A stretch of DNA of 64,000 nt from Chloroflexota bacterium (GTDB lineage Bacteria; Chloroflexota; Limnocylindria; Limnocylindrales; CSP1-4): contig JAJXUG010000015.1 of the NCBI GenBank assembly GCA_021783095.1, positions 16,080 to 80,079 of the forward strand. The letters are read 5' to 3'. Both the position numbers and the translations under genes were made by a program. Position 1 is the stretch's first letter. The number at the start of each line of letters is the position of its first letter. Shown one piece after another: positions 1-64,000 of this stretch. The notes under the pieces are model-generated. The model was not told where the DNA came from. It made no database searches and worked only from the letters and a program-made list of their open reading frames with translations.

Positions 1-31
1 CGTCGGTCACTTGGGGGCTCTCCTCAGGCTG

Positions 32-1021
32 CTAGGCGGGTCGGGAACGATCGATGGTGGGGCGCTTGGCGGGCGGGACGTCCACGCCGAGGCCGAGGAA
101 GCTGGCCGCTGCGGCAGCCGCGCGAGAGGTCGAGGGGGCGCCGGGATGCTTTCGGACGCTGCCCAGCCTGGAGCGGAGCCGCTCGACCGTGTCGGATGGC
201 AGCTTCTCGAAGGTGTCGCGGACGACCCAGGCGCGGTGGCCGTCGTTGTGCTCGGCCGCTTCGGTCGCCTCGCGGTCCAGGAAGGCGGCCACGGCTGCCG
301 GGTCCACGTACAGCAGGTTGCGCAGCGCCCAGGACAGACTCTTCTGGACATCGGGCTCAGCGTCGCCGATGAGGTCGCCGACGAGCGCGATCCCGCGGCG
401 GGCGATCTCGGGCGTCCGGCCGGCTGCGTGGTCGACGAAGGGGATCGTGGCCACGGTGCTCCCCACGAGGCGGCGCTCCCAGCGTGATGGCGAGTACGCC
501 AGCTGCTCCAGCTCCGCCCAGCGGTACGGCTCGGCGAGGATGCCGCGCCCGACCACGTGGGCGAGGTTGTCGACGGTGATCCAGTCGGCGGCGGACCGCG
601 CCTCGCGGCGGAGCAGCTGCCACGCGCGCTCCGGCTCGTGGACGATCGCCCGGTCGAGGAGGTCGTTGGCGAGCCAGTGGAGCTCGAGGGGGGCCTGCCG
701 CTGCAAGTGGTCCGCGATGTCGAGCAGCGTACCCGGGTTGTCGCGGCGGGTGGCGGATCGGAGACCGCGCGTCACAGCCGAGAGCAGCGTGGCGCGCACA
801 CCCAGCACCTCGCCGATGGCCGGGGCCACGCGGCGCACGCCTTCGAGGCCCTCGGCGTCCGCGAGCTCCGGCAGCCCGTCGTGGAGCGTCTGGGCGATGG
901 CGGCCGGATCCTGCGCCTCCTCGCCGGCCCGGCGGCCCAGGGCGATCGCCGCGTCGAGGTGCGCCGCGACGAACGCCTGGGAGCGCTCGGTGGCGGGGCT
1001 CGCCGCCGCGACGGGCGTCAT
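32..1021 (-). CDS. DNA alkylation repair protein, AlkD-like HEAT-repeat family
   Basis: About 329 residues. The middle (roughly residues 60-270) is a run of short helical HEAT-like units. It contains a DWITVDNLAH stretch and an SPSRWERRLVG stretch that resemble the helices AlkD-type glycosylases use to hold damaged DNA. The family excises alkylated bases such as 3- and 7-alkylpurines. I chose the ATG at 1021 because it overlaps the stop of the upstream thioesterase gene (ATGA), which implies coupled translation at the end of the parA-parB-gyrB-thioesterase operon. The first ~45 residues are Ala/Glu-rich, and the C-terminal tail is Pro/Arg-rich and probably disordered. A different HEAT-repeat function is possible. 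Confidence 0.7.
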   Translation of the reverse strand: MTPVAAASPATERSQAFVAAHLDAAIALGRRAGEEAQDPAAIAQTLHDGLPELADAEGLEGVRRVAPAIGEVLGVRATLLSAVTRGLRSATRRDNPGTLLDIADHLQRQAPLELHWLANDLLDRAIVHEPERAWQLLRREARSAADWITVDNLAHVVGRGILAEPYRWAELEQLAYSPSRWERRLVGSTVATIPFVDHAAGRTPEIARRGIALVGDLIGDAEPDVQKSLSWALRNLLYVDPAAVAAFLDREATEAAEHNDGHRAWVVRDTFEKLPSDTVERLRSRLGSVRKHPGAPSTSRAAAAAASFLGLGVDVPPAKRPTIDRSRPA

Positions 1022-1500
1022 TGCTGGTCCACCTGCCCGGGCGTGGCGTCCGCGTCCTGTCCGTCGGGGACGAGGGTGAAGCCGTAGCGCGCCTTGAGCT
1101 CGGCCTTCTTGTCGTCGGGGGCGCCCACGAAGGTCGCCGTGGCCCGGGCGAGGAGGTTGCCGTCCTCGTCGGTGAGGACGCCCTCCGTCTCGACGATCCT
1201 GCGCCGGACGCTGGTCACCCGCCCCTCGCCGTGGATCGGCCGGCCGATCGGGACGGGGCGCTTGAACTCCACGTTGATGCGGGCCGTCACGCCCCACAGG
1301 TCGTGCTCGACCACCGCCCAGGCCATCACCTCGTCGAGGATCGTCGAGATGACCCCGCCGTGGGCGATGCCCTCCCATCCCTCGAACTGCGGGCTGAGCG
1401 TGGTGTCCACCCAGCAGCGCCCCTCGCCGGCGTGGAGCGCCAGGTGCAGCCCGCGGGCGTTGAGCGTCCCGCAGGCGAAGCAGTTGTGCGGCTCGAGCAT
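1018..1500 (-). CDS. PaaI-type hotdog-fold thioesterase
   Basis: A 160-residue protein. It starts with the LEPHNCFACG segment followed by NARGLHL, which is the usual N-terminal signature of short PaaI/YbgC-type thioesterases. The central GIAHGGVISTILDEVMAWA segment is the long hotdog helix, with the catalytic-region HGG and an acidic residue. These enzymes hydrolyse acyl-CoA thioesters; the substrate cannot be told from sequence. The ATG at 1500 gives a family-sized protein. The frame stays open upstream into gyrB, but those residues do not look like the family. It lies 43 bases after gyrB, in the same direction. Confidence 0.82.
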   Translation of the reverse strand: MLEPHNCFACGTLNARGLHLALHAGEGRCWVDTTLSPQFEGWEGIAHGGVISTILDEVMAWAVVEHDLWGVTARINVEFKRPVPIGRPIHGEGRVTSVRRRIVETEGVLTDEDGNLLARATATFVGAPDDKKAELKARYGFTLVPDGQDADATPGQVDQQ

Positions 1501-1543
1501 GACCCGGCGACCCGCGATGCGGACGTCGCCGAAGGTCCCGGTC

Positions 1544-4370
<2,827 letters not shown>

Positions 4371-4374
<4 letters not shown>

Positions 4375-5195
4375 GCCACCGCTCCCGTCGCGAACCCGTC
4401 GGTGGGCTGAGGCGCCACCGCCTCCTCGTTCACCGGATGACGAGCCCGGAGTTCTCTGGCCAAGCTCGCGTAGGCCTCGGCGCCCTTGGAGTCCGGCCGG
4501 TACAGGGCGATCGGCAGGCCGTGGCTCGGCGCCTCCGAGAGCCTGACGCTGCGCGGCACGACCGTCTTGAACACTGAGTCCCGAAGGTGGCGACGCACCT
4601 CGTCCGCGACCTCCGTTGAGAGGTTGGTGCGGCTGTCGAACATGGTCAGCACCACGCCGGCGATCGAGAGGTCCGGGTTCAAGTGGTCTCGCACGAGGTT
4701 GATGGTGGCGATCAGTTGGGTCAATCCTTCTAGGGCGTAGTACTCGCACTGGATCGGCACGAGGACCTGTTCCACCCCGGTGAGCGCGTTGACGGTGAGC
4801 AGGCCGAGTGACGGCGGGCAGTCCACGAGCACCCAGTCCCAGGAGGCTGCCTCGCTCCGCAAGGCCCGCGCGAGCCGATGCTCGCGTCCCTCCTGGTTGG
4901 CAAGCTCGATTTCCAGGCCGGCGAGGGAGATCGAGGAGGGCACGAGTCGGACACCCGTGACCGGCGTCTCGACATGCAGCTCGGCGAGGGGTCGCCCGTC
5001 GACGAGCGCCTCGTAGACCGATGCCTTGATGGAGGAGCGATCAATCCCGAACCCGCTCGTGGCGTTGCCCTGCGGATCGAGATCGATCACGAGGACACGG
5101 TCACCGAGGAGCGCCAAGTAGGTTGCGAGGTTCACCACCGTAGTGGTCTTCCCGACGCCGCCCTTCTGATTCGTACAGGCGATCGTCTGGCCCAC
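4371..5195 (-). CDS. parA: Chromosome-partitioning ATPase ParA (Soj)
   Basis: A 274-residue deviant Walker ATPase that drives segregation of ParB-parS complexes on the nucleoid. It shows KGGVGKTT with the signature lysine at residue 11 and the P-loop lysine at 16, then DLDPQGNAT, and the DCPPSLG Walker B region. ATGs lie 21 and 27 bases further upstream (5216 and 5222). I chose the GTG at 5195 because a strong AGGGAGG ribosome-binding site sits four bases before it, and family members start directly before this TIACTNQKGG strand. It heads the parA-parB-gyrB-thioesterase-AlkD operon. Confidence 0.95.
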
Positions 5196-5350
5196 GCAAC
5201 CTCCCTGAACGATCATCGTCAACCCCTGAATTCTAGCATCGGAGCGCCCCCGACCAACTCCTCGGAGCTTGGCGGTCCGGCGGGCGCCAATGGTCCCCGA
5301 CCGGACTTAGCGCAGCCTCACTCGCGGCTTGGCGCCCCCTCTACGGCCGA

Positions 5351-5366
5351 TGTTTCACGTGAAACA
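5351..5366. promoter_or_regulatory. parS: parS centromere site
   Basis: A perfect 16-bp palindrome, TGTTTCACGTGAAACA, identical to the classical parS consensus bound by ParB/Spo0J. It lies 155 bases upstream of the parA GTG and 208 bases before mreD. Sites of this kind cluster near the replication origin, so this part of the window is probably origin-proximal, although no dnaA or DnaA-box cluster is present here. Confidence 0.95.
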
Positions 5367-5456
5367 ACGTCCCCTGAAGGCCGCAGGAGGCGCACTAGGC
5401 GCCTCTGACGTGACAGGGCGTACCTCGAACGTTTGGAGTTCTTCACCCTGTGGCAA

Positions 5457-5485
5457 TTGCCCGACCGGTGGCCCCATGGGATACT
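5457..5485 (+). promoter_or_regulatory. Candidate sigma-70 promoter of the mreD-mrdA-rodA operon
   Basis: TTGCCC at 5457-5462 and GATACT at 5480-5485 with a 17-base spacer. It lies about 90 bases upstream of mreD, in the only gap that could hold a promoter for the rod-shape operon. This is pattern recognition only. Confidence 0.35.
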
Positions 5486-5574
5486 CCGGCCGAGCTCTAC
5501 GCTGCCATTCCGTCGTCGCGGTCGCCCACTTCTGCGCCCGACCGTCGGCCGTCAGCCGAGGATCGACGCCACAC

Positions 5575-6072
5575 ATGCAACTCACCCTCGCCGCGGTGCT
5601 GGCCGTGGTGGCTGCGCTCGTTGAATACACCATCATCCCGTATCTCCAGCTCGGGGACGCCGCACTCCAGCCCGTTCTCCTGCTCGCCGCCATCTGGACC
5701 GTCGTCGGCAGCCTCGAGGCCGGCCTCACCGTGGCATTCGTCGGTGGGCTCGCCCTCGACGTGCTCAGCCAGCGACCGCTTGGTGCCTCAGCGTTCAGCC
5801 TTCTGATCGCGATTGGGGTGGCCTCGCTCATCGGAGGAGCCCTCCGCAGAGCCCGGATCCTCGCCCCGATCGTCGTGACCGCCGCCGCAAGTCTGGTTTA
5901 CTCGATGCTTCTGCTACTCGTCACATCGCTCCTGAACGGCGTCTCGATTGACGGCGCCAACACCATGGTCATGCCCTCCGCCATCTACACCACCGTCGCG
6001 GCCGCCGTCATCGGACCGCTCGCGGTCACCGTGGCGATGCGCCGCCGTGACCCGGAACGAGTTGACTGGTGA
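5575..6072 (+). CDS. mreD: Rod shape-determining protein MreD
   Basis: A 165-residue, almost entirely hydrophobic protein with about five transmembrane helices. It has the MreD-typical early segment (QLGDAALQPVLLLAAIWTVVG) and the FVGGLALDVLSQRPLGASAF region. MreD is the small membrane partner of the elongasome. The ATG at 5575 gives the family length; the frame is open further upstream but would read through parS. Its stop overlaps the mrdA start (GTGA). The usual mreB and mreC neighbours are absent: upstream is parA on the other strand. Confidence 0.85.
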   Translation: MQLTLAAVLAVVAALVEYTIIPYLQLGDAALQPVLLLAAIWTVVGSLEAGLTVAFVGGLALDVLSQRPLGASAFSLLIAIGVASLIGGALRRARILAPIVVTAAASLVYSMLLLLVTSLLNGVSIDGANTMVMPSAIYTTVAAAVIGPLAVTVAMRRRDPERVDW

Positions 6073-7967
6073 GCGAGCCCTACCTGCTCCCGCATCGAGA
6101 GCGCGATCGGCGACCGATTCGGTTCGTGGCGTTCGGCCTCGCGATGGTCATGGTGTTCAGCCTCCTGACGGTTCGCCTGGGCTACCTGCAGATCACGAAC
6201 GGCCGAACGTACGCGACCATGGCCGAGGCAAATCGATCGGTCACTGTGGCGATCCCGTCCTCGCGGGGCCTCATCTACGATCGCAAGGGCCGCCTGCTTG
6301 TCGCCAACGTCGCGTCCTATGCGGTCAGGATCACGCCCGCGGACCTGCCGTGGGGCCAGCGGGACGCGGTTGCCGCGCAGCTCGGCGCCCTGCTCAGCAT
6401 GCAGCCCTCCGACGTCCTCGCCACGGTGGACAGCGCGACCGGTTCGCAGTTCGACCCGGTGACGATCAAGCAGGACGTCCCGAAAGTCACCGCAGACGTC
6501 ATCTCAGAGTCGGTGTCGCAGCTCCCGGGCGTCAGCGTGGCCATCGAGACCCGTCGCGAATACACGACCGGGACCCTGATGTCCCACATCCTCGGGTACA
6601 CCAGCCAAATCGATCCGGCGACCTACGCCCGCCTCCGTGCGTCCGGCTATCTCCCGGACGACGCCATCGGCCAGGCCGGACTGGAGGCGAGCTTCGAGTC
6701 GGTGCTTCGAGGGACCTACGGCCAGCAGGTGATCGAGCGTGACGCCACCGGCAAGAATCTCCAGGTCCTCAAGACCACCAACCCCGTCCAGGGGGCGTCG
6801 CTCACGCTGACCATCGACACCACAGTGCAGAAGGAGGCCCTGCGCGCCCTCCAATGGGGCATGAAGGCGGCCCACCTCAAGCGCGGCGTCTTCATCGTGA
6901 TGAACCCGCAGACTGGCGAGGTCCTCGCGATGGTGAGTCTGCCGACCTACGACGACAACCTCTTCGCGAAGGGCATCTCCCAGGCAGATTTCCAGAAGCT
7001 GGCCACCGACAAGACCCAGCCCCTGATCGACAATTCGGTGCAGTCCCAGTTCGCACCGGGTTCGACGTTCAAGCTCGTGACCGGCTCGGGCGGCCTCCAG
7101 GACAAGAAGCTCACCGCGACGAGCAAGATCCGGACCGCCGCCTACATCACCATCGCGGGGACCAAGTTCTGGGACTGGAACCACCAGGGCTGGGGGATGT
7201 GCAACATCTCGTGCGGCTTCGGCAACTCGTCCGACACCTTCTTCTACCAGGTCGCGACGATGCTCGGCTCCGAGCGGCTCTCGTACTACGCCCACGCCTA
7301 TGGCTTCGGCCAGCCGACCGGGATTGACCTGCCGGGCGAGGCGAGCGGCATCATCCCGTCAAACCAGTGGAAGGTCAGCACCTTCGGGCAGCCCATGTTC
7401 GCCGGCGAGACCGCGCAGGCGGGCATCGGGCAGGGCTACGTGGCCGTGACGCCCATCCAGCTCATCAATGCCTACACCGCCCTCGCGAACGGCGGGAAGC
7501 TCTACCGCCCCCAGATCGTCGAGACGATCACCGGCCCCGATGGCCAGGTGATCCAGCCGTTCAAACCCGACCTCATCCGACAGGTTCCCGTGTCGGCTGC
7601 GAACCTGCGGACCATGCGCCTCGCGGCGCGGGCGTCGGTCACCATCCGGCACACCTACAACCTCGTGGACATGCCGGTCAAGGTCGCCGGCAAGTCAGGC
7701 ACGGCCGAGTTCGGCATCAGGGACAAGCTCGGCCGGCTGCCGTACCACTCGTGGTTCGTCGGCTGGGTCAACAAGGACCCGACCTCGGCCGACTTCACGA
7801 AGACCGACTCGCAGCTGATGTTCCTGGCCTTCGCGTATTCCGCGAACACCATCGGCAACGCGGCCACCGAGATCGCGAAGGACTTCCTCCAGATCCATTA
7901 CCACATTCGCCACAACTATCTGATCCCGGCCCTCATGGTGACCGGCAACTTCGCTGGACAAGGCTGA
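6069..7967 (+). CDS. mrdA: Penicillin-binding protein 2 (class B transpeptidase)
   Basis: A 632-residue class B PBP that crosslinks septum-independent, lateral-wall peptidoglycan in partnership with RodA. It has a cytoplasmic N-terminus, one transmembrane anchor (about residues 18-40), a pedestal domain with the conserved RGLIYDRKGRLLVAN, then the transpeptidase domain. The catalytic motifs are S332-T-F-K335, S387-S-D389 (the S-x-D form of the S-x-N motif, which I recall in MrdA-type PBPs), and K542-S-G-T545. The start is GTG in the GTGA overlap with mreD. Three bases separate it from rodA. Confidence 0.94.
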   Translation: MSEPYLLPHRERDRRPIRFVAFGLAMVMVFSLLTVRLGYLQITNGRTYATMAEANRSVTVAIPSSRGLIYDRKGRLLVANVASYAVRITPADLPWGQRDAVAAQLGALLSMQPSDVLATVDSATGSQFDPVTIKQDVPKVTADVISESVSQLPGVSVAIETRREYTTGTLMSHILGYTSQIDPATYARLRASGYLPDDAIGQAGLEASFESVLRGTYGQQVIERDATGKNLQVLKTTNPVQGASLTLTIDTTVQKEALRALQWGMKAAHLKRGVFIVMNPQTGEVLAMVSLPTYDDNLFAKGISQADFQKLATDKTQPLIDNSVQSQFAPGSTFKLVTGSGGLQDKKLTATSKIRTAAYITIAGTKFWDWNHQGWGMCNISCGFGNSSDTFFYQVATMLGSERLSYYAHAYGFGQPTGIDLPGEASGIIPSNQWKVSTFGQPMFAGETAQAGIGQGYVAVTPIQLINAYTALANGGKLYRPQIVETITGPDGQVIQPFKPDLIRQVPVSAANLRTMRLAARASVTIRHTYNLVDMPVKVAGKSGTAEFGIRDKLGRLPYHSWFVGWVNKDPTSADFTKTDSQLMFLAFAYSANTIGNAATEIAKDFLQIHYHIRHNYLIPALMVTGNFAGQG

Positions 7968-7970
7968 TCG

Positions 7971-9131
7971 ATGCGCGTGATGCGGGCCGAGCCCGGCCGC
8001 TTCGCTGACATCTCCAGCCGGACCGTCGGCGCGGTCTGGCGCGCCTACGACCTCCAGCTCACGACCTACGCCGCACTGCTTGGCGCCGTGGGCCTCGTGA
8101 TGGCCTATGTCAACACGGTCGAGGCTGGTCAATCAGCGCTTGGCAACGGCAGCGTCTTCTCGCGAGCGCTGCTGTGGTCGGGTCTGGCCATCGTCGTGTA
8201 CCTGGTGGCCACAGCGTTCAACTACCAGTGGCTCAAGACCTTCGCCTGGCCCATCTACGGCGTCAACGTGGGCCTGCTCGTGCTGACCATGGCGATCGGC
8301 GACGGCGTGGGCGGCTCCGCCCGCTGGGTCTCCATCGGGCCGCTCACGTTCCAGTTCTCCGAGCTCGCGAAGATCCTGATGATCGGCGTGTTGGCCGCGT
8401 ACCTCGGCAACCGTGAGGGGAAGCTCGATTCGCTCGTGGCGATCCTCGGCGCGGTCATCCTGATCGTGCCTCCGTGGATCCTGGTCATGCTCCAGCCGGA
8501 CCTCGGAACATCGCTCTGCCTGCTTGCGATCCTCGCCGGCATGCTGTTCATGTCAGGCGCGAGCCTCATCTGGCTGGGCGCTGGCGCCGCAGCCGTGGTG
8601 GCGGCGATCCCGGTCATCTGGGCGAGGGTGCTGCAGCCGTACCAGCAGCAGCGGATCCTGTCCTTCCTCAACCCGGCCGCCGACACGCAGGGTGCGGGCT
8701 GGCAGGTGCAGCAGGCACAGATCGCCGTGGGCGCCGGCGGCCCGCTGGGCGTAGGGCTGACCAACGGGGCCCAGGCCAACGGTCAGCTCCTGGCCGTGCG
8801 CGAGAGCGACTTCGTCTTCGCAGTCCTCGCCCAGGAGCTAGGGTTCATCGGGGCCGTTGTGGTGTTCCTCCTGTTCATCGCCCTGCTGTGGCGCGTCCTG
8901 GTGGCAGCCTGGCGGTCGAAGGACTCGTTCGGGACGCTCTTCGGCGCCGGCGTCGCCTCGATGCTGCTCTTCCAGGTGTTCGTGAACGTGGGGATGGTCG
9001 TCGGGATCATGCCCGTCACGGGGATCCCCCTCCCGTTCATCAGCCATGGAGGGGCGTCGCTCGTCAGCATTGCGCTTGGATTGGGGGTGATCCAGAGCGT
9101 CAACATTCGCCAACAACGAGCGCAGTGGTGA
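7971..9131 (+). CDS. rodA: Rod shape-determining protein RodA (SEDS peptidoglycan glycosyltransferase)
   Basis: A 386-residue SEDS-family polymerase with about ten transmembrane helices. It extends glycan strands from lipid II and is paired with the PBP2 encoded just upstream. Recognisable parts: ARWVSIGPLTFQFSELAK in the middle, LQPDLGTSL, a large extracytoplasmic loop with the likely catalytic region (ESDFVFAVLAQELGF), and the C-terminal GIPLPFISHGGASL. The cytoplasmic N-terminus is about 30 residues longer than in many RodA proteins. RodA rather than FtsW is inferred from the mreD-mrdA context. Confidence 0.93.
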   Translation: MRVMRAEPGRFADISSRTVGAVWRAYDLQLTTYAALLGAVGLVMAYVNTVEAGQSALGNGSVFSRALLWSGLAIVVYLVATAFNYQWLKTFAWPIYGVNVGLLVLTMAIGDGVGGSARWVSIGPLTFQFSELAKILMIGVLAAYLGNREGKLDSLVAILGAVILIVPPWILVMLQPDLGTSLCLLAILAGMLFMSGASLIWLGAGAAAVVAAIPVIWARVLQPYQQQRILSFLNPAADTQGAGWQVQQAQIAVGAGGPLGVGLTNGAQANGQLLAVRESDFVFAVLAQELGFIGAVVVFLLFIALLWRVLVAAWRSKDSFGTLFGAGVASMLLFQVFVNVGMVVGIMPVTGIPLPFISHGGASLVSIALGLGVIQSVNIRQQRAQW

Positions 9132-9134
9132 GAC

Positions 9135-9171
9135 GGCCCGCCGCCGAGGATCAGCGCCGGCGGAACGGGCC
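9135..9171. terminator. Hairpin between convergent rodA and the J-domain gene
   Basis: Arms GGCCCGCCGCCG (9135-9146) and CGGCGG-aa-CGGGCC (9158-9171) pair around an 11-base loop, with only a two-base bulge. It sits at the junction of two convergent genes and overlaps the last codons of the minus-strand gene. It looks like a bidirectional terminator without a clear T-tract. Confidence 0.35.
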
Positions 9172-9912
9172 GCCCCGCCCCCGCTCGGCCGCGCCCCGGC
9201 TGGCCCGGAGGCCCTTTGCCCTCAGGATCTCGTCGATCTCCTGCTGGTAGGTCCGCCCGATCGGCATCCGGTCGAGCCACTCGAGGTACTCGACCTCGGT
9301 CCGCGCGATCTCACCCAGCGACCAGCCCGCGTACCGACCGAAGTTGAGGACGCTGCCCGATGGGTGGCCGGGCGGCGGGCCCGAGGCCCCCTCGCCGTCG
9401 GGCCGGCTCGTCGCGCCGGAGGAGAACCCGCCGATCGGCACGCGGCCCGTCGTCCACGCCCTCGGGCCCGGGCCAGCCGCCGCGCTGCTGGCCGTGCTGT
9501 CGGCGGGATCGCTCATCGACCCGAACGGCCGGTTCGCTGACCCGCCCGGCCCCGGCGAGGCGCCAGCCAACTGTGTGGCGCCGGGCGACTTCGTCGTCGC
9601 CCGGCCCGGTGGCTCATCGTGGACGGGAGGCGCCGGGGCCATGCGGGCCGTCCTCGTCTGCGCGTCGGCGGCGGCGACCCATGCCGCGTTGCCCGAGGTG
9701 CGCATCCGTCCCCTGTCCACGGCGGCGCGCTTGATCGGGTCTCGCAGCTGCTCCCACGCCTTGTTGATGGCGATCATCTTCTCGTGGGATTCGGGGTCTC
9801 GAGAGACGTCGGGGTGGTACTTGCGCGCCAGCCGGCGGTAGGCAGCCTCGATGACCTCGGCTTCCGCCTCTGGGTCGACCTGGAGGGCCTTGTACGGGTC
9901 CGAGACGCTCAC
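9151..9912 (-). CDS. J-domain protein with a C-terminal ExoX-C-like domain
   Basis: About 253 residues. Residues ~3-70 form a DnaJ domain with the obligatory HPD (in ARKYHPDVSRD), so it should stimulate a DnaK-type ATPase. A long Pro/Gly/Ser/Ala linker follows. Near residues 195-240 a compact segment reads FGRYAGWSLGEIARTEVEYLEWL, which resembles the small domain at the C-terminus of exodeoxyribonuclease X-like proteins. Zinc-finger and substrate-binding domains of true DnaJ are absent. The start is set at GTG 9912, nine bases after a GGGGAGG; an ATG 18 bases upstream lies before that ribosome-binding site. Confidence 0.75.
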   Translation of the reverse strand: MSVSDPYKALQVDPEAEAEVIEAAYRRLARKYHPDVSRDPESHEKMIAINKAWEQLRDPIKRAAVDRGRMRTSGNAAWVAAADAQTRTARMAPAPPVHDEPPGRATTKSPGATQLAGASPGPGGSANRPFGSMSDPADSTASSAAAGPGPRAWTTGRVPIGGFSSGATSRPDGEGASGPPPGHPSGSVLNFGRYAGWSLGEIARTEVEYLEWLDRMPIGRTYQQEIDEILRAKGLRASRGAAERGRGGPFRRR

Positions 9913-10041
9913 CTGCCGCAACCTCCCCACCGGCGGTCCGCGTCCTCGATGGCGTGGCGCTTGCGCCCCGCTCGAGAAGGCGGCATGCGCGCGAAGCCAG
10001 GCGATGCGACGGCCGACTCCATCACAGGCAGACTAGCACGC

Positions 10042-10875
10042 GTGCAATCACCCCCCGAACCCCCCGAACGAGTCGTCGACACCGGGACCTCCGGCGTTCG
10101 CGAGGCCGTCCAGCGATGGCGGCTCGTGATCGCCCGCGAGCCGCGACCGGATGGCCCCGGGCAGCGCGAGCTGCTGGCCGACTGGGATGCAGCGCTGCTC
10201 GCCTCCGGCCTGCCGCTGGCGGGCGTCGACTCACCGCGCGCCAGACCGCGCTTCGTCCTCGCCGCGCCGCTGGGGTCCGGGGTCCGCGCCGAGGCGGAAC
10301 TGGCCGATCTGTGGCTCGTCGAGCGGCTTGCGCGCTGGCGCGTGCGTGAAGCGCTGACACCGCGCATGCCGCCCGGCCATGTGCTCGTCGACCTCTACAG
10401 CGTGTGGCTCGGGGAGCCGCCGCTCCCGGGTCGAGTGGCGGCCTCGGTGTACCGGCTGACGCTGGCCATGCCGGCTTCCGCCGAAACGCTGGTGCGCGCG
10501 GCGGCGGCTCTGCTCGCGGCCGAGACCCTGCCCCGGGACCGACGGAAGGGCGAGGCGACCGTCTCCTACGACCTCCGCCCGCTGCTCGCTGATCTCGAGG
10601 TGCGGAGCGCGCCGGACGGGCCGGAGATCCGGATGACGCTTCGTCATGACCCCGCCCGTGGAGTCGGGCGCCCCGACGAGGTGCTGGCTGCGCTCGGCGA
10701 TGTGCTCGGCATCGGGCCCCTCGAGCCGAGGGGCCTCTGCCGCGAGAGCCTCGTCCTGGCCGAGCCACCCCCGCCGGAACCGCCCGCTCCGCGCGGACCC
10801 CGCCGGCCGCCGGCGAGGCGCGCGGCCCCGGACGGGTACCCGAACTCGTCCCGCGGCGACACCCGCAACGGCTGA
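10042..10875 (+). CDS. DUF2344 / radical-SAM-linked protein
   Basis: About 277 residues resembling the TIGR03936/DUF2344 'radical SAM-linked' family (segments LVIAREPRPDGPGQRELLADWDAAL and LVDLYSVWLGEPPLPGRVAASVYRL, quoted in parts). In other genomes this protein lies between a B12-binding radical SAM protein and rplU, often with RNase G, and the two are sometimes fused. Here it keeps its place just before rplU, but neither the radical SAM partner nor RNase G is nearby. Its biochemical role is unknown. I chose GTG 10042; the frame is open much further upstream, but there it overlaps the J-domain gene on the other strand. The C-terminal 40 residues are Pro/Arg-rich. Confidence 0.7.
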   Translation: MQSPPEPPERVVDTGTSGVREAVQRWRLVIAREPRPDGPGQRELLADWDAALLASGLPLAGVDSPRARPRFVLAAPLGSGVRAEAELADLWLVERLARWRVREALTPRMPPGHVLVDLYSVWLGEPPLPGRVAASVYRLTLAMPASAETLVRAAAALLAAETLPRDRRKGEATVSYDLRPLLADLEVRSAPDGPEIRMTLRHDPARGVGRPDEVLAALGDVLGIGPLEPRGLCRESLVLAEPPPPEPPAPRGPRRPPARRAAPDGYPNSSRGDTRNG

Positions 10876-10877
10876 CG

Positions 10878-10907
10878 TTGACGCCGCTCGCCTATCCACC
10901 ATAAACT
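10878..10907 (+). promoter_or_regulatory. Candidate promoter of rplU-rpmA
   Basis: TTGACG (10878-10883), an 18-base spacer and TAAACT (10902-10907), 88 bases upstream of the rplU ATG. The A/T-rich -10 stands out in this GC-rich sequence. Confidence 0.5.
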
Positions 10908-10995
10908 CTCCGTTCGCGCCCGCGCAGGTCGTCGGCGCCTCTCCATGTCCACGCTGCGGTCGCCCCGCGGCCGCCATTCGCTCTTCCGAGGACCC

Positions 10996-11673
10996 ATGTA
11001 CGCAGTCATCGAGACCGGCGGGAAGCAATACCGCGTCGAGGTCGGCACCCAGCTCGAAGTCGAGCTGCTCGACGTGGAGCCCGGCCAGTCCATCACGCTC
11101 GACCGTGTGCTCCTCGTCGCTGACGGGGGCGACGCAACCGTTGGCACGCCCGTGGTCGAGAACGCAGCCGTCGAGGCCCACGTGGTCGGGCAGGAGCGTG
11201 GTGAGAAGGTCATCGCCTTCAAGTACCGGCCCAAGGCGCGCCGCCGGGTCAAGAAGGGCCACCGCCAGGAGCTGACGGTCCTGCGGATCGCCGACATCCG
11301 CTTCAACGGCAAGAGCGCCGCGGAGGGCATGGCGAAGATCGACTCCGACAAGGCGGCCGCAAAGGCCAAGCTCGAGGAGGCCGCCGCTCGCCAGGCCGCT
11401 GAGGACGCCGCGCTCGCCGCGAAGCTGGCCGCCAAGGCCGAGGCCAAGCCGGCCAAGCCCGAGGCCAAGGCGAAGGCCCCCAAGAAGGCAGCCGCCGAGG
11501 AGGCAGCCGCCGAGGAGGCAGCCGCCGAGGAGGCAGCTCCCGCCGAGCCGGCCGAAGTGCAGGCGGCCGCAGAGACCCCGGCCGATGAGACCGTCTTTGC
11601 TGCGGATCCGGTCGCCGATGAGACCACCACCAAGCCGGCGCCCAAGCGCACGCGCACCAAGAAGGACGAGTAG
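10996..11673 (+). CDS. rplU: 50S ribosomal protein bL21 with a long Ala/Lys/Glu-rich extension
   Basis: Residues 1-103 are a normal L21, starting MYAVIETGGKQYRVE and ending with the RRVKKGHRQELTVLRI region that contacts 23S rRNA. It is followed by an unusual extension of about 120 residues rich in Ala, Lys, Glu and Pro, including three copies of an AAAEE unit encoded by a 15-base DNA repeat around 11490-11545. Typical L21 is about 103 residues. The ATG at 10996 is used because it begins the conserved MYAVI. An upstream ATG at 10945 would add 17 unconserved residues. rpmA follows after three bases. Confidence 0.96.
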   Translation: MYAVIETGGKQYRVEVGTQLEVELLDVEPGQSITLDRVLLVADGGDATVGTPVVENAAVEAHVVGQERGEKVIAFKYRPKARRRVKKGHRQELTVLRIADIRFNGKSAAEGMAKIDSDKAAAKAKLEEAAARQAAEDAALAAKLAAKAEAKPAKPEAKAKAPKKAAAEEAAAEEAAAEEAAPAEPAEVQAAAETPADETVFAADPVADETTTKPAPKRTRTKKDE

Positions 11674-11676
11674 GCA

Positions 11677-11958
11677 ATGGCGCACAAGAAAGCCGGCTCA
11701 AGTGTCAAGAACGGCCGCGACAGCGCTGGCCAGCGCCTGGGCGTCAAGTCCGGCGACGGCCAGCTGGTCCACTCCGGCTCGATCATCGTCCGCCAGCGCG
11801 GCATGACCTTCGTGTCCGGTGAGGGCACTGGTCTGGGCCGCGACTACACGATCTTCGCCACGGTCAACGGCCGCGTGAAGTTCGACCACAAGACCCGCGA
11901 CAAGAAGCGCGTCCGGGTCGTCGCCGAAGCGGCCGAGACGGTCGCGGCGGAGGCCTAG
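11677..11958 (+). CDS. rpmA: 50S ribosomal protein bL27
   Basis: A 93-residue L27. It begins [16 protein letters not shown] and has the conserved [22 protein letters not shown] block. The N-terminal tail of mature L27 reaches the peptidyl-transferase centre. It directly follows rplU, as in most bacteria, and is probably cotranscribed with it. The last ~12 residues are an Ala/Glu tail. Confidence 0.97.
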
Positions 11959-12023
11959 GCCCGATCACATAGCGGCGTTCACCGGCAGGCAGGACCTGCG
12001 CGGACGGCGCCGAAGGAGCACTC

Positions 12024-12236
12024 GTGAAGCCCAAGACACATCCGAAGTACTTCCAGGCCACGGTCCACTGCGGCTCGTGCGGGACGGAGTACACCCTCGG
12101 GTCCACCCGGCAGGAGCTGCGCGTTGACGTGTGCAGCAACTGCCACCCGTTCTACACGGGCAAGCAGAACATCATCGACACCGCAGGCCAGGTCGAGCGC
12201 TTCCAGCGCCGCCTCGAGCGCCAGGCACGCGCCTGA
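12024..12236 (+). CDS. rpmE: 50S ribosomal protein bL31, zinc-binding (C+) form
   Basis: A 70-residue L31 with HCGSCGTEYTLGST followed by VCSNCHPFYTGKQ. The two C-x2-C pairs mark the zinc-containing C+ type rather than the zinc-free YkgM-like paralogue. The start is GTG 12024 with an AAGGAG ribosome-binding site seven bases upstream. It lies 65 bases after rpmA and ahead of a good hairpin terminator, so it ends the ribosomal-protein cluster. Confidence 0.96.
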   Translation: MKPKTHPKYFQATVHCGSCGTEYTLGSTRQELRVDVCSNCHPFYTGKQNIIDTAGQVERFQRRLERQARA

Positions 12237-12274
12237 CGGTCCGCCGGGATCGCTCGGCAGCCCGCACCCCGCTG

Positions 12275-12296
12275 ACGGCGCCCGCAAGGGCGCCGT
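12275..12296 (+). terminator. Intrinsic terminator after rpmE
   Basis: Perfect 9-bp stem ACGGCGCCC / GGGCGCCGT closed by a GCAA tetraloop, 38 bases after the rpmE stop. The T-tract is weak (TCGTGATT), as is common in GC-rich genomes. Confidence 0.65.
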
Positions 12297-12391
12297 TCGT
12301 GATTCCCGGGACGTGAAGCGTGGCGCCGGCGACGAGCTGGCGCGCGGCGGCGCCGCCGCAGGCCCACGATGATCGCCGCGCGAAGTGCGCC

Positions 12392-12838
12392 CTACGACCG
12401 GGCCCCGTACGGGTCCAGGACGAAGACGGGGATCAGGCGATCGGTCTTCTTCTGGTAGTTCGCGTAGTCGGGCCACGCCTCGACCGCCCGCCTCCACCAC
12501 AGGTCTCGCTCGCTGCCGGTCGCCTCGTGCGCCAGGTAGTCGCGCTTGACGGGCCCGTCCTGCAGCTCCACGAGCGGGTGCACCACCAGGTTGTGGTACC
12601 AAGTGGGGTTCTCGGGTGCGCCGCCCTTGGAGGCGACCACCGCGTAGGAGCCATCGTGCTCGACGCGCATCAGCGGGGTCTTGCGCAGCTTGCCGCTCCG
12701 CGCCCCGACCGAGGTCAAGACGATGATCGGCTTGCCCATGAGCGTGTTCGCCTCGGCTCCGGCGGACGCCTCGAAGCGCTCAACCTGATCGCGGGCCCGC
12801 AGCGACGTGCTGGGTGCGTAGTCTCCGGTGAGGGGCAT
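12392..12838 (-). CDS. Deazaflavin (F420)-dependent nitroreductase-family protein
   Basis: A 148-residue protein of the DDN/FDOR split-barrel family, which uses the 5-deazaflavin F420. Recognisable are [21 protein letters not shown], the [15 protein letters not shown] segment typical of the family, and a C-terminal [10 protein letters not shown]. Substrates range from quinones to nitro compounds, so the native one cannot be inferred. Start ATG 12838 lies eight bases after a GGGAGG; the in-frame ATG at 12856 precedes that site. It agrees with the F420-reductase-like gene at 51590. Confidence 0.82.
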
Positions 12839-12862
12839 GGCCCCATCCTCCCACATTCGGCG

Positions 12863-13648
12863 CTAGAGCTCGCGTCTCCGGAACGAGGCCATGGCTCCCG
12901 CCGCCATGACACCGACGACGATGATCGACCCCGCGATCGCGGTGGCGAGCTTCGTCCCGTCCACGTCGCCGACCTTGTCGGCCGCGAGCGAGAGGGCCGG
13001 GCCGGCCAGCCCTGCGGGCAGCCACTGATCCACAGCGGGGATCACCGCCGCGATGTTCAGGGCGATCAAGCCCACGAAGCCCAGGCCCGCCGCGGCCGTG
13101 GTGGAGCCGGTCGCCGCCGACGCCCAGAGCGTGAGCGACGCCCACGCGAAGAGCGCCAGCCAGTCGAGGGCGGCGAGGGCGATCCAGCCGCCGACCGGCA
13201 GCGTCTCGAACAGGATGGCCGTGTAGACCCAGGCCACGACGGCGGCAAGCGCCGTCGCGATCGCGAGGACGACGCCGATCGCCACCAGCTTCGCCGCCAG
13301 GAACGCCGGTCGGCCCACCGGCTGGGCGAGCACCAGGGCCGCAGTCCCGCGATCCAGCTCGCCCGACACGGCACCCATCGCCAGGGCGATTGCCGCCAGG
13401 GCTCCCAGCTGGCCGAGGTTCTTCTGGAGCTGGCCGATTCCAGCCGATGCATCGGCGAGCGGCAACGGGATTCCCGTCGCCTGATCGCCCAGCGCGGCCT
13501 TGAGGATGTCGGGCAGGAACTTGGCGGTCAGCGGCGAGACCAGGCCCACGAGCACGAACAGCAGGGCCAGCAGCGGCAGCCGCCGCGTCCGCCGGGCCTC
13601 CGCAAGCTCTTTCACCAGGAGGACCGAGAACCCCCGCAAGCTGGTCAT
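12863..13648 (-). CDS. ABC-2-type transporter permease
   Basis: A 261-residue integral membrane protein with about six transmembrane helices. It has the N-terminal LLVKELAEARRTRR cytoplasmic start and a SGELDRGTAALVLAQPVGRPAFLAAK loop region, both typical of ABC-2 permeases of the YxlG/NosY kind. It pairs with the ATPase encoded immediately upstream; its start overlaps that gene's stop by four bases. Presumably two copies assemble with two ATPases into an exporter. The cargo is unknown. Confidence 0.82.
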   Translation of the reverse strand: MTSLRGFSVLLVKELAEARRTRRLPLLALLFVLVGLVSPLTAKFLPDILKAALGDQATGIPLPLADASAGIGQLQKNLGQLGALAAIALAMGAVSGELDRGTAALVLAQPVGRPAFLAAKLVAIGVVLAIATALAAVVAWVYTAILFETLPVGGWIALAALDWLALFAWASLTLWASAATGSTTAAAGLGFVGLIALNIAAVIPAVDQWLPAGLAGPALSLAADKVGDVDGTKLATAIAGSIIVVGVMAAGAMASFRRREL

Positions 13649-14961
13649 GCTGCTGCCTCCGATCCATTGCCCGTGAGGCGAAGGAACACGTCTTCGAGGG
13701 TTGGCCGAGCTCTCGCCACCGACACCACTGCCACGCCTGAGTCACCCACCTCGGGCAGGAGCTGGCGCGACGCGACGCCGACGTCCGAAACGGCGATGGT
13801 CAGCACGCCGTGCTCGGCGACCGCCGCGGTGACCCAGGCGAGGCCCCGCAGGCGATCCGCGAGCGCCTGAAGGCCCGCATCCTCGCCCGGCTCCGCCTCC
13901 ACGCGCCACACCGGCTGGGCATAGCGCTCCAAGAGCTCATCGAGTGAGCCCTCCACGACGAGGTCCCCGTGGTCGAGGATCGCCACCCGGTCGCAGATCC
14001 GCTCCACATCGCCGAGGACGTGGCTCGAGAACAGGACGGTGGTCTCCCCGCGGAGCGAGGCGATCAGCCCGAGGACGTCGCGGCGCCCCTCCGGGTCGAG
14101 TGCGCTGACCGGCTCGTCGAGGATGACGACGGGCGGGCGGTGGACGAGGGCGCCCGCGATGCCGAGACGCTGGCGCATGCCGCCCGAGTAGGCTCCGGCG
14201 CGGCGGTCGGCGGCATCGCGCAGGGCCACGCGCCCGAGCGCGTCATCGATGGCGGTCTCGAGCGCTGCGCCCGACATCCCGTGCAGGCGCCCGACCAGCC
14301 GCAGCTGCTCGCGGCCGGTCATCCAGCCGTAGGCGCGCGGATCCTGCTCGAGGTAGCCAAGCCGGCTGCGGACCCCGATCGGGTCCTGCGCGGGATCGAG
14401 CCCCGCGACTGACGCGCGGCCGGACGTCGGGTGGGTGAGCCCCGCGAGGAGCCGCAGGCAGGTGGTCTTGCCGGCGCCGTTGGGCCCGAGGAGCCCGAAC
14501 ACGGAGCCGGCCGGCACCGACAGGTCCAGGCCGCCGAGCGCCAGCACCCCGCCCGGGTAGCGACGGACGAGCCGCTCGACCACGATGGCAGGCGGGGCGT
14601 CGGGCAGCGGGGCGGCCCTCGGCGCCTCGAGCGCGGCCCGGACCTCCGCGGGAACCTGGGCGATCGGCTGCGCCACGATCGGCGGGTCGTTGGGGCTCCC
14701 CCAGCCGGGGAGCGCGCCCGAGACCGGCGCCTCGTCGATCGGCCCCTCCTCGCGTCCGACCAGGAAGTACATGATCGGCCCGATGAGGTTGACGAACACG
14801 ATGATGACCGCCCAGATCGCTTTGCTGCCGCCCCGTACCCGCCGCTCCTCGCGCAGCAGGTCAAATGCCGCCAGCAGGATCAGGCCGAACTGGATGATCG
14901 CGACCGGTACGACCAGCGCGATGACGACAGGCGAGATCCCGTCCAGAACCTTCAAGTTCAC
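13645..14961 (-). CDS. PLDc_N membrane domain fused to an ABC transporter ATPase
   Basis: A 438-residue fusion. Residues ~10-70 contain two transmembrane helices with the IIVFVNLIGPIMYFLVGR segment of PLDc_N ('phospholipase D nuclease N-terminal') proteins. After a Pro-rich linker comes a complete ABC ATPase from ~residue 127: Walker A GPNGAGKTT, Q-loop in YLEQDP, signature YSGGMRQRLG, Walker B VVILDEP, and switch SSHVLGD. A C-terminal ~90-residue domain ends TLEDVFLRLTG, as in CcmA/YxlF ATPases. In the Bacillus sigY operon the PLDc_N protein (YxlE), ATPase (YxlF) and permease (YxlG) are separate genes; here the first two are one. The start is GTG, three bases after the SdpI-like gene. Confidence 0.85.
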   Translation of the reverse strand: MNLKVLDGISPVVIALVVPVAIIQFGLILLAAFDLLREERRVRGGSKAIWAVIIVFVNLIGPIMYFLVGREEGPIDEAPVSGALPGWGSPNDPPIVAQPIAQVPAEVRAALEAPRAAPLPDAPPAIVVERLVRRYPGGVLALGGLDLSVPAGSVFGLLGPNGAGKTTCLRLLAGLTHPTSGRASVAGLDPAQDPIGVRSRLGYLEQDPRAYGWMTGREQLRLVGRLHGMSGAALETAIDDALGRVALRDAADRRAGAYSGGMRQRLGIAGALVHRPPVVILDEPVSALDPEGRRDVLGLIASLRGETTVLFSSHVLGDVERICDRVAILDHGDLVVEGSLDELLERYAQPVWRVEAEPGEDAGLQALADRLRGLAWVTAAVAEHGVLTIAVSDVGVASRQLLPEVGDSGVAVVSVARARPTLEDVFLRLTGNGSEAAA

Positions 14962-14964
14962 CTG

Positions 14965-15636
14965 TCACCCCCCGAGGGATCGGCGGTTCGGGTCGGACCG
15001 CCACACCTGATATGAGTAGATGGTGCCCACCGTGGCGGTCAGGATCACGGCCCCCAGCAGCACCACGAGCAGCAGCATGGTGCTGCCGGCGAACGAGGCG
15101 AGGAACGTCACCAGCCCGCCCACGACGAACATGCGCCCCGCCAGCCGATGGGTTCGGTCCCAGGCGAGCTCGCTCGTCAGGGTCCACGGCGTGCGGATTC
15201 CGAACAGGAAGTTGCTGCGCACCGTCCCCATCACGTTCCCGAGCACGGCGAACAGGATCCCCACCCCCGCGCCGATCACCAGGGCGACCGGCACCGCGTG
15301 CCCCGTGCCTGCGAGCACCAGCACCACCTGGAGCCCGAGGGACAGCAGGACGGTGGTGCCGGCCAGCGTCCGGTAGGCCGAGCCGGACCGCTCGAGGTGG
15401 AGCCGGCGCGGCTCCACCCGCGGGATCACCGCGAACACCAGCACGACGGCGAGCGTGATCGCGGGCGTCATCAGGAACCCCAGCCAGGCCGGGCCGTAGC
15501 CGTTGGCCTCGCCGGACGCTCCCCAGTGGATGGGCACCTGCGCCTCGACGCCCACGACCGCGAGCCCCCAGGCGGCCACCGCGAGCATCAGGACCAGGGC
15601 GATGGCGCTCAGGCGATAGAAGCCCCGAAGGTTCAC
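14965..15636 (-). CDS. SdpI/DUF1648-like integral membrane protein
   Basis: A 223-residue protein with about six transmembrane helices. After the first helix it has VPIHWGASGEANGYGP, the DUF1648 hallmark. The C-terminal half carries NFLFGIRTPWTLTSELAWDRTHRLAG, which matches the SdpI family. SdpI is the immunity protein against the SdpC killing factor in Bacillus and forms an operon with the ArsR-type repressor SdpR; here too an ArsR-type gene precedes it with a GTGA overlap. Whether it gives immunity is not shown, and no toxin gene is visible nearby. Confidence 0.8.
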   Translation of the reverse strand: MNLRGFYRLSAIALVLMLAVAAWGLAVVGVEAQVPIHWGASGEANGYGPAWLGFLMTPAITLAVVLVFAVIPRVEPRRLHLERSGSAYRTLAGTTVLLSLGLQVVLVLAGTGHAVPVALVIGAGVGILFAVLGNVMGTVRSNFLFGIRTPWTLTSELAWDRTHRLAGRMFVVGGLVTFLASFAGSTMLLLVVLLGAVILTATVGTIYSYQVWRSDPNRRSLGG

Positions 15637-15911
15637 GCCGGCCGCTCCGTGGGGTCTACGCCGAGGGCGTCCATCAGCGCCATCAGCGCCTCCTGCAGCA
15701 CCGTCTGGTTCAGGCGGTAGGTGATGGTCGAGCCCGTGCGGTCTGCCTGGACAAGGTTCGCTGACCGCAGGACTGCGAAGTGGCCGGACATCGTCGGCCA
15801 CGCCAGTTCGAACTGGGACGCGAGTTCGCCGGCGGTCATCGGCCGCTCCCGGAGGAGGGCGAGGATACGCCGGCGCGTGGGGTCCGCGAGGGCTCGGTAG
15901 ACACTGCTCGT
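15633..15911 (-). CDS. ArsR/SdpR-family repressor with no canonical start codon
   Basis: About 92 residues: YRALADPTRRRILALL, the winged-helix recognition region (SGHFAVLRSANLVQADRTG) and a TYRLN wing, typical of metal-independent ArsR regulators such as SdpR. The conserved N-terminus lies upstream of the first ATG (15839), which falls after helix 1. Reading back to the in-frame TAG at 15921-15923 there is no ATG, GTG or TTG. The best candidate is ACG at 15911, six bases after AGGAG, giving TSSVYRALADP. Either a rare ACG start is used, or an ATG has changed to ACG. It probably represses itself and the downstream SdpI-like and ABC genes. Confidence 0.75.
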   Translation of the reverse strand, partial: TSSVYRALADPTRRRILALLRERPMTAGELASQFELAWPTMSGHFAVLRSANLVQADRTGSTITYRLNQTVLQEALMALMDALGVDPTERPA

Positions 15912-15924
15912 GGTCGTCTCCTAT

Positions 15925-15946
15925 TTCGGCGGATGCCGAATTCGGC
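15925..15946. promoter_or_regulatory. Candidate operator of the ArsR-type repressor
   Basis: TTCGGC (15925-15930), four bases, then GCCGAATTCGGC (15935-15946), a perfect 12-bp palindrome. The TTCGGC half-site therefore occurs three times, in alternating orientation, directly upstream of the repressor's ribosome-binding site. This is the expected place for an autoregulatory operator. Confidence 0.5.
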
Positions 15947-16058
15947 GAATGACAAAATAGCAGCACGAGCCACAGATTGTCGAGGGGTGCGCTGCTAGAC
16001 TCTCCCCACTCCGACGCGCGGGTCGCGCCGGGCTCCCGACGACACCGGAGGCGCATCC

Positions 16059-16880
16059 ATGACCGACGACCGCGAGCGCTGGGCCCTGATCCTGGGTGCG
16101 TCCTCGGGCATGGGCGAGGCGACCGCGATCGCGCTGGCCAAGGCGGGCTACAACATCGCCGGCGTCCACCTCGACTTCCGTGCCGGGCTGACCCATGTCG
16201 AGGACATCAAGCACGAGATCGTCGCGCACGGGGTGCAGGCGTTCTACGCGAACATGAACGCCGCAGACGACGAGAAGCGTCACGCCTTCCTCGTCGCGCT
16301 CAGGGAGCGGTTCGACCAGGCGCGCGCCGCCGGCCGTGAGCCCTATGTCCGGGTCGTCATGCACTCGCTCGCGTTCGGCAGCCTCGTTCCGTTCCTGGCG
16401 GAGGACCCGAAGGCGCAGGTTGACCGCAAGAAGATGGAGATGACCCAGGACGTGATGGCGAACAGCCTCGTCTACTGGGTCCAGGACCTGTGGCGCGAGG
16501 GCTTCCTCGGCGAGGGCTCGCACGTGTTCGCGATGACCTCCGAGGGCTCCACGCGCGTGGTCCCGAGCTACGGCGTCGTGTCGTCGGCGAAGGCGGCGCT
16601 CGAGTCCCACGTGCGGCAGCTGGCCATGGAGCTGGCGCGGCTGGGGAGCGGCGTGACGGTCAACTGCATCCGGGCCGGCGTGACGCGCACCCCGGCGCTG
16701 ATGAAGATCCCCGAGAAGGACGCGATCATCGCAGCGGCCGAGAAGCGCAACCCGACTGGCCGGATGACGACGCCGCAGGACGTGGGGAATGCGATCGTCG
16801 CGCTGTCGGGGCCGGGTACCGGTTTCATCAACGGCGAGGTCATCGGCGTCGACGGCGGCGAGTACATCACGGGCTCGTGA
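16059..16880 (+). CDS. FabI/FabL-like enoyl-ACP reductase (SDR family)
   Basis: A 273-residue short-chain dehydrogenase. The nucleotide-binding turn reads LGASSGMGEATA near the N-terminus. The active site has Y-x6-K spacing (SYGVVSSAKAAL, Tyr near 171), as in enoyl-ACP reductases of the FabI/FabL type, rather than the Y-x3-K of ordinary SDRs. The C-terminus ends NGEVIGVDGGEY. The likely reaction is NAD(P)H-dependent reduction of trans-2-enoyl-ACP in fatty-acid elongation. Start ATG 16059 has GGAGG six bases upstream. A ribokinase gene follows 43 bases later, with no obvious functional link. Confidence 0.75.
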   Translation: MTDDRERWALILGASSGMGEATAIALAKAGYNIAGVHLDFRAGLTHVEDIKHEIVAHGVQAFYANMNAADDEKRHAFLVALRERFDQARAAGREPYVRVVMHSLAFGSLVPFLAEDPKAQVDRKKMEMTQDVMANSLVYWVQDLWREGFLGEGSHVFAMTSEGSTRVVPSYGVVSSAKAALESHVRQLAMELARLGSGVTVNCIRAGVTRTPALMKIPEKDAIIAAAEKRNPTGRMTTPQDVGNAIVALSGPGTGFINGEVIGVDGGEYITGS

Positions 16881-16923
16881 GCGCAGCAGCGGCGTCGCGC
16901 CTCCAGGAGAAGGGGACAGTCCC

Positions 16924-17976
16924 GTGAGCGGTCGAGTGCTGGTCGTCGGATCGGTCAACGTTGACCTCGTGGTGCAGGCGGAGCGGCTGCCTGCGCCGGG
17001 CGAGACCGTGCTCGGCGGCACGTTCAGCCGGTTCCACGGCGGGAAGGGCGGCAACCAGGCCGTCGCCTCGGCGCGCCTCGGCGTGCCGGTCATGCTCGTG
17101 GCGGCGCTCGGCGACGACGAGTTCGGCGCCACCGCGCGCGCTGCGCTGGCTCGCGAGGGGATCGGCACGGACGTCCTGATCACGCTCGACCACACCGCCA
17201 CCGGCGTCGCGCTGATCCTGGTCGACGGCAAGGCGGAGAACATGATCTCCGTGGCCCCCGGCGCGAACGCGGGCCTCACGGCCGCCCATGTCCGCTCGGC
17301 GCTGGGCCGGCTGGCCCCGCACCAGGGCGACGTCGTCCTCGTCACCCACGAGATCCCCACCGAGGCGGCCCGCGAGGCGCTCCGCCTGGGCCGTGCCGGC
17401 GGGGCATGGACCGTGCTCAACCCGGCGCCGGCCGGCGGGCTCGACCGGAGCGTGATCTCGCTGGCGGACGTGCTGACGCCCAACCGCGGCGAGCTGGCCC
17501 GGCTGGTTGCCGACGACGCGAAGCGCACGGGCCGTCCGACCGCAGTCCCCGAGGATCCGGTCCGCGCCGGCAAGCTCCTGCTGGAGGCCATGGGCGAGGG
17601 GCCGAATGGCCCCAGTGCCCTGCTCGTGACCCTGGGCTCGACGGGCGCCGTCCTGGTCCGGCGCGACGCCCCTCCGCTCGAGATCAAGTCGCCCAAGGTG
17701 AATGCCGTGGACGCGACCGGCGCTGGCGACGCGCTCAACGGAGCGTTGGCGTCCGCGCTCGCCGTCGGGCTCGACCTCGAGATGGCGTGCAAGCGGGCCG
17801 TCGTCGCGGCATCGCTCTCGGTCACCCGAGCAGGGGCGCGGGAGGGCATGCCCGGCGGGGCGGAGCTCGACGCCAAGCTGCTCGAGCTCGGGATCATCCT
17901 GCCGCCGCCCCCGCCGCAGGAGCCCGACGAAGCCGGCGTCGTTGACACGGCCGAGACGGACGCCGGGCCGGCCTGA
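16924..17976 (+). CDS. rbsK: Ribokinase (PfkB family)
   Basis: A 350-residue sugar kinase. Near the N-terminus are VGSVNVDLVV and the substrate-binding GGKGGNQAVASARLG. In the middle are NPAPAGGLD and LTPNRGEL. The anion-hole and catalytic segment DATGAGDALNG has the base Asp at about residue 269. All are characteristic of RbsK, which phosphorylates D-ribose to ribose 5-phosphate. It is 30-40 residues longer than usual because of a Pro/Asp/Glu-rich C-terminal tail. Start GTG 16924 follows AGGAGAAGGGG. No ribose transporter is next to it, so another sugar is possible. Confidence 0.88.
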   Translation: MSGRVLVVGSVNVDLVVQAERLPAPGETVLGGTFSRFHGGKGGNQAVASARLGVPVMLVAALGDDEFGATARAALAREGIGTDVLITLDHTATGVALILVDGKAENMISVAPGANAGLTAAHVRSALGRLAPHQGDVVLVTHEIPTEAAREALRLGRAGGAWTVLNPAPAGGLDRSVISLADVLTPNRGELARLVADDAKRTGRPTAVPEDPVRAGKLLLEAMGEGPNGPSALLVTLGSTGAVLVRRDAPPLEIKSPKVNAVDATGAGDALNGALASALAVGLDLEMACKRAVVAASLSVTRAGAREGMPGGAELDAKLLELGIILPPPPPQEPDEAGVVDTAETDAGPA

Positions 17977-18003
17977 GGCCCCGCGAGGGCTGCCCACGGC
18001 TCC

Positions 18004-19080
18004 CTAGCCCACACGCCCCTCGTCGACCCACGGGCTGCGCACGCGCGCCTCGGGCGTCATGCCGAGTCGCCCGCGCTCGTCGACCCACCATGCGGCCAGG
18101 CCGCGCCGACGCGCCTCCTCGCCAATCGACTCCGACCCGCCCAGGAACAGCGCCTTGCTCCAGACCTCATTCCAGGCGGGGTCAGGACCCGCGACGGTCA
18201 CGCTCACGAGGCCGCTCCTGGCGGGCTCCCGCATCGCCGGGTCGATGAGGTGGTGCACGGGGCGGCCGTCGGGGCCGATCCAGTTCCGCACGGCCACCGA
18301 CGATGTGCTCACGCCGCCCGTCCGGAGGGCGCAGACGGCGAGCGGCTCGGCGGGCTGGCCAGTCGAGGCAAGCGGGTCCTCGACCCCGATGAGCCAGCCC
18401 TCGACCGGCGCTGTCCCGGCGCACAGGATGTCGCCGCCGGCGTCGAGGAGGAGGCCCGCGTCGTCGGGGAGCGCGGGGGCCGCTGCCGCAACGGCCCAAC
18501 GGAGCGCCAGGCCCTTCCCGACACCCCCGCCATCGACCGGCAGGTCAGGAACGTGGACGAGCGACGCGCGGGGCGTCCCAGCCGGGACGAGGGCGAGGGG
18601 TTCCGCCAGCCCGTCCGACGCCCGCAGAACCCCGTCGCTGTGCGTCGACGCTCCGTGCTCACCGATCCGCTCCAGCACATCCAAGACTGTGGCGTCGAAC
18701 CGCCCGTTCGTGAGGCGGCCGGCGCGGTGGACCATGGCGAGCATCGTCCGCAGGCGCCACGACACGAGCGCCACACGACCGCTGCCGGCGTGCCGGTTGA
18801 GCGCGGTCAACTCGGAGTCGTCGCGGAAGCGGGAGAGCGATGCGTCGACCGCGGCGAACTCCGCGACGACGGCCTCCCAGGCGGCCCGCGCCGCTTCCTG
18901 TGCGCTGTCGGCAGGCTCGCCCGACGGCGCGCTCACGAAGAGCTTGAGCCGCGACCCCAGCGCGCGCCCAGAGAAGCGCAGGAGATCCGTCGTCGCTTCG
19001 GCCAACGGCTCGGCCTTTGGCGGCGGCTCGACTCCGGGTGCGCGCATCAAGGGCTGGGCCACGGAGAGCAACAGCGTCAC
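18004..19080 (-). CDS. apbE: FAD:protein FMN transferase (ApbE family)
   Basis: A 358-residue ApbE-like enzyme. It transfers FMN from FAD onto a threonine or serine of extracytoplasmic redox proteins. Seen in order: LGSRLKLFV and a SRFRDDSELTALNR segment, VDGGGVGKGLALRWA, LLDAGGDILCAG (the Mg/FAD acidic region), GGVSTSSVAVRNWIG, and PVHHLIDPAMREP. The N-terminus lacks an obvious lipoprotein signal, which is unusual because many ApbE proteins are exported; residues 1-20 are only mildly hydrophobic. It is the last gene of an operon with a ferric-reductase-like protein and two coiled-coil proteins, which are its likely substrates or partners. Confidence 0.88.
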   Translation of the reverse strand: MTLLLSVAQPLMRAPGVEPPPKAEPLAEATTDLLRFSGRALGSRLKLFVSAPSGEPADSAQEAARAAWEAVVAEFAAVDASLSRFRDDSELTALNRHAGSGRVALVSWRLRTMLAMVHRAGRLTNGRFDATVLDVLERIGEHGASTHSDGVLRASDGLAEPLALVPAGTPRASLVHVPDLPVDGGGVGKGLALRWAVAAAAPALPDDAGLLLDAGGDILCAGTAPVEGWLIGVEDPLASTGQPAEPLAVCALRTGGVSTSSVAVRNWIGPDGRPVHHLIDPAMREPARSGLVSVTVAGPDPAWNEVWSKALFLGGSESIGEEARRRGLAAWWVDERGRLGMTPEARVRSPWVDEGRVG

Positions 19081-19088
19081 CGGCGAGC

Positions 19089-19745
19089 CTACGGCTTGCC
19101 CGACCCGCTGGTGGTGGTGACCACGACCGAGCTGCCCCCGCCGCCGGCCGCGCCGCGGATCGTCACCGAGGGCAGCTTGAAGTTGGCGTTCATCGCGGCG
19201 GCCGAACCCTGGATCTTCGCCACGAGCGCACTGAGCTGCTGGAACTGCGCCTGGTACGTCGCCATGTCGGTGCTGGCGGCGTTGTAGTCGCTCGCGAGCG
19301 CCCGGAGCCGGGCGTCAGCGTCCCTGATGGCGGCGTCGACCTCGTCGTTCGCAGCCTTGGCGCTCGCGATGGCGTCGAGCTGTGGCTGTGCCGCCGCGAC
19401 GGCCTGCGACTGCGTGTGCGCCTCGAGCCCTGCCACGGTGGCGAGCGAGACGGCGTACACCGCGGCCGAGACGCCGATGAGCACGCCGGCCCGCGTCGCC
19501 GTGGAGAGCAGCGCGTCGCCCCGCGGCTTGGCGTGGCGGGCCACTGCTGCGATGGCCACCGGCCGGGCGGATCCCGAGCGCACGCGAGCGATGGCCCGAC
19601 CGCCCGGTGACGCCTCGTGAGCCCCCGGGACCGGCACGATGGCCGACCGCGGGTGGGCGTTCTCGGGCCCGGGCCCCGCGAGCCGGCCGGGTTGCGGGGC
19701 GGCGTCGCCGCCGAGGCCGACCGGTGGCAGGACGCGATCAGTCAT
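19089..19745 (-). CDS. Membrane-anchored coiled-coil protein with a Thr/Ser/Gly tail
   Basis: A 218-residue protein I do not recognise. Residues 1-75 are a Pro/Gly/Arg-rich, probably cytoplasmic region. One transmembrane helix follows at about 84-106 (AGVLIGVSAAVYAVSLATVAG), then an Ala/Gln/Asp-rich coiled coil (about 108-190). The C-terminus is low-complexity and ends SVVVTTTSGSGKP. The next gene upstream encodes a shorter protein of the same plan, and the reading frames overlap by eight bases. Position between the ferric-reductase-like and ApbE genes suggests an extracytoplasmic role in electron transfer, perhaps as a flavinylated scaffold; that is inference. Confidence 0.75.
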   Translation of the reverse strand: MTDRVLPPVGLGGDAAPQPGRLAGPGPENAHPRSAIVPVPGAHEASPGGRAIARVRSGSARPVAIAAVARHAKPRGDALLSTATRAGVLIGVSAAVYAVSLATVAGLEAHTQSQAVAAAQPQLDAIASAKAANDEVDAAIRDADARLRALASDYNAASTDMATYQAQFQQLSALVAKIQGSAAAMNANFKLPSVTIRGAAGGGGSSVVVTTTSGSGKP

Positions 19746-20250
19746 CGTGCTCGCCGCTGCCGCCAGCTCCGCTGGCGCCGGTCGTCGTGACGGCCTTCTT
19801 CACGATCGTGCGCGTCGACGAGGCGTTGAGTGCGGCCTGCTTGGCTGCCGCGGCGTTCAACTGCGCCAGGCGAGCCTGCGCGGCCTTGAGCTGGCCCTGC
19901 ATGGCGGCGAGCTTGGTCTGCGCGGCCTCGAGTTGATCCTGGACTGTGGAGGCCGAGTCGCTCTGCGCGGCCATCGCCCCGTTGGCGGCCTGGAGTGCGG
20001 ACCGGAGGTCGGCCATCTGCAGGGCGACTTGGTCGATCTCGCCGGCGAGGGCCCGCGTCCGCTGGTGCTGAGCGTCGAGCGAACTGCCGATGCTGGTGGC
20101 CGACACCGCATTGGCGTCGAGCGGTGCCGAATCAGCTCGCCAGTTCGCGGCGTACTCGACGCACATGGCGCCGGCGCCGATGACGCTGGCGGTGGCGCCG
20201 ACGACGAGCGCCTTGCGGGTCGCCCGGTGCAGGACGGAACCAGTGGTCAT
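19738..20250 (-). CDS. Membrane-anchored coiled-coil protein with a TTTGAS tail
   Basis: A 170-residue protein not assigned to a family. One transmembrane helix lies at about residues 15-33 (LVVGATASVIGAGAMCVEY). An Ala/Gln-rich coiled coil (about 55-140) is followed by a tail reading VTTTGASGAGG and an acidic end. The TGAS tetrapeptide fits the loose [ST]GA[ST] core of ApbE flavinylation sites, but there is no FMN-binding domain around it. The start ATG 20250 overlaps the stop of the ferric-reductase-like gene (ATGA). It looks like a diverged duplicate of the next gene downstream. Confidence 0.72.
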   Translation of the reverse strand: MTTGSVLHRATRKALVVGATASVIGAGAMCVEYAANWRADSAPLDANAVSATSIGSSLDAQHQRTRALAGEIDQVALQMADLRSALQAANGAMAAQSDSASTVQDQLEAAQTKLAAMQGQLKAAQARLAQLNAAAAKQAALNASSTRTIVKKAVTTTGASGAGGSGEHDD

Positions 20251-20945
20251 CGCGACTCCTCCGAAACGGTCGCCGGCCCGGGCCGGCGGCTGGGGGCGGT
20301 GGCAGCGGGGGAACGCTGGTCGGCGCCGATCGTGGACCACCACCGATGGGCGATGCCGAGCAGCACCAGGCCGCCGGTGAGCAGGTAGAGCGGCAGGAGC
20401 GCCATGGTGTCCGTGCCGGCGAGGATGCCGTGGACCCAGGCCATCAGGAACACGAGGGCGGTGAGGCGATGGAACTTGAGCCACCAGCCCGCGGGGAGCA
20501 GGCGGGTCCACTTCGCGGTCGCCGCCGTGATGATCATCGCGTAGAGCGCCACGGAGCCGATCGCGACCGGGACGGGCCGGTACTGGGAGAACCCGGGGAC
20601 GAACGCGCCGATCCAGTCGACGCCGGCATACGGGTCGACCGCCAGCAGCACGATGTGGAGCGTGAGGAACGCGCCCGTGAACACCGTCAGGAGCTCGTGC
20701 CACGGGAAGACCACTCGGTTCGTCCGCGGGTCGCTGGCGTTGCGCGGGTGGCTCAGCCAGACGCCGGCGGCCACCTGGAGCGCGAGCAGCAGATACGCGG
20801 TGATCCCCAGGGCGCGGGCGGCCACCCACGGTCGCACGGAGAGCGTGCGTTCGTCGGTGGCGGGGATCACCTGGTCAGTGACGCCGAGCGCCACAAGCGC
20901 TGCCACGGCCCCGATGATCGCGAGGGTGGCCACCCTCGCGCGCAT
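20247..20945 (-). CDS. Ferric-reductase-like transmembrane (haem) protein
   Basis: A 232-residue protein with about six transmembrane helices and no FAD/NAD domain, matching the ferric-reductase-like/YedZ (MsrQ)-type core. Histidines occur in helices where haem ligands are expected: WHELLTVFTGAFLTLHIVLL and KFHRLTALVFLMAWVHGILAG. It probably passes electrons across the membrane through two haems. The start ATG 20945 is chosen because an N-terminal hydrophobic helix follows at once; ATGs further upstream would add unconserved residues. It is first in the operon with the two coiled-coil proteins and ApbE. Confidence 0.8.
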   Translation of the reverse strand: MRARVATLAIIGAVAALVALGVTDQVIPATDERTLSVRPWVAARALGITAYLLLALQVAAGVWLSHPRNASDPRTNRVVFPWHELLTVFTGAFLTLHIVLLAVDPYAGVDWIGAFVPGFSQYRPVPVAIGSVALYAMIITAATAKWTRLLPAGWWLKFHRLTALVFLMAWVHGILAGTDTMALLPLYLLTGGLVLLGIAHRWWSTIGADQRSPAATAPSRRPGPATVSEESR

Positions 20946-21203
20946 CAGCAGGCCCCCGCATGGCGGGGCGCAGACGGCCGGCGGGGACGCGGGGTATGCA
21001 GAAGCATCGATCCTCCGAAGCGTGTGGCAAGGCTCAGAGGCGGCGTATCGCCCGAAGGTTTCAGCCGCGGCGCAGCCGATGGTCCCCATCAGGAGTGGTA
21101 CCAGCGCCGCAAACCCGTCCCCCGCGCGATCGGCGCGCACCGGGCGGGCGCCCGAACCTCGGGCCTCCCGGCCCCGTCGCGCGGGGCCAAGGTTCCCTTC
21201 CCG

Positions 21204-22172
21204 ATGGCGCCCATTCCCGGCGAGGCTTCGCAGCGCACCCGCGCCACCCCGGCCACGACGCCCGAAGCCAAACCCCGGAGGCTCCCCCTGAGCGGCAACA
21301 AGCAACCGACCCGATCCACCACCCGCAAGGAGCGCAGGAGCGCGCAGCGGCAGGGCCAAGCCGAGACCACCAGTGGTGGACGCAGGACCCCGGGCATCGC
21401 GCCCAAGCGCGCGAGCGCGACCCGGATCAACTCCAGGACCATGACCGTGGGCGGGGTCGTCCTGGGGATCGTCGTCGTGGCCATCGTGGCCGTCGTCCAG
21501 CTCGGCGGTCACGCCACCGGGGCGCTGTCGGACCCGGCCATCGCCTATCCGGCATCGCTGCTGCACGGCAACGAGCTGGGCAGCACGTCTGCACCCGTCA
21601 CGCTCGACGTCTACGACGACTTCCAGTGCCCCATCTGCGCCCAGCACTCGCTGAACGTCGAGCCCTCCGTCGTCAGCAAGTACGTGGCCTCCGGGAAGCT
21701 GCGGATCATCCACCACGACCTCGCGCTCCTGGGCGGCAAGCCGACAGACCCCAACAACGAGTCGCGGATCGCCGCCAGCGGTGCGGTCTGCGCCGTGGCC
21801 CAGGGCAAGTACTGGGACTACGCCCACTGGGTGTACGGCAACCAGACCGTCGAGAACGGCGGCGAGTTCACGCGTGACCGCCTGACGTCCATCGCCAAGG
21901 CGGCGGGCCTCGACGCGACGTCGTTCGCGGCCTGCCTCGACCAGAGCACGACAACGAGCCAGGTCGACGTGGCCACCCAGAACGCCATCACCATGGGCAT
22001 CTCGAGCACGCCGACCTTCTACCTCAACGGCGAGCTCGTCGGCTCCGGCCTCAAGTCGGTCGGCGACTTCACCACGCTCGTCGACGCGGCGCTCGCGAAG
22101 GGGCCAGCCTCCGCATCGCCGACCGCTTCCGGGGCGGCGTCACCCGCAGCGTCGGGCAGCACGGCGCCCTGA
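21204..22172 (+). CDS. Membrane-anchored DsbA-like thiol oxidoreductase
   Basis: A 322-residue protein. Residues 1-75 are basic and low-complexity. A single transmembrane helix lies at about 81-100 (VGGVVLGIVVVAIVAVVQLG). An extracytoplasmic thioredoxin-fold domain follows, with the redox motif C142-P-I-C145 in YDDFQCPICAQHS, and the cis-proline segment GISSTPTFYLNGELVG near the end. It ends in a Ser/Ala/Pro tail. It probably forms or shuffles disulphides in exported proteins, as other Gram-positive DsbA/BdbD-like proteins do. It is divergent from the ferric-reductase operon across a 258-base gap. Confidence 0.85.
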   Translation: MAPIPGEASQRTRATPATTPEAKPRRLPLSGNKQPTRSTTRKERRSAQRQGQAETTSGGRRTPGIAPKRASATRINSRTMTVGGVVLGIVVVAIVAVVQLGGHATGALSDPAIAYPASLLHGNELGSTSAPVTLDVYDDFQCPICAQHSLNVEPSVVSKYVASGKLRIIHHDLALLGGKPTDPNNESRIAASGAVCAVAQGKYWDYAHWVYGNQTVENGGEFTRDRLTSIAKAAGLDATSFAACLDQSTTTSQVDVATQNAITMGISSTPTFYLNGELVGSGLKSVGDFTTLVDAALAKGPASASPTASGAASPAASGSTAP

Positions 22173-22191
22173 GGCCCCAGTCGCTCGCGAG

Positions 22192-23349
22192 CTATCTCGT
22201 CGGCGCGTAGCCCGTCAGCTCCACGTAGGCCTGGCCTCCGACGTCACGCCCGCCCACGGTCGCAGACACGCGCTGGGAGCCCTCCCAGTACACGACGCCC
22301 GTCGTCGCGCGGGTGTCGAGCTCCTGCTGCGCCACCGACGGGGTGAGCTGCGCGCTGATCCCGGCCGAGGGGATCGCGACCGTCCAGCCCGCGGGGTAGG
22401 CCGCCCCCGTCCGCGGAGACGTCCAGTGCCTCGTCACGTCGACCGTGAAGTCCGCGCCGCCCAGCCGCCGGGTCGCACCATCGGCCGCCACCAGCGTCCC
22501 GTACACGAGGGAATCCAAGCCGTCCGCGGCGCGGACCATCGAGAGCGTGACGTCCGTGCCGTCGCCGAGGTTGAGCGCGAACCAGTCCCAGCCGCCCCCG
22601 CCCACCGAGATGAAGTCGCCCCACTGGTGGTCGAACCAGGCGGAGCCGGTGACCCGGAGCGTCCTCGCGCCGACCGTGAGCGTCCCCGTCGCGGTCATGG
22701 CGGTCCGCGAGTAGTAGTAGGAGCCGCCCGCCGGGCCGAAGTTGACGAAGCCGTCGCCGTTGTGGAGGGCCGGCGGCTTGGTGGCGTGGAGCGCGAGGTC
22801 CAGGCCGAAGCCGGCTACCGGGTCGCCCAGCACCTCTGCAGGCGGCGCGGCCGCGGCGAGGTGGTCATCCCCGGAGGCGCCGCGCATGGTCCAGGGCGCC
22901 CGGGAGAAGGTCGACGGGTCAGCGGGGTCGAGGCCGCGGATCGCGAGGTCGAAGCCGGGTTCGTCGGCGGCGGCCACGTTCACCTGTGAGCCGATCTCGG
23001 CGCGCTGGGCGTAGTGGAACTGCTGGCCCGCCTCGTCGGTGAGCGCAAGGTGCGAGGCCCACGACACCGGGAAGCCGCCACGCTCGGCGCGGAACACCAC
23101 GAACTCGAAGCCCCAGTGGGCGCCGGTCTGGTCCACGAGGTGCCCGGTGTCGTACCACCACTCCGTCAGGCGGTCGTGCGGGGCGTCGTCGCGGGGGAAG
23201 ACGACCGGCTGGGGGTCGGCGGGCGGGGCCGGGGTGGCGGGCGCTGCCGTCGAGAGCGGGTGGGCGGCCGGCGGATTGGCGAGCACGGGCCCGCTGCACG
23301 CGCCCGCGATGAGCGCGACGGCGAGGAGGAGCGGCATGGCCCGTCTCAT
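22192..23349 (-). CDS. Lipoprotein of the CrtC/AttH-like (lipocalin-like) family
   Basis: A 385-residue lipoprotein. The signal peptide ends at a lipobox (LIAGACSGP, Cys near residue 18). The mature protein has RLTEWWYDTGHLVDQTGAHWGFEFVVFR, GSAWFDHQWGDF and a closing YVELTGY, the pattern of carotenoid 1,2-hydratase CrtC and AttH-like proteins (two lipocalin-like barrels). The family binds hydrophobic ligands. No carotenoid genes are nearby, so a hydratase role is uncertain. Start ATG 23349 overlaps the MMPL gene's stop (ATGA), so the two act together, perhaps in lipid handling at the cell surface. Confidence 0.82.
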   Translation of the reverse strand: MRRAMPLLLAVALIAGACSGPVLANPPAAHPLSTAAPATPAPPADPQPVVFPRDDAPHDRLTEWWYDTGHLVDQTGAHWGFEFVVFRAERGGFPVSWASHLALTDEAGQQFHYAQRAEIGSQVNVAAADEPGFDLAIRGLDPADPSTFSRAPWTMRGASGDDHLAAAAPPAEVLGDPVAGFGLDLALHATKPPALHNGDGFVNFGPAGGSYYYSRTAMTATGTLTVGARTLRVTGSAWFDHQWGDFISVGGGGWDWFALNLGDGTDVTLSMVRAADGLDSLVYGTLVAADGATRRLGGADFTVDVTRHWTSPRTGAAYPAGWTVAIPSAGISAQLTPSVAQQELDTRATTGVVYWEGSQRVSATVGGRDVGGQAYVELTGYAPTR

Positions 23350-25616
23350 CGCGTGGTCGCCTCGACTTCGGCCTCGGTCCGCGGCAGCACCCCCGCCAGG
23401 GCGCGGTCCAGTCGCGCCGGGACCCACCAGTTCCAGCGGCCCAGCAGCCGCATCGTGGCCGGGACCAGCAGCGCGCGCACGATGGTCGCGTCGAGGGCGA
23501 CCGCGATCGCCACCCCCAGACCCAGCGCCTTGATGAGCACGATGTCGGCGAAGGCGAACGACGACGCGACGACCACCACGATGAGCGCCGCGGACGAGAC
23601 GATCCGCCCGCTGCGCTCGAGCCCGCGCGCCACGGCCTCCGTGTTGTCGCCGGTCCGGTCCCAGACCTCCTTCATCCGCGACAGGAGGAACACCTCGTAG
23701 TCCATCGACAGCCCGAACAGGACGCAGAACAGGATCACCGGCTGCGTGGTCTCGACGAAGCCGAGCGGCTGGAAGCCGAGCAGGGCCGAGAGGTTGCCGT
23801 CTTGGAAGATCCACACCAGGGCGCCGAAGCTGGCCACGATCGAGAGGGTGTTCATCACGAGGGCCTTGACCGGCAGGACGACGGAGCGCAGCAGCACGAA
23901 CAGCACGAGGAACGTGGTCAGCACGATGAACGCCGCCGTCCGGGGGAAGTCGGCCCAGACCCGCGTCACCACGTCCTCGACGTCGGCTGCCCCGCCGCCC
24001 ACCAGCACGGTCATCCCCGCCGGGGGCGCCAGCGCGCCGTTCGGGTTCCGAAGGTCGTGGACCAGCGAGCGGCCCTCGGCCGCGTTCGGGCCATAGGGCG
24101 TCGTGATCGTGAACGCTGTCAGGTTGCCCTTGGTGGTCGCGGCGAGGCTGGTCGCGACGTAGCGGTCCGGCGGGCCGCCGGGAGCCGCGTACATCAGCTG
24201 GTACTGGGCCAGCGTGAGCCGCGGATCCACGTCAACCAGGCTCGTCACCCGCAGGATCCGGGGGTCTGCCGCCAGCCGGCGCGAGTAGGCGTACAGCGCC
24301 GCGATGTTGGCGGGCGTCGTCGCATCGCCGTGCGTCCGGATGGCCAGCACCATCGGTGCGAAATCGCCCTCGCCGAACGCCTTGGCCAGAACGTCGTACG
24401 CCTGCCGGGACGGGACGCCCGCCGGGAGGATGGTCGCGTCGGGGGCGTTGAACCGGACGTGGAGGAACGGCACGCCGAGGGTCACGAGGATCGCGAGCGT
24501 GGGGACGAACACGCGCACGGGATGGCGCATCACGCGCCGTGCGAGCCTGGCCCAGGGGCCGTCGGCGCCGGGCTCAACCTTGACCCGCCGCACCGCGAGG
24601 GCGTCGATCCGCGTGCCGACGATGGCGAGGATCGCCGGCAGCAGCGTGAGCGCCGAGGTTGCGGCCAGCCCGACGACGATGGCCCCTGCGATCCCCACCG
24701 AGCGCAGGATCATGAACTCGAACAGGACCAGGCCCAGCAGCCCGAGGAGCACCGTGAGCCCGCTGAAGAAGACCGCGCGACCGGCGGTGGCCACCGTCAC
24801 GCGCACGGCCTCCGCCACGCGGTCGGGCTGGCCGGCGCGACGCGCCAGCTCCTCCCGGAAGCGGCTCGTCATGAGCAGCGAGTAGTCGACGCCCAGGCCG
24901 AGGCCCAGCAGCGTGGCGAGGTTGAGCACGAAGATGCTCATCGGCGTGACCGACGCCACGAGGTAGATCCCGGCCAGCGCCACCAGCACGGCGGTCCCGC
25001 CGACGGCGAGCGGCACGGCCGCCGCGACCACGCTGCCGAACACGAGCAGGAGCGCGAGGGCGGCCAGCGGAAGCGAGATGACCTCGCTGCGGCGAAGGTC
25101 GGTCTCGGTCACGCTCTGGACGTCGCCGTAGAACGCCGGGCCGCCGCCGATCATCACGTTCAGCCCGGGGACGGGATGGAGCGCGGCCTGGACGCCGGGG
25201 ATCGCGGCGGGCGAATCGTCAGGCGGCAGGTCGAGAAACACGATGTCGTACGCCGTGTGGCCGTCGGCCGAGACCTGGCTGGGCGCCAGCTCGTGGGACA
25301 GGATGCGGGTCACGTGGGGCGCCCGCGCGACGTCGCGGGTGGCGGCGTTGACCGCCGTCAGCCACGGCAGGGTGCCCGCGGTCAAGGTGTCCGACGTGTA
25401 CACGAGCACGAACGCGGACGGAGCCGCGCCGAGCTGCTGCTGGAGGAGCTGCTGCGCCCGCGCGGACTCGAGGTTGTCGAGGATGAAGCCGCCAGCCGAC
25501 AGCGCGCCCGGCGCGCGGGGGGCGAGCGGGATCGCGGCCAGGATCAGCAGCGCCCAGGCGCCCACGATCCACCACCGCCGTCGGACGGCGAACCGCCCCA
25601 GGCGATCGAAGCTCAT
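23346..25616 (-). CDS. MMPL-family (RND superfamily) membrane transporter
   Basis: A 756-residue protein. It has an N-terminal transmembrane helix, a large extracytoplasmic domain, a 5-6 helix block (about residues 170-340), a second extracytoplasmic domain and a second helix block (about 545-740). LGLGVDYSLLMTSRFREEL and FGLSMDYEVFLLSRMKE are the duplicated GxxxDY proton-relay motifs of MMPL/HpnN-type exporters. Such proteins export lipids or hydrophobic compounds using the proton gradient. It is translationally coupled to the lipocalin-like lipoprotein downstream. Confidence 0.9.
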   Translation of the reverse strand: MSFDRLGRFAVRRRWWIVGAWALLILAAIPLAPRAPGALSAGGFILDNLESARAQQLLQQQLGAAPSAFVLVYTSDTLTAGTLPWLTAVNAATRDVARAPHVTRILSHELAPSQVSADGHTAYDIVFLDLPPDDSPAAIPGVQAALHPVPGLNVMIGGGPAFYGDVQSVTETDLRRSEVISLPLAALALLLVFGSVVAAAVPLAVGGTAVLVALAGIYLVASVTPMSIFVLNLATLLGLGLGVDYSLLMTSRFREELARRAGQPDRVAEAVRVTVATAGRAVFFSGLTVLLGLLGLVLFEFMILRSVGIAGAIVVGLAATSALTLLPAILAIVGTRIDALAVRRVKVEPGADGPWARLARRVMRHPVRVFVPTLAILVTLGVPFLHVRFNAPDATILPAGVPSRQAYDVLAKAFGEGDFAPMVLAIRTHGDATTPANIAALYAYSRRLAADPRILRVTSLVDVDPRLTLAQYQLMYAAPGGPPDRYVATSLAATTKGNLTAFTITTPYGPNAAEGRSLVHDLRNPNGALAPPAGMTVLVGGGAADVEDVVTRVWADFPRTAAFIVLTTFLVLFVLLRSVVLPVKALVMNTLSIVASFGALVWIFQDGNLSALLGFQPLGFVETTQPVILFCVLFGLSMDYEVFLLSRMKEVWDRTGDNTEAVARGLERSGRIVSSAALIVVVVASSFAFADIVLIKALGLGVAIAVALDATIVRALLVPATMRLLGRWNWWVPARLDRALAGVLPRTEAEVEATTR

Positions 25617-26033
25617 GCAGGCCCGGCCACGAACGTGCGCGTCACGGGTAGCAGGTTAGGGCGGAATGGCGGAAGGCGCTTTCCTGGCCCGCCGCGGGCC
25701 GTCGCCGCGTGCACCCAGCGGCCCTATCGGCGCTCCGCCCGCCGGGTGGGCCGGCGGGTGGCGCCGGGCGCCCGGCGAAGGCGCGATCTGTAGCACGGGG
25801 CGGCCCGCCTGGCGCTCCCCGCTCTGGCAGGGCCGCCTGGTGCACGGCGCGGTGCACGGTTGACCAGGTGCGCGGCGCGGTGCACGGCACAATGCGCGCA
25901 GCGGGGCTCAGCCGCTCGGCGCGCGGCGCGGCGCGGGACACCGCCTGATCGTGCTGCGCGACGGTCTGCTAGCATCGACCGGCCGCGGCCGTCGCCGCGC
26001 CATTGGCAACGTCCCCGCCGAAGGACCACCCGC
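25617..26033. other. Intergenic region (417 bases) with a local direct repeat
   Basis: I find no convincing gene here; open frames on both strands are Arg/Pro-rich composition artefacts. It contains the direct repeat at 25839-25887 and possibly a -10 box TAGCAT at 25970 for the small membrane-protein gene that follows. Confidence 0.5.
25839..25887. repeat. 21-base direct repeat (two copies)
   Basis: GGTGCACGGCGCGGTGCACG(G) at 25839-25859 recurs with one difference at 25867-25887, a 28-base period. Each copy contains the inverted pair GGTGCAC...GTGCAC(G), so this may be a small protein-binding array. Confidence 0.6.
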
Positions 26034-26369
26034 GTGACGCTCTTCACGATCTGGTTCACGAAGCTCCCCGACTTCCTCGTCATCCTGATCGCCGCGACCA
26101 TCCTCGCCGGCGGCTTCGTCTTCGTGTTCGCGCGGTCCGCGATGGTCGCCGAGGGCGGTCGCCAGGGCTGGACGCGCCGGATCACGCAGCCCAACGGCAA
26201 GGTCCTGTTCGGCGTCCTGGCCGTCGTGTGGGCGCTCGTGTTCGGGATCGGGCTCCAGTTGGTCCCCCACGAGGGCGCCAGCTCGCCGTACGGCGGTCTC
26301 GGCCTGATCGCGCTGTTCAGCGGCTTCTTCATCATGATGGGCCTCATCTGGAGCGTCGTCGGCGAGTAG
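26034..26369 (+). CDS. Small integral membrane protein, unknown function
   Basis: A 111-residue protein with three predicted transmembrane helices: about residues 10-32 (LVILIAATILAGGFVFVFA), 53-72 and 85-107. A basic loop (RQGWTRRITQPNGK) lies between helices 1 and 2. No family recognised. Start GTG 26034 has AAGGA 11 bases upstream. It stands alone, followed at once by a strong terminator. Confidence 0.7.
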   Translation: MTLFTIWFTKLPDFLVILIAATILAGGFVFVFARSAMVAEGGRQGWTRRITQPNGKVLFGVLAVVWALVFGIGLQLVPHEGASSPYGGLGLIALFSGFFIMMGLIWSVVGE

Positions 26370-26393
26370 CCGGCAGGGCGCCGGAACACCACG

Positions 26394-26417
26394 AAGCCCG
26401 GCCTCGGCCGGGCTTTT
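26394..26417 (+). terminator. Intrinsic terminator
   Basis: Perfect 9-bp stem AAGCCCGGC / GCCGGGCTT with a CTCG loop, continuing into TTTTC, 24 bases after the small membrane-protein gene. It is the clearest rho-independent terminator in the window. Confidence 0.85.
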
Positions 26418-26613
26418 CGATTCAGGTGGGCATGGCCCCCGGGCTTGTGCGCAGGGTTCGCGAGGACGATGACCAGGATGTCGTCCTTGGCACCCGAGAC
26501 GGCGACGTGATCGTGGACGCCCGCCGTGGGCCTTGTGTATGATCGGCGTTCATTCAGGCTGCATAGGATTTATGCGGTCGAGGCTCGCGATCTGGCGGCG
26601 GAGGTAGCGGCAG

Positions 26614-28098
26614 GTGGATCCCAAGGTGCAGGGTGGCGGCGCCCCGTCGGCGCTCGAGGCGACGCCCTTCGTCAACCTCCGCGACCCGGCCAAGCGCCTC
26701 GGCCCCGACGGCAGGCCCGCGATCAGCCGACGCGCCCCCCGCTGGGAGGACGTGCCCGACGAGAAGTGGAACGACTGGCGCTGGCAGCTGTCGAACCGCG
26801 TCAACGAGCTCGCCGACTTCGAGGAGATCCTCGAGCTGACCGATGACGAGCGCGAGGGCCTGTCCGCGCCCGACAAGTTCCGCGTCGACGTCACGCCCTA
26901 CTTCCTGAGCCTGATCGACCCCGCCGACCCCAACGACCCGATCCGCCGCCAGATCATCCCGCTCGGCCGCGAGCTGACGTCCTTCACCGGGATGATGGAG
27001 GACAGCCTGGCCGAGGACCGCCACTCGCCGGTGCCGGGCCTGGTCCACCGCTACCCTGACCGCGTCCTCATGCTCATCACCACGCAGTGCGCGGTCTACT
27101 GCCGGTACTGCACGCGGAGCCGGATCGTCGGCGACCCGTCGCAGAACTTCAACCGGCGCGAGCACGAGGCCCAGCTCGACTACATCCGCCGGACCCCGCA
27201 GATCCGCGACGTGCTCATCTCGGGCGGCGACGCGCTGACCCTGGCGCCCAAGCTGCTCGAGGGCGCGCTCAAGGCGCTGCGCGAGATCCCGCACGTCGAG
27301 GTCGTCCGCATCGGCTCGCGCGTGCCCGTGTTCCTGCCGCAGCGGATCGACGACGAGCTGTGCGAGATGCTCGAGAAGTACCACCCGCTGTGGATGAACA
27401 TCCACGTCAACCACCCCAACGAGGTCACGCCGGAGCTCTCGCGTGCGTGCGACAAGCTGGCCAAGGCCGGCGTGCCGCTGGGCAACCAGTCCGTGCTCCT
27501 GGCCGGCGTCAACGACTGCGTCCACACGCAGCGCGAGCTCGTCCATCGGCTCGTCGAGAACCGGGTCCGCCCGTACTACCTGTACCAGTGCGACCTCGTC
27601 GAGGGCGCCGGGCACTTCCGGACGCCCATCGGCAAGGGGCTCGAGATCATCGAGGGCCTGCGCGGCCACACCTCGGGCTACGCCGTGCCGCAGTACATCG
27701 TCGACGCGCCGGGCGGCGGCGGGAAGATCCCGGTGATGCCCAACTACCTCGTGTCCTACTCGGACCACAAGGTGATCCTGCGCAACTACGAGGGCTACAT
27801 CACCACGTACGAGGAGCCCACCGAGTACACGCCGCACGACCCGAAGGGCTGCCAGTACTGCCAGCACCCGCGCCCGGAGCCGGGCCAGGAGGGCATCACC
27901 GGGCTGCTCGACGGCCACAAGATGTGGATCGAGCCGGCGGGCTTCGAGCAGACCCATGGGCGCGGCAACGTGGATGCCCACCGCCTGAGCGACCCGTCCA
28001 AGTGGGTGCCGTTCGGCGTGGGCGCCATCGAGGGCCAGTCGACTGATGGCGCGCGCCCACTGCCGGTGCTCGAGGCTGGGGCGCCGGGCACCGAGTAG
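26614..28098 (+). CDS. kamA: Lysine 2,3-aminomutase family radical SAM enzyme
   Basis: A 494-residue KamA-like protein that uses SAM, a [4Fe-4S] cluster and PLP to shift an alpha-amino group to the beta position, classically L-lysine to L-beta-lysine. The cluster motif is C159-x3-C163-x2-C166 (CAVYCRYC). The PLP lysine is K371 in [10 protein letters not shown], and [12 protein letters not shown] is the SAM-binding GGD region. A C-terminal CQYC follows, as in the zinc-binding tail of KamA. Start GTG 26614 follows GGAGG by nine bases. A -10-like TATGAT lies at 26537-26542. No lysine-fermentation genes are adjacent, so the role could be osmolyte synthesis; a glutamate 2,3-aminomutase is possible. 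Confidence 0.88.
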
Positions 28099-28571
28099 CG
28101 GCCTCCGCGCCGCACCTTCGTGCACGCTCGGCTGTCGCCGCGCAGTCGGCGGGGTCAGCCCCGGCGGGTCGCGCTCGACCGGCTGCCCCTGGCGGGTCGG
28201 GTGCCGACGCTCGTGCGTACCCGACATCCCCCCGCGGGGTCGGCGCGACACGGGCGCCATGTCGGCGCTCCGGCCGGCTGCCCCTGCCAGGGATGGGAAC
28301 GGACCCTCCCGCGATGCCGCCATCCCTCGCAGGGTTGGTGGGGAGACGGACGCTGGACCGCGATGGAGCGGCGAACCCCGGCAGGGATAGGCAGGTCCCG
28401 CGGGTGCGCGAATTCATCCCGGGCAGGGTTCCCCGGCAGGGCAGAGAAGATGCCCGGCTGGAGCCAGCGCGGGCGCGCGTGCGGGTGCCGGGGGGAGCGG
28501 CGGGCCCGGGCCCGGACCCTGGCGCGGAGTCGCCCTGTTCGGCGCCCGGGATCCCCCGCCCGGCGGGGCAT
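28099..28571. other. 473 bases without a recognisable gene
   Basis: Both strands are open in places, but no frame has protein-like composition. CCGGCTGCCCCTG occurs twice (near 28179 and 28273), and GGCAGGG-type words recur between 28330 and 28450. The stretch precedes the beheaded ABC ATPase and is probably decayed sequence replacing that gene's 5' half. Confidence 0.5.
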
Positions 28572-28859
28572 CGGCCGGCGCAGCTGTCGGGCGGCGAGCA
28601 GCAGCGGGTGGCGATCGCCCGGGCGCTGGTGAACTCGCCGGCTGTCGTGTTCGGCGACGAGCCGACGGGGAACCTCGACTCCGTGCGCGCCGCCGAGGTG
28701 ATGGGCATCCTGCGCGACCTCAACCGGGCCCGCGGCCAGTCGTTCGTGATCGTCACGCACGATGCCGAGGTCGGCGAGGCCTGCGACCGGATCATCCGGG
28801 TCCGCGACGGGCTGGTGGTGCCGTCGCGGCAGGCCGAGGCGGACGCGGCGGCCGCGTAG
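28572..28859 (+). pseudogene. C-terminal fragment of a LolD/MacB-type ABC ATPase
   Basis: The frame encodes [20 protein letters not shown], Walker [14 protein letters not shown] and the switch histidine in VIVTHDAEV, that is, the last ~95 residues of a LolD/MacB-like ATPase. The first ~130 residues, including Walker A and the Q-loop, are missing. The frame continues upstream to an ATG at 28293, but those ~93 residues are Arg/Pro-rich and unlike any ATPase. I see no matching fragment in other frames. It cannot bind ATP normally and no permease follows, so it is a relic. Confidence 0.8.
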
Positions 28860-28953
28860 GTTCCGCCTCCAGCCCGAATTGCCGTCATCCAGTCAAGGCA
28901 CGACTGGCGTTTCGCCCGCAGCGTCTCGTCGGGGCTCCGCGGGTGCCAAATCG

Positions 28954-28995
28954 GTCGAAATCGTCGTCAGGCAGTCGCCAGACGGCGATTTCGAC
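28954..28995. repeat. Near-perfect 42-base inverted repeat
   Basis: Arms 28954-28968 (GTCGAAATCGTCGTC) and 28981-28995 (GACGGCGATTTCGAC) pair with one G-U. The loop itself pairs as GGC-AGTC-GCC. A second pair of arms, CGATTCCG at 28995 and CGGAATCG at 29035, follows immediately. It is either a transcription terminator for upstream reading or a REP-like element. Confidence 0.6.
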
Positions 28996-29071
28996 GATTC
29001 CGCGGCGATGCGCAGTCGTGCTTTGACTATCTGCCGGAATCGGGGCCAGCGAACCGTCACGACGCGGCTCG

Positions 29072-29077
29072 TACAAT
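29072..29077 (+). promoter_or_regulatory. -10 box giving a predicted leaderless transcript
   Basis: TACAAT ends six bases before the GTG at 29084, and there is no Shine-Dalgarno sequence between. Transcription would start at or next to the start codon. Confidence 0.55.
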
Positions 29078-29083
29078 CGCGGC

Positions 29084-29329
29084 GTGAGCGACGACGAACT
29101 CGGGCCGCCGAAGCCGAGGCGGAAGCGCAGGACGTCCGTGGCCCAGACAATGGGCGGCGTCATCTTCGGCTTCGAGCAGCAGGTGTGGCGGACGGCGCCG
29201 CCGCCGCAGGAGCTGGTCCACCACGCCCGGCCCGACGCGCCGGTCCCGTCGCCCGACGGCACGCTGGTGACGATCGAGCTGCCACCGACGATGGACGAGC
29301 CGACCGATGACGAGGAGCCGAAGCGATGA
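29084..29329 (+). CDS. Small hypothetical protein
   Basis: An 81-residue protein with a basic N-terminal third (PPKPRRKRRTS), a central AQTMGGVIFGFEQQVWRTAPPPQE segment and an acidic C-terminus. No family recognised. The start is GTG with a leaderless-type -10 box directly upstream. It overlaps the next gene by four bases (ATGA), so it heads a three-gene unit of unknown function. Confidence 0.6.
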   Translation: MSDDELGPPKPRRKRRTSVAQTMGGVIFGFEQQVWRTAPPPQELVHHARPDAPVPSPDGTLVTIELPPTMDEPTDDEEPKR

Positions 29330-29769
29330 GCGCGACGGGTTCGCCGGCTTTCTCGCGCGCGGTGCCCCCTGGCTTCCCGCCGGAGCGCCCCGCACCGCCG
29401 GTCGTCGCGGCGCCCGACGACCCATTCACGGCCGTGCGCGTGCTCGAGGCGATCGCGCGGATGGAGCGGGGGCGCCCGGTGCTGATCGACGCCCTCGTCG
29501 CGCACCTCAACGCCGCCCACCTCGACTGGCTGTTCACGCGCGACGTCGTGGTGTCGGTGCTGGTGGCGCTTCAGGCGAACTGGATGGCCGACTACCGCAA
29601 CACGTCGGGGATCGTGCTCGAGGACCGGCCGGGCGGCGCGACGGTCCAGCTCGAGGACTCGTCCCGCGTGGACCCGTGGCTCGTGCGCCAGGCGCTGCGC
29701 GAGGCCGCCGACTGCCGCGAAGCCCTCGCCGAGTTCGCGCGACGCGACCGGCTGGCGACAGGAGGATAG
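29326..29769 (+). CDS. Hypothetical protein
   Basis: A 147-residue soluble protein of unknown family. The first ~30 residues are Pro-rich. Residues 35-140 look like a compact alpha/beta domain (HLDWLFTRDVVVSVLVALQANWMADYR; then GGATVQLEDSSRVDPWLV). Translation is coupled to the preceding gene by an ATGA overlap, and a tiny predicted lipoprotein gene follows two bases after its stop. Confidence 0.62.
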   Translation: MSATGSPAFSRAVPPGFPPERPAPPVVAAPDDPFTAVRVLEAIARMERGRPVLIDALVAHLNAAHLDWLFTRDVVVSVLVALQANWMADYRNTSGIVLEDRPGGATVQLEDSSRVDPWLVRQALREAADCREALAEFARRDRLATGG

Positions 29770-29771
29770 GG

Positions 29772-29900
29772 ATGGCTCGGCTTGGGCGACTCGGGCGGAT
29801 GCTCCGCTCGCGCACGCGGCTCCTCGCATTGGCCGGCTTCCTGATGGGCGCCATCGGGAGCTGCGGCATGCCACAGATCAAGCCGCCCGGGCTGCCGTAG
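29772..29900 (+). CDS. 42-residue predicted small lipoprotein or membrane peptide
   Basis: It begins MARLGRLGRMLRSR, continues into a hydrophobic stretch LLALAGFLMGAIGSCG and ends MPQIKPPGLP. The arginine-rich start, hydrophobic core and IGSC box resemble a short lipoprotein signal. A strong AGGAGG lies six bases before the ATG, and the gene follows two bases after the previous stop, so translation is likely. Function unknown. Confidence 0.55.
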   Translation: MARLGRLGRMLRSRTRLLALAGFLMGAIGSCGMPQIKPPGLP

Positions 29901-29910
29901 GCGGCCCGGG

Positions 29911-30800
29911 CTACAGCAGCCCGTTGTTGAGGAGCCGGCGCTCCGGGTCCACGGGGTCGGTCGGCCCGGCGCAGTAGACATCGCGGTCCTCGATGCGGAA
30001 GCCGAGCTCGAGCAGCGCGGGCAGCGCGGGGTGCGGGCCGGGGATCATCAGCTCGAGCGTCGTGCCACCGGCGAGGCACCGGCCGATCGCCGCCAGCACC
30101 GGGCCCACCGGCTCCGCGCCCGGTCGGGTCACCAGCCGATCCACCGCCCGCACGGACGGCCCGCTCTGCCGGTCGCGGCCGCAGGCGATGGCGACGGGAC
30201 CCTCGGCGTCACGGACGACGAGGGGATCGGCCCCCGGGAGCGAAGCCGTGTACGCGTGGTCGACCGATCGCGCCGACCCTGTCCAGGCAAGCTCGAGCCG
30301 GGCAAGCTCAGCCGCCTCGCCGGCGACCACCTCCAGGCCGCGTGCCAGGGGTGACGCACTGCCCGACTCACCGTCTCCGGCCCGCCCCGCAGGTACAGCG
30401 CCACCCAGCGCGCGGCCATGCCCGCCCGCACGTACGAGGGCAGCGCGCGCGGATCGTCCGAGGCGAACGTCGTCCGCGGCCATCGGTCGCCGAGCAGCGC
30501 GGCCAGCAGCGGCCGCCCCAGCCCCTGCCCAAGACGGTCGGTCCGGACGAAGAGGTCGGCCAGGTGCCATGAGCGGTCTGTGTCGACCACGGCGCCGAAG
30601 GCGACGACCTCGTCCCCGGGCGTCTCGCTGACCATCGCCCGGTGGTGCGCCAGCAGGTGCCGCAGGTACGGGCCCACGATGTCCGGCCCGCGCAGGTGCC
30701 CCGCTGGGTCGTCGTTGCCGTGCCCCGCGAGGATCGCCCGGATCGCGGGGATGTCGTCGGGCGAGGCGTCGCGGATCATCGCGGTCTCGCGGTCGGCCAT
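29911..30800 (-). pseudogene. GNAT acetyltransferase gene split by a frameshift
   Basis: The first frame (ATG 30800) encodes IRDASPDDIPAIRAILAGHG and the acetyl-CoA loop DRLGQGLGRPLLAALLGDR, a normal GNAT domain to about residue 145 (near 30370). Protein-like sequence then continues in a different frame: ASPLARGLEVVAGEAAELAR through to NNGLL at 29911, with typical second-domain composition. A single-base indel near 30355-30375 would rejoin them into a protein of about 295 residues, the size of two-domain GNAT proteins. Either the gene is inactivated or the assembly has an error. Confidence 0.7.
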
Positions 30801-30827
30801 CTCGGCGCGCCCTCGCAGCCCGCAGGC

Positions 30828-32084
30828 TCAGCCAATCGTGAACCGCGGGGGTCCCGCCGCCTTCGGCCCAGGCTCGCCGTCGAGATCGACCCGCTGCGCG
30901 AGCGTCTTCGGCCCCCGGCCATACCTCGCCATGATGTCGACCAGCCGCTCGTGGTCCAGCGCGTGCGCCGTGATCCCGTCCCGGCCCGACATCGTGTCGG
31001 CCGCCAGCAGGGCGTTCACGATTGCCGCCTCGGTCGCCTCGACCGCCGCCTGGAACAGGGGCGTGACCCCGCGATCCACCACCATCTCGGCCGTGACGGT
31101 GTGGCGGGGGTCCCGCTCGCCGGCCGACGTCGACAGGCCGCGGTTGCCCGTCGCGAACGCGAGGATGAGGTCACCGGAGCTGTGCGATGCGATTCCGCCC
31201 ATCCGGGCGATCCCCAGGCTCGCGCGCTGCGCCAGCCGCTCGCACTGGTGCGGGAGCAGCGGCGCGTCGGTCGCGAGGATCACGATGATCGAGCCGCCGC
31301 CCGGGCCGCTGCGCGACCACGACGACGAAGCGGGGCGGGCGGAGCTGGCGGCCTCGGCCGCCTCGAGCCGCTCCTCCTCGTCGTACGGGCTCGGCACCTC
31401 GGCGACCGGGATCTCCTGGCCCACCGGCACGCCGTCGACGCGCAGCAGCCCGCGCGACCCGTAGTTGGCCTGGACCAGCGCGCCCACGACCCAGCCGCCG
31501 TCGCCGTCGGCCGTCCGGCGCGACGCCGTCCCGATGCCGCCCTTGAACTCGTGGCAGATCATCCCGGTCCCGCCGCCGACGTTGCCCTCGGCCACCGGGC
31601 CGCCCCTCGCAGCCGCGATCGCGGCATCCACGTGCGCCTGTTTCACGTGAAACCCGTTGATGTCGTTGAGGGCGCCGTCGTAGGTCTCGCCCACGACCGG
31701 CAGGGACCAGAAGACCGACCGCGGGCCGTGCGACCGCGCCGCGTGCGCGATGAGCGCGTCGTGGACGACGCCGACTGAGTGCGTGTTGGTGATGCCGACG
31801 ATGCCGCCCAGGAACCCTGACTCGCGGACCCACTCGAGGCCCGTGAGCTCGCCGTTGCCGTTGAGCCGATGGCAGCCGGCGAACAGGGGCTCGGTCCAGA
31901 CGTCGCCGTCGTGCGGGATGACCACCGTCACGCCGGTCCGCACCGGGCCCTGGCCCACGACCAGCGGCCCCTCGCCCGAGACGAGCGTCATGTGCCCCAC
32001 GCGGACGCCCGGGACGTCGGTGATGGCGTCGAGCTCGCCTGGCTCGAGCAGGCCGATCCGGATGCCGAGCTCGCGTGCGCGCAT
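30828..32084 (-). CDS. P1-family N-terminal-nucleophile peptidase (DmpA/BapA-like)
   Basis: A 418-residue member of peptidase family P1 (DmpA aminopeptidase/D-esterase). It starts with ITDVPGVRVGHMTL and has GTGMICHEFKGGIGTASR, VQANYGSR and the predicted nucleophile region GGIASHSSGDLILAFATGN. These enzymes self-cleave before the catalytic Ser to form two chains and hydrolyse N-terminal residues of small peptides. Start ATG 32084 is preceded by GGAGGAG. Residues ~235-265 are a polar insertion. The gene contains a 15/16 match to parS, encoding FHVKQ (31639-31654). Confidence 0.88.
   Translation of the reverse strand: MRARELGIRIGLLEPGELDAITDVPGVRVGHMTLVSGEGPLVVGQGPVRTGVTVVIPHDGDVWTEPLFAGCHRLNGNGELTGLEWVRESGFLGGIVGITNTHSVGVVHDALIAHAARSHGPRSVFWSLPVVGETYDGALNDINGFHVKQAHVDAAIAAARGGPVAEGNVGGGTGMICHEFKGGIGTASRRTADGDGGWVVGALVQANYGSRGLLRVDGVPVGQEIPVAEVPSPYDEEERLEAAEAASSARPASSSWSRSGPGGGSIIVILATDAPLLPHQCERLAQRASLGIARMGGIASHSSGDLILAFATGNRGLSTSAGERDPRHTVTAEMVVDRGVTPLFQAAVEATEAAIVNALLAADTMSGRDGITAHALDHERLVDIMARYGRGPKTLAQRVDLDGEPGPKAAGPPRFTIG
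31639..31654. promoter_or_regulatory. Second parS-like site inside the P1 peptidase gene
   Basis: TGTTTCACGTGAAACC: 15 of 16 bases match parS, with the 14-bp core GTTTCACGTGAAAC intact. Secondary parS sites within coding sequence near the origin are common in bacteria such as Bacillus. It lies about 26.3 kb from the perfect site at 5351. Confidence 0.8.
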
Positions 32085-32140
32085 CGCTCCTCCGCAGGTC
32101 CCGAGCGCCCCGGCCGAGGGGCGGCCCTTCACCTCCACCC

Positions 32141-32146
32141 TATCAT
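32141..32146 (+). promoter_or_regulatory. -10 box giving a predicted leaderless transcript (pabB remnant)
   Basis: TATCAT ends six bases before GTG 32153, which fixes the original pabB start. No ribosome-binding site lies between. It may now drive the downstream pabC-like gene. Confidence 0.5.
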
Positions 32147-32152
32147 CGCCGG

Positions 32153-32671
32153 GTGCCCTCCACGCCCGAAGCTCGTCCCGGATCGCGGCCCCTCGCCTCT
32201 GGTCGCCGCGAGCGTGATTCGCACCGGCTTGTTCGCGTCGCGCGGCTGCCGGATCTCGACGGCGTCGCTGCGATGGACGTGGCCGAGGCGTTCCGCGACC
32301 TGTCCGGGCTCGTTTGCTGGAGAGCGTGCGGCCGTTTGGCGCCCGGCAAGGACGCGTTCGACCTCCTCGCGGCCTCGTTCCCCGGCGGCAGCATCACGGG
32401 GGCGCCCAAGATCCGGGCGATGGAGGTCATCGAGCGCCTGGAGCCCGTGCGCCGCGGGCCGTACTGCGGCACGATGCTGTGGCTGGGCGCCGACGGACGC
32501 ATGGGATCGTCCATCATGATCCGGACCTTCGTCGCCGATGGCGCGCGGCTCACGCTGCACGTTGGCGGGGGGATCACGTGGCGGAGCGACCCGCAGGACG
32601 AGTGGGACGAGACGGTGGCGAAGACGCGCGGGCCGCTGGCCGCGATCGGCGCTGTGGAGGTGCTTGCGTGA
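32153..32671 (+). pseudogene. pabB: pabB (aminodeoxychorismate synthase component I) with its middle deleted
   Basis: The frame starts with about 55 residues that fit a PabB N-terminus (ARLPDLDGVAAMDVAEAFRDLSGLV). From about residue 65 it goes straight into the last ~100 residues of the chorismate-binding domain: AASFPGGSITGAPKIRAMEV, YCGTMLWLGADG, SSIMIRTFV, GGGITWRSDP. A normal PabB is about 450 residues; here 172 remain. In another frame the junction reads LESVRPFG, as an intact N-terminal domain would continue, so the deletion probably came with a frame change. Catalytic function must be lost. It overlaps the pabC-like gene by four bases (GTGA). Confidence 0.8.
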
Positions 32672-33576
32672 TAGGCCCAGGACCGAAGTTCGTGTGGATC
32701 AACGGCGAGGTGCTGCCGGCCGACGCGTGCCACCTGTCGGTGAACGACCGCGGCTTCCAGCTGGGCGACGGCATCTTCGAGACGCTGCGCGCGAGGGCCG
32801 GCCGGTGCACCGAGCTGCCCGAGCACGTGGCGCGGCTGCGGCATTCGGCGGCTGGCCTGGCGATCGAGCTCCCCGATGACGTGGACGTGAGGCTCGCCGA
32901 CGGGATCGCGAAGCTGCTGGCCGCGGAGGCGCTTGACGGACCCGACAGCGACGCCTCGGTGAGGATCACCGTCTCGCGCGGCGTCTGGGCCTCACGCGGC
33001 CTGCTCCCGTCCCGGGACGTGCACCTGGCCCCCACCATCGTCATCCAGGCGTGGCCGGTCGACCCGCCGCCCGCCGGACATCTCGAGCGCGGCATCGCGG
33101 TGGTGGCGTCGGCCATCCGTCGCGACCCGCAGAACCCCATCGTCACGCTCAAGACCACGTCGCGAGCCGACTACGTGTTCGCCCGCCTCGAGGCCCGCCG
33201 CGCCGGCGCCGACGACGCGCTGTTCCTCACCAACACCGGCCACCTGTCCGAGGCCACGACCGCCAACGTGTTCCTGGTCCGCACGGCCCTCGACGGCGTG
33301 CTGGAGCTCGCGACCCCGGCGCTCGACTGCGCGATCCTCCCCGGCACCACGCGCTCGTGGCTGCTGCGCTGGGCAGCGACCGCGGGCTTGCGGCCGTTCG
33401 AGGGCTGGCTCACCCCCGACGAGCTCGCGACCGCCCACGAGGCGTTTTTCTCGTCGTCGGTGGCGGGCGTCCTGCCGATCACGCGGTTCAACGGCCACCC
33501 GATCGGCGACGGGCTGCCAGGACCCCTGACGCGCCGTGCGCGCGCCGACCGCGAGGCGATGATCGGCCGGGGCTAG
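32668..33576 (+). CDS. pabC: Aminodeoxychorismate lyase-like class IV aminotransferase
   Basis: A 302-residue PLP enzyme of fold type IV. It shows WINGEVLPADACHLSVNDRGFQLGDGIFETLR (quoted in parts), the Schiff-base lysine in VTLKTTSRADYV, the glutamate in HLSEATTANVFLV that contacts the pyridine nitrogen, and FFSSSVAGVLPITR near the end. The pabB remnant in front argues for PabC, which releases 4-aminobenzoate from aminodeoxychorismate. Branched-chain or D-amino-acid aminotransferases are alternatives, and with pabB broken it may have another role now. Start GTG 32668. Confidence 0.82.
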   Translation: MIGPGPKFVWINGEVLPADACHLSVNDRGFQLGDGIFETLRARAGRCTELPEHVARLRHSAAGLAIELPDDVDVRLADGIAKLLAAEALDGPDSDASVRITVSRGVWASRGLLPSRDVHLAPTIVIQAWPVDPPPAGHLERGIAVVASAIRRDPQNPIVTLKTTSRADYVFARLEARRAGADDALFLTNTGHLSEATTANVFLVRTALDGVLELATPALDCAILPGTTRSWLLRWAATAGLRPFEGWLTPDELATAHEAFFSSSVAGVLPITRFNGHPIGDGLPGPLTRRARADREAMIGRG

Positions 33577-33605
33577 CTGTCTGCAGTCGGGCGATGGCTC
33601 ACGGG

Positions 33606-33728
33606 CGCCCTCGCTGGCACGCTCATGTGCCAACTCGCGATTCTGCGAGCGTGACTCGCGCACCAAGTCGGAACTCCACGCGCGGCCCGTGCTTGGGGCA
33701 GGCCAGAATGGCACAGCAGCGTGCCAAG
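33606..33728. repeat. 123-bp structured repeat, copy A (left flank of vapBC)
   Basis: About 85% identical, base for base and without gaps, to copy B at 34672-34794. Its ends are terminal inverted repeats of the form TGGCACGCT-NNN-GTGCCA, and each end is itself a hairpin (TGGCAC/GTGCCA). Inside are GCGAG-CGTGA-CTCGC and GCGCG-GCC-CGTGC hairpins. In the other copy loop and stem bases differ, but the stems still pair. The element begins 22 bases beyond the vapC stop. Confidence 0.85.
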
Positions 33729-33749
33729 GCATCGCAGTCCCGACCGCGA

Positions 33750-34226
33750 TCAGGGGAACGGCAGGTGGTCGCTTGCCAGCACCACGCCAATGCGTTCGCC
33801 CATGGGTGCCAGCTTGCGATGCCAGCTGCGGTCGTTGGTTATCAGGTGGTGCACCTGGGTCGCCAGCCCAGTGCCCACAATGAGTGCGTCCGGTGTGCCG
33901 AAACGCAGCGACGCGCGCACGTGGGCCGCTTCCTGGGCGACCTCGAGCTCGATCGGAACGCATTCGAGATTCGGAAACGACCGCAGGAAGGCGAGCATGG
34001 TGCGGTGCCCAGGCGGCGTCGCGCGCATTGGGCGGACGAGCAGCTCCATGACCGAGACCATGGAAACCACCGCAGGGTTGCGGCCAGTCGCCACCAGCTC
34101 CTTCAGCACGTAGTCGGCGACCGGATGCGTGGCATCGCGAGCGTCGACGAACGCAATGAGAACCGTCGTGTCGAGGAGGATCCGATCGCCCTCGGCGATG
34201 ACACTGCGGAGGCTGTCGACCGACAT
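33750..34226 (-). CDS. vapC: VapC-type PIN-domain ribonuclease toxin
   Basis: A 158-residue PIN domain with the expected acidic residues D19 (LLDTTVLI), E61 (VMELLV), D113 (TPDALIVGTG) and D132 (ITNDRSW). They coordinate Mg in a metal-dependent RNase. VapC toxins cleave tRNA or rRNA and are held inactive by the cognate antitoxin. Start ATG 34226 is two bases after the antitoxin stop, so the pair is cotranscribed. The whole operon with its promoter lies between the two 123-bp repeats. Confidence 0.9.
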   Translation of the reverse strand: MSVDSLRSVIAEGDRILLDTTVLIAFVDARDATHPVADYVLKELVATGRNPAVVSMVSVMELLVRPMRATPPGHRTMLAFLRSFPNLECVPIELEVAQEAAHVRASLRFGTPDALIVGTGLATQVHHLITNDRSWHRKLAPMGERIGVVLASDHLPFP

Positions 34227-34228
34227 GC

Positions 34229-34489
34229 CTATTCGCCCCAGGATGCGCGCTCCTCCTGGATGTAGGCGAGCACCTCCTCGGTGCTCCCCCACATGCCAGT
34301 GAGGCTGCCCGAGAAGTCGCGTGGCATGCGTCGAACATGAACGACGCCCGGTTCGCCAGGGTCCGCCTCGAACGCGAGGACGTCGTCTGGTGTGGCGCCG
34401 AGCGCGCGGACGATCGCGTCGGGCACGGTGATCTGGTTCTTCGCTCGCAGTCTTGCGTCGGCCGCGATCGGGCCTGTCGTGATCGTCAT
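34229..34489 (-). CDS. vapB: AbrB/SpoVT-type antitoxin (VapB-like)
   Basis: About 86 residues. ARLRAKNQITVPDAIVRALGATPDDVLAFE is the swapped-hairpin AbrB DNA-binding fold (quoted in parts). The C-terminal part (MPRDFSGSLTGMWGSTEEVLAYIQEER) should wrap the PIN toxin. I chose ATG 34489, six bases after GAGGA; ATG 34501 in the same frame is also possible, given how close the promoter is. As in other VapBC operons, it probably represses its own promoter. Confidence 0.8.
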   Translation of the reverse strand: MTITTGPIAADARLRAKNQITVPDAIVRALGATPDDVLAFEADPGEPGVVHVRRMPRDFSGSLTGMWGSTEEVLAYIQEERASWGE

Positions 34490-34511
34490 CGGCTTCCTCA
34501 TGGTGCGACGG

Positions 34512-34540
34512 AGCCTAGTGAGTCCGACGCTGGCCGTCAA
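34512..34540 (-). promoter_or_regulatory. vapBC promoter
   Basis: On the minus strand: TTGACG (34540-34535), a 17-base spacer and TAGGCT (34517-34512), ending 10 bases before ATG 34501 and 22 before ATG 34489. The spacing is canonical. Confidence 0.6.
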
Positions 34541-34671
34541 TTCCTACTGGCGTCGGCGCATTCTCACCGCCCAACACTGCAAGGACAGCGTGGCACATGA
34601 CACTCATCGCAGGCTTACGCGGAACGCCCGACTAGGAGGATTCGCGGCGCTCCCGCGGCGTCGCCGAGCGA

Positions 34672-34794
34672 CGCCCTCGCTGGCACGCTCCCGTGCCAAA
34701 CCGAGACCCCGCGAGCGTGGCTCGCACTCCAAGTCGGCACTTCACGCACGGCCCGTGCTCGGAACTGACCGGGATGGCACAGCAGCGTGCCAAG
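34672..34794. repeat. 123-bp structured repeat, copy B (right flank of vapBC)
   Basis: Same length and order of hairpins as copy A (33606-33728), offset 1066 bases. It keeps the terminal inverted repeat TGGCACGCT-NNN-GTGCCA and the inner hairpins GCGAG-CGTGG-CTCGC and GCACG-GCC-CGTGC. It ends ten bases short of the DinB gene's stop codon (34805). Both copies thus lie immediately 3' of a minus-strand gene. Confidence 0.85.
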
Positions 34795-34804
34795 ACCCAG
34801 CGAG

Positions 34805-35305
34805 CTACGCCAGCGGATGCTCGTACGCGTAGAAGGCGTAGTCCTGCGGCGGGGTCTCGAGCCCCTGGTCGCGCAGGGCGCGCAGGATCTGCGCCCGATG
34901 GTCCGTCCCGTGGTTCGCCACGTGGAAGAGGACTTCCCAGAGGAGCAGGTCCTTGTCCTCGCCCTCGGCCCACGGGTGCTGGCCGAGCGCGTCGTCGGTG
35001 ACGCCCGCGAGGTACTCGCGCATCCGCCGCTCCACGTCGTCCCAGCGCTCCCGGATCGCAGCGCGCGTCGGCGTCGGCATCGGCGCGCCAGGCGCGGTGT
35101 CCTCGGGCCATGGGTCGTTGCGCAGCCCGGTGAACCATCCCTCGTCCACCGCGAGCAGGTGCTGGAGCTGGTGGCGAACCGATCCGTGCGAGTAGGCGAT
35201 CTCCTGGTCGAAGGCTTCGTCGGACAGCTGGCTGGCGACATCCCAGACCAGCCGGTTCATCGCGAAGTGGTAGTCGTAGAGACGGCGGAAGGCGTCGGCG
35301 TTCAT
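34805..35305 (-). CDS. DinB-family four-helix protein
   Basis: A 166-residue DinB/YfiT-like helical bundle. The likely metal-binding histidines are in VRHQLQHLLAVDEGW and FHVANHGTDHRAQI, the usual three-His arrangement. The family includes thiol transferases dependent on bacillithiol or mycothiol and proteins of unknown role; nothing here narrows it. ATG 35305 has no ribosome-binding site, but GACAAT lies six bases upstream on the minus strand, so the message may be leaderless. Confidence 0.85.
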   Translation of the reverse strand: MNADAFRRLYDYHFAMNRLVWDVASQLSDEAFDQEIAYSHGSVRHQLQHLLAVDEGWFTGLRNDPWPEDTAPGAPMPTPTRAAIRERWDDVERRMREYLAGVTDDALGQHPWAEGEDKDLLLWEVLFHVANHGTDHRAQILRALRDQGLETPPQDYAFYAYEHPLA

Positions 35306-35379
35306 CGGCGCATTGTCCGCGATGACCAGCCCGGTGCTGTCAGGATTGGCTGGACGCGGTGCCCGATCTAGAGGGCAAG

Positions 35380-35541
35380 TCAGCGCTTCGGAGCGGCTGG
35401 CTTCGGCTTGGCGCTGGGCATCGACGTCCGACGCTTGGACGGCGAGTTCTCCACGACAAAGCCGGGTCCGAGGAGCTTGGCGAAATGGCCGCGCTCCACC
35501 GGCACGACCTTCCTCTTGAGGTCAGCCTTCTTCGTCGACAC
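35380..35541 (-). CDS. Possible small basic protein
   Basis: A 53-residue frame from GTG 35541: STKKADLKRKVVPVERGHFAK, then LLGPGFVVENSPSKRR and a Lys/Pro/Ala tail. It is lysine-rich with a plausible amphipathic core and could bind nucleic acid. No clear ribosome-binding site and no recognised family, so this is tentative. An ATG at 35643 would extend it by 34 residues. Confidence 0.3.
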   Translation of the reverse strand: MSTKKADLKRKVVPVERGHFAKLLGPGFVVENSPSKRRTSMPSAKPKPAAPKR

Positions 35542-35655
35542 GTCGTTCCCGCGCAGTTGCGCGTCGAGGGGAGATGATCCGAGCCATCGTCCCGCGCTGC
35601 ACAATCGTGACTCGAAGCAGCCGATGCCGGCGCGAAACGCCAACGACCGGCGGCG

Positions 35656-36258
35656 TCAGCCGCTTCGAGGCCTACCCGTGAGCTCCGGCAGCCGCTTGCC
35701 GCTTGCGCAACTCTCAACCAGCTTCGACAGCCTGTCAGCCCTGGTCTCCGCGCGCTTCGCCGACATCACCCAGTGCGTGGCGATCCGCCGATAGCCGGCG
35801 GGCTGCGCCTCGAACCACGCCCAGGCGCCGTCGCGAGCCAGGATCGCGGCCACGGCGGCTTCGTCGAGCTGGGTCGCGTTCTCGAACGAGTAGATCCCCG
35901 TTCGGTCTTCCCGTCGCCTCGCGAACGACGCCTCGCCCGGCGGTCGCATCCGGCCCTCCGCCCGCAGCGCCTCGACGCGCGCCACGTTCCGCGCGCTCCA
36001 GACCGACCCCGGCCGGCGCGGCGTCACCCGCTGCGCGTGCGAGTCGGGCGGCAGCGGCATCCGCACGGAGTCGATCCAGCCCACGGCCAGCAGCTCGTCC
36101 ACGAGCTCGGGCCACCCGAACGGCGGCTTGGCGCCCCTCGACGCCCTGGGCAGGCCCACCCAGAGCTCCTGCGCCTGCTCCCCGTTTGCCTCGAGCCAGG
36201 CGCGGAGCTCCTCGACGGACGCGAAGAAGTGGACGTCGTGCGGTTCGAGGCGGGGCAT
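35656..36258 (-). CDS. YdeI/OmdA-family (bacteriocin-protection-like) protein
   Basis: A 200-residue protein of the YdeI/OmpD-associated family. Features: FFASVEELRAWLEANGEQAQELWVG near the start, WPELVDELLAVGWIDSVRMPL in the middle, TPRRPGSVWSARNVARVEAL, and a C-terminal helical tail with YRRIATHWVMSAKRAETRADRL. Members have been linked to resistance to bacteriocins or antimicrobial peptides, but the mechanism is unclear. Start ATG 36258 is seven bases after TACCCT, suggesting a leaderless message. Confidence 0.82.
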   Translation of the reverse strand: MPRLEPHDVHFFASVEELRAWLEANGEQAQELWVGLPRASRGAKPPFGWPELVDELLAVGWIDSVRMPLPPDSHAQRVTPRRPGSVWSARNVARVEALRAEGRMRPPGEASFARRREDRTGIYSFENATQLDEAAVAAILARDGAWAWFEAQPAGYRRIATHWVMSAKRAETRADRLSKLVESCASGKRLPELTGRPRSG

Positions 36259-36370
36259 GCGCGAGAGGGTACGCGAGCGCAAGAGTGCCAAGCGAGCTGA
36301 CGCGGAATACGGGATCCTGGCCACATGGCGACTCATCGGGGGATAGCGGCGCATTCGCATCCGGGCCGAG

Positions 36371-39300
36371 ATGACTGACGAGCTCGTTCCGGGCCTGCAC
36401 GAGGAACTGGTCACCGAGGCCCTCCGTGCGCGTATGGACCGAGCTCGGGCCGAGGGCTGGATCGTCGAATGGAAGCCCGCCGAGGACGCCGTCGTCGCCT
36501 CAATCCTCGCCCGGCACATCCACGACCGCGCACGTCGACGATTCGAAGGAATCCCAGAGGCCGGAGGAGGCCGTCGGCGAGCGCAAGTTGATCTGGCGAA
36601 TCGAGTTCTCGAGGTGCTGGCCCCGTACGCGTCAGCATCGCCTGAGCTGATTGATCCAGCCGCGCCTTTGCTGCTCGAAGTAGCACGACCTGCGGCGGGA
36701 CACGTCAGTAGGCGTCAACGCCCGGGCATCCCGCTCCGAGAGAGCGTCCTCCTGACCAACTCGCACCGGGATCTCCAGATCGGCGGCCAAGTGGCCCTCG
36801 AGATCCAAAGCGCAGACAGAATCGATCTTCTGTGCGCCTTTGTTCGCTTCGCGGGGCTCCGAATGATCCGGCCCGAGCTCCAGGAGTTCCTTCTTCGCGG
36901 CGGCCAGATGCGTGTGATCGCGAGCGTGTACACCGGTTCCACCGAGAAGCGAGCGCTGGACGAATTGGTCGGTCTTGGTGCGAGAGTCAAGATCTCGTAC
37001 GAGACGGCCCAGACCCGGCTGCACGCAAAGGCGTGGCTGTTCGAACGCGAGTCCGGCTTTCACACGAGCTACGTAGGTTCGTCGAACCTGACTCACTCGG
37101 CGCTCCTGGACGGCCTCGAATGGAATATCCGAGCGACAGCAGTCGACAACATCGCCATTGTGGATCGGGTTCGGGCGACGTTCGAGCAGTATTGGAACGA
37201 GCCTGAGTTCGAGTCATACGACCCCCGCCTCGACGGCGATCGCCTTCAGGCGGCACTCGATTCGGAGCGACCCGTCGGGCTGCGCGCTCCCCACCCGCTG
37301 GACTCAGGTGAGGCACATCCCAAGCCATTCCAGGACGAGATGCTGGAGGCCCTGAGCGCCGAACGGCAACGCGGCCATTTCCGCAACCTGGTCGTCGCTC
37401 CCACCGGCACAGGCAAGACCTGGGTCTCCGCGTTCGACTACTCCCGGCTTCGGGCGGCCGGGTATGAGCGCCTGCTCTTCGTCGCTCATCGCAACGAGAT
37501 ATTGGAGCAGAGTCAGGCCGTCTTCCGGCGCGTCCTCGGCGACCAGTGGTTTGGGGAGCGACTAATCGGCGGCGAGCGTCCAACCGGATGGCGGCATGTG
37601 TTTGCCTCGATCCAATCGCTCCACCGACGTGTGGAGGAGCTCGATCCGGAGCAGTTCGATGTGGTGATCGTCGACGAGTTCCACCACGCCGAGGCCGAAA
37701 CGTACGTAAAGCTGCTCGAGCACCTCAGCCCCCGTGTGCTCGTCGGGCTGACCGCCACGCCCGAACGAGCCGACGGGAAGTCAATCTGGCGCTGGTTCGA
37801 GGAGCGGACTGCGTCGGAGATGAGGCTCTGGGAGGCACTGGACCAGAGTCTTCTGTGTCCGTTCCACTACCTCGGGATCGGCGACGGTACCGACCTCCGC
37901 GGCGTTCGCTTCGAAGCTGGCCGCTACGTCACCTCCGAACTCGAAGGCATTCTCACGGGCGACCACGTTCGTGCCCGCCGAATCCTGGACGCTGTTCGTG
38001 AGTGGGTCCTCGACCCCAATCAGATGCACGCGCTCGCCTTCTGCGTGACCGTCAACCATGCTCGGTTCATGTCGGCGCAGTTCAACGCAGCCGGCCTGCC
38101 TTCGGTGGCCCTCGATGGCGAGAGTGGCAGCGAGCGTCGGCTTGCGGAGATCAGCAGGCTGCAACGCAGCGAAATACGGGCGATCTTCACGGTCGACATC
38201 TTCAACGAGGGCGTCGACATACCGGAAGTCGACACGCTCCTCCTCCTTCGCCCAACGGAAAGCGCAACGGTCTTCCTCCAGCAGCTCGGCCGCGGCCTGC
38301 GATGGTCTGCGGGCAAGAGCGTTCTGACGGTCCTCGACTTCATCGGCCAAGCCCATGCCGAGTACCGGTTCGACATCAAGTACCGCGCACTGGTCGGCGG
38401 AACGCGGAAGCAGGTCGAGAAGGCAGTCGAGGACCATTTCCCACTGATGCCGCCCGGATGCGCCGTTCGGCTCGACGAGATCTCGCAGAAGATCGTGCTC
38501 GACAACCTCCGCTCGGCGATCAAGAGCGTCCGTCGCGGCATCGTGGACGACCTCCGTGGGCTGCCTGCGGAGACCCGCCTGCCGGACTTCCTTGCCCAGA
38601 GCCGATACGACGTTCGAGACGTGTACTCGAAGCCACCGCAGGGAACGACCTTCACGCAAGCTCGCCGGCAGGTCGGCTACGTCAAGGGCAACGCTTCAGC
38701 CGCGGAACTGACGTACAGCAAGTTCCTCGGCCGGATGCTCCATATCGATGATGAGGAACGGCACGCGCACTGGCGCGGCTGGCTCGCTGGCGATCACCGC
38801 GTAGAAGATGTTGAGCCCGGGACGAGACAGGAACGGCTGCTCTGGATGCTGTTCGGTGCGCTTGGGCAGAGGAAACGGCCGCTGGCGCAGATCCCGGCAG
38901 TCATGGCCGAACTTGCGAGTGCGCCGGCGCTGCGCGATGAACTCATCGACCTGCTTGATGTCCTACGCGAGCGGGTGCGGCTCGAAACCAAGCCCCTTGA
39001 GCCGCTTGGTCAACTGCCGATCCACAGTCACGCCACGTACGGACGATACGAGGTGCTCCCGGCCTTTGGCATCGAGCACAACGGGACAATCCGCGAATCC
39101 AGGGAAGGCGTGCTCTGGGTCCCAGATCACCAAGCGGACTTGTTCTTCGTGACGCTGAACAAGAACGACGAGGACTACTCGGCAACTACCCGCTACAAGG
39201 ACTATCCGATATCGCCGACGCTCTTTCACTGGGAATCGCAGTCCCTAACCGCCACCTCCTCCGTGACAGGACAGCGATACTCGAACCACGTTCAGCGAGG

Positions 39301-39487
39301 TTCGCGCATTGTCTTGTTCGTCCGCGAGACGAACGACGATGAGCGAGACGAGAGAAATCCGTTCCTGTGCCTCGGCTTCGCCCGCCACGTGAGCCACAAG
39401 TCCGACCGCCCGATGCAGATCGTGTGGGAGCTCGAACGGCCGATGCCGGCGGAGATCTACAGTCGGGCCAAGCTCGCTGCAGGATAG
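36371..39487 (+). CDS. PLD-nuclease / SF2 helicase / DUF3427 protein, candidate defence enzyme
   Basis: A 1038-residue protein. The N-terminal part carries one phospholipase-D-type nuclease motif: H218-A-K220 in RLHAKAWLF, then GSSNLTHSAL. A full SF2 helicase follows: Walker A APTGTGKT near 342, DEFH near 434, GLTATPERADG near 461, VDIFNEGVDIPEVD, and QQLGRGLRW near 638. The last ~330 residues are DUF3427-like (KFLGRMLHIDDEER; YEVLPAFGI; KDYPISPTLFHWESQS). This PLD-helicase-DUF3427 order occurs in stand-alone proteins suspected of restricting foreign DNA. Third codon positions look less GC-rich than in neighbouring genes, consistent with transfer. It sits in the accessory belt. Confidence 0.85.
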   Translation: MTDELVPGLHEELVTEALRARMDRARAEGWIVEWKPAEDAVVASILARHIHDRARRRFEGIPEAGGGRRRAQVDLANRVLEVLAPYASASPELIDPAAPLLLEVARPAAGHVSRRQRPGIPLRESVLLTNSHRDLQIGGQVALEIQSADRIDLLCAFVRFAGLRMIRPELQEFLLRGGQMRVIASVYTGSTEKRALDELVGLGARVKISYETAQTRLHAKAWLFERESGFHTSYVGSSNLTHSALLDGLEWNIRATAVDNIAIVDRVRATFEQYWNEPEFESYDPRLDGDRLQAALDSERPVGLRAPHPLDSGEAHPKPFQDEMLEALSAERQRGHFRNLVVAPTGTGKTWVSAFDYSRLRAAGYERLLFVAHRNEILEQSQAVFRRVLGDQWFGERLIGGERPTGWRHVFASIQSLHRRVEELDPEQFDVVIVDEFHHAEAETYVKLLEHLSPRVLVGLTATPERADGKSIWRWFEERTASEMRLWEALDQSLLCPFHYLGIGDGTDLRGVRFEAGRYVTSELEGILTGDHVRARRILDAVREWVLDPNQMHALAFCVTVNHARFMSAQFNAAGLPSVALDGESGSERRLAEISRLQRSEIRAIFTVDIFNEGVDIPEVDTLLLLRPTESATVFLQQLGRGLRWSAGKSVLTVLDFIGQAHAEYRFDIKYRALVGGTRKQVEKAVEDHFPLMPPGCAVRLDEISQKIVLDNLRSAIKSVRRGIVDDLRGLPAETRLPDFLAQSRYDVRDVYSKPPQGTTFTQARRQVGYVKGNASAAELTYSKFLGRMLHIDDEERHAHWRGWLAGDHRVEDVEPGTRQERLLWMLFGALGQRKRPLAQIPAVMAELASAPALRDELIDLLDVLRERVRLETKPLEPLGQLPIHSHATYGRYEVLPAFGIEHNGTIRESREGVLWVPDHQADLFFVTLNKNDEDYSATTRYKDYPISPTLFHWESQSLTATSSVTGQRYSNHVQRGSRIVLFVRETNDDERDERNPFLCLGFARHVSHKSDRPMQIVWELERPMPAEIYSRAKLAAG

Positions 39488-39501
39488 GGGCGCCGCCTGC
39501 C

Positions 39502-39629
39502 CTCGGACGATCTGCTCGCGACCGCCTGGGGGACGATGGACCGCTACCACCTCGCGTGGCTGATGGTGGGCAAGCCCAGGGGAATCGTGCGCGGGCGCGA
39601 GATGACCGCCGACGAGGCCGCGGGCTACG
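39502..39629. repeat. 128-bp gene fragment duplicated from 41079-41206
   Basis: About 97% identical to an internal part of the hypothetical gene at 40975-41607 (three or four differences). It encodes the same DDLLATAWGTMDRYHLAWLM stretch but is cut off at both ends. It begins 15 bases after the helicase stop and ends just before the AbiE-like operon promoter. With the intact copy it brackets the AbiE-like pair. Confidence 0.9.
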
Positions 39630-39656
39630 ACAAATTCGGCCGCGCTTCCTGGCCTT

Positions 39657-39673
39657 GATAACGCTGTTATCCT
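39657..39673 (+). promoter_or_regulatory. Operator palindrome overlapping a leaderless-type -10 box
   Basis: GATAAC-GCT-GTTATC (39657-39671) is a perfect 6-3-6 palindrome. TATCCT (39668-39673) overlaps its right arm and ends six bases before ATG 39680. A repressor bound here would block the promoter, as expected for an autoregulated toxin-antitoxin operon. Confidence 0.6.
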
Positions 39674-39679
39674 CATGGC

Positions 39680-40243
39680 ATGGTGCAGAGGGTCATGCGT
39701 CGAGTCTGCGGCACCGGCTGGGACGTCACGTCAGCGGCCGGTGGGCGATTGATGATCCATGACGCGGGCGACGTTTTCCACGCCGAGGAAGAGTTGATCG
39801 GCACGAGCGAGGGAGCGGCGATCGCCGGCGTTCGGCCGCCCAACTTCGTGCGCGACTGGGCCTCGCGGGCGGACTTCCCCGCGCCAGCCGCGACGACATC
39901 GGCGGGCCGCATCTGGCGAGCGTCCGAGGTGCGCGAGTACGTCTGCCGTCGCCGACCCGTGAAACCCCCGGCGGAGCGGTTGGCCGCGATGGCGCGCAAG
40001 GTCGCGTGGTGGGACCCGCCGGAGCGCACGCAGTCGCGCCCGGGCCTGTTCATCGCCCGCGTGCTTGCCCGGGGCTCCGTCGACGACATCCTCGACATCG
40101 AGGCGCAGTACGGCAAGGCCGGCCTTCGACGGGCCGTCCAGGCGGCGCCAGCCGACATCCTCGATGAGCGCGCCCGCAACTACTGGCAGTTGGTGCTCGA
40201 CCTGCCGCGTGACCCCGCTCCGCCCGTCCGGCGGCTCCCGTGA
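39680..40243 (+). CDS. HTH antitoxin-like protein of an AbiE-type pair
   Basis: A 187-residue protein. Residues ~38-92 (IGTSEGAAIAGVRPPNFVRDW ... GRIWRASEVREYV) form an excisionase/AlpA-type winged helix. The C-terminal part (LFIARVLARGSVDDILDIEA, then RNYWQLVLDLP) resembles DUF6922-like domains found directly upstream of AbiEii nucleotidyltransferases. It is therefore the likely antitoxin and autorepressor of the next gene, using the palindrome over its promoter. The stop overlaps the toxin start (GTGA). Family naming is from memory of the pattern. Confidence 0.7.
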   Translation: MVQRVMRRVCGTGWDVTSAAGGRLMIHDAGDVFHAEEELIGTSEGAAIAGVRPPNFVRDWASRADFPAPAATTSAGRIWRASEVREYVCRRRPVKPPAERLAAMARKVAWWDPPERTQSRPGLFIARVLARGSVDDILDIEAQYGKAGLRRAVQAAPADILDERARNYWQLVLDLPRDPAPPVRRLP

Positions 40244-40941
40244 GCGCGGCCGCGCGCCTCGCCAGGTTCGGCCAATACGCGGAACTCGTCCCCAACCTCG
40301 CGGCGCTGCCGCCAGCACAAACTGACCTGTGGCCGAGGCTGGCCGACGTCCCCGAACCCTTCGTCCTGTATGGCGGCACCGCCCTCGCGCTCCGCTTCGG
40401 CCACCGCCAATCTGTCGACTTCGACTTCTTCGCCGCCGACGCCTTCGCGCCCAACGACCTTCTCCGCGAGCTTCGCTGGCTGGGCCGAGTCGAGATCGTC
40501 CGGACGGAGGGCAACAGCCTCGTCGTCGTCGAACCCGGTGGCGTCCAGTTGGCGTTCTACGGCGGGCTGGACCTGCAGGCCGTCGCCGAGCCTTCGGTGG
40601 ATCGGGCGACAGGGCTGGTCGTCGCGTCGATCTACGACCTCGCCGGAACCAAGGCCAGGGCCATCCTCGACCGATCAGAATGGCGCGAATACGTGGACAT
40701 CGCGACGCTGCTGCGCGCAGGCCACCGCCTCGCGGACATCATCGGCTACGCGTCGGCGATCTTCGACCGAAGCTTCGCCTTCCCCGTCGCCCAGTTCCTG
40801 CAGGCACTTGTCTGGTTCGCCGACGGAACCGCGCCCGACGTCCCTGGCGATGTCCGGCGCGAGCTCGAGCAGGCCGTCCACGATCTCGACCTGGCCGACA
40901 TCCCGCGGGTCGAACCGCATCGGCCGACGATCGCGCCCTGA
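40240..40941 (+). CDS. AbiEii/AbiGii-like nucleotidyltransferase toxin
   Basis: A 233-residue protein with the AbiEii core: LYGGTALALRFGHRQSVDFDFF contains the GG[TS] loop and the metal-binding DFDFF (residues ~44-65), followed by ASIYDLAGTKARAI with its conserved lysine. These toxins (type IV toxin-antitoxin, also MenT-like) transfer nucleotides to RNA, for example tRNA 3' ends, and cause abortive infection. It is translationally coupled to the HTH gene upstream. This pair and its promoter lie between the two 128-bp copies. Confidence 0.85.
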   Translation: MSAAARLARFGQYAELVPNLAALPPAQTDLWPRLADVPEPFVLYGGTALALRFGHRQSVDFDFFAADAFAPNDLLRELRWLGRVEIVRTEGNSLVVVEPGGVQLAFYGGLDLQAVAEPSVDRATGLVVASIYDLAGTKARAILDRSEWREYVDIATLLRAGHRLADIIGYASAIFDRSFAFPVAQFLQALVWFADGTAPDVPGDVRRELEQAVHDLDLADIPRVEPHRPTIAP

Positions 40942-40962
40942 CGGCTGGGCGCCGCCCTCGCC

Positions 40963-40968
40963 TACACT
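40963..40968 (+). promoter_or_regulatory. -10 box giving a predicted leaderless transcript
   Basis: TACACT ends six bases before GTG 40975, with no Shine-Dalgarno sequence. CTGACG about 19 bases further upstream may be the -35. Confidence 0.5.
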
Positions 40969-40974
40969 CGCCGC

Positions 40975-41607
40975 GTGACCCGCGACGAGCTCATCCTCCG
41001 GACGCGCCAGCTCATCGCCGAGGGCGAGCGCCTCGACGCCGACCCCGGCCTCAACGCGCTCCAGACCTGGCTCCAGCTCTCGGACGACCTGCTCGCGACT
41101 GCCTGGGGGACGATGGACCGCTACCACCTCGCGTGGCTGATGGTGGGCAAGCCCAGGGGGATCGTGCGCGGGCGCGAGATGACCGCCGACGAGGCCGCGG
41201 GCTACGTGCGCGAGGTGGCGTCGGCGAAGACGGCGGCGCTGCGGATGAGCCTCGACGCGGTGGAGCGCCAGCGGATGCCGTTCCGGGGCGAGAGCGGTGG
41301 GATCGGCGCGGGGCAGGGGATGGGGACCGTGCCCAGCTCGAGGGCCGGGGTGCCCGAGGCCGATGCCGACGAAGCCGATGCCGACGAAGCCGAGGCCGAC
41401 GAAGCCGAGGCCGACGCCCGGGCTCGAACCGCCGAGCCTCGGACCGAGCCCAGCCGGAACCGCCAGATCCCGCTCGACCCCGAGCTCTCCGCCCGTCTCG
41501 ACGACGTCCGTCGCGCCGCCGCCGAGCACGCCGCCCACGAGCGCAGCACCGCCGAAACGACGCCTGCCCAGCGTCGCGCGCCGCGCCCCCAGCGGCTCCA
41601 GCGCTGA
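40975..41607 (+). CDS. Hypothetical protein with an acidic repeat
   Basis: A 210-residue protein of unknown family. Residues 1-90 form a helical domain (RDELILRTRQLIAEGERLDA; TAWGTMDRYHLAWLMVGKPRG). Residues ~128-145 are a run of Glu-Ala-Asp units encoded by 12-base tandem repeats (41359-41420). The rest is disordered and Arg-rich. Part of the helical domain's DNA (41079-41206) is duplicated at 39502-39629. Start GTG with a leaderless-type -10 box. Confidence 0.65.
   Translation: MTRDELILRTRQLIAEGERLDADPGLNALQTWLQLSDDLLATAWGTMDRYHLAWLMVGKPRGIVRGREMTADEAAGYVREVASAKTAALRMSLDAVERQRMPFRGESGGIGAGQGMGTVPSSRAGVPEADADEADADEAEADEAEADARARTAEPRTEPSRNRQIPLDPELSARLDDVRRAAAEHAAHERSTAETTPAQRRAPRPQRLQR
41079..41206. 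repeat. 128-bp segment duplicated at 39502-39629
   Basis: The parent copy inside the hypothetical gene above, offset 1577 bases from its fragment. Recombination between the two copies would precisely delete the AbiE-like operon while leaving one copy. Confidence 0.9.
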
Positions 41608-41624
41608 CGGCCGCGGAGATGCCC

Positions 41625-41843
41625 ATGCCCCTCTGGCTGCGCCGCCTTCTGGGCGAGGACCCGCCCAGTGGCGCACTTCCGCCGCGCCACGACCGTCGCG
41701 AGGCCGCGCGCGATCGCCATGCCGCCGGCGGCCCCGCCTGGTCCCACGAGGACCGCAACGAGAACCCCGACGGCACCCGTGTCGTCGAGGACATCGCGCC
41801 CGGGACGCTCGGTGCGGGCGGCAGCCGGCGGATCGGCGGCTGA
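41625..41843 (+). CDS. Small hypothetical protein
   Basis: A 72-residue frame starting MPLWLRRLLGEDPPSG. The middle is polar (HDRREAARDRHAAGG) and it ends GTRVVEDIAPGTLGAGGSRR. GGAG lies six bases before ATG 41625; an ATG two codons upstream is also possible. It follows the preceding gene by 17 bases. No family recognised. Confidence 0.5.
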   Translation: MPLWLRRLLGEDPPSGALPPRHDRREAARDRHAAGGPAWSHEDRNENPDGTRVVEDIAPGTLGAGGSRRIGG

Positions 41844-41855
41844 CCGGCTCCCGCG

Positions 41856-42371
41856 TCAGCTCGGCGCGGTGCTCGACGCCGAACCCCGAAGCGGCGCGCT
41901 CAACTTCGATCCCGCCGTGTGCAGGTAGCAGGTGACCTGTCGCTCGCCGTGCGTCCAGGCATCAACGTTGGGGAAGAAGTAGCCGACGACGAGGCCCGGC
42001 GGCACCGTTGCATCCGCGCCCAAGTACGCCCGCTGGGCCGAGGCGCCGCAGCTCGCGCTCACCCAGGCGGCGATCGACGCGTCGCCCGGATACCCGGGAA
42101 GGGCAAGCGACGCCGGAGCCGAGCCAGTCGCCTTGGCAGACCCCGCCGGCGAGCTGCTGGGCGCGCCGGCCACGAAGACCTCGGCGTCATGCGGGCTGGT
42201 GCAGTCGAGGATCGCGATGTCGCCCACCTGCGCGCCGGTGGGGATGTCGAAGCAGTCGCCGGGTCGCAGGGTGAACGCCGTCTTGGGCATGGGCGCCCGC
42301 GTGGCGAACATCGCGATGCCAAGGAGCCCGAGCAGGATCACCGGGACAACAAGCCAGGCGAGCCGTCCCAT
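41856..42371 (-). CDS. Membrane-anchored septum-formation-domain-like protein
   Basis: A 171-residue protein. Residues 5-24 form one transmembrane helix (AWLVVPVILLGLLGIAMFA). The exported part has LRPGDCFDIPTG, ILDCTSPHDAEVFVAG, SCGASAQRAYLG, FPNVDAWTHGERQVTCYLH: the four-cysteine, C-x-PHDAEVF pattern of the 'septum formation' domain found in actinobacterial and related exported proteins. Function unproven. It follows another membrane-protein gene by six bases. Confidence 0.75.
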   Translation of the reverse strand: MGRLAWLVVPVILLGLLGIAMFATRAPMPKTAFTLRPGDCFDIPTGAQVGDIAILDCTSPHDAEVFVAGAPSSSPAGSAKATGSAPASLALPGYPGDASIAAWVSASCGASAQRAYLGADATVPPGLVVGYFFPNVDAWTHGERQVTCYLHTAGSKLSAPLRGSASSTAPS

Positions 42372-42377
42372 GCGGGC

Positions 42378-42857
42378 CTACCGACCGCGGACCGCGCCGG
42401 CCAGGGCGGCCAGGACGATCGACCCTGGCGCCACCCAGCCGAACCGGGCCAGCAGGTACTCCCAGGGGAGGAGCACGCCGCCGAGCGCATACGCGCGAAG
42501 CGAGTCGGCGAGGAGGCCGAGCGCCAGCCCGCCGGCCGCGATCGCGCCCGCCGCCACAGCCCGTTTCGGCCCCGCGTTCGGCCCCTTGCCCACGCCCACG
42601 CCGCCCACGAGCGCCAGGCCGGTCAGCCACCCTCCGGCGAGGCCGATGACGAGCAGTCCCGGATCGACGTCGAACGTGGTGAGCGCGAACGTGACGACCG
42701 CCGTCCCGAGCGCCACGGCCAGGGCGGCCGCGAGACGACGTGAGCGCGACGGACCCGCGCCCGAACTCGGCTTCGGCAACCCCGGGCCCCCGGCCGCTCG
42801 GTATCGCTCGCCAGGCGCCCGCTCGAGCCGTCGAACCTCGCCGCCCTGTTCCTGCAT
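42378..42857 (-). CDS. Integral membrane protein, unknown function
   Basis: A 159-residue protein with a 40-residue polar basic N-terminus and four predicted transmembrane helices (about 43-63, 68-88, 100-118 and 137-155). No family recognised. ATG 42857 is preceded on the minus strand by TACCAT seven bases upstream, a leaderless-type arrangement. It is divergent from the gene at 42907 and cotranscribed with the septum-formation-like gene. Confidence 0.6.
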   Translation of the reverse strand: MQEQGGEVRRLERAPGERYRAAGGPGLPKPSSGAGPSRSRRLAAALAVALGTAVVTFALTTFDVDPGLLVIGLAGGWLTGLALVGGVGVGKGPNAGPKRAVAAGAIAAGGLALGLLADSLRAYALGGVLLPWEYLLARFGWVAPGSIVLAALAGAVRGR

Positions 42858-42906
42858 GCCTTGAATGGTACGCAGCGGAGCGGTCGGGGCGGTATCCTTC
42901 CCGATC

Positions 42907-43389
42907 GTGAGCCATCCGACGCTGGGCGCGCCGCCCCGAAGCCTCCAGGCCGGCTTCCCGGCCGCCGCCGACCGCCTCCGAGCGCAGCGCTTGACGCTTG
43001 CCGCCCGTGCGCTGGAGATCGCGGTGGACGCGGACCCCTCGATCCGCCGCCGCTACGACGACACGCGCCTGCGCGCGCTGCTCGCCGACGCCGGGGTGCT
43101 CGTGGACCGCCTCGCGCTCTGCGTGGCCGGCGACGACGCGTACTTCCTGACGCAATTCGCGGACAGCTCAGCCACGGTGTTCCGCCGCCGCAAGGTGGCG
43201 GTGATGGATGTGATCCACCTTCTCGAGGGCGTGCGCGACGCCTCGCGGGGCGTGCTGAACGAGGCCGAGATGGCGACTGCGGACCGTTGTGTCGACGCAG
43301 CGGTCAAGGTGTATCGCCGGTTCCACGACATCCGCGGCGACGCCCGCGAGTGGAACCCGATCACATCGAAGCTCTACAAGGGCATCTAG
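42907..43389 (+). CDS. Hypothetical protein
   Basis: A 160-residue, mostly helical soluble protein: an Ala/Arg-rich N-terminal half (LRAQRLTLAARALEIAVDAD), then RRYDDTRLRALLADAGVLVDR and a C-terminus ending WNPITSKLYKGI. No family recognised. TATCCT ends eight bases before GTG 42907 and there is no ribosome-binding site. The DUF433 gene follows after 14 bases. Confidence 0.6.
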   Translation: MSHPTLGAPPRSLQAGFPAAADRLRAQRLTLAARALEIAVDADPSIRRRYDDTRLRALLADAGVLVDRLALCVAGDDAYFLTQFADSSATVFRRRKVAVMDVIHLLEGVRDASRGVLNEAEMATADRCVDAAVKVYRRFHDIRGDAREWNPITSKLYKGI

Positions 43390-43403
43390 GAGCTCGCGAC
43401 GCG

Positions 43404-43712
43404 ATGACGATCAAGTGGGTCAAGGTCGACCCGCTCGTGATGAACGGCGAGCCGTTCTGCTACGGGTCCCGGCTGACCGTGCGCCAGGTGCTCGAGCTTC
43501 GGCGGGGCGGCGCCACTGTGACCGACCTGCTCAAGGACTACCCGGAGCTCAGGCTGATGGGGATCGCCCACGCGTACGCGTACGCCGGGTCCAACCGTCA
43601 GCGCTACGCCGAGTTCTTCGCTTCCGACGGCTCGCTCGAGGGGCCCGGACTGTCCGCCGGCGAGGCCGATCGGCTGCCGGCGAGCCTGCGCGTCCCGGGG
43701 GTCGTGGTCTAG
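43404..43712 (+). CDS. DUF433-family protein
   Basis: A 102-residue protein. DPLVMNGEPFCYGSRLTVRQVLELRRGGATVTDLLKDYPEL (quoted in parts) matches the DUF433 pattern of a small HTH-like domain with 'xGxPxixGtRitV'. DUF433 proteins are often antitoxin-like partners of PIN-like toxins. The toxin-type neighbour is not evident here; the preceding gene is a candidate partner. The stop overlaps the end of the convergent DUF302 gene by four bases. Confidence 0.75.
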   Translation: MTIKWVKVDPLVMNGEPFCYGSRLTVRQVLELRRGGATVTDLLKDYPELRLMGIAHAYAYAGSNRQRYAEFFASDGSLEGPGLSAGEADRLPASLRVPGVVV

Positions 43713-44206
43713 GCGTTCTGTCGCTCGACGCCGGGCATCGTGTCCTGACCCACCGGTGCGAACTCGCGCTCGATCGTCGCCATCGCCTTCCGGAGCCGAC
43801 CGCGCGTGTCCTCGGCGATCTCGCGGACCACCGCGTTGTCGATCATGCCCACCATCATCCGCGGGTCCATCATCTCGACCACCACCGCATCGCCGTCCTC
43901 CCGCAGGACCACGTTGCACGGCAGCAGCGCGCCGATCGCCGGCTCCACCTCCAGCATCCGGTGCGACAGGCTGGGGTTGCACGCGCCGAGGATGAGGAAC
44001 GGAGGTCGGTCCACGTCGATCTTGGCTTTCACGATGGCCTGGACGTCGATCTCGGTCAGGACGCCGAAGCCCTCGGCCTTGAGCGCGGCCTCGACTCTCG
44101 GGCGCAGCTCCGCGAAGGGGACCGGCGCGAGCTGGGTGATGAAGGTGAACGACCGATCCTGCACGAGGCGCTCCTGGCTGATGTCTGCGGGTCGCCATCG
44201 TGCCAT
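43709..44206 (-). CDS. DUF302-family protein
   Basis: A 165-residue protein. Features: FAELRPRVEAALKAEGFGVLTEIDVQAI, the FLILGACNPSLSHRMLEVEPAIGALLPCNVVLRE segment (quoted in parts), and VVVEMMDP. This is the DUF302 fold, with the Cys of GAC and of LPCNV conserved; the family may bind metals or small redox ligands. ATG 44206 directly follows two tandem TAGTTGCG octamers (44208-44223 on the plus strand), a possible regulatory repeat. Confidence 0.82.
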   Translation of the reverse strand: MARWRPADISQERLVQDRSFTFITQLAPVPFAELRPRVEAALKAEGFGVLTEIDVQAIVKAKIDVDRPPFLILGACNPSLSHRMLEVEPAIGALLPCNVVLREDGDAVVVEMMDPRMMVGMIDNAVVREIAEDTRGRLRKAMATIEREFAPVGQDTMPGVERQNA

Positions 44207-44286
44207 TAGTTGCGTAGTTGCGCAAGTGGCTACCCGGGGACACGGGCACGGGTGCGGCATTCGGACCCGGTGGCGCGTCCGCCGAA

Positions 44287-44412
44287 TCTCCTCCCCGCGG
44301 CGCCTATCCAGCCGAACCGGAACGGAAACGCCGATTCCGCAACCTTCGGGCGCCATCGCGCCTGCCCCAGGGGATTCGGGGGATGAACCAGCCCTAAGCG
44401 CCTCCCGGAGGC
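44287..44412. repeat. 126-bp direct repeat, copy R1
   Basis: Aligns without gaps to 45247-45372 (offset 960). The first ~75 bases are nearly identical, including CGGCGCCTATCCAGCCGAAC and GAAACGCCGATTCCGCAACC; the rest is about 80% identical. It overlaps the last codons of the HTH/nuclease gene. Confidence 0.85.
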
Positions 44413-45176
44413 GAACTGACGGAGGCCGCGCCGGGCCGGTGCCGGGCGACGGCGGCGCCTTGCCCAGCCTTTCTGTTCCGGACGCGACGCGTCGGCGCCA
44501 GGCCCTTGCCGCTTGGCGGCGAGAGGAAGAGCAACAACCTGGGGGCGCCCGAGGGCGATCGAACCCACGACCGCGCCTCGGCGCCGCGAACCGGGAATGA
44601 CTGACCCAACACCGCGCGATGCCGCTCGACGCGCCGCCGCGAGGTGGTGTCGTCGGGCAGGACCAGCATCGACGCCGCCGCGCTCGCCTTCCAGCCGAAG
44701 CGCTCCAATGCGACGCCCCTGGCCAGCCGCACCTTGACGTCCTGGCGCCGGAGCGTCTCCTCGACCGAGTTGAGCGACGTCTTCACCTCCACGACGAGGA
44801 GCGTCCTGGTGGGCGGGTGCCACGCGAGGAGGTCGATCGAGCCACGCTCCCCATAGACCGAGAACGACACCTCGACCTGCACGCTCCAGCCCGCGTTCCC
44901 GAGCAGCGCCGCCACGACGCCGACCAACTGTGCGTGGCTCTCATCCACGAGCCGGTCCAGATCGCCGCCCCGCCAGTTGGCCTGGAGCGGCATGTCGATC
45001 TCGAGCGCTTTGAGCACACTGCGGACCGCGCCGACCTGAAGGTGGTCGAGGTCGCCGTGCTCCACGCGGCCCACGGTGGTGGCGCAGACCCTCGCCTGTT
45101 CGGCGACGTCGCTCTGACGCCAGCCGAGCCGGATGCGGACTGCCCGGACCCGTGCCCCGAACTGGTTGTCGTTCAT
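44394..45176 (-). CDS. XRE-type HTH fused to a PD-(D/E)xK nuclease-like domain
   Basis: A 260-residue protein. Residues ~8-60 are a helix-turn-helix (RIRLGWRQSDVAEQARVCATTVGRVE). Residues ~85-150 show a restriction-endonuclease-like core: GERGSID(115)LLAW, then TLLVVE(130)VK(132)TSLNSVEETLRRQDVKVR. D...E-x-K fits the PD-(D/E)xK catalytic triad. The last ~75 residues are Arg/Pro-rich. It could be a regulator carrying a vestigial nuclease domain or a single-gene defence nuclease. Start ATG 45176. The gene lies between two 126-bp direct repeats, and its last codons are inside R1. Confidence 0.72.
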   Translation of the reverse strand: MNDNQFGARVRAVRIRLGWRQSDVAEQARVCATTVGRVEHGDLDHLQVGAVRSVLKALEIDMPLQANWRGGDLDRLVDESHAQLVGVVAALLGNAGWSVQVEVSFSVYGERGSIDLLAWHPPTRTLLVVEVKTSLNSVEETLRRQDVKVRLARGVALERFGWKASAAASMLVLPDDTTSRRRVERHRAVLGQSFPVRGAEARSWVRSPSGAPRLLLFLSPPSGKGLAPTRRVRNRKAGQGAAVARHRPGAASVSSPPGGA

Positions 45177-45246
45177 GCCCTCATCGTGCGCGGAGACGCT
45201 TTTGCGGCTCTTAGTCGGGCAGCTTCGACCACCGGACCCCCCCATT

Positions 45247-45372
45247 TCTCCTCCGCGCGGCGCCTATCCAGCCGAACCGGGACGGAAACGCCGATTCCGC
45301 AACCTTCGGGCGCCATCGCGCCTCCCGGAGGGGACTTGGGCGATGAACCAGCTCCAAGCGCGTCCCGGAGGG
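45247..45372. repeat. 126-bp direct repeat, copy R2
   Basis: Partner of R1 at 44287-44412. The 3' part contains a further near-repeat with a 40-base period (CTCCCGGAGGGGA and GTCCCGGAGGGGA at 45322 and 45362). It lies upstream of the HTH/nuclease gene and 89 bases before the Fe-S assembly gene. Confidence 0.85.
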
Positions 45373-45461
45373 GAAATGGGGGACGAACGGTGAAGGGGAG
45401 AGCATGCCCGCCGCCGCCCCGCCGTGGTCATTTCCCAGCACGGTGCTAGGATTTCGGGGTC

Positions 45462-45809
45462 ATGAACGAGATCCAGCCCAACGCCACCACCGCACCCGTG
45501 TCGACGGCCGCCGACGCGGCCTTCGACGCGCAGCGCCGCGCTACCGAGTACGCGATCCTCGATGCGCTCCGCGCCGTCGTCGACCCCGAGATCGGGATGA
45601 ACGTGGTGGAGTTGGCCCTGATCAAGCAGATCATCCTCGGCCCCCAGTCCACCGAGATCAAGATGATCCTGACGACGCCGTTCTGCCCGTACGCCGGGGC
45701 GATGATCCAGCAGGTCAAGGAGCAGGCCGAGAGCGTCGTCGACCACGACGTCCAGGTCACCCTCCTCGCCGAGCGCTGGGACCCGCGCGATGCCGGCCTC
45801 ATGTGGTGA
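45462..45809 (+). CDS. MIP18/DUF59-family Fe-S cluster assembly factor
   Basis: A 115-residue protein of the DUF59 (PaaD/SufT-like) family. It shows AILDALRAVVDPEIGMNVVELALI, TEIKMILTTPFCPYAGAMIQQVK with the functional Cys in TPFCP, and a C-terminal WDPRDAGLMW. It helps mature iron-sulphur proteins. The first ~25 residues are a flexible extension. TAGGAT ends nine bases before ATG 45462, with TGGTCA 16 bases further upstream, so the message is probably leaderless or nearly so. Confidence 0.88.
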   Translation: MNEIQPNATTAPVSTAADAAFDAQRRATEYAILDALRAVVDPEIGMNVVELALIKQIILGPQSTEIKMILTTPFCPYAGAMIQQVKEQAESVVDHDVQVTLLAERWDPRDAGLMW

Positions 45810-45879
45810 GCGGCCGCCCACGACGCGCCGCCCCCCCACGACGCCGCGCCTGCAGGGCCCCCACGACCCGACGATCCCG

Positions 45880-46569
45880 ATGAGCAACCGCCTCCCGTTC
45901 CGCAGCGTCGTCGCCACTGGCCGTGGCGATGACGGGACGACCGGCCTCCTGTTCGACAGCGCCCGCGTCCGCAAGGACGACCTCCGGACCGAGGCGTTCG
46001 GCACGGTCGATGAGGCCGTGGCCGCGCTCGGCCTCGCCCGCGCCGAGCTCGCGAGCAAGCACCAGCACGGCGCCCTGTCGCCCAACTTCGGCAGCCTCGG
46101 GCAGCTGATCCTCCGCATCCAGCGCGAGCTGTTCGTGGCGGGCGCGGAGCTGGCGACGGCGCCCGACTCGCGCGACCGCCAGGTCGACGGCCAGACCCGC
46201 GTGTCGAAGGCGATGCTCGAGGGCATCGAGGCGGTCCTGCGCGAGACCGAGGCCGCGATCGAGCTCCCGCGCGAGTTCATCGTCCCCGGCGAGAGCCGCG
46301 TGTCGGCCGCCATCGAGCTCGCCCGCACGATCGTCCGTCGGGCAGAGCGCAGAAGTGTCACGCTGGCCGACAATGACGCGGGGATCCGCGACAGCCTCGT
46401 CCTGCCATACCTGAACCGCCTCGCGGACCTGCTCTGGATCCTCGCCCGCCTGGCGGAGCAAGCCGAATCACGCAGCTCGACGACGGTCCGAACCAGCGGA
46501 CCGCACCGGTCGAGCGCCAAGACGCGGGCCAAGCCCGCGCCGTCCCCACCTGAAGTGAGCGAGCCATGA
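45880..46569 (+). CDS. PduO-type cob(I)alamin adenosyltransferase
   Basis: A 229-residue protein. VATGRGDDGTTGLLF binds ATP near the N-terminus. GTVDEAVAALGLARAEL and RAERRSVTLADND (the R-x-x-E-R segment) complete the active site, and the C-terminal NRLADLLWILAR is typical. It makes adenosylcobalamin from cob(I)alamin. The last ~35 residues are a disordered Ser/Pro tail. Start ATG 45880 is inferred from the family length. Its stop overlaps the next gene (ATGA). No B12-dependent mutase is visible in the window. Confidence 0.88.
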   Translation: MSNRLPFRSVVATGRGDDGTTGLLFDSARVRKDDLRTEAFGTVDEAVAALGLARAELASKHQHGALSPNFGSLGQLILRIQRELFVAGAELATAPDSRDRQVDGQTRVSKAMLEGIEAVLRETEAAIELPREFIVPGESRVSAAIELARTIVRRAERRSVTLADNDAGIRDSLVLPYLNRLADLLWILARLAEQAESRSSTTVRTSGPHRSSAKTRAKPAPSPPEVSEP

Positions 46570-47264
46570 ACTTCCGACCCTATCCCGGCCAATCCATGTA
46601 CGGCGTCCGCCCTGCACCGGCCCTCGTCCAGCAGCTCCTCGTCGGGGCGTTCGGCTGGATGTTCGCTGGGCTCCTGCTGACGGCGGGCGTCTCCTACCTC
46701 ACCGCGACCAGCGCGGCGATCACCCAGGCCGCGGCCACGATCTTCCTGCCGCTGCTGATCGGGCAGTTCATCCTGGTGATGGTGATCAGCGCGGGCATCA
46801 ACCGCCTGTCGCCCATGGCCAGCCTCGCGCTGTTCTTCGTCTACGCGGCGACGATGGGCCTCACGATCGGCGTGATCGTCCAGCTCTACACCGGGTCGTC
46901 GGTCGCGATCGCGTTCGCGTCCAGCGCGGCGATGTTCGGCGGGGCGGCGGTCTACGGACGCGTCACCAACCGTGACCTCTCGCACATCGGCTCGATCATG
47001 ATCATGGCCCTGTTCGGGATCATCGTCGCGTCGGTGCTCAACCTGTTCTTCCACTCGACCGGCCTGAGCTGGATCATCTCGATCGTCGGCGTCGGGATCT
47101 TCGCGGTCCTGACCGCGTGGGACGTCCAGCGGATCGTCAACGGCCAGCTGGCGGCCCTGGTGAAGTCGGCCGAGCGCGCGACGGTGCTCGCCGCCCTCCA
47201 CCTGTACCTGGACTTCATCAACCTGTTCCTGTTCATGCTCCGGCTGTTCGGCGAGCGCCGCTGA
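46566..47264 (+). CDS. Bax inhibitor-1 / YccA-family membrane protein
   Basis: A 232-residue protein with seven transmembrane helices, a FGWMFAGLLLTAGVSYLTA first helix and a C-terminal LYLDFINLFLFMLRLFG. These are the hallmarks of the BI-1/YccA/YetJ family, pH-sensitive calcium leak channels in studied bacteria. Translationally coupled to the adenosyltransferase gene, which may simply reflect compact packing. A hairpin follows 19 bases after its stop. Confidence 0.9.
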   Translation: MNFRPYPGQSMYGVRPAPALVQQLLVGAFGWMFAGLLLTAGVSYLTATSAAITQAAATIFLPLLIGQFILVMVISAGINRLSPMASLALFFVYAATMGLTIGVIVQLYTGSSVAIAFASSAAMFGGAAVYGRVTNRDLSHIGSIMIMALFGIIVASVLNLFFHSTGLSWIISIVGVGIFAVLTAWDVQRIVNGQLAALVKSAERATVLAALHLYLDFINLFLFMLRLFGERR

Positions 47265-47282
47265 GCTTCGCCTCGACCACCC

Positions 47283-47312
47283 GACGGGGCTCGGCACGCG
47301 CCGGGCCCCGTC
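47283..47312. terminator. Terminator hairpin between convergent genes
   Basis: GACGGGGC (47283-47290) and GCCCCGTC (47305-47312) with an inner CGGC-ACGC-GCCG stem, followed by TCGATT. It lies between the convergent Bax-inhibitor and GGDEF/EAL genes and can serve both. Confidence 0.6.
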
Positions 47313-47346
47313 TCGATTCCCGGGGGCCGAAGCACCGGTCCAACAC

Positions 47347-50300
47347 CTAGACCGGGAGCACCGCCCGCGGCCCGCGCGCCGTGGCCAGCAGCTGCTCGAT
47401 CTCGTCGGCGGGAAGCGGTCGCGCGAACCAGTAGCCCTGCCCGCGGTCGCAGTCGAGGCCCCGCAGATCCGCCAGCTGGGCCGGCGTCTCGATCCCCTCC
47501 GCCACCACGTCCACCCCGAGGTTGTGCGCGAGCGCCACGACCGTTCGCACGATCGGCATGTCGAGCGGCGTGTCGCCCAGGCCGGAGACGAAGGCGCGGT
47601 CCACCTTGATGGTGTCGAGCGGCAGCCGGCGCAGGTAGGCCAGCGACGAGTACCCGGTCCCGAAGTCGTCGAGCACCAGCCGCACCCCGAGCGCCCGCAG
47701 CCCGCGCAGCCGCTCCACCGACGCCTCGCTCTGGTCCATCACCACGCTCTCGGTGATCTCGAGCTCGAGGCATGACGGCTCGATGCGGGTGTGGTCGAGG
47801 ATGTGCGCCACGATCCCCGACAGGTCGGCCTGCGCGAACTGCCGCGCCGAGATGTTCACCGACAGCGCCATGCCGCGCGCGGCCGGGAACCGCTGCTGCC
47901 AGTCGCGCAGCTGCTCGCAGGCGGTCTCGAGCACCCAGCGCCCGATCGGCAGCACCAGCCCGGTCTCCTCGGCGAGCGGGATGAACGAGAGCGGCGGCAT
48001 GAGCCCCCGGGTCGGGTGCTGCCAGCGCAGGAGCGCCTCGGCCCCGATGAGCTCCCCGGTCGCGAGGTTCACGATGGGCTGGTAGTGCAGCCGCAGCTCG
48101 CTGCGATCGATCGCCCGCCGCAGGTCGTGCTCCAGCGTCGCGCGCTCCACGCTCTGGGCGTGCATCTCGGGGTCGAACCGCACGGTCCACACCGACGGGT
48201 CCGCCTTCGACCGGTGCAGCGCGACCTCCGCCTCGCGCAGCAGATCGTTGGGCGAGGTCGTCAGGGTGGAGCTGATGGCGAGCCCGAGCGACGCCGTGAT
48301 CGGAACGTCCTGGCCGGCGAGCTCGAACGGGACCGCAAGCTCGCGCTCGATCCGCTCCGCCACGCGCTCCGCCTCGCGGACGCTGCGCACCGTGCCCAGG
48401 AGCACCCCGAACTCATCGGAGCCCAGCCGCGCCACGGTGTCGGTCGTCCGGGCCGCACGCACCAGCCGCTGCCCGACGCCCACCAGCAGCTGGTCGCCCG
48501 CGCCATGGCCCAGCGTCTCGTTGACGAGCGTGAAGCGGTCGATGTCGATGAGCAGGAGCGCCACCCGGGGGCCGGACGAGCGAGCGCGGCCAGGCTGCTC
48601 CGTGCGGCCACCCGGCTGGAGCAGCTCCGCGAGGCGGTTCGTGAGCAGCGTCCGGTTGGGCAGGCCGGTGAGCGTGTCGTGGAGCGCGGCGTGGGCGCGC
48701 CGGCGGACCTCGGTCTGCGCGCGCTCGAACAGGCGCCCGTTGTCGAGCGCAACCGAAGCCAGCTGGGCGAACCGCGCGAGCGCCTCGACCTCGCGCTCCG
48801 AGAACGGGCGCCCGATGTCGCCTGAGGCGAGGCCGATGCAGCCCGCCACCTCGCCGCCGCTGGACAGCGGGACGGCGCACATCGACCCGTACAGCTCGGC
48901 CGGCAAGCCGGGGGCGCGCTGGGCGAACTCCGCGTAGTCATCGACGACCATCGGCCGTCCGCTGCCCACGACCGTCCAGCCCAGGCCGGTCCCCTTCGGC
49001 AGCCGATATCCGGCGAGCGGCTCGAACACGCCGGTCGCGATGGCCATGACCAGATCGACATCGCCCTGCGGGCCGTCCTCGAGCAGGTAGAGGAACCCGT
49101 TCCGCACACCGACGAGCGTCGCCGCCCGGTCGACGATGTCGCGCAGGAGCTCGGCCGGTGCGAGGTGCTCCATCAGCCGGAGCGTCGTCTCCTCGATGGC
49201 CGCGAGGTACGGGTCCCGGGTGGGGTCCAGGCCCCCGGATCGCGAGGTGGCCGGCGGCTTCACGAGGTAGAGCTGGCGGTCGGCCACCGAGACGAGCTCG
49301 TCCTTGGTCGCCCCGTCGTCGGGGTGGACGGCGATCCCCACGCTGGCCGTGACCAGCGGGCCTGCCTGCTCGGTGAGGCGCGCGACGGCCGCCCGGACGC
49401 GTTCGGCGATCTCGCGCGCAGCGGTCGCCGCCGCCCTCGGCAGGATGACGGCGAACTCGTCGCCGCCATAGCGGTACACGCGGTCCTCGTCGCGGAGGGT
49501 CTCGCGCATCGTCGTCGAGATCCGGGCCAGGAGCGCGTCCCCAGCGGGGTGGCCATGGGAATCGTTGTAGTTCTTGAACCTGTCCAGGTCGATCATCAGC
49601 AGCGCGAACGGCGTCCCAGCCGCGACCGCATCGCCCAGCTCGCGCTGGAACGCGCCGTGGTTGCGGAGCCCGGTCAGCGCATCGTGCTCGGCGCGGATCA
49701 CCACCTCGCCGTGCATCTCGGCATTGCGCAGGGCGATGGAGGCCTGGGCGGCGAACAGCTGGACCAGCTCGAACTCGTCGCTGGAGAAGTGCGCCTCGTC
49801 CCCGCCCATGCGCGACACGTTGAGCGTGCCCGCGACCTCGCCGTCGAGCATCAGCGGGCAGACGATCAGCGACTCCGGCTCGTCGGGCGTGCCCGGGATG
49901 GTGATCACGCGCGGATCGAGGTGGGCGTCGTTGGCCAGCACCGCCGCCGCCTCGCGGGTCACCCAGCCGGTGAGCCCCGAGTCCACCGGCGTCTGGTGCT
50001 GGAGGATCAGCTCCGAGAACCGGTCGCGGGCGACAAGCGCACGCCGGGTGCCGGTGGTCCAGTCGATCCGGTAGATGGTGAGCGCGTCGTACGTGACGAC
50101 CGTCTTGAGCGAGTCGGCGATGGTCTCGAGGACGCTGGCCGGGTCGAGCGTCGAGAGCAGCTTCTCGCTGACCTCGAGCAGGCGCCGCTGGCTCCGGAGC
50201 CGGTGCTGGAGCTCGGAGCGCTGGCGGTGCACCTCCCCGAACGCCTCGGCGTTGGCGAGCGCCTGGGCCGCGTAGCCCGCGAAGATCTCGAGCATCCGCT

Positions 50301-51318
50301 CGTCATCGTCGGAGTACTGGTCGTAGCCCCCCGTGGACACGACGATGACGCCCATCACCCGGTCCTCCCAGGACATGGGCACCAGGAGCATCGACTCCGC
50401 GCCGCGGCTGGCGCCGATCTGGACGGAGCGGCCGTCCGCGACGGCGTCGCCCAGGCGGACCGTGGCGTTGTTGCGGGCGACCCAGCCGGTGAGGCCCGTG
50501 CCGATCGGGACGCGGAGCATCTCGGTGGTGGGGCGGCCGATGCCCATGAACTCGCCCTGGAAGGCGATGGGCTCGCACATGCTGGTCGCGTCGTCGATGC
50601 GGTACACGCGGATCGTGTCATGGCGGATGAGGCGGTCCATGCCCGCGACAATGGCCTCGCCGATCCCCTCGGTGTTCTGGATCCGGTTGAGGCGCGCCGA
50701 GAGATCCTGGATGGCCTGCAGCCGCGCGGCGCCGGTCCGAACCGAGTTGAACAGCCGCGCCGTGGCAAGGGCGCTGGCCATCTGGTGCGCGAACGAGGCG
50801 CACAAGTCAAGCTCGGCGGGCGTCCACGCAACCGCGGCGTGGTGGTAGAGGACCAGGAGCGCGATGGGTTTGTCGCGGAAGACCAGCGGCACGTTCACGA
50901 CGGTCCGCAGGCCCATGCGCGCGTAGATGGGCCCGAAATGGGGCGCGCGCCCGGGATCCTCGTACACGGTCGGCCGGCGTTCCTCACCGGGCCGCCAGGG
51001 CCTCATCGAGCGGCGCGTGAGCTGGGCGGCCGCGTCGAGCAGCTCCTTGCCCAGGCCGGCGTGGGCTGCGAGCTGGAGCGGGTGGTCGCCGTCGCCCAAG
51101 AGCCACAGGCCCGCGAGCTCGGCGCCGAACAGGGACCGGGCCCCGGCGAGCACGTCGCCGAGGACGACGTCGAGCTCGAGGTCCGGGCTCATGCCCGCCA
51201 CAATCTGCTCGAGGGCGAGGCGACGTACGTTCCGCAGGGATCGGTCCAGCCGTGCTGGGGCCTTGGGCACGCGTTTCACCGGCTTCGGCTGGGTGGTGTC
51301 GTCGAAGGCGAGCGCCAT
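47347..51318 (-). CDS. Multi-GAF, double-GGDEF, EAL cyclic-di-GMP signalling protein
   Basis: A 1323-residue soluble protein. Order: GAF 1 (about residues 30-190), GAF 2 (200-365), GAF 3 (380-545), GGDEF 1 with intact YGGDEF near 616, GAF 4 (about 710-855), GGDEF 2 with GSDEF near 966, then EAL with EALLRW near 1094, NISARQF, DDFGTGYSSL and EGIE. It should both make and degrade c-di-GMP: the first GGDEF looks catalytic, while the second has Ser in place of the second Gly and may be regulatory. No transmembrane segment, so the GAFs sense cytoplasmic signals. It stands alone. Confidence 0.92.
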   Translation of the reverse strand: MALAFDDTTQPKPVKRVPKAPARLDRSLRNVRRLALEQIVAGMSPDLELDVVLGDVLAGARSLFGAELAGLWLLGDGDHPLQLAAHAGLGKELLDAAAQLTRRSMRPWRPGEERRPTVYEDPGRAPHFGPIYARMGLRTVVNVPLVFRDKPIALLVLYHHAAVAWTPAELDLCASFAHQMASALATARLFNSVRTGAARLQAIQDLSARLNRIQNTEGIGEAIVAGMDRLIRHDTIRVYRIDDATSMCEPIAFQGEFMGIGRPTTEMLRVPIGTGLTGWVARNNATVRLGDAVADGRSVQIGASRGAESMLLVPMSWEDRVMGVIVVSTGGYDQYSDDDERMLEIFAGYAAQALANAEAFGEVHRQRSELQHRLRSQRRLLEVSEKLLSTLDPASVLETIADSLKTVVTYDALTIYRIDWTTGTRRALVARDRFSELILQHQTPVDSGLTGWVTREAAAVLANDAHLDPRVITIPGTPDEPESLIVCPLMLDGEVAGTLNVSRMGGDEAHFSSDEFELVQLFAAQASIALRNAEMHGEVVIRAEHDALTGLRNHGAFQRELGDAVAAGTPFALLMIDLDRFKNYNDSHGHPAGDALLARISTTMRETLRDEDRVYRYGGDEFAVILPRAAATAAREIAERVRAAVARLTEQAGPLVTASVGIAVHPDDGATKDELVSVADRQLYLVKPPATSRSGGLDPTRDPYLAAIEETTLRLMEHLAPAELLRDIVDRAATLVGVRNGFLYLLEDGPQGDVDLVMAIATGVFEPLAGYRLPKGTGLGWTVVGSGRPMVVDDYAEFAQRAPGLPAELYGSMCAVPLSSGGEVAGCIGLASGDIGRPFSEREVEALARFAQLASVALDNGRLFERAQTEVRRRAHAALHDTLTGLPNRTLLTNRLAELLQPGGRTEQPGRARSSGPRVALLLIDIDRFTLVNETLGHGAGDQLLVGVGQRLVRAARTTDTVARLGSDEFGVLLGTVRSVREAERVAERIERELAVPFELAGQDVPITASLGLAISSTLTTSPNDLLREAEVALHRSKADPSVWTVRFDPEMHAQSVERATLEHDLRRAIDRSELRLHYQPIVNLATGELIGAEALLRWQHPTRGLMPPLSFIPLAEETGLVLPIGRWVLETACEQLRDWQQRFPAARGMALSVNISARQFAQADLSGIVAHILDHTRIEPSCLELEITESVVMDQSEASVERLRGLRALGVRLVLDDFGTGYSSLAYLRRLPLDTIKVDRAFVSGLGDTPLDMPIVRTVVALAHNLGVDVVAEGIETPAQLADLRGLDCDRGQGYWFARPLPADEIEQLLATARGPRAVLPV

Positions 51319-51589
51319 GGACGGACCGGCGACCCCGTACGACGCCGGCTGCGGTGGCTTCGGGCCGCAGTGAGGGCGCTGGCGTCAACGCTACGCTCCC
51401 ATGGGTCGGGTGCGCGACAGTACGGAGGTCACTCCCTGAATGGGGCTCCTGCCACCGGCAGCATGACGTCGCCGGGTGCGCCGATTTCGTCTTGTTCTTC
51501 GTCTTGTTCGTGGTGCACAATCGCTCGCCGCAGCGGCAGAATGGCGGCAGGCGGCGCCACCGGCGTCGCGCACGCGGAGGCAGGCCCCC

Positions 51590-52195
51590 ATGCGCATCGC
51601 GATCCTCGGAGCCGGCAACGTGGGTGGCGGCCTTGGCAGGGCGTTCGCGGCCGCGGGCCACGACGTCGTGTTCGGCGTCCGCGACCCGGAGAGCGTCAAG
51701 ACACTCGCGGCGCTCGCGGACATCCCCGATTCGGTCGCCGCCTCGCCCGGGGTGGCGGTCGAGGGCGCCGACGTGGTGGTGTTCGCCGTGCGGCCGGTGG
51801 CCATCACCGCGACGGTCTCGGAGCTGCCCTCGCTGGCGGGCAAGGTCGTGATCGACGCGATGAACCGCTTCGACGCCGAGGTCACGGCCCGCTCGACCAC
51901 GCAGGACCTCGCACAGCTGCTGCCGGGCGCCAAGCTGGTCAAGGCGTTCAACACCATCGGCTTCGAGAACTTCGGCTCGGCTGGCGCGCGCTCGATCCCC
52001 GCCGCCATGTTCATCGCCGGCGACGACGAGGACGCCAAGCGCGTCGCGATGCGCCTTGCGGAGCAGATCGGGTTCCAGCCCGAGGACGCCGGCGGCATGG
52101 CCAACACCAAGGTGCTCGAGGAGATGGTCAAGGTCTGGATGGCGCTCGCGCAGGCGCACGGTCGGACGGTCGCATTCGCCATCTCGGAGGGCTAG
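51590..52195 (+). CDS. NADPH:F420 oxidoreductase-like (Npd/Fno family) protein
   Basis: A 201-residue Rossmann protein. MRIAILGAGNVGGGLGRAFA is the dinucleotide site, and FGVRDPESVKTL with its Arg suits NADPH. AKLVKAFNTIGFENFG is the conserved family segment. Members move hydride between NADPH and F420, but many homologues have other substrates. It agrees with the F420-type nitroreductase at 12392. ATG 51590 is preceded by GGAGG. The upstream 271 bases, to the divergent GGDEF/EAL gene, hold no other gene. Confidence 0.82.
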   Translation: MRIAILGAGNVGGGLGRAFAAAGHDVVFGVRDPESVKTLAALADIPDSVAASPGVAVEGADVVVFAVRPVAITATVSELPSLAGKVVIDAMNRFDAEVTARSTTQDLAQLLPGAKLVKAFNTIGFENFGSAGARSIPAAMFIAGDDEDAKRVAMRLAEQIGFQPEDAGGMANTKVLEEMVKVWMALAQAHGRTVAFAISEG

Positions 52196-52409
52196 GGGCC
52201 GCCCCAGCGCCCTACCGGCCCGCTCCGGCCCGCTCCGGCCCGCTCCGGCGCCCGCCTGAGTCGCGCAAGACTCAAGTCGGCGGCTGCTGAGCGTGCCGCA
52301 GGGCCGAAGATCCCGGGTTGCGCCGCCGATCGTGCACGATGGCGTCGAGAACGAGTCGGTGACGACTCAAGACTCAAGGCGCGCGGGGCGCGGCATCAGC
52401 GAATCGAAC

Positions 52410-52437
52410 GGGGCGCCGGCCGGGTGGCCGACGCCCC
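52410..52437 (-). terminator. Terminator hairpin of the S53 peptidase gene
   Basis: GGGGCGCCGGCC / GGCCGACGCCCC with a GGGT loop and one mismatch, 29 bases beyond the minus-strand stop at 52466. Upstream, 52215-52247 holds three tandem copies of a 10-base unit (CCGGCCCGCT). Confidence 0.55.
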
Positions 52438-52465
52438 GCGTCGCGTCAGGAGCGGCGACGTCCGG

Positions 52466-53668
52466 CTAGTTGCCGATCATCGCGTAGAAGGCGCTGGTCG
52501 GGGTACCCAGGCCGGTGACCTGGTCGTATCCCGTCGCGCTGTGGATGGTGAGCCCGGTCGTGAAGTCGAACGAGCGGAAGATGTAGGTGTAGCCCTTGGT
52601 CGCGTCGATCCCGTTCTTGTAGTTCACGCGGACCACGCCGGCATCCGCGACGTGCACGATGTCGTTGTAGGCGGCGCTGCCGGCGGCGGCGTACAGCTTC
52701 GGGTTGGCGAAGCCGAGCGCGTGCCCGACGTGCTGCTCCGCCAGCGCCATCATGCCGGCGAACAGCGGCGAGGCCAGGCTCGTGCCGCCGATCCGGTACT
52801 GGTCGTAGTAGGTGCCGTCAGGGAAGACCTGCGTCTCGCCGATCAGCATGCCGGTGTTGGGGTCGGCCAGCGCCGCGACGTCAGGCACGGAGCGCATCGC
52901 GGTGCTTCGTGCTCCGTCGACGGTGGCAATCGTCGTCGGGACGACGCCCGCCTGCCAGGTCGGCTGCACGAACAGACGGCTGGTGCCGCCACCGGATCCG
53001 TAGAGGTAGGCGCCCGGGGCGGGCGGGGTCCACATGCCGGACTTCAGCGTGCTCGTCCCCGACTCCCAGCCGGTCTCGATCGCGATCGAGTTGTTCTGGG
53101 CGATCCCGAGGCTGGTGCCGCCGACGGCGGTCACCCACGGCCTCGATGCCGGCCAGTCGGGCGTGGCGGAGGCGGCGTTGGCCGCGATGCCGCCGGTCTC
53201 GTCGCCGCCGTCGCCGGACGAGAACAGGACGGTGATGCCCTCGGCTGCCGCCTGGATGAAGGTGTCGTTGTATGGCTTGATGTAGCCGGTGGGCAGCGCC
53301 TCGCCGCCGAAGCCGTACGAGTTGGTCACGATGTCCGCGAGGTGGCGGTCGACCACGTGGTTCAGCGCCGCGTCGAGGTCCTGGTAGTTGTTGGGTGCAC
53401 CGACGTAGACCAGATTCGCGGCCGGGGCCATCGCGTGAACGGCCTCGAGGTCGAGCGTCTCCTCGCCAGCCCAGCCGGCCGGATCCTGCGCCCTGTTCTG
53501 CGCCCGGCGGTGGACAGGAGGGCCGAATCGAACGGGCGCGGGCCGTGCGGCCGGCGCGGAGTCCGTCGCCTCGCAGGCGACGGGCGAGCCGGGTCGGGGG
53601 CGCCGGGGTCGTCCGAGTCGACCCACGATGTCGGCGAGAGCGGCCAGCGCGCTGGGGCATCGCCACAA
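52466..53668 (-). pseudogene. Sedolisin (S53) peptidase lacking prodomain and signal
   Basis: From about 53482 down, the frame is good S53 sequence: E and D of the Ser-Glu-Asp triad in GEETLDLEAVHAMAP, the oxyanion Asp in LFSSGDGGDE, the nucleophile in YRIGGTSLASPLFAGM, and the C-terminal TGYDQVTGLGTPTSA. Everything normally ahead of it, a signal peptide, ~180-residue prodomain and the first ~60 catalytic-domain residues, is absent. The open frame upstream to 53668 is Arg/Pro-rich, unrelated sequence. Another frame there reads SWVDSDDPGAP, perhaps a decayed remnant. Without prodomain and signal it should not mature, so I call it broken. Confidence 0.72.
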
Positions 53669-53685
53669 CGAACGGTCGCCACGCG

Positions 53686-55425
53686 CTACTTCGCGAAGCG
53701 GTAGACCTCGTCCGTGCCCGACGCCTCGGCGAGGACGAGCGTCCCTGCGTCACGGGCCGCGTGCAGACTTGCTACCACGGTCGGGTCCACCATGTCGCCG
53801 TGGACGAACACATACGTGGCGCCGAACTTCCGCGCGGACGCCAGCCACGCGTCGAGGTTAGCGCTGGTGACGACCTTCCGGATCGCGACGAATCCGTGCG
53901 GCAAGAACCCGCTCCACCCGGTGAGTCGAGGATGCCCGTCCACGGTTGACGCCATCATCTCGTAGGAGACGAAGTCGCCCGCCGCCGGAAGCTCGACAAC
54001 CGGTCCGGCAGGCTGGGCCTTCAGCCAGGCGTAGGTCGCCGGGAGGCGTGCGCCCCACGCGACGGCCTGAACCGGGACGCTGGCCGAGTAGTCCACACCG
54101 AGCGCCAGGGCCAGCGCCAGGACCGCGACCATCCGCCGTGAGCCCCGCGGCACGTGCTCCATCAGCCGAACCACCGCTATCGCCCCGAGGACCGCAACCA
54201 CGAGCAGGACGATCAGCCCGAAGCGCGCCGGGGACCGCAAGCTCTCCAGGAACAGCGGCAGCGCAAGCCAGTGGTACGGCAGCGGCAGGAGGCCGGCCTG
54301 GTTGGCAGGCGCATGAGCTGCGTTCGGCCAGAGGTACGGCCCGAGGCTGAACAGGACGCTGATCGCGCCCATCACGAGCCATGGGGTCGCGTCGCGGATT
54401 CGGCCCCAATCGCGGCGGATCAGCGCGAAGGCGATGCCCGCGAGCATGAACAGCAGCACCACGGCGCCCGGGAACAGCTCCCGTTCGTCGATGCCGGTTG
54501 CCGGGCGCTGAGCGGTGAAGAGCCGATGCAGCGCAAGGCTGTCAGCGGCCGGCGTGAGGTAGTCGTTGAGGCGCGCGGAGAACTGGAACGTGTCCGTCGA
54601 CGACCGGGAGTAGCCCTCCAGGCGCAGCACGACATACGGAACGAGCAGCACGAGGCTGATGGCACCCGCGACGACGCCGGGCCGGATCAGCGCACGGAGA
54701 TGGGCGACGACGTCGTGGCGATCACGTGCCAGGACGAGCCGAATGGCGACGTACAGCGGCTGCGTGAGCACGAGCAGGAGCAGGTAGTTGAGCGACGTCG
54801 TCGCCGCAGCCACGATCGCGAAGGCCCAGATCAGGGCTCCGCGACGGGACGTCTCGCGCAGCGTCATCTCGAGGCCCAGGAACGCCAGTGCCACCGTCCA
54901 CGACTGGAGCAGCTGGAGGTGGATCACGTGCTCGATGCGGAAGCTCGCGAAGGCGAACGCGGTGCCCACCACGAGCCCGCCGATCCGCGATCCCGTCACG
55001 TACCGGCCCAGAAGGTCGCCGCAGACGGCCGTCACCGCGAACGACAGGACGGTCAGGAGGTTGAGCACCAGGAGGGCGTCCGCACCCATGAGGTGGAGGG
55101 GGAGCGCCAGCACCTGGAGCCCGATCTGGTCATCGGCCATCGCCAGAGTGAGGTGGGCCGGATAGAAGAAGTACCCGTCGAAGATGTGGACCAGGTCGAG
55201 GCTGAGCAGCCGACGCGTGACATTCTCGAGCACGGTCGCCTGGAAGCCCGGGTCGCGGATCGAGTGCGGCACCGAGGTCGTCATCGCCGTGAGCAGTGGC
55301 CACAGGACCACCGAGGTGAGCAGCGCGTAGAAGCCGAGGGCCGCCAGGTCCGCGGGCTGGACGGCCCGCACCGCCCGGGCGATGCCACCTCTGCCGCGCG
55401 CAGCCACGCTTCGCGCGCCGCTCAC
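53686..55425 (-). CDS. Polytopic membrane glycosyltransferase-like protein (GT-C type)
   Basis: A 579-residue protein with about 11-12 transmembrane helices. The first helix (LAALGFYALLTSVVLWPLL) is followed by a long extracytoplasmic loop with IRDPGFQATVLENVTRR and FDGYFFYPAHLTLAM, the usual place of catalytic acidic residues in GT-C enzymes. The C-terminal ~120 residues are a soluble extracytoplasmic domain. It probably transfers sugars from polyprenyl-phosphate donors, but no specific family was recognised. Start GTG 55425 includes the first helix; the in-frame ATG further down would lose it. Confidence 0.72.
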   Translation of the reverse strand: MSGARSVAARGRGGIARAVRAVQPADLAALGFYALLTSVVLWPLLTAMTTSVPHSIRDPGFQATVLENVTRRLLSLDLVHIFDGYFFYPAHLTLAMADDQIGLQVLALPLHLMGADALLVLNLLTVLSFAVTAVCGDLLGRYVTGSRIGGLVVGTAFAFASFRIEHVIHLQLLQSWTVALAFLGLEMTLRETSRRGALIWAFAIVAAATTSLNYLLLLVLTQPLYVAIRLVLARDRHDVVAHLRALIRPGVVAGAISLVLLVPYVVLRLEGYSRSSTDTFQFSARLNDYLTPAADSLALHRLFTAQRPATGIDERELFPGAVVLLFMLAGIAFALIRRDWGRIRDATPWLVMGAISVLFSLGPYLWPNAAHAPANQAGLLPLPYHWLALPLFLESLRSPARFGLIVLLVVAVLGAIAVVRLMEHVPRGSRRMVAVLALALALGVDYSASVPVQAVAWGARLPATYAWLKAQPAGPVVELPAAGDFVSYEMMASTVDGHPRLTGWSGFLPHGFVAIRKVVTSANLDAWLASARKFGATYVFVHGDMVDPTVVASLHAARDAGTLVLAEASGTDEVYRFAK

Positions 55426-55767
55426 GGGGGCGAATCGATCCGGGTCACGGCACGGAGTGTACGGGGAGTGGAAGGGTGCCGGCTGGGCCGATCTGGGCGC
55501 AGGCTGACACCAAGGCCGCAAGCAACCAGGCGTTGCGGCTGGCTCGTGGTCCCCGTCGTGCGCCGCGCCACACAGTGCGGCAGCGTGGCGTGACCGGCGG
55601 CGATCTGCAATGGATTTGCGACAACCGCGCCGTCGAGCGACGCTCATAGTTGCCCAACGGTTGGGTGGCACGAGGCTCCCCACACGCCCCAACCAGGCCC
55701 GCGCTGTGCGGCTGCCGGTTCGACGTTCTGGGTCAATGGCGAGGCCAGCCCGACCGAGGAGGGTCTG
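55426..55767. other. Intergenic region (342 bases) between divergent genes
   Basis: No protein-like frame. The palindrome CCCAAC-G-GTTGGG at 55653-55665 is the only clear structure and could be a regulator site for either neighbour. No tRNA-like cloverleaf seen. Confidence 0.5.
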
Positions 55768-56310
55768 ATGTCCCAGCAGCCGCCGCCCCCGTACAGCCCA
55801 CCCCCCTCCAGCCCGGCCCCGTACGCCGCTCCCGCGCCGCAGGCGTGGGTCCCACCGGTCGCCGGGCCGGCCGCCGGCGTCTCGTATGCGAGCGGGGGCT
55901 CGCGTCTCGTCGCCTACATCGTCGACTGGGTGATCGCCTGGATCCTCATCGTCGTGGTCTCGATCGTCCTGGGCTCGGTGATGGCGGCGGGGGCCAGCAG
56001 CAACAGCGGTGCGGTCGCCGGAACCGGCTTCCTGGTCTGGTTCATCGCGCTGTTCGTGATCACGCTCGGGTACTTCCCGTGGTTCTGGTCCCACGGCGGC
56101 GCCACGCCGGGCATGAAGATGCTCCACATCCGGGTGGTGCGGGAGGTTGACGGCGGTCGCGTGACCGGCGGCCAGGCCATCATGCGGCTGATCGGCTATT
56201 GGGTCAGCTCGTTCGTCTTCTACCTCGGCTTCATCTGGATCCTCATCGACGCCCACAAGCAGGGCTGGCACGACAAGATCGCCAACACCGTGGTGATCGA
56301 GAGCCGCTAG
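55768..56310 (+). CDS. RDD-family membrane protein
   Basis: A 180-residue protein. The first ~45 residues are Pro/Tyr/Ala-rich (PPPPYSPPPSS). The RDD domain follows, with SRLVAYIVDWVIAWILI (here V-D-W), a second helix around 85-105 and the C-terminal pair. GATPGMKMLHIRVV is the conserved loop and GWHDKIANTVVI the closing motif. Some RDD proteins are Na+/H+ antiporters. ATG 55768 is preceded by GAGGAGGG. Confidence 0.87.
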   Translation: MSQQPPPPYSPPPSSPAPYAAPAPQAWVPPVAGPAAGVSYASGGSRLVAYIVDWVIAWILIVVVSIVLGSVMAAGASSNSGAVAGTGFLVWFIALFVITLGYFPWFWSHGGATPGMKMLHIRVVREVDGGRVTGGQAIMRLIGYWVSSFVFYLGFIWILIDAHKQGWHDKIANTVVIESR

Positions 56311-56520
56311 GTCCAGGGGTCAGGCGGAGGTGCTTTCGCGGCGCGGGTGTCGCCCGGCGCTGTCCTGAGCTCACCGCGTGCCGGTTGGCACCTCTGCCTG
56401 CATCCACCGTCGGTCGCGAGGAGCACCCGGTCGCGAGGAGCATCCTGTGTCGCGCCGCTTGAGGGCACGCCGTGGCTGAGATGGCAGGAGAGGTGTGTCG
56501 TCCCGGGCTTGACGACGAGA

Positions 56521-58128
56521 CTACGGCGTGAAGTAGCCGGTGACGTCGAAGACCACGTGGGCCGTCCGGCCGGCGGACGAGGCGTAGGTGGCCGACAGGG
56601 TGCCGCCCGCGCCGAGGGCGACCGTGACCCCGTTGGCCCGGTTGTCGCCGGTCGGGAAGTTGAGCGTCGAGCTGGTGGGGGCGCTGGTGGGCACCGGGCC
56701 GAGGAACAGGTAGCCGGCGCCGGTCTGCTGGGTGACCGTCAGGTTGCCCGTGACGGCGACCGCGCCGGCCGGCACGCCGCCCCGCCCGGCGACCTGGAAC
56801 GTCCGGGCCGCGTTCGCGCTGAAGGCGCCCGAGAGCCCGTTCCCGCTGCGCGTGTCGAGCAGGCGGACGGGGTCGAGCGCGTGGTACGTGGACCCCGCGG
56901 CGTCGGGCGTGAAGTAGCCGGTGACGTCGAAGACCACGTGGGCCGTCCGGCCGGCGGACGAGGCGTAGGTGGCCGACAGGGTGCCGCCCGCGCCGAGGGC
57001 GACCGTGACCCCGTTGGCCCGGTTGTCGCCGGTCGGGAAGTTGAGCGTCGAGCTGGTGGGGGCGCTGGTGGGCACCGGGCCGAGGAACAGGTAGCCGGCG
57101 CCGGTCTGCTGGGTGACCGTCAGGTTGCCCGTGACGGCGACCGCGCCGGCCGGCACGCCGCCCCGCCCGGCGACCTGGAACGTCCGGGCCGCGTTCGCGC
57201 TGAAGGCGCCCGAGAGCCCGTTCCCGCTGCGCGTGTCGAGCAGGCGGACGGGGTCGAGCGCGTGGTACGTGGACCCCGCGGCGTCGGGCGTGAATGGCTC
57301 GGCCGCGGACGTGAAGTCGTCCGTGGTCACCCCGGGCTCCCCGACGTACGACCGATAGAAGCCCGTGTAGACGCCGCCGGTGTAGTTGGTCGGGTCCGCC
57401 ATCGCCGTGAACCCGGGCGTCCGGGCGCTGGCGAAGCTGAAGATGTGCTTCGCGGACCACGGGTCGGCAGTCCAGAGCTGGACGATCGGCTGGTGGGTGG
57501 AGAACAGGGCGTCCACGTAGTAGGACGGGTTGTCGTGCCCGTCGGCGATGACCGCCGAGGCGCCCGCGGCGGCGAATCCGGCTGCGAAGTTGTCGAGCCG
57601 CTGCTTGGCCACCGAGAGCGACGGCTCCGGGTTCCCGGGTTCCGAGTTCCCGGACGCGTAGCACAGGTGGCTGAGGAGCACGACGGCGTTCGGGGCCAGT
57701 CGGACTTGGCCGGCGATGTACTCCTCGCCGAAGTAGGTGGTGTTGCTGTCGCCCTGGCCGGCCACGGCATTGAGGCCGAATCCATCCACGCGGTCGGGCA
57801 TCAGGATCGAGTTGTAGGGGCTCGGGAAGCCGTTCCCGTGGCCCATGTACACGACGAGGTTCGCGCCCTGGATCGCCGACTTCACCGTCGCCCATGTCGC
57901 GTACGGGCTGTAGATCTTGGTGACGTTGGCGCTGTACTTCGCGGCCGTGGTCGCCACAGCGTCCATGTCCGCCCGGTAGTTGGCCGTGACGCTCCCGGTG
58001 GCGCCGACGATCAGCACGATCTTCGGGTCGGCCGTGGCGGCCGCTGCCCCCGCCGTCGGAACAGCCAGGCCGCCGAAGGCGAACAGGAGGAGGAGCGCGA
58101 GAACAGCGCGACGCACGATAGGGTTCAC
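56521..58128 (-). CDS. Secreted caspase-fold-like (C25/CD-clan) protein with two identical C-terminal domains
   Basis: A 535-residue exported protein with a signal peptide (VLALLLLFAFGGLAVPTAGA). Residues ~35-270 look like a caspase/gingipain-type fold: the H97-G98 pair in VVYMGHGNGF and C156 in VVLLSHLCYASGN sit after strands as in clan CD cysteine peptidases. Two 127-residue copies of a beta-rich domain follow (about 282-408 and 409-535), each beginning STYHALDPVRLLDTRSGNG and ending VVFDVTGYFTP. A third copy of this domain occurs at 60601-60976. It is presumably a surface or secreted enzyme. Start GTG 58128. Confidence 0.75.
   Translation of the reverse strand: MNPIVRRAVLALLLLFAFGGLAVPTAGAAAATADPKIVLIVGATGSVTANYRADMDAVATTAAKYSANVTKIYSPYATWATVKSAIQGANLVVYMGHGNGFPSPYNSILMPDRVDGFGLNAVAGQGDSNTTYFGEEYIAGQVRLAPNAVVLLSHLCYASGNSEPGNPEPSLSVAKQRLDNFAAGFAAAGASAVIADGHDNPSYYVDALFSTHQPIVQLWTADPWSAKHIFSFASARTPGFTAMADPTNYTGGVYTGFYRSYVGEPGVTTDDFTSAAEPFTPDAAGSTYHALDPVRLLDTRSGNGLSGAFSANAARTFQVAGRGGVPAGAVAVTGNLTVTQQTGAGYLFLGPVPTSAPTSSTLNFPTGDNRANGVTVALGAGGTLSATYASSAGRTAHVVFDVTGYFTPDAAGSTYHALDPVRLLDTRSGNGLSGAFSANAARTFQVAGRGGVPAGAVAVTGNLTVTQQTGAGYLFLGPVPTSAPTSSTLNFPTGDNRANGVTVALGAGGTLSATYASSAGRTAHVVFDVTGYFTP
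56530..57291. repeat. Perfect tandem duplication of 381 bp
   Basis: Bases 56530-56910 are repeated as 56911-57291, with no difference that I can find. It encodes the last two domains of the protein above. Perfect identity, including third positions, means very recent duplication or continuing gene conversion. Confidence 0.93.
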
Positions 58129-58342
58129 CTAGCGAGTGGTGTCTGCGTACCCTCCCAGTCGAGCGGCCGGACCTCAATGGCGACTTCGTCCCTGCGCTGA
58201 CTCCCCGGAAGGACTACGCGCGGTCCACGAGCCGTTGTCAGCTGGCGATCCTGGGCGGGCCCAACGCCGATCGGCTCCTCTCGACACAGGGTCATGGCGC
58301 CTGAAGGATTCTGTCCGATTCGGCCAGCGAGCCACGTCCGTG

Positions 58343-58957
58343 TCAGTCTCCGTCAGGCACCAGCTCCCTATACAGGCAGTCGGCAAGCCATCGCTCGTAT
58401 TCGTCGGGCGTCCAGCCGCGCTCGTGGACCAAAGACCTGTAGAGCTCCGGGAGGGTCAGGGCGATGTAGACATCGAGGGCCCGAGGCGCGGAGAGCTCCG
58501 GCCGCAGGATCCCGCCGAGCGAGTCGACCAGCGGTCGCAGCGCCTCCTCGCGACCGCGAAGCGCGCCACGCCAGACCCACGCCGCCTCCTCGTCGACTCG
58601 CGACGCCTCCTGGTAAGCAGCGATCACGTCGTGCCCGAGCTCGAACTGCCGGCGCGTCCAGTGCGCGGCTGCGCGCACGCGTCTCCGGGGGTCGGGCGTC
58701 GCCATAGCCGCTGCATGAAGGGCGGCCACATCGGATTCTTCAATCCAAGCGACCCGCACCTCCTCGAGGATGGCGCGCTTGGATCCGAAGGCCGAGTAGA
58801 TGGTCTGGACCGGGATGCGGGCGGCGGCCGAGATCGCCTCAATCGTCGTGGCCGTGTAGCCCTGCTCGGCGAACAGGCGGCGTGCAGACGCGGCCACCGC
58901 CCGTCGCGTCGCAAGGGCCTGGCGCGCCCGGTGACCAAGGGTCTTGACATCAGGCAT
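58343..58957 (-). CDS. TetR-family transcriptional regulator
   Basis: A 204-residue repressor. Its N-terminal HTH is RRLFAEQGYTATTIEAISAAARIPVQTIYSAFGSK (quoted in parts). The C-terminal ligand-binding half has HVIAAYQEAS-like helices and ends LYRELVPDG. It is divergent from an SRPBCC gene, and a 17-bp palindrome lies between them, so it probably represses both. The ligand is unknown. Confidence 0.92.
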   Translation of the reverse strand: MPDVKTLGHRARQALATRRAVAASARRLFAEQGYTATTIEAISAAARIPVQTIYSAFGSKRAILEEVRVAWIEESDVAALHAAAMATPDPRRRVRAAAHWTRRQFELGHDVIAAYQEASRVDEEAAWVWRGALRGREEALRPLVDSLGGILRPELSAPRALDVYIALTLPELYRSLVHERGWTPDEYERWLADCLYRELVPDGD

Positions 58958-58988
58958 GTGACAAGCGTATCACTATGTTCACCATAGT
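58944..58988. promoter_or_regulatory. TetR operator and overlapping SRPBCC-gene promoter
   Basis: The palindrome ACTATG-TTCAC-CATAGT spans 58972-58988 (6-5-6, perfect arms). On the plus strand TTGACA (58944-58949) and TATCAC (58968-58973) with an 18-base spacer form a promoter whose -10 abuts the palindrome. Bound TetR protein would block it. Confidence 0.75.
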
Positions 58989-59008
58989 TGTCCTATGAGG
59001 AGCGTCCC

Positions 59009-59470
59009 ATGTTCGACTCGGTGACGACCATCGAGGCCCGGTGTGACCAGGCCGCGGCCTTCGACCACATCGCCCGTCGGTTCTTCGAGCACCACGGGAT
59101 CTGGGACCCGTCTGTCGTCTCGATGACCAAGACATCCGACGGGCCGGTCGGTCGAGGAACCACGGGCATGGAGGGTCGCCGGTTCGGCCCGTCGCGGATG
59201 GTGAGCGAGATCGCGGTGACCGCCTTCGAGCCGGACCGGCGGTTCGGGTTCGAGACGACGAAGGGTCCGATGAGCGAGCGGCTCGAGTGCACGATCGAGG
59301 CGCGGCCCGGGGGCTCGGAGGTCCGGGTCCACATCCGCCTGGCGGGGGTCGCCCTGCCCCTGAAGATCATGGAGCCGCTGATGCGCCCCATGTTCGCGCG
59401 GAACCTGCGGGCAAACACCGAGCGGATGCGGCTTGCCCTCGACGCCGCGGCCACCGGCGCGCACCCGTGA
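59009..59470 (+). CDS. SRPBCC-family (START/polyketide cyclase-like) protein
   Basis: A 153-residue helix-grip protein: MFDSVTTIEARCDQAAAFDHI at the start, GRGTTGMEGRRFGPSRMVSEIAVTAFEPDRRFGFET (quoted in parts) in the sheet, and a long C-terminal helix ending ANTERMRLAL. The family binds hydrophobic ligands. ATG 59009 has GAGGAG seven bases upstream; an in-frame TTG lies upstream at 58988. Likely regulated by the divergent TetR protein. Confidence 0.82.
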   Translation: MFDSVTTIEARCDQAAAFDHIARRFFEHHGIWDPSVVSMTKTSDGPVGRGTTGMEGRRFGPSRMVSEIAVTAFEPDRRFGFETTKGPMSERLECTIEARPGGSEVRVHIRLAGVALPLKIMEPLMRPMFARNLRANTERMRLALDAAATGAHP

Positions 59471-59673
59471 TCTGACCGGGATTTCGGTACCCGGGTCTCG
59501 CATCGCAAGACTGGGAGGCAAGTCCGTCCCGGGCGCTGCAAGCAGCGACCGGTTTCGGACCCTGGCATCGCAACAGTCTGTTGAGGCGGACCTCACGCGA
59601 CGTCTCCCGGCGTCATCCCGTCGAGAGGAGCAGCACGGACACGCCGTGCGTTTCGAAGGAGAAGAGGTAGACG

Positions 59674-59967
59674 ATGGCGACCTTTATCGTCCTGAGCAAG
59701 TTCACCGACCAGGGGGTCAAGAGCCTGGCGGACTTCAAGCGCGACGCCCAGGCGAACATGGAGCGCAGCAAGCAGCTGGGGATCACGAACAAGGGCGTGT
59801 ACCTCACTCAGGGTCGGTACGACATGGTAATCGTGGCGGAGGCACCTGATGCCGAAACGATCCTCGCCATGGCAGCCGGGGTCGCGGGCAAGGGCCTGAT
59901 GCGACCCGAGACGCTGCGCGCCTTCACGCTCGAAGAGGCCGAGAAGGTTCTGAGCCGGCTGGGCTGA
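59674..59967 (+). CDS. GYD-domain protein
   Basis: A 97-residue protein starting MATFIVLSKFTDQGVKSL, with GVYLTQGRYDMVIVAEAPD in the middle, where QGRYD is the version of the 'GxYD' motif that names the family. It has a ferredoxin-like fold. Function unknown. GGAGAAGAGG lies just upstream of the ATG. Confidence 0.9.
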   Translation: MATFIVLSKFTDQGVKSLADFKRDAQANMERSKQLGITNKGVYLTQGRYDMVIVAEAPDAETILAMAAGVAGKGLMRPETLRAFTLEEAEKVLSRLG

Positions 59968-60355
59968 TCCACCCAACGCGGGCAGGGCCGGGCACAATCG
60001 TGTCCATCGCGTGGTGCCCGGGTCCGACCCTGCCCGCACCTCGTCCGCCAGCGTTCACAACGTCTGGGGTATGCCGCGGTTGCCCCGTCTTCGTACGCGA
60101 GCTCGAGAAGAGGGGCCTGCACGAGATACGGTGACAGGGTAGTAGCCAGACCCGTCAGAAGTTGCCGCTGCCGCCCGTCCGAAAGCCGCTGCCCGTAAGC
60201 CCCTCCGCCTGCCGACGCCGCAGCACCGCCGTCCCGGCCGCCGTGAACGCATCGAGTCCATGCGCCCGCGCCGCTTCCTCGCACGCATCGGAGCACGGCG
60301 ACGATCGCCGACGCCGTGGATGGGCGGCCCACGGAAGCACGTTGGTACGGCTTGA
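59968..60355. other. 388 bases without a recognisable gene
   Basis: Open frames here are composition artefacts. It lies between the GYD gene and the beheaded FN3-domain fragment, and probably includes decayed sequence from that gene's lost 5' part. Confidence 0.5.
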
Positions 60356-60976
60356 TCGGCACTCGTCTCCTGGTCGACTCCGGTCGACGACGGCGGCAGC
60401 CCGATCACCGGGTACACCGCGACCAGCTCGCCCGACGGAAAGACCAGCTCGACGGCTGGTGTGCTCTCGTGCACGGTCACGGGGCTGGCCAACGGCACGC
60501 CGTACACGTTCACGGTCACCGCCACCAACAGCGTCGGAACTGGGCCGGCCTCGGCGCCATCGGCAGCGGTGACGCCACAGGCCCCGATTGTGGTCCTCCC
60601 GGGCGCCACCTACGTCCCGCTCAGCCCCGCCCGCCTGCTCGACACGCGGGTCGGCAACGGCCTCTCGGGCGTGTTCACGACCTACCAGGCCCGGACCTTC
60701 CAGGTGGCCGGGCGGGGCGGCGTGCCGGCCGGCGCCGTGGGGGTCACCGGCAACCTCACCGTCACCGGCCAGACCGGCGCGGGCTACCTGTTCATCGGGC
60801 CCGTCGCCACCAACAGCCCCACCAGCTCGACGCTCAACTTCCCCGTGGGCGACAACCGGGCCAACGGGGTGACGGTCGCCCTGGGGGCCGGGGGGACCCT
60901 CTCGGCCACCTACGTCGCCGTCGCCGGCAGGACGACGCAGGCCGTGTTCGACGTCACCGGGACCTTCGTGAAGTAG
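60356..60976 (+). pseudogene. C-terminal fragment of a secreted FN3-domain protein
   Basis: After an in-frame TGA at 60353 the frame reads [20 protein letters not shown] ... [22 protein letters not shown], a fibronectin type III domain missing its first strand. From about 60601 comes one copy of the 127-residue domain also duplicated at 56530-57291 ([16 protein letters not shown] ... [10 protein letters not shown]). There is no signal peptide; the only starts (for example GTG 60461) lie inside FN3. It is the tail of a larger surface protein whose front is gone. Confidence 0.75.
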
Positions 60977-61120
60977 GCGGCTCCCGGCGCCTCCCGCCAC
61001 GGCGGGGACGGGACCACCTCCGCCCCCTGGTCGTCGGCAGGAGGCGTCCGCGCGCACCCCGCGGGCGGGCACGACCGTCGGCTCGCCACGTGACGGCTGG
61101 CCTCGGCCATTCCTTGCGTG

Positions 61121-61126
61121 TATCCT
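61121..61126 (+). promoter_or_regulatory. -10 box ahead of a leaderless upstream ORF
   Basis: TATCCT ends seven bases before ATG 61134, with no ribosome-binding site. It is the likely promoter of the GT87 gene. Confidence 0.45.
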
Positions 61127-61133
61127 CGCGCCG

Positions 61134-61169
61134 ATGATCCTCGAACGCGCCCCGGCGTTTCAGGCTTGA
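61134..61169 (+). CDS. 11-residue upstream ORF overlapping the GT87 start
   Basis: Encodes MILERAPAFQA and stops at TGA 61167-61169, which overlaps the TTG start of the next gene (TTGA). With the -10 box seven bases upstream it would be read from a leaderless message and hand ribosomes to the glycosyltransferase gene. It is too short to judge by homology. Confidence 0.4.
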   Translation: MILERAPAFQA

Positions 61170-62602
61170 CGAGCCGATCCCCGAAGGCCGCACGGGCGCG
61201 GCTCGGCGACGTCGCCGAGCGCCTCACCGCCGGTCCCCGGTGGCGGTTCACGTCGGCGGTGCTCGCTGGCGTCGTCCTGTCCATCCCCTTCGTGTTCGGC
61301 GGCCCGACGCCCTTCGGCAACCTCACGGCCGGCGAGGTCACGGCGGCCGCCTTCGCGGGGCTCCTGCTGGGATGGCTCCTGCTCGACCGGATGGCCGCGC
61401 GCCGCGTGCCGACCCCGGCCATGGCCGTCGTCGTCGCGGCCGTGACCGCGCTGCTCGGGCTCGGCGCGCTGCTGGCCCTCCGCGATCCGGGCGTGGGGCG
61501 CGATGCGGCGCCCTTCGTCCTGCTCGGCCTCGTCGTCGGCGGGCTGGTCCGCGGGGCGGCAGACCGCCGTCGCGCCATGGGATCGCTCGTGGCCCTGGCG
61601 ACGTTGGCCTCCTGGATCGCCTACGACGCAGCGATGCTCCCCTATCGGCCGCTGCGCGACATCCACCTCTACCTCGGGGCGGGCAGGACGATCCTGAGCG
61701 GGGCGTCCCCGTACCTCGACGCCAAGATGACTCCGGTCACCAGCTCTGACCAGCTGCCGTTCGTGTACCCGCCCCTGACCGCGCCGCTCTTCGCCGCCCT
61801 CGCCGCCCTCCCGCGGCCGCTGGCCGACGCCCTCTGGGTGGGCGGGTCGGTGGCGGCGGTGGTGGCCGCGTTCTGGCTGCTCGGCGTCCGCGGGCGCTGG
61901 CTGCTCCTGCTCATGGCCTGGCCTGCACCGGCGGTCGGGATCGTGGTGGGGAACGTCGCGTCGTTCGCCTTCCTGCTGTACGCGCTCGGGTACCGGTTCG
62001 GGCCGGCGATCGTCCTCAGCGGGGTGTTCAAGATCCAGTCAGCCATCCCCGCCCTCTGGCTCGTGCGCGAGCGGCGCTGGCGGTCGATCGTCGTCGGCGT
62101 GGCCGCGGTGGCCGCCCTGACGGTGGTCGCCCTGCCATTCATGGGCCCGCACGCGTGGGTGGACTGGGTGAGGGGCCTCCGCTACTTCCAGCAGAGCTTC
62201 GCCAGGTTCCCGGGCATCCAGGGCGATTCGCTGACCCGCTGGTACGGCCCGGTGGTCGCTGCCGTGGCGTCGGTCATCGCCATCGGGTACGCGCTGCTGC
62301 GAGGTGGTCGGAACGGGCTGGCCCGGCTCGGCCTCGCCTCGGTCGTCGCGTCGCCGACGCTGTACTTCCACGGGCTGTCGGTCCTCCTCGCCGGATCGCT
62401 CGCGCTGGGGCCGGAGTTGCTGTGGTTCGTGCTTGGCCTCGGCCCGTGGTCGCACGTGACGATCTGGCTGACCGTCGCGCTGGTCGCGCTTGCCCTGCTT
62501 AGATCCGGTCGGGAGCTGGAACTGCCAGGCGACCTCTCGCCTGCACGCGCGTTCATCCACCCAGCCGCTCGCTCGGGGCAGGTCTGGCCCGTGGAGCCGT
62601 GA
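61166..62602 (+). CDS. GT87-like (DUF2029) polyprenol-phosphate mannosyltransferase
   Basis: A 478-residue protein with about 11-12 transmembrane helices. DIHLYLGAGRTILSGASPYLD followed by FVYPPLTAPLFAAL is the first-loop D...Y.PP signature of the GT87 family (PimE-like mannosyltransferases of GT-C fold). Later FKIQSAIPALWL and SFARFPGIQGDS fit too. It probably adds a sugar, donated by a polyprenyl phosphate, to a lipid or protein on the outer face. The TTG start at 61166 is coupled to the short upstream ORF; GTG 61118 in the same frame would read through the -10 box. Confidence 0.78.
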   Translation: MTSRSPKAARARLGDVAERLTAGPRWRFTSAVLAGVVLSIPFVFGGPTPFGNLTAGEVTAAAFAGLLLGWLLLDRMAARRVPTPAMAVVVAAVTALLGLGALLALRDPGVGRDAAPFVLLGLVVGGLVRGAADRRRAMGSLVALATLASWIAYDAAMLPYRPLRDIHLYLGAGRTILSGASPYLDAKMTPVTSSDQLPFVYPPLTAPLFAALAALPRPLADALWVGGSVAAVVAAFWLLGVRGRWLLLLMAWPAPAVGIVVGNVASFAFLLYALGYRFGPAIVLSGVFKIQSAIPALWLVRERRWRSIVVGVAAVAALTVVALPFMGPHAWVDWVRGLRYFQQSFARFPGIQGDSLTRWYGPVVAAVASVIAIGYALLRGGRNGLARLGLASVVASPTLYFHGLSVLLAGSLALGPELLWFVLGLGPWSHVTIWLTVALVALALLRSGRELELPGDLSPARAFIHPAARSGQVWPVEP

Positions 62603-62723
62603 CGGACCTTCTGGCCGGGTCCCTCCTCCTCCGGGACTCGCTCGCCCGCCCTGCGGACTCCTCCCGCCTCGCGCCTCTTACCGGCGCCGAGGTCGGCCTG
62701 GGCACGGGCGCGAGGGGCGGCTC

Positions 62724-63800
62724 GTGACGCTGCACGCGGCGCGGCCATTCCTCATCGCCGCCGTCGTCCTCGTGGTTTTGGGCGTTGTGGCCTACCTCGG
62801 CCGGGCGAGGTTGCGCGGCCCGCTGGCGGAGGCTGCTCGGCTGCTCGCCTCCGTGCGGAGCTCCATCGGCGAGGCGCGCCTCCACACGGCCGGGCAGGTC
62901 GCCCTGGCCCTGTGGTTCGCCTACTGGGCCGCCGACACGATCTCGACGCTGGCTCGCCAGAAGGCGCCGTTCGGGCAGGACATCCGCATCTACTACCGCG
63001 CCACGCAGCTGTGGCTCCACGGCAGCGACCCGTGGGCGGCATCGGTTCAGGTCGGCTCGCACGCGTTCTCCTACGCCGGGTCACCGGCGACCACGATCAT
63101 CCTCGCGCCGAGCGCGCTCCTGAGCGAGGGCCAGTTCACGGCCCTGTGGATCGCGCTGAGCACCGTCTGCGCCGTGTGGATCGTCCGCCGCCTCGGGCTC
63201 CCGATCTGGTGGCTCCTGTTCGCCCCTACCGTCGAGGCCATCTGGTCGGGCAACCCGCAGGTGGTGGTGCTCGCGCTGCTGCTCGCCGGGTCGGGTCGCC
63301 TCGGGCCGATCGCGGATACGGCCGCGGTTGCGCTCAAGGTCTACGCCGGGGTCCCGCTGCTGGGCGAGCGGTCGATCCGGCGGGTGCTGGCCGCCAGCGC
63401 CTTCACGGTCGCCACCTTCCTGATCGCGCCGGGCCTGTGGCTCGACTACCTCCGGTCGTTCGGGTCGATCTCGGCCAGGCTCGCCGCGGAATCACTACGT
63501 GGCTTCAGCGCCTTCTACTACCCCCTGCTGCTGGTCCCGGTCGCCATCGCGATCGCCCTCATGTGGCGCCGCGATCGGCGGGTCGCCGCATGGCTGGCGG
63601 TGCCTGCCCTGTGGCCGGCAAGCGAGTTCCACTACTCCACGTTCGCGATGCCGGTGATGTCGCCGATCCTGGCGGTCCTGCTGGTCATTCGGAGGCAGCA
63701 GCTGCCGCCCGTGGTCATCTTGTTCGACATCGCGTGGCGACTCGGTGGCGGCCCCCTGCGCAGGCGAGTGTCGGCGTGGCTCCAGCAGCCGACCGGGTAG
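62724..63800 (+). CDS. GT87-like membrane glycosyltransferase
   Basis: A 358-residue protein with about ten transmembrane helices, shorter than its neighbour. GQDIRIYYRATQLWLHGSDPW, then FSYAGSPATTIILAP, correspond to the D...Y...P first loop of GT87; LKVYAGVPLLGERS lies later. It follows the other GT87-like gene by 121 bases in the same direction and may act in the same pathway. Start GTG 62724, with AGGGGCGG upstream. Confidence 0.75.
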   Translation: MTLHAARPFLIAAVVLVVLGVVAYLGRARLRGPLAEAARLLASVRSSIGEARLHTAGQVALALWFAYWAADTISTLARQKAPFGQDIRIYYRATQLWLHGSDPWAASVQVGSHAFSYAGSPATTIILAPSALLSEGQFTALWIALSTVCAVWIVRRLGLPIWWLLFAPTVEAIWSGNPQVVVLALLLAGSGRLGPIADTAAVALKVYAGVPLLGERSIRRVLAASAFTVATFLIAPGLWLDYLRSFGSISARLAAESLRGFSAFYYPLLLVPVAIAIALMWRRDRRVAAWLAVPALWPASEFHYSTFAMPVMSPILAVLLVIRRQQLPPVVILFDIAWRLGGGPLRRRVSAWLQQPTG

Positions 63801-63824
63801 CGCCCTGTCAAGCCCTTCGGCCCG

Positions 63825-64000
63825 TCAGGCCGCGCCGGCCTCGCGCGTGCCCGCGCGGGGCTGCAGCCTCGGTGAGCGCCGGAGGCCCGTGCGGTGGAGC
63901 AGGTAGCGGCCCACGACGCGCAGGGTCGAGAGCCCGTACACCACGCTGCGCCGGAAGCCGACCGAGCTCGCCTCGTCGAAGTAGCGGGTGGGGACCGCGA
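63825..64000 (-). CDS. C-terminal end of a family 2 glycosyltransferase (runs off the window)
   Basis: The minus strand from the window edge reads VPTRYFDEASSVGFRRSVVY, GLSTLRVVGRYLLHRTGLRR and a basic tail to a TGA at 63825. RYFDEASS-[IV]-x-FRRSVxYG is the conserved end of GT2 dolichol-phosphate-type glycosyltransferases. Such an enzyme would make the polyprenyl-phosphate sugar donor that the GT87-like proteins next to it need. Only the last ~58 residues are present. Confidence 0.75.
   Translation of the reverse strand, partial: AVPTRYFDEASSVGFRRSVVYGLSTLRVVGRYLLHRTGLRRSPRLQPRAGTREAGAA

Follow-up and report, generated by a model that had tools for sequence, protein, structure and literature searches.

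Among described repeats, the closest counterparts of the elements reported here are REPINs, inverted doublets of a short palindromic site that are approximately 70 to 110 bp long, lie in extragenic DNA, and form a hairpin in single-stranded DNA, as described in PMC3116915. The same source reports compensatory changes within REPINs and tandem clusters of near-identical units that include their flanks. REPIN populations are explained by a single enzyme, RAYT, which is proposed to move them. CGTC-tagged REP dimers apparently lack a dedicated transposase, and REPs of the GTAG type were reported there in Chloroflexi (PMC3733652); at least three Chloroflexota genomes are listed in a 2025 REP survey (PMC12306157). 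ERIC/RU-1, Correia, RUP, and other MITE-like repeats are 100 to 200 bp long, mostly intergenic, and have terminal inverted repeats that form a hairpin (PMC2229807; repeats such as ERIC and Correia are also treated in PMC2267715). Our literature search, which was limited and says little about what is in print, recovered no recognised description of the element presented below.

The DNA analyzed here is a stretch of 64,000 nucleotides (the window) from a Chloroflexota genome designated G000, and the features under study are collected in Table 1. Two copies of the element, A and B, are found in the order pabC-A-vapC-vapB-B-dinB, pabC being short for the class IV aminotransferase gene. When positions 33300 to 35300 were compared to themselves, A and B were returned as a single repeat of 123 bp with 82.9% identity and no gaps, in agreement with the equal length and gap-free alignment given in the preliminary description, and no homology was reported past the 123-bp borders; similarity stops near the borders of the element. 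That description also placed inverted TGGCACGCT-NNN-GTGCCA sites at the extreme ends of each copy. Such sites are present at both ends, but they start 9 bp inside the copies and delimit a core of 112 bp. Each copy adjoins the end of a minus-strand gene, as had been noted, with 24 bp between A and the end of vapC and 13 bp between B and the 3' end of dinB, and A is also 39 bp from the end of the plus-strand aminotransferase gene. The exact site pattern occurs twice in forward and twice in reverse orientation in the source assembly (90% complete), always in A or B, and a reversed control gave 0 matches; chance matches to the pattern are present in other genomes. A third, diverged copy sits in a convergent gap of the window, between genes called at 51590-52195 on the plus strand and 52466-53626 on the minus strand.

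Table 1. Coordinates of the elements and neighboring genes in the window. A copy is listed as plus when its inner CGAGCGTG motif is read on that strand.
Feature	Position	Strand	Evidence
Class IV aminotransferase gene (pabC), ends 39 bp before A	32692..33576	+	gene call, profile matches
Copy A	33606..33728, core 33615-33726 (112 nt)	+	covariance model, 112 bits; self-comparison
A left terminal site, TGGCAC-N6-GTGCCA	33615..33632	+	pattern match TGGCACGCT-NNN-GTGCCA
A inner conserved motif (family consensus CGNGCNNGG)	33646..33654	+	alignment
A right terminal site, inverted version of left	33709..33726	-	pattern match TGGCACGCT-NNN-GTGCCA
Toxin gene with a VapC-like PIN domain, lying between the two copies and outside the element	33750..34226	-	PF01850 E 2.6e-10; NF047959 far below cut-off
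Presumed antitoxin gene, weakly PrlF-like (below cut-off)	34229..34489	-	gene call; no Pfam match
Copy B	34672..34794, core 34681-34792 (112 nt)	+	covariance model, 106.3 bits; self-comparison
B left terminal site	34681..34698	+	pattern match TGGCACGCT-NNN-GTGCCA
B right terminal site	34775..34792	-	pattern match TGGCACGCT-NNN-GTGCCA
DinB-family gene	34805..35305	-	PF05163 E 3e-21
Third, diverged copy, box type TGAGTC/GACTCA	core 52257..52369	+	covariance model, 35.9 bits, E 2e-5

A and B are members of a repeat family that is present in multiple genomes, is a real feature, and is not tied to vapBC. BLAST of A against its own genome gave nothing better than E 0.06 besides A and B, and against 107 genomes of the same taxonomic family it gave one extra match (23 bp, E 9.7e-4). 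When the exact two-site pattern was searched in 177 genomes of the class, the only genome found besides G000 was G009, of the same genus, with a third copy of equal length. A covariance model (R1) built from these three copies, in which pairing was restricted to the outer two-part stem, gave at least 36 matches in 9 of the 177 class genomes, 32 of those listed being in the same genus. The second model (R2), built from 19 elements, matched 10 of the 12 genus genomes at E<=0.1, with no match in G008 or G010. Its strand hits, which are not locus counts since one element often scores on both strands, numbered at least 139 in G015, 103 in G009, 48 in G000, 33 each in G012 and G014, 20 in G006, 18 in G011, 2 each in G007 and G013, and 1 in G016 (E 0.04). 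At E<=0.001, R2 matched 13 of the 177 class genomes in 4 genera, the three further genera contributing 5 matches in G056, 7 in G099, and 1 each in G097 and G073. The family is thus visible only through the two-site pattern and structure models and not through BLAST. The covariance modeling proposed in the preliminary description has proven usable, and the MITE-like structured element suspected there exists across genomes and well beyond this locus.

For a closer view, 61 stretches totaling 936 kb, picked mostly because they contain a match, were scanned with R2, giving 194 strand hits at E<=0.01. The best 150 of these, with both-strand duplicates merged, represent at least 89 distinct loci in seven genomes; one locus is truncated by a contig end, and the third copy of the window was left out of this set. 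Copies lie at or near contig ends in L182, L183, L184, L185, and L265, where tandem clusters have probably been under-counted. Among phages and plasmids A gave no match, and viral contigs gave 0 matches to a two-site pattern covering TGACNC-type boxes only. A double pattern match in the Poribacteria record L076 was judged unrelated, as the site lies within a stretch that is repeated in that contig.

The core measures 113 nt in 66 of the 89 elements and 112 nt in 12. The 66 cores of 113 nt were reduced to 52 non-redundant cores by discarding any that was more than 85% alike to a core already accepted. At 112 nt, A, B, and the C26 copy of G009 fall outside this set, and they belong to a separate alignment of 19 rows. 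At both ends of the core, in inverted orientation, is an 18-bp site of the general form TGANNC-N6-GNNTCA, which occupies positions 1-18 and, as its inverted counterpart, 96-113 of the 52-core consensus. Farther in are CGNGCNNGG at 32-40, its mirror CCNNGCNCG at 74-82, and AA/TT at 52-53/61-62, with the dyad centre at about position 57. Exact element-derived boxes are separated by a spacer of 6 in 110 of 113 sites, 100 of which are within the 89 elements; of the remaining 10, 4 are in weaker model hits, 4 at stretch ends, and 2 adjoin an element. Lone terminal sites at L234 9946-9963 and L239 9685-9702, at most 60 bp from a full element, look like remnants of local duplication. When folded as DNA, 9 of 10 cores tested formed the full long hairpin, the exception being L192, in which mainly the inner part was paired. 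The 52 cores contained no GTAG/CGTC or other conserved tetranucleotide beside or within the sites, and their flanks were no more alike at 1-9 nt than shuffled flanks, so that no target-site duplication was found.

Practically all of the 89 loci are intergenic, overlaps with predicted genes being limited to 19 nt at one locus and 3 nt at three others; ten loci are at an edge and have a neighboring gene on a single side. An element was present in 30 of the 137 convergent gaps, in 26 of the 534 co-directional gaps, and in 11 of the 136 divergent gaps. Because the stretches were chosen for elements, these values are informative only as a ratio of one gap type to another. The neighbor scan, which covered 133 of 137 neighbors and 130 control genes (three of 133 drawn were left out), gave no shared neighbor family, the top Pfam family matching no more than 4 of 133. 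This commonest family was PIN (4/133), which was absent among the control families with at least 2 of 130; these numbers are too few to tell and are suggestive at most. Defence genes were in no clear excess among the 25 families listed per set.

The terminal sites covary, outer boxes pairing with outer boxes and inner with inner through double changes. Across the 52 cores, 358 of 416 cells at positions 1-8/106-113 were paired, compared to a shuffled mean of 287.7 (13 G.T, 15 A.C), as were 290 of 312 cells at positions 13-18/96-101, compared to 247.3 (8 G.T, 4 A.C), counts that, like those of the 19-row alignment below, are biased toward the helices because members were found with models rewarding those helices. 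Column pair 4/110 was C-G in 38 cores, G-C in 8, and T-A in 3, and column pair 15/99 was G-C in 28 and C-G in 19. Covariation was concentrated at 1-8 with 106-113 and at approximately 11-21 with 93-103. None was in excess at 9-10, 22-31, the inner motifs, or the flanks, the exceptions being columns 41/73, which were paired in 29 of 52 cores against an expectation of 15.3, and a weak excess close to the tip. The two further hairpins with preserved pairing that had been described within each copy are therefore not a family-wide property. The 19-row alignment, with A and B among its rows, had 92.6% of its 285 cells paired versus 78.7% in shuffles, and both sides had changed in 47 cells, each value being reached by 0 of 500 shuffles; pairing dropped to 23-36% in slid registers. 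Two of the five measures in this test were weak, namely pairs with a double change (9 versus 7.4, a value equaled or exceeded in 8 of 500 shuffles) and further pair types (20 versus 18.7, equaled or exceeded in 148 of 500). Columns 73 and 109 of the 52 cores, which form no pair, rank fourth in correlation, which indicates that shared descent plays a part.

Within the terminal helices, G.T (21) and A.C (19) were about equally rare in 728 cells. Such rarity of both mismatches on either strand favors a DNA hairpin over a particular RNA hairpin, and from the alignment the changes look more DNA-like than RNA-like. The alternative, an RNA hairpin transcribed at the 3' ends of genes (a terminator, mRNA stabiliser, or small RNA) and maintained as a selected RNA structure, would account for the enrichment in convergent gaps, for the z values of -1.0 to -3.2 obtained when A and B were folded as RNA, and for some excess of G.T over A.C at positions 19-21 (26 versus 14 in the 52 cores). 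We nevertheless consider it unlikely, given the balance of G.T and A.C in the terminal helices, the dyad symmetry of an inner motif that does not covary, the 0 Rfam matches over the gathering score in the window, and a terminator scan, which sees loops of 3-8 only, that returned no terminator at A or B.

We compared the boxes of the two arms within individual elements. In the 28 cores from G014 and G015, whose inner boxes are mostly GGGTCA or GACTCA, the inner boxes were identical in both arms in 24, compared to a shuffle mean of 13.0 and maximum of 22 in 2000 shuffles. The outer boxes of these cores agreed in 23 of 28 (shuffle mean 19.0, maximum 23), which adds nothing. The elements nearest to each other by interior shared an inner type in just 17 of 27 cases, so these are not two clean subfamilies, and interiors within one inner-box type were slightly more alike (0.538 versus 0.518, permutation p 0.001). 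With all 52 cores shuffled within genomes, the outer boxes were identical in 38 (mean 31.4, maximum 37) and the inner boxes in 35 (mean 24.8, maximum 35). From these sequences it seems that pairing is required for each element, or that the arms are copied from each other, in addition to some shared descent.

Taking these results together, we interpret the elements, with moderate confidence, as intergenic DNA palindromes of approximately 113 bp that are REPIN-like non-autonomous hairpin repeats moved by a predicted enzyme. In single-stranded DNA, pairing between the terminal sites likely produces a long hairpin; the active form would be single-stranded or cruciform DNA, its terminal sites would be recognized by a predicted host or mobile enzyme, and this enzyme would copy or move the unit, as proposed for REPINs. 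Both the mobility and the enzyme are predictions, whereas the family, its anatomy, the covariation of its terminal helices, its intergenic placement, the local near-identical copies, and the presence of an element at one orthologous site in two genomes but not in others are direct observations. Our confidence is set at this level by the helix-rewarding models and by the subfamily signal in the inner boxes. The search for RAYT (Y1_Tnp, PF01797, E<=1e-5) was positive in 0 of the 12 genus genomes (72-92% complete) and in 5 of 14 control genomes, and no autonomous parent, that is, a gene between half-elements, was seen in 936 kb. A loose scan with the half-element gave 122 matches inside the 89 elements and 179 outside, the latter including weaker copies and element ends and being mostly inseparable from chance.

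One observation that counts against the hairpin-repeat interpretation is that G at box position 3 (TGGCAC) occurs in all four boxes of five of the 19 rows, A, B, and three others, a pattern also expected of a binding site. Recognition of the element as double-stranded DNA by a protein that organises the chromosome or has a regulatory role, with four half-sites YGRNNC plus the inner CGNGCNNGG motifs in a fixed 113-bp frame, is consistent with the narrow length distribution, with the symmetry of the conserved motifs, and with box types that tend to be genome-specific and ends many of which are themselves palindromic. Several box types occur per genome, however, and the inner ones match arm by arm, which binding alone does not require; the copies are also patchy among relatives. 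We therefore regard a binding site as quite unlikely.

The relationships among copies bear on how the hairpin repeats may have spread. Near-identical copies (92-99%) were observed directly and are local, being 139-229 bp apart or having one to four genes between them, usually with flanks included. The nearest relative of a dispersed copy is 60-75% identical, so any spread must be old; the exceptions are A and B (81% in this comparison), two copies at contig ends that are 98% identical, an orthologous pair shared by G014 and G015 (97%), and a copy truncated by a contig end. The most likely origin of A and B is that a single unit was copied locally within this lineage. At one orthologous site, on G000 C32, the element is also found in G009, in a 709-bp gap, and the gaps in G006, G007, G008, G011, G012, and G015 are 10-86 bp with no match; at a site on C3, the gaps in G006, G007, G011, and G014 are 42-104 bp with no match. 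Other genomes were left out of these comparisons (single flank, kilobase gap, or sequence not compared). The relatives are approximately 190-250 bp shorter at the two sites, with no clean junction, and since this is more than the length of the element, no exact insertion joint can be defined. Genome counts suggest gain rather than loss in this lineage. Separately, a 5-kb stretch is 94% identical between G014 and G015 (L262 3980-9154, L269 3781-8942) and lies near a 76% stretch; two elements are conserved in its 94% part, perhaps through recent exchange.

The preliminary description read A and B as the boundaries of a vapBC cassette. In G009, where pabC is 89% identical to that of the window, the order is pabC-dinB-vapC-vapB, with vapBC and dinB swapped, and no match to the element was found at this locus. 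As far as this one relative shows, vapBC is thus independent of A and B. Between pabC and the next gene in G006, G012, G013, G014, and G015 (sequences) and in G011 (coordinates only), no vapBC, dinB, or element was found, and the aligned ends of the two genes are 43 to about 330 bp apart. DinB protein was found at E<=1e-20 in just 4 of the 107 family genomes. With these loci and the mixed neighbors described above, vapBC boundaries were rejected as a property of the family, and the vapBC genes between A and B are probably bystanders. Counting against a bystander role are toxin-antitoxin-type genes between or beside copies on G009 C62, for which we retain a low-probability variant of the cassette idea. 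In this region (L181, 1106-5819), PIN, RES-domain, and AbiEi-type antitoxin genes are found among six element copies; the partner of the PIN gene is presumed, and an HTH-nucleotidyltransferase gene adjoins the last copy.

Other observations were made at the pabC-dinB region. In the G009 gap (L144, about 1314-1453), another long palindrome, GATCGCTGCCAG...CTGGCAGCGAT, was seen by eye where the window has A, and this region contains further near-copies of GATCGCTNCCAGCGAT; a second family of repeats may be represented here. A frame adjoining dinB in G008 (L143, 2124-2927), a genome with approximately 3 kb between pabC and dinB, looks transposase-like by eye.

The retained variant would require a recombinase that processes hairpins, differs from both RAYT and the integron integrase, copies and locally duplicates palindromes throughout the lineage, needs matching arms, and occasionally frames or reorders toxin-antitoxin blocks; if true, genes would be shuffled in an integron-like manner with no integrase of known kind, but we consider it very unlikely. 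Folded integron attC sites have a two-part imperfect stem with an unpaired middle, and their core boxes are GTTRRRY/RYYYAAC. That the elements are themselves attC-like recombination sites with the genes between copies (vapBC, and those of G009 C62) as exchangeable cassettes is highly improbable, because, although they share this stem and sometimes lie beside toxin-antitoxin genes, and although vapBC and dinB are swapped between G000 and G009, integron integrase (TIGR02249) was over cut-off in 0 of the 12 genus genomes (partial matches below cut-off occur in 12 of 12, and in 13 of 14 controls), the aligned members have other boxes with no GTTRRRY, the loop part holds conserved sequence, orientations are mixed with no long arrays in 936 kb (the largest cluster being the six copies of C62), the PIN neighbors are too few to tell, and no element was found at the vapBC locus of G009.

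Compared to ERIC/RU-1, Correia, and RUP as described in the sources cited, the family shares size, intergenic placement, terminal inverted repeats, and a hairpin. Most repeats of that type, as described, are A+T-rich with TA ends and target-site duplications, whereas this family is G+C-rich, shows arm-by-arm variation at its ends, and gave no sign of a duplication. Like the CGTC REP dimers, it consists of dimers without a known transposase, but it has no CGTC tag and is built of 18-bp sites with a 6-nt spacer in a 113-nt frame. With REPINs, in the features covered by their description, it has in common the inverted doublet of a palindromic site, the single hairpin, the intergenic location, the compensatory changes, and the local clusters with flanks. 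Unlike REPINs, it is accompanied by no Y1_Tnp match in the 12 genus genomes and no conserved GTAG/CGTC tetranucleotide at its sites, has hardly any single sites with exact boxes (single REPs are common remnants there, although not strictly defining), and combines strongly diverged dispersed copies with a conserved motif inside the spacer. A hairpin-doublet family with coordinated arms and no RAYT in 12 genomes would point to another palindrome enzyme or to selection-based upkeep without transposition, and the R2 model can be used to annotate otherwise blank intergenic DNA in this lineage. By the tests made here the family is not a REPIN, but the REPIN is the closest known kind, and the family most likely works like one.
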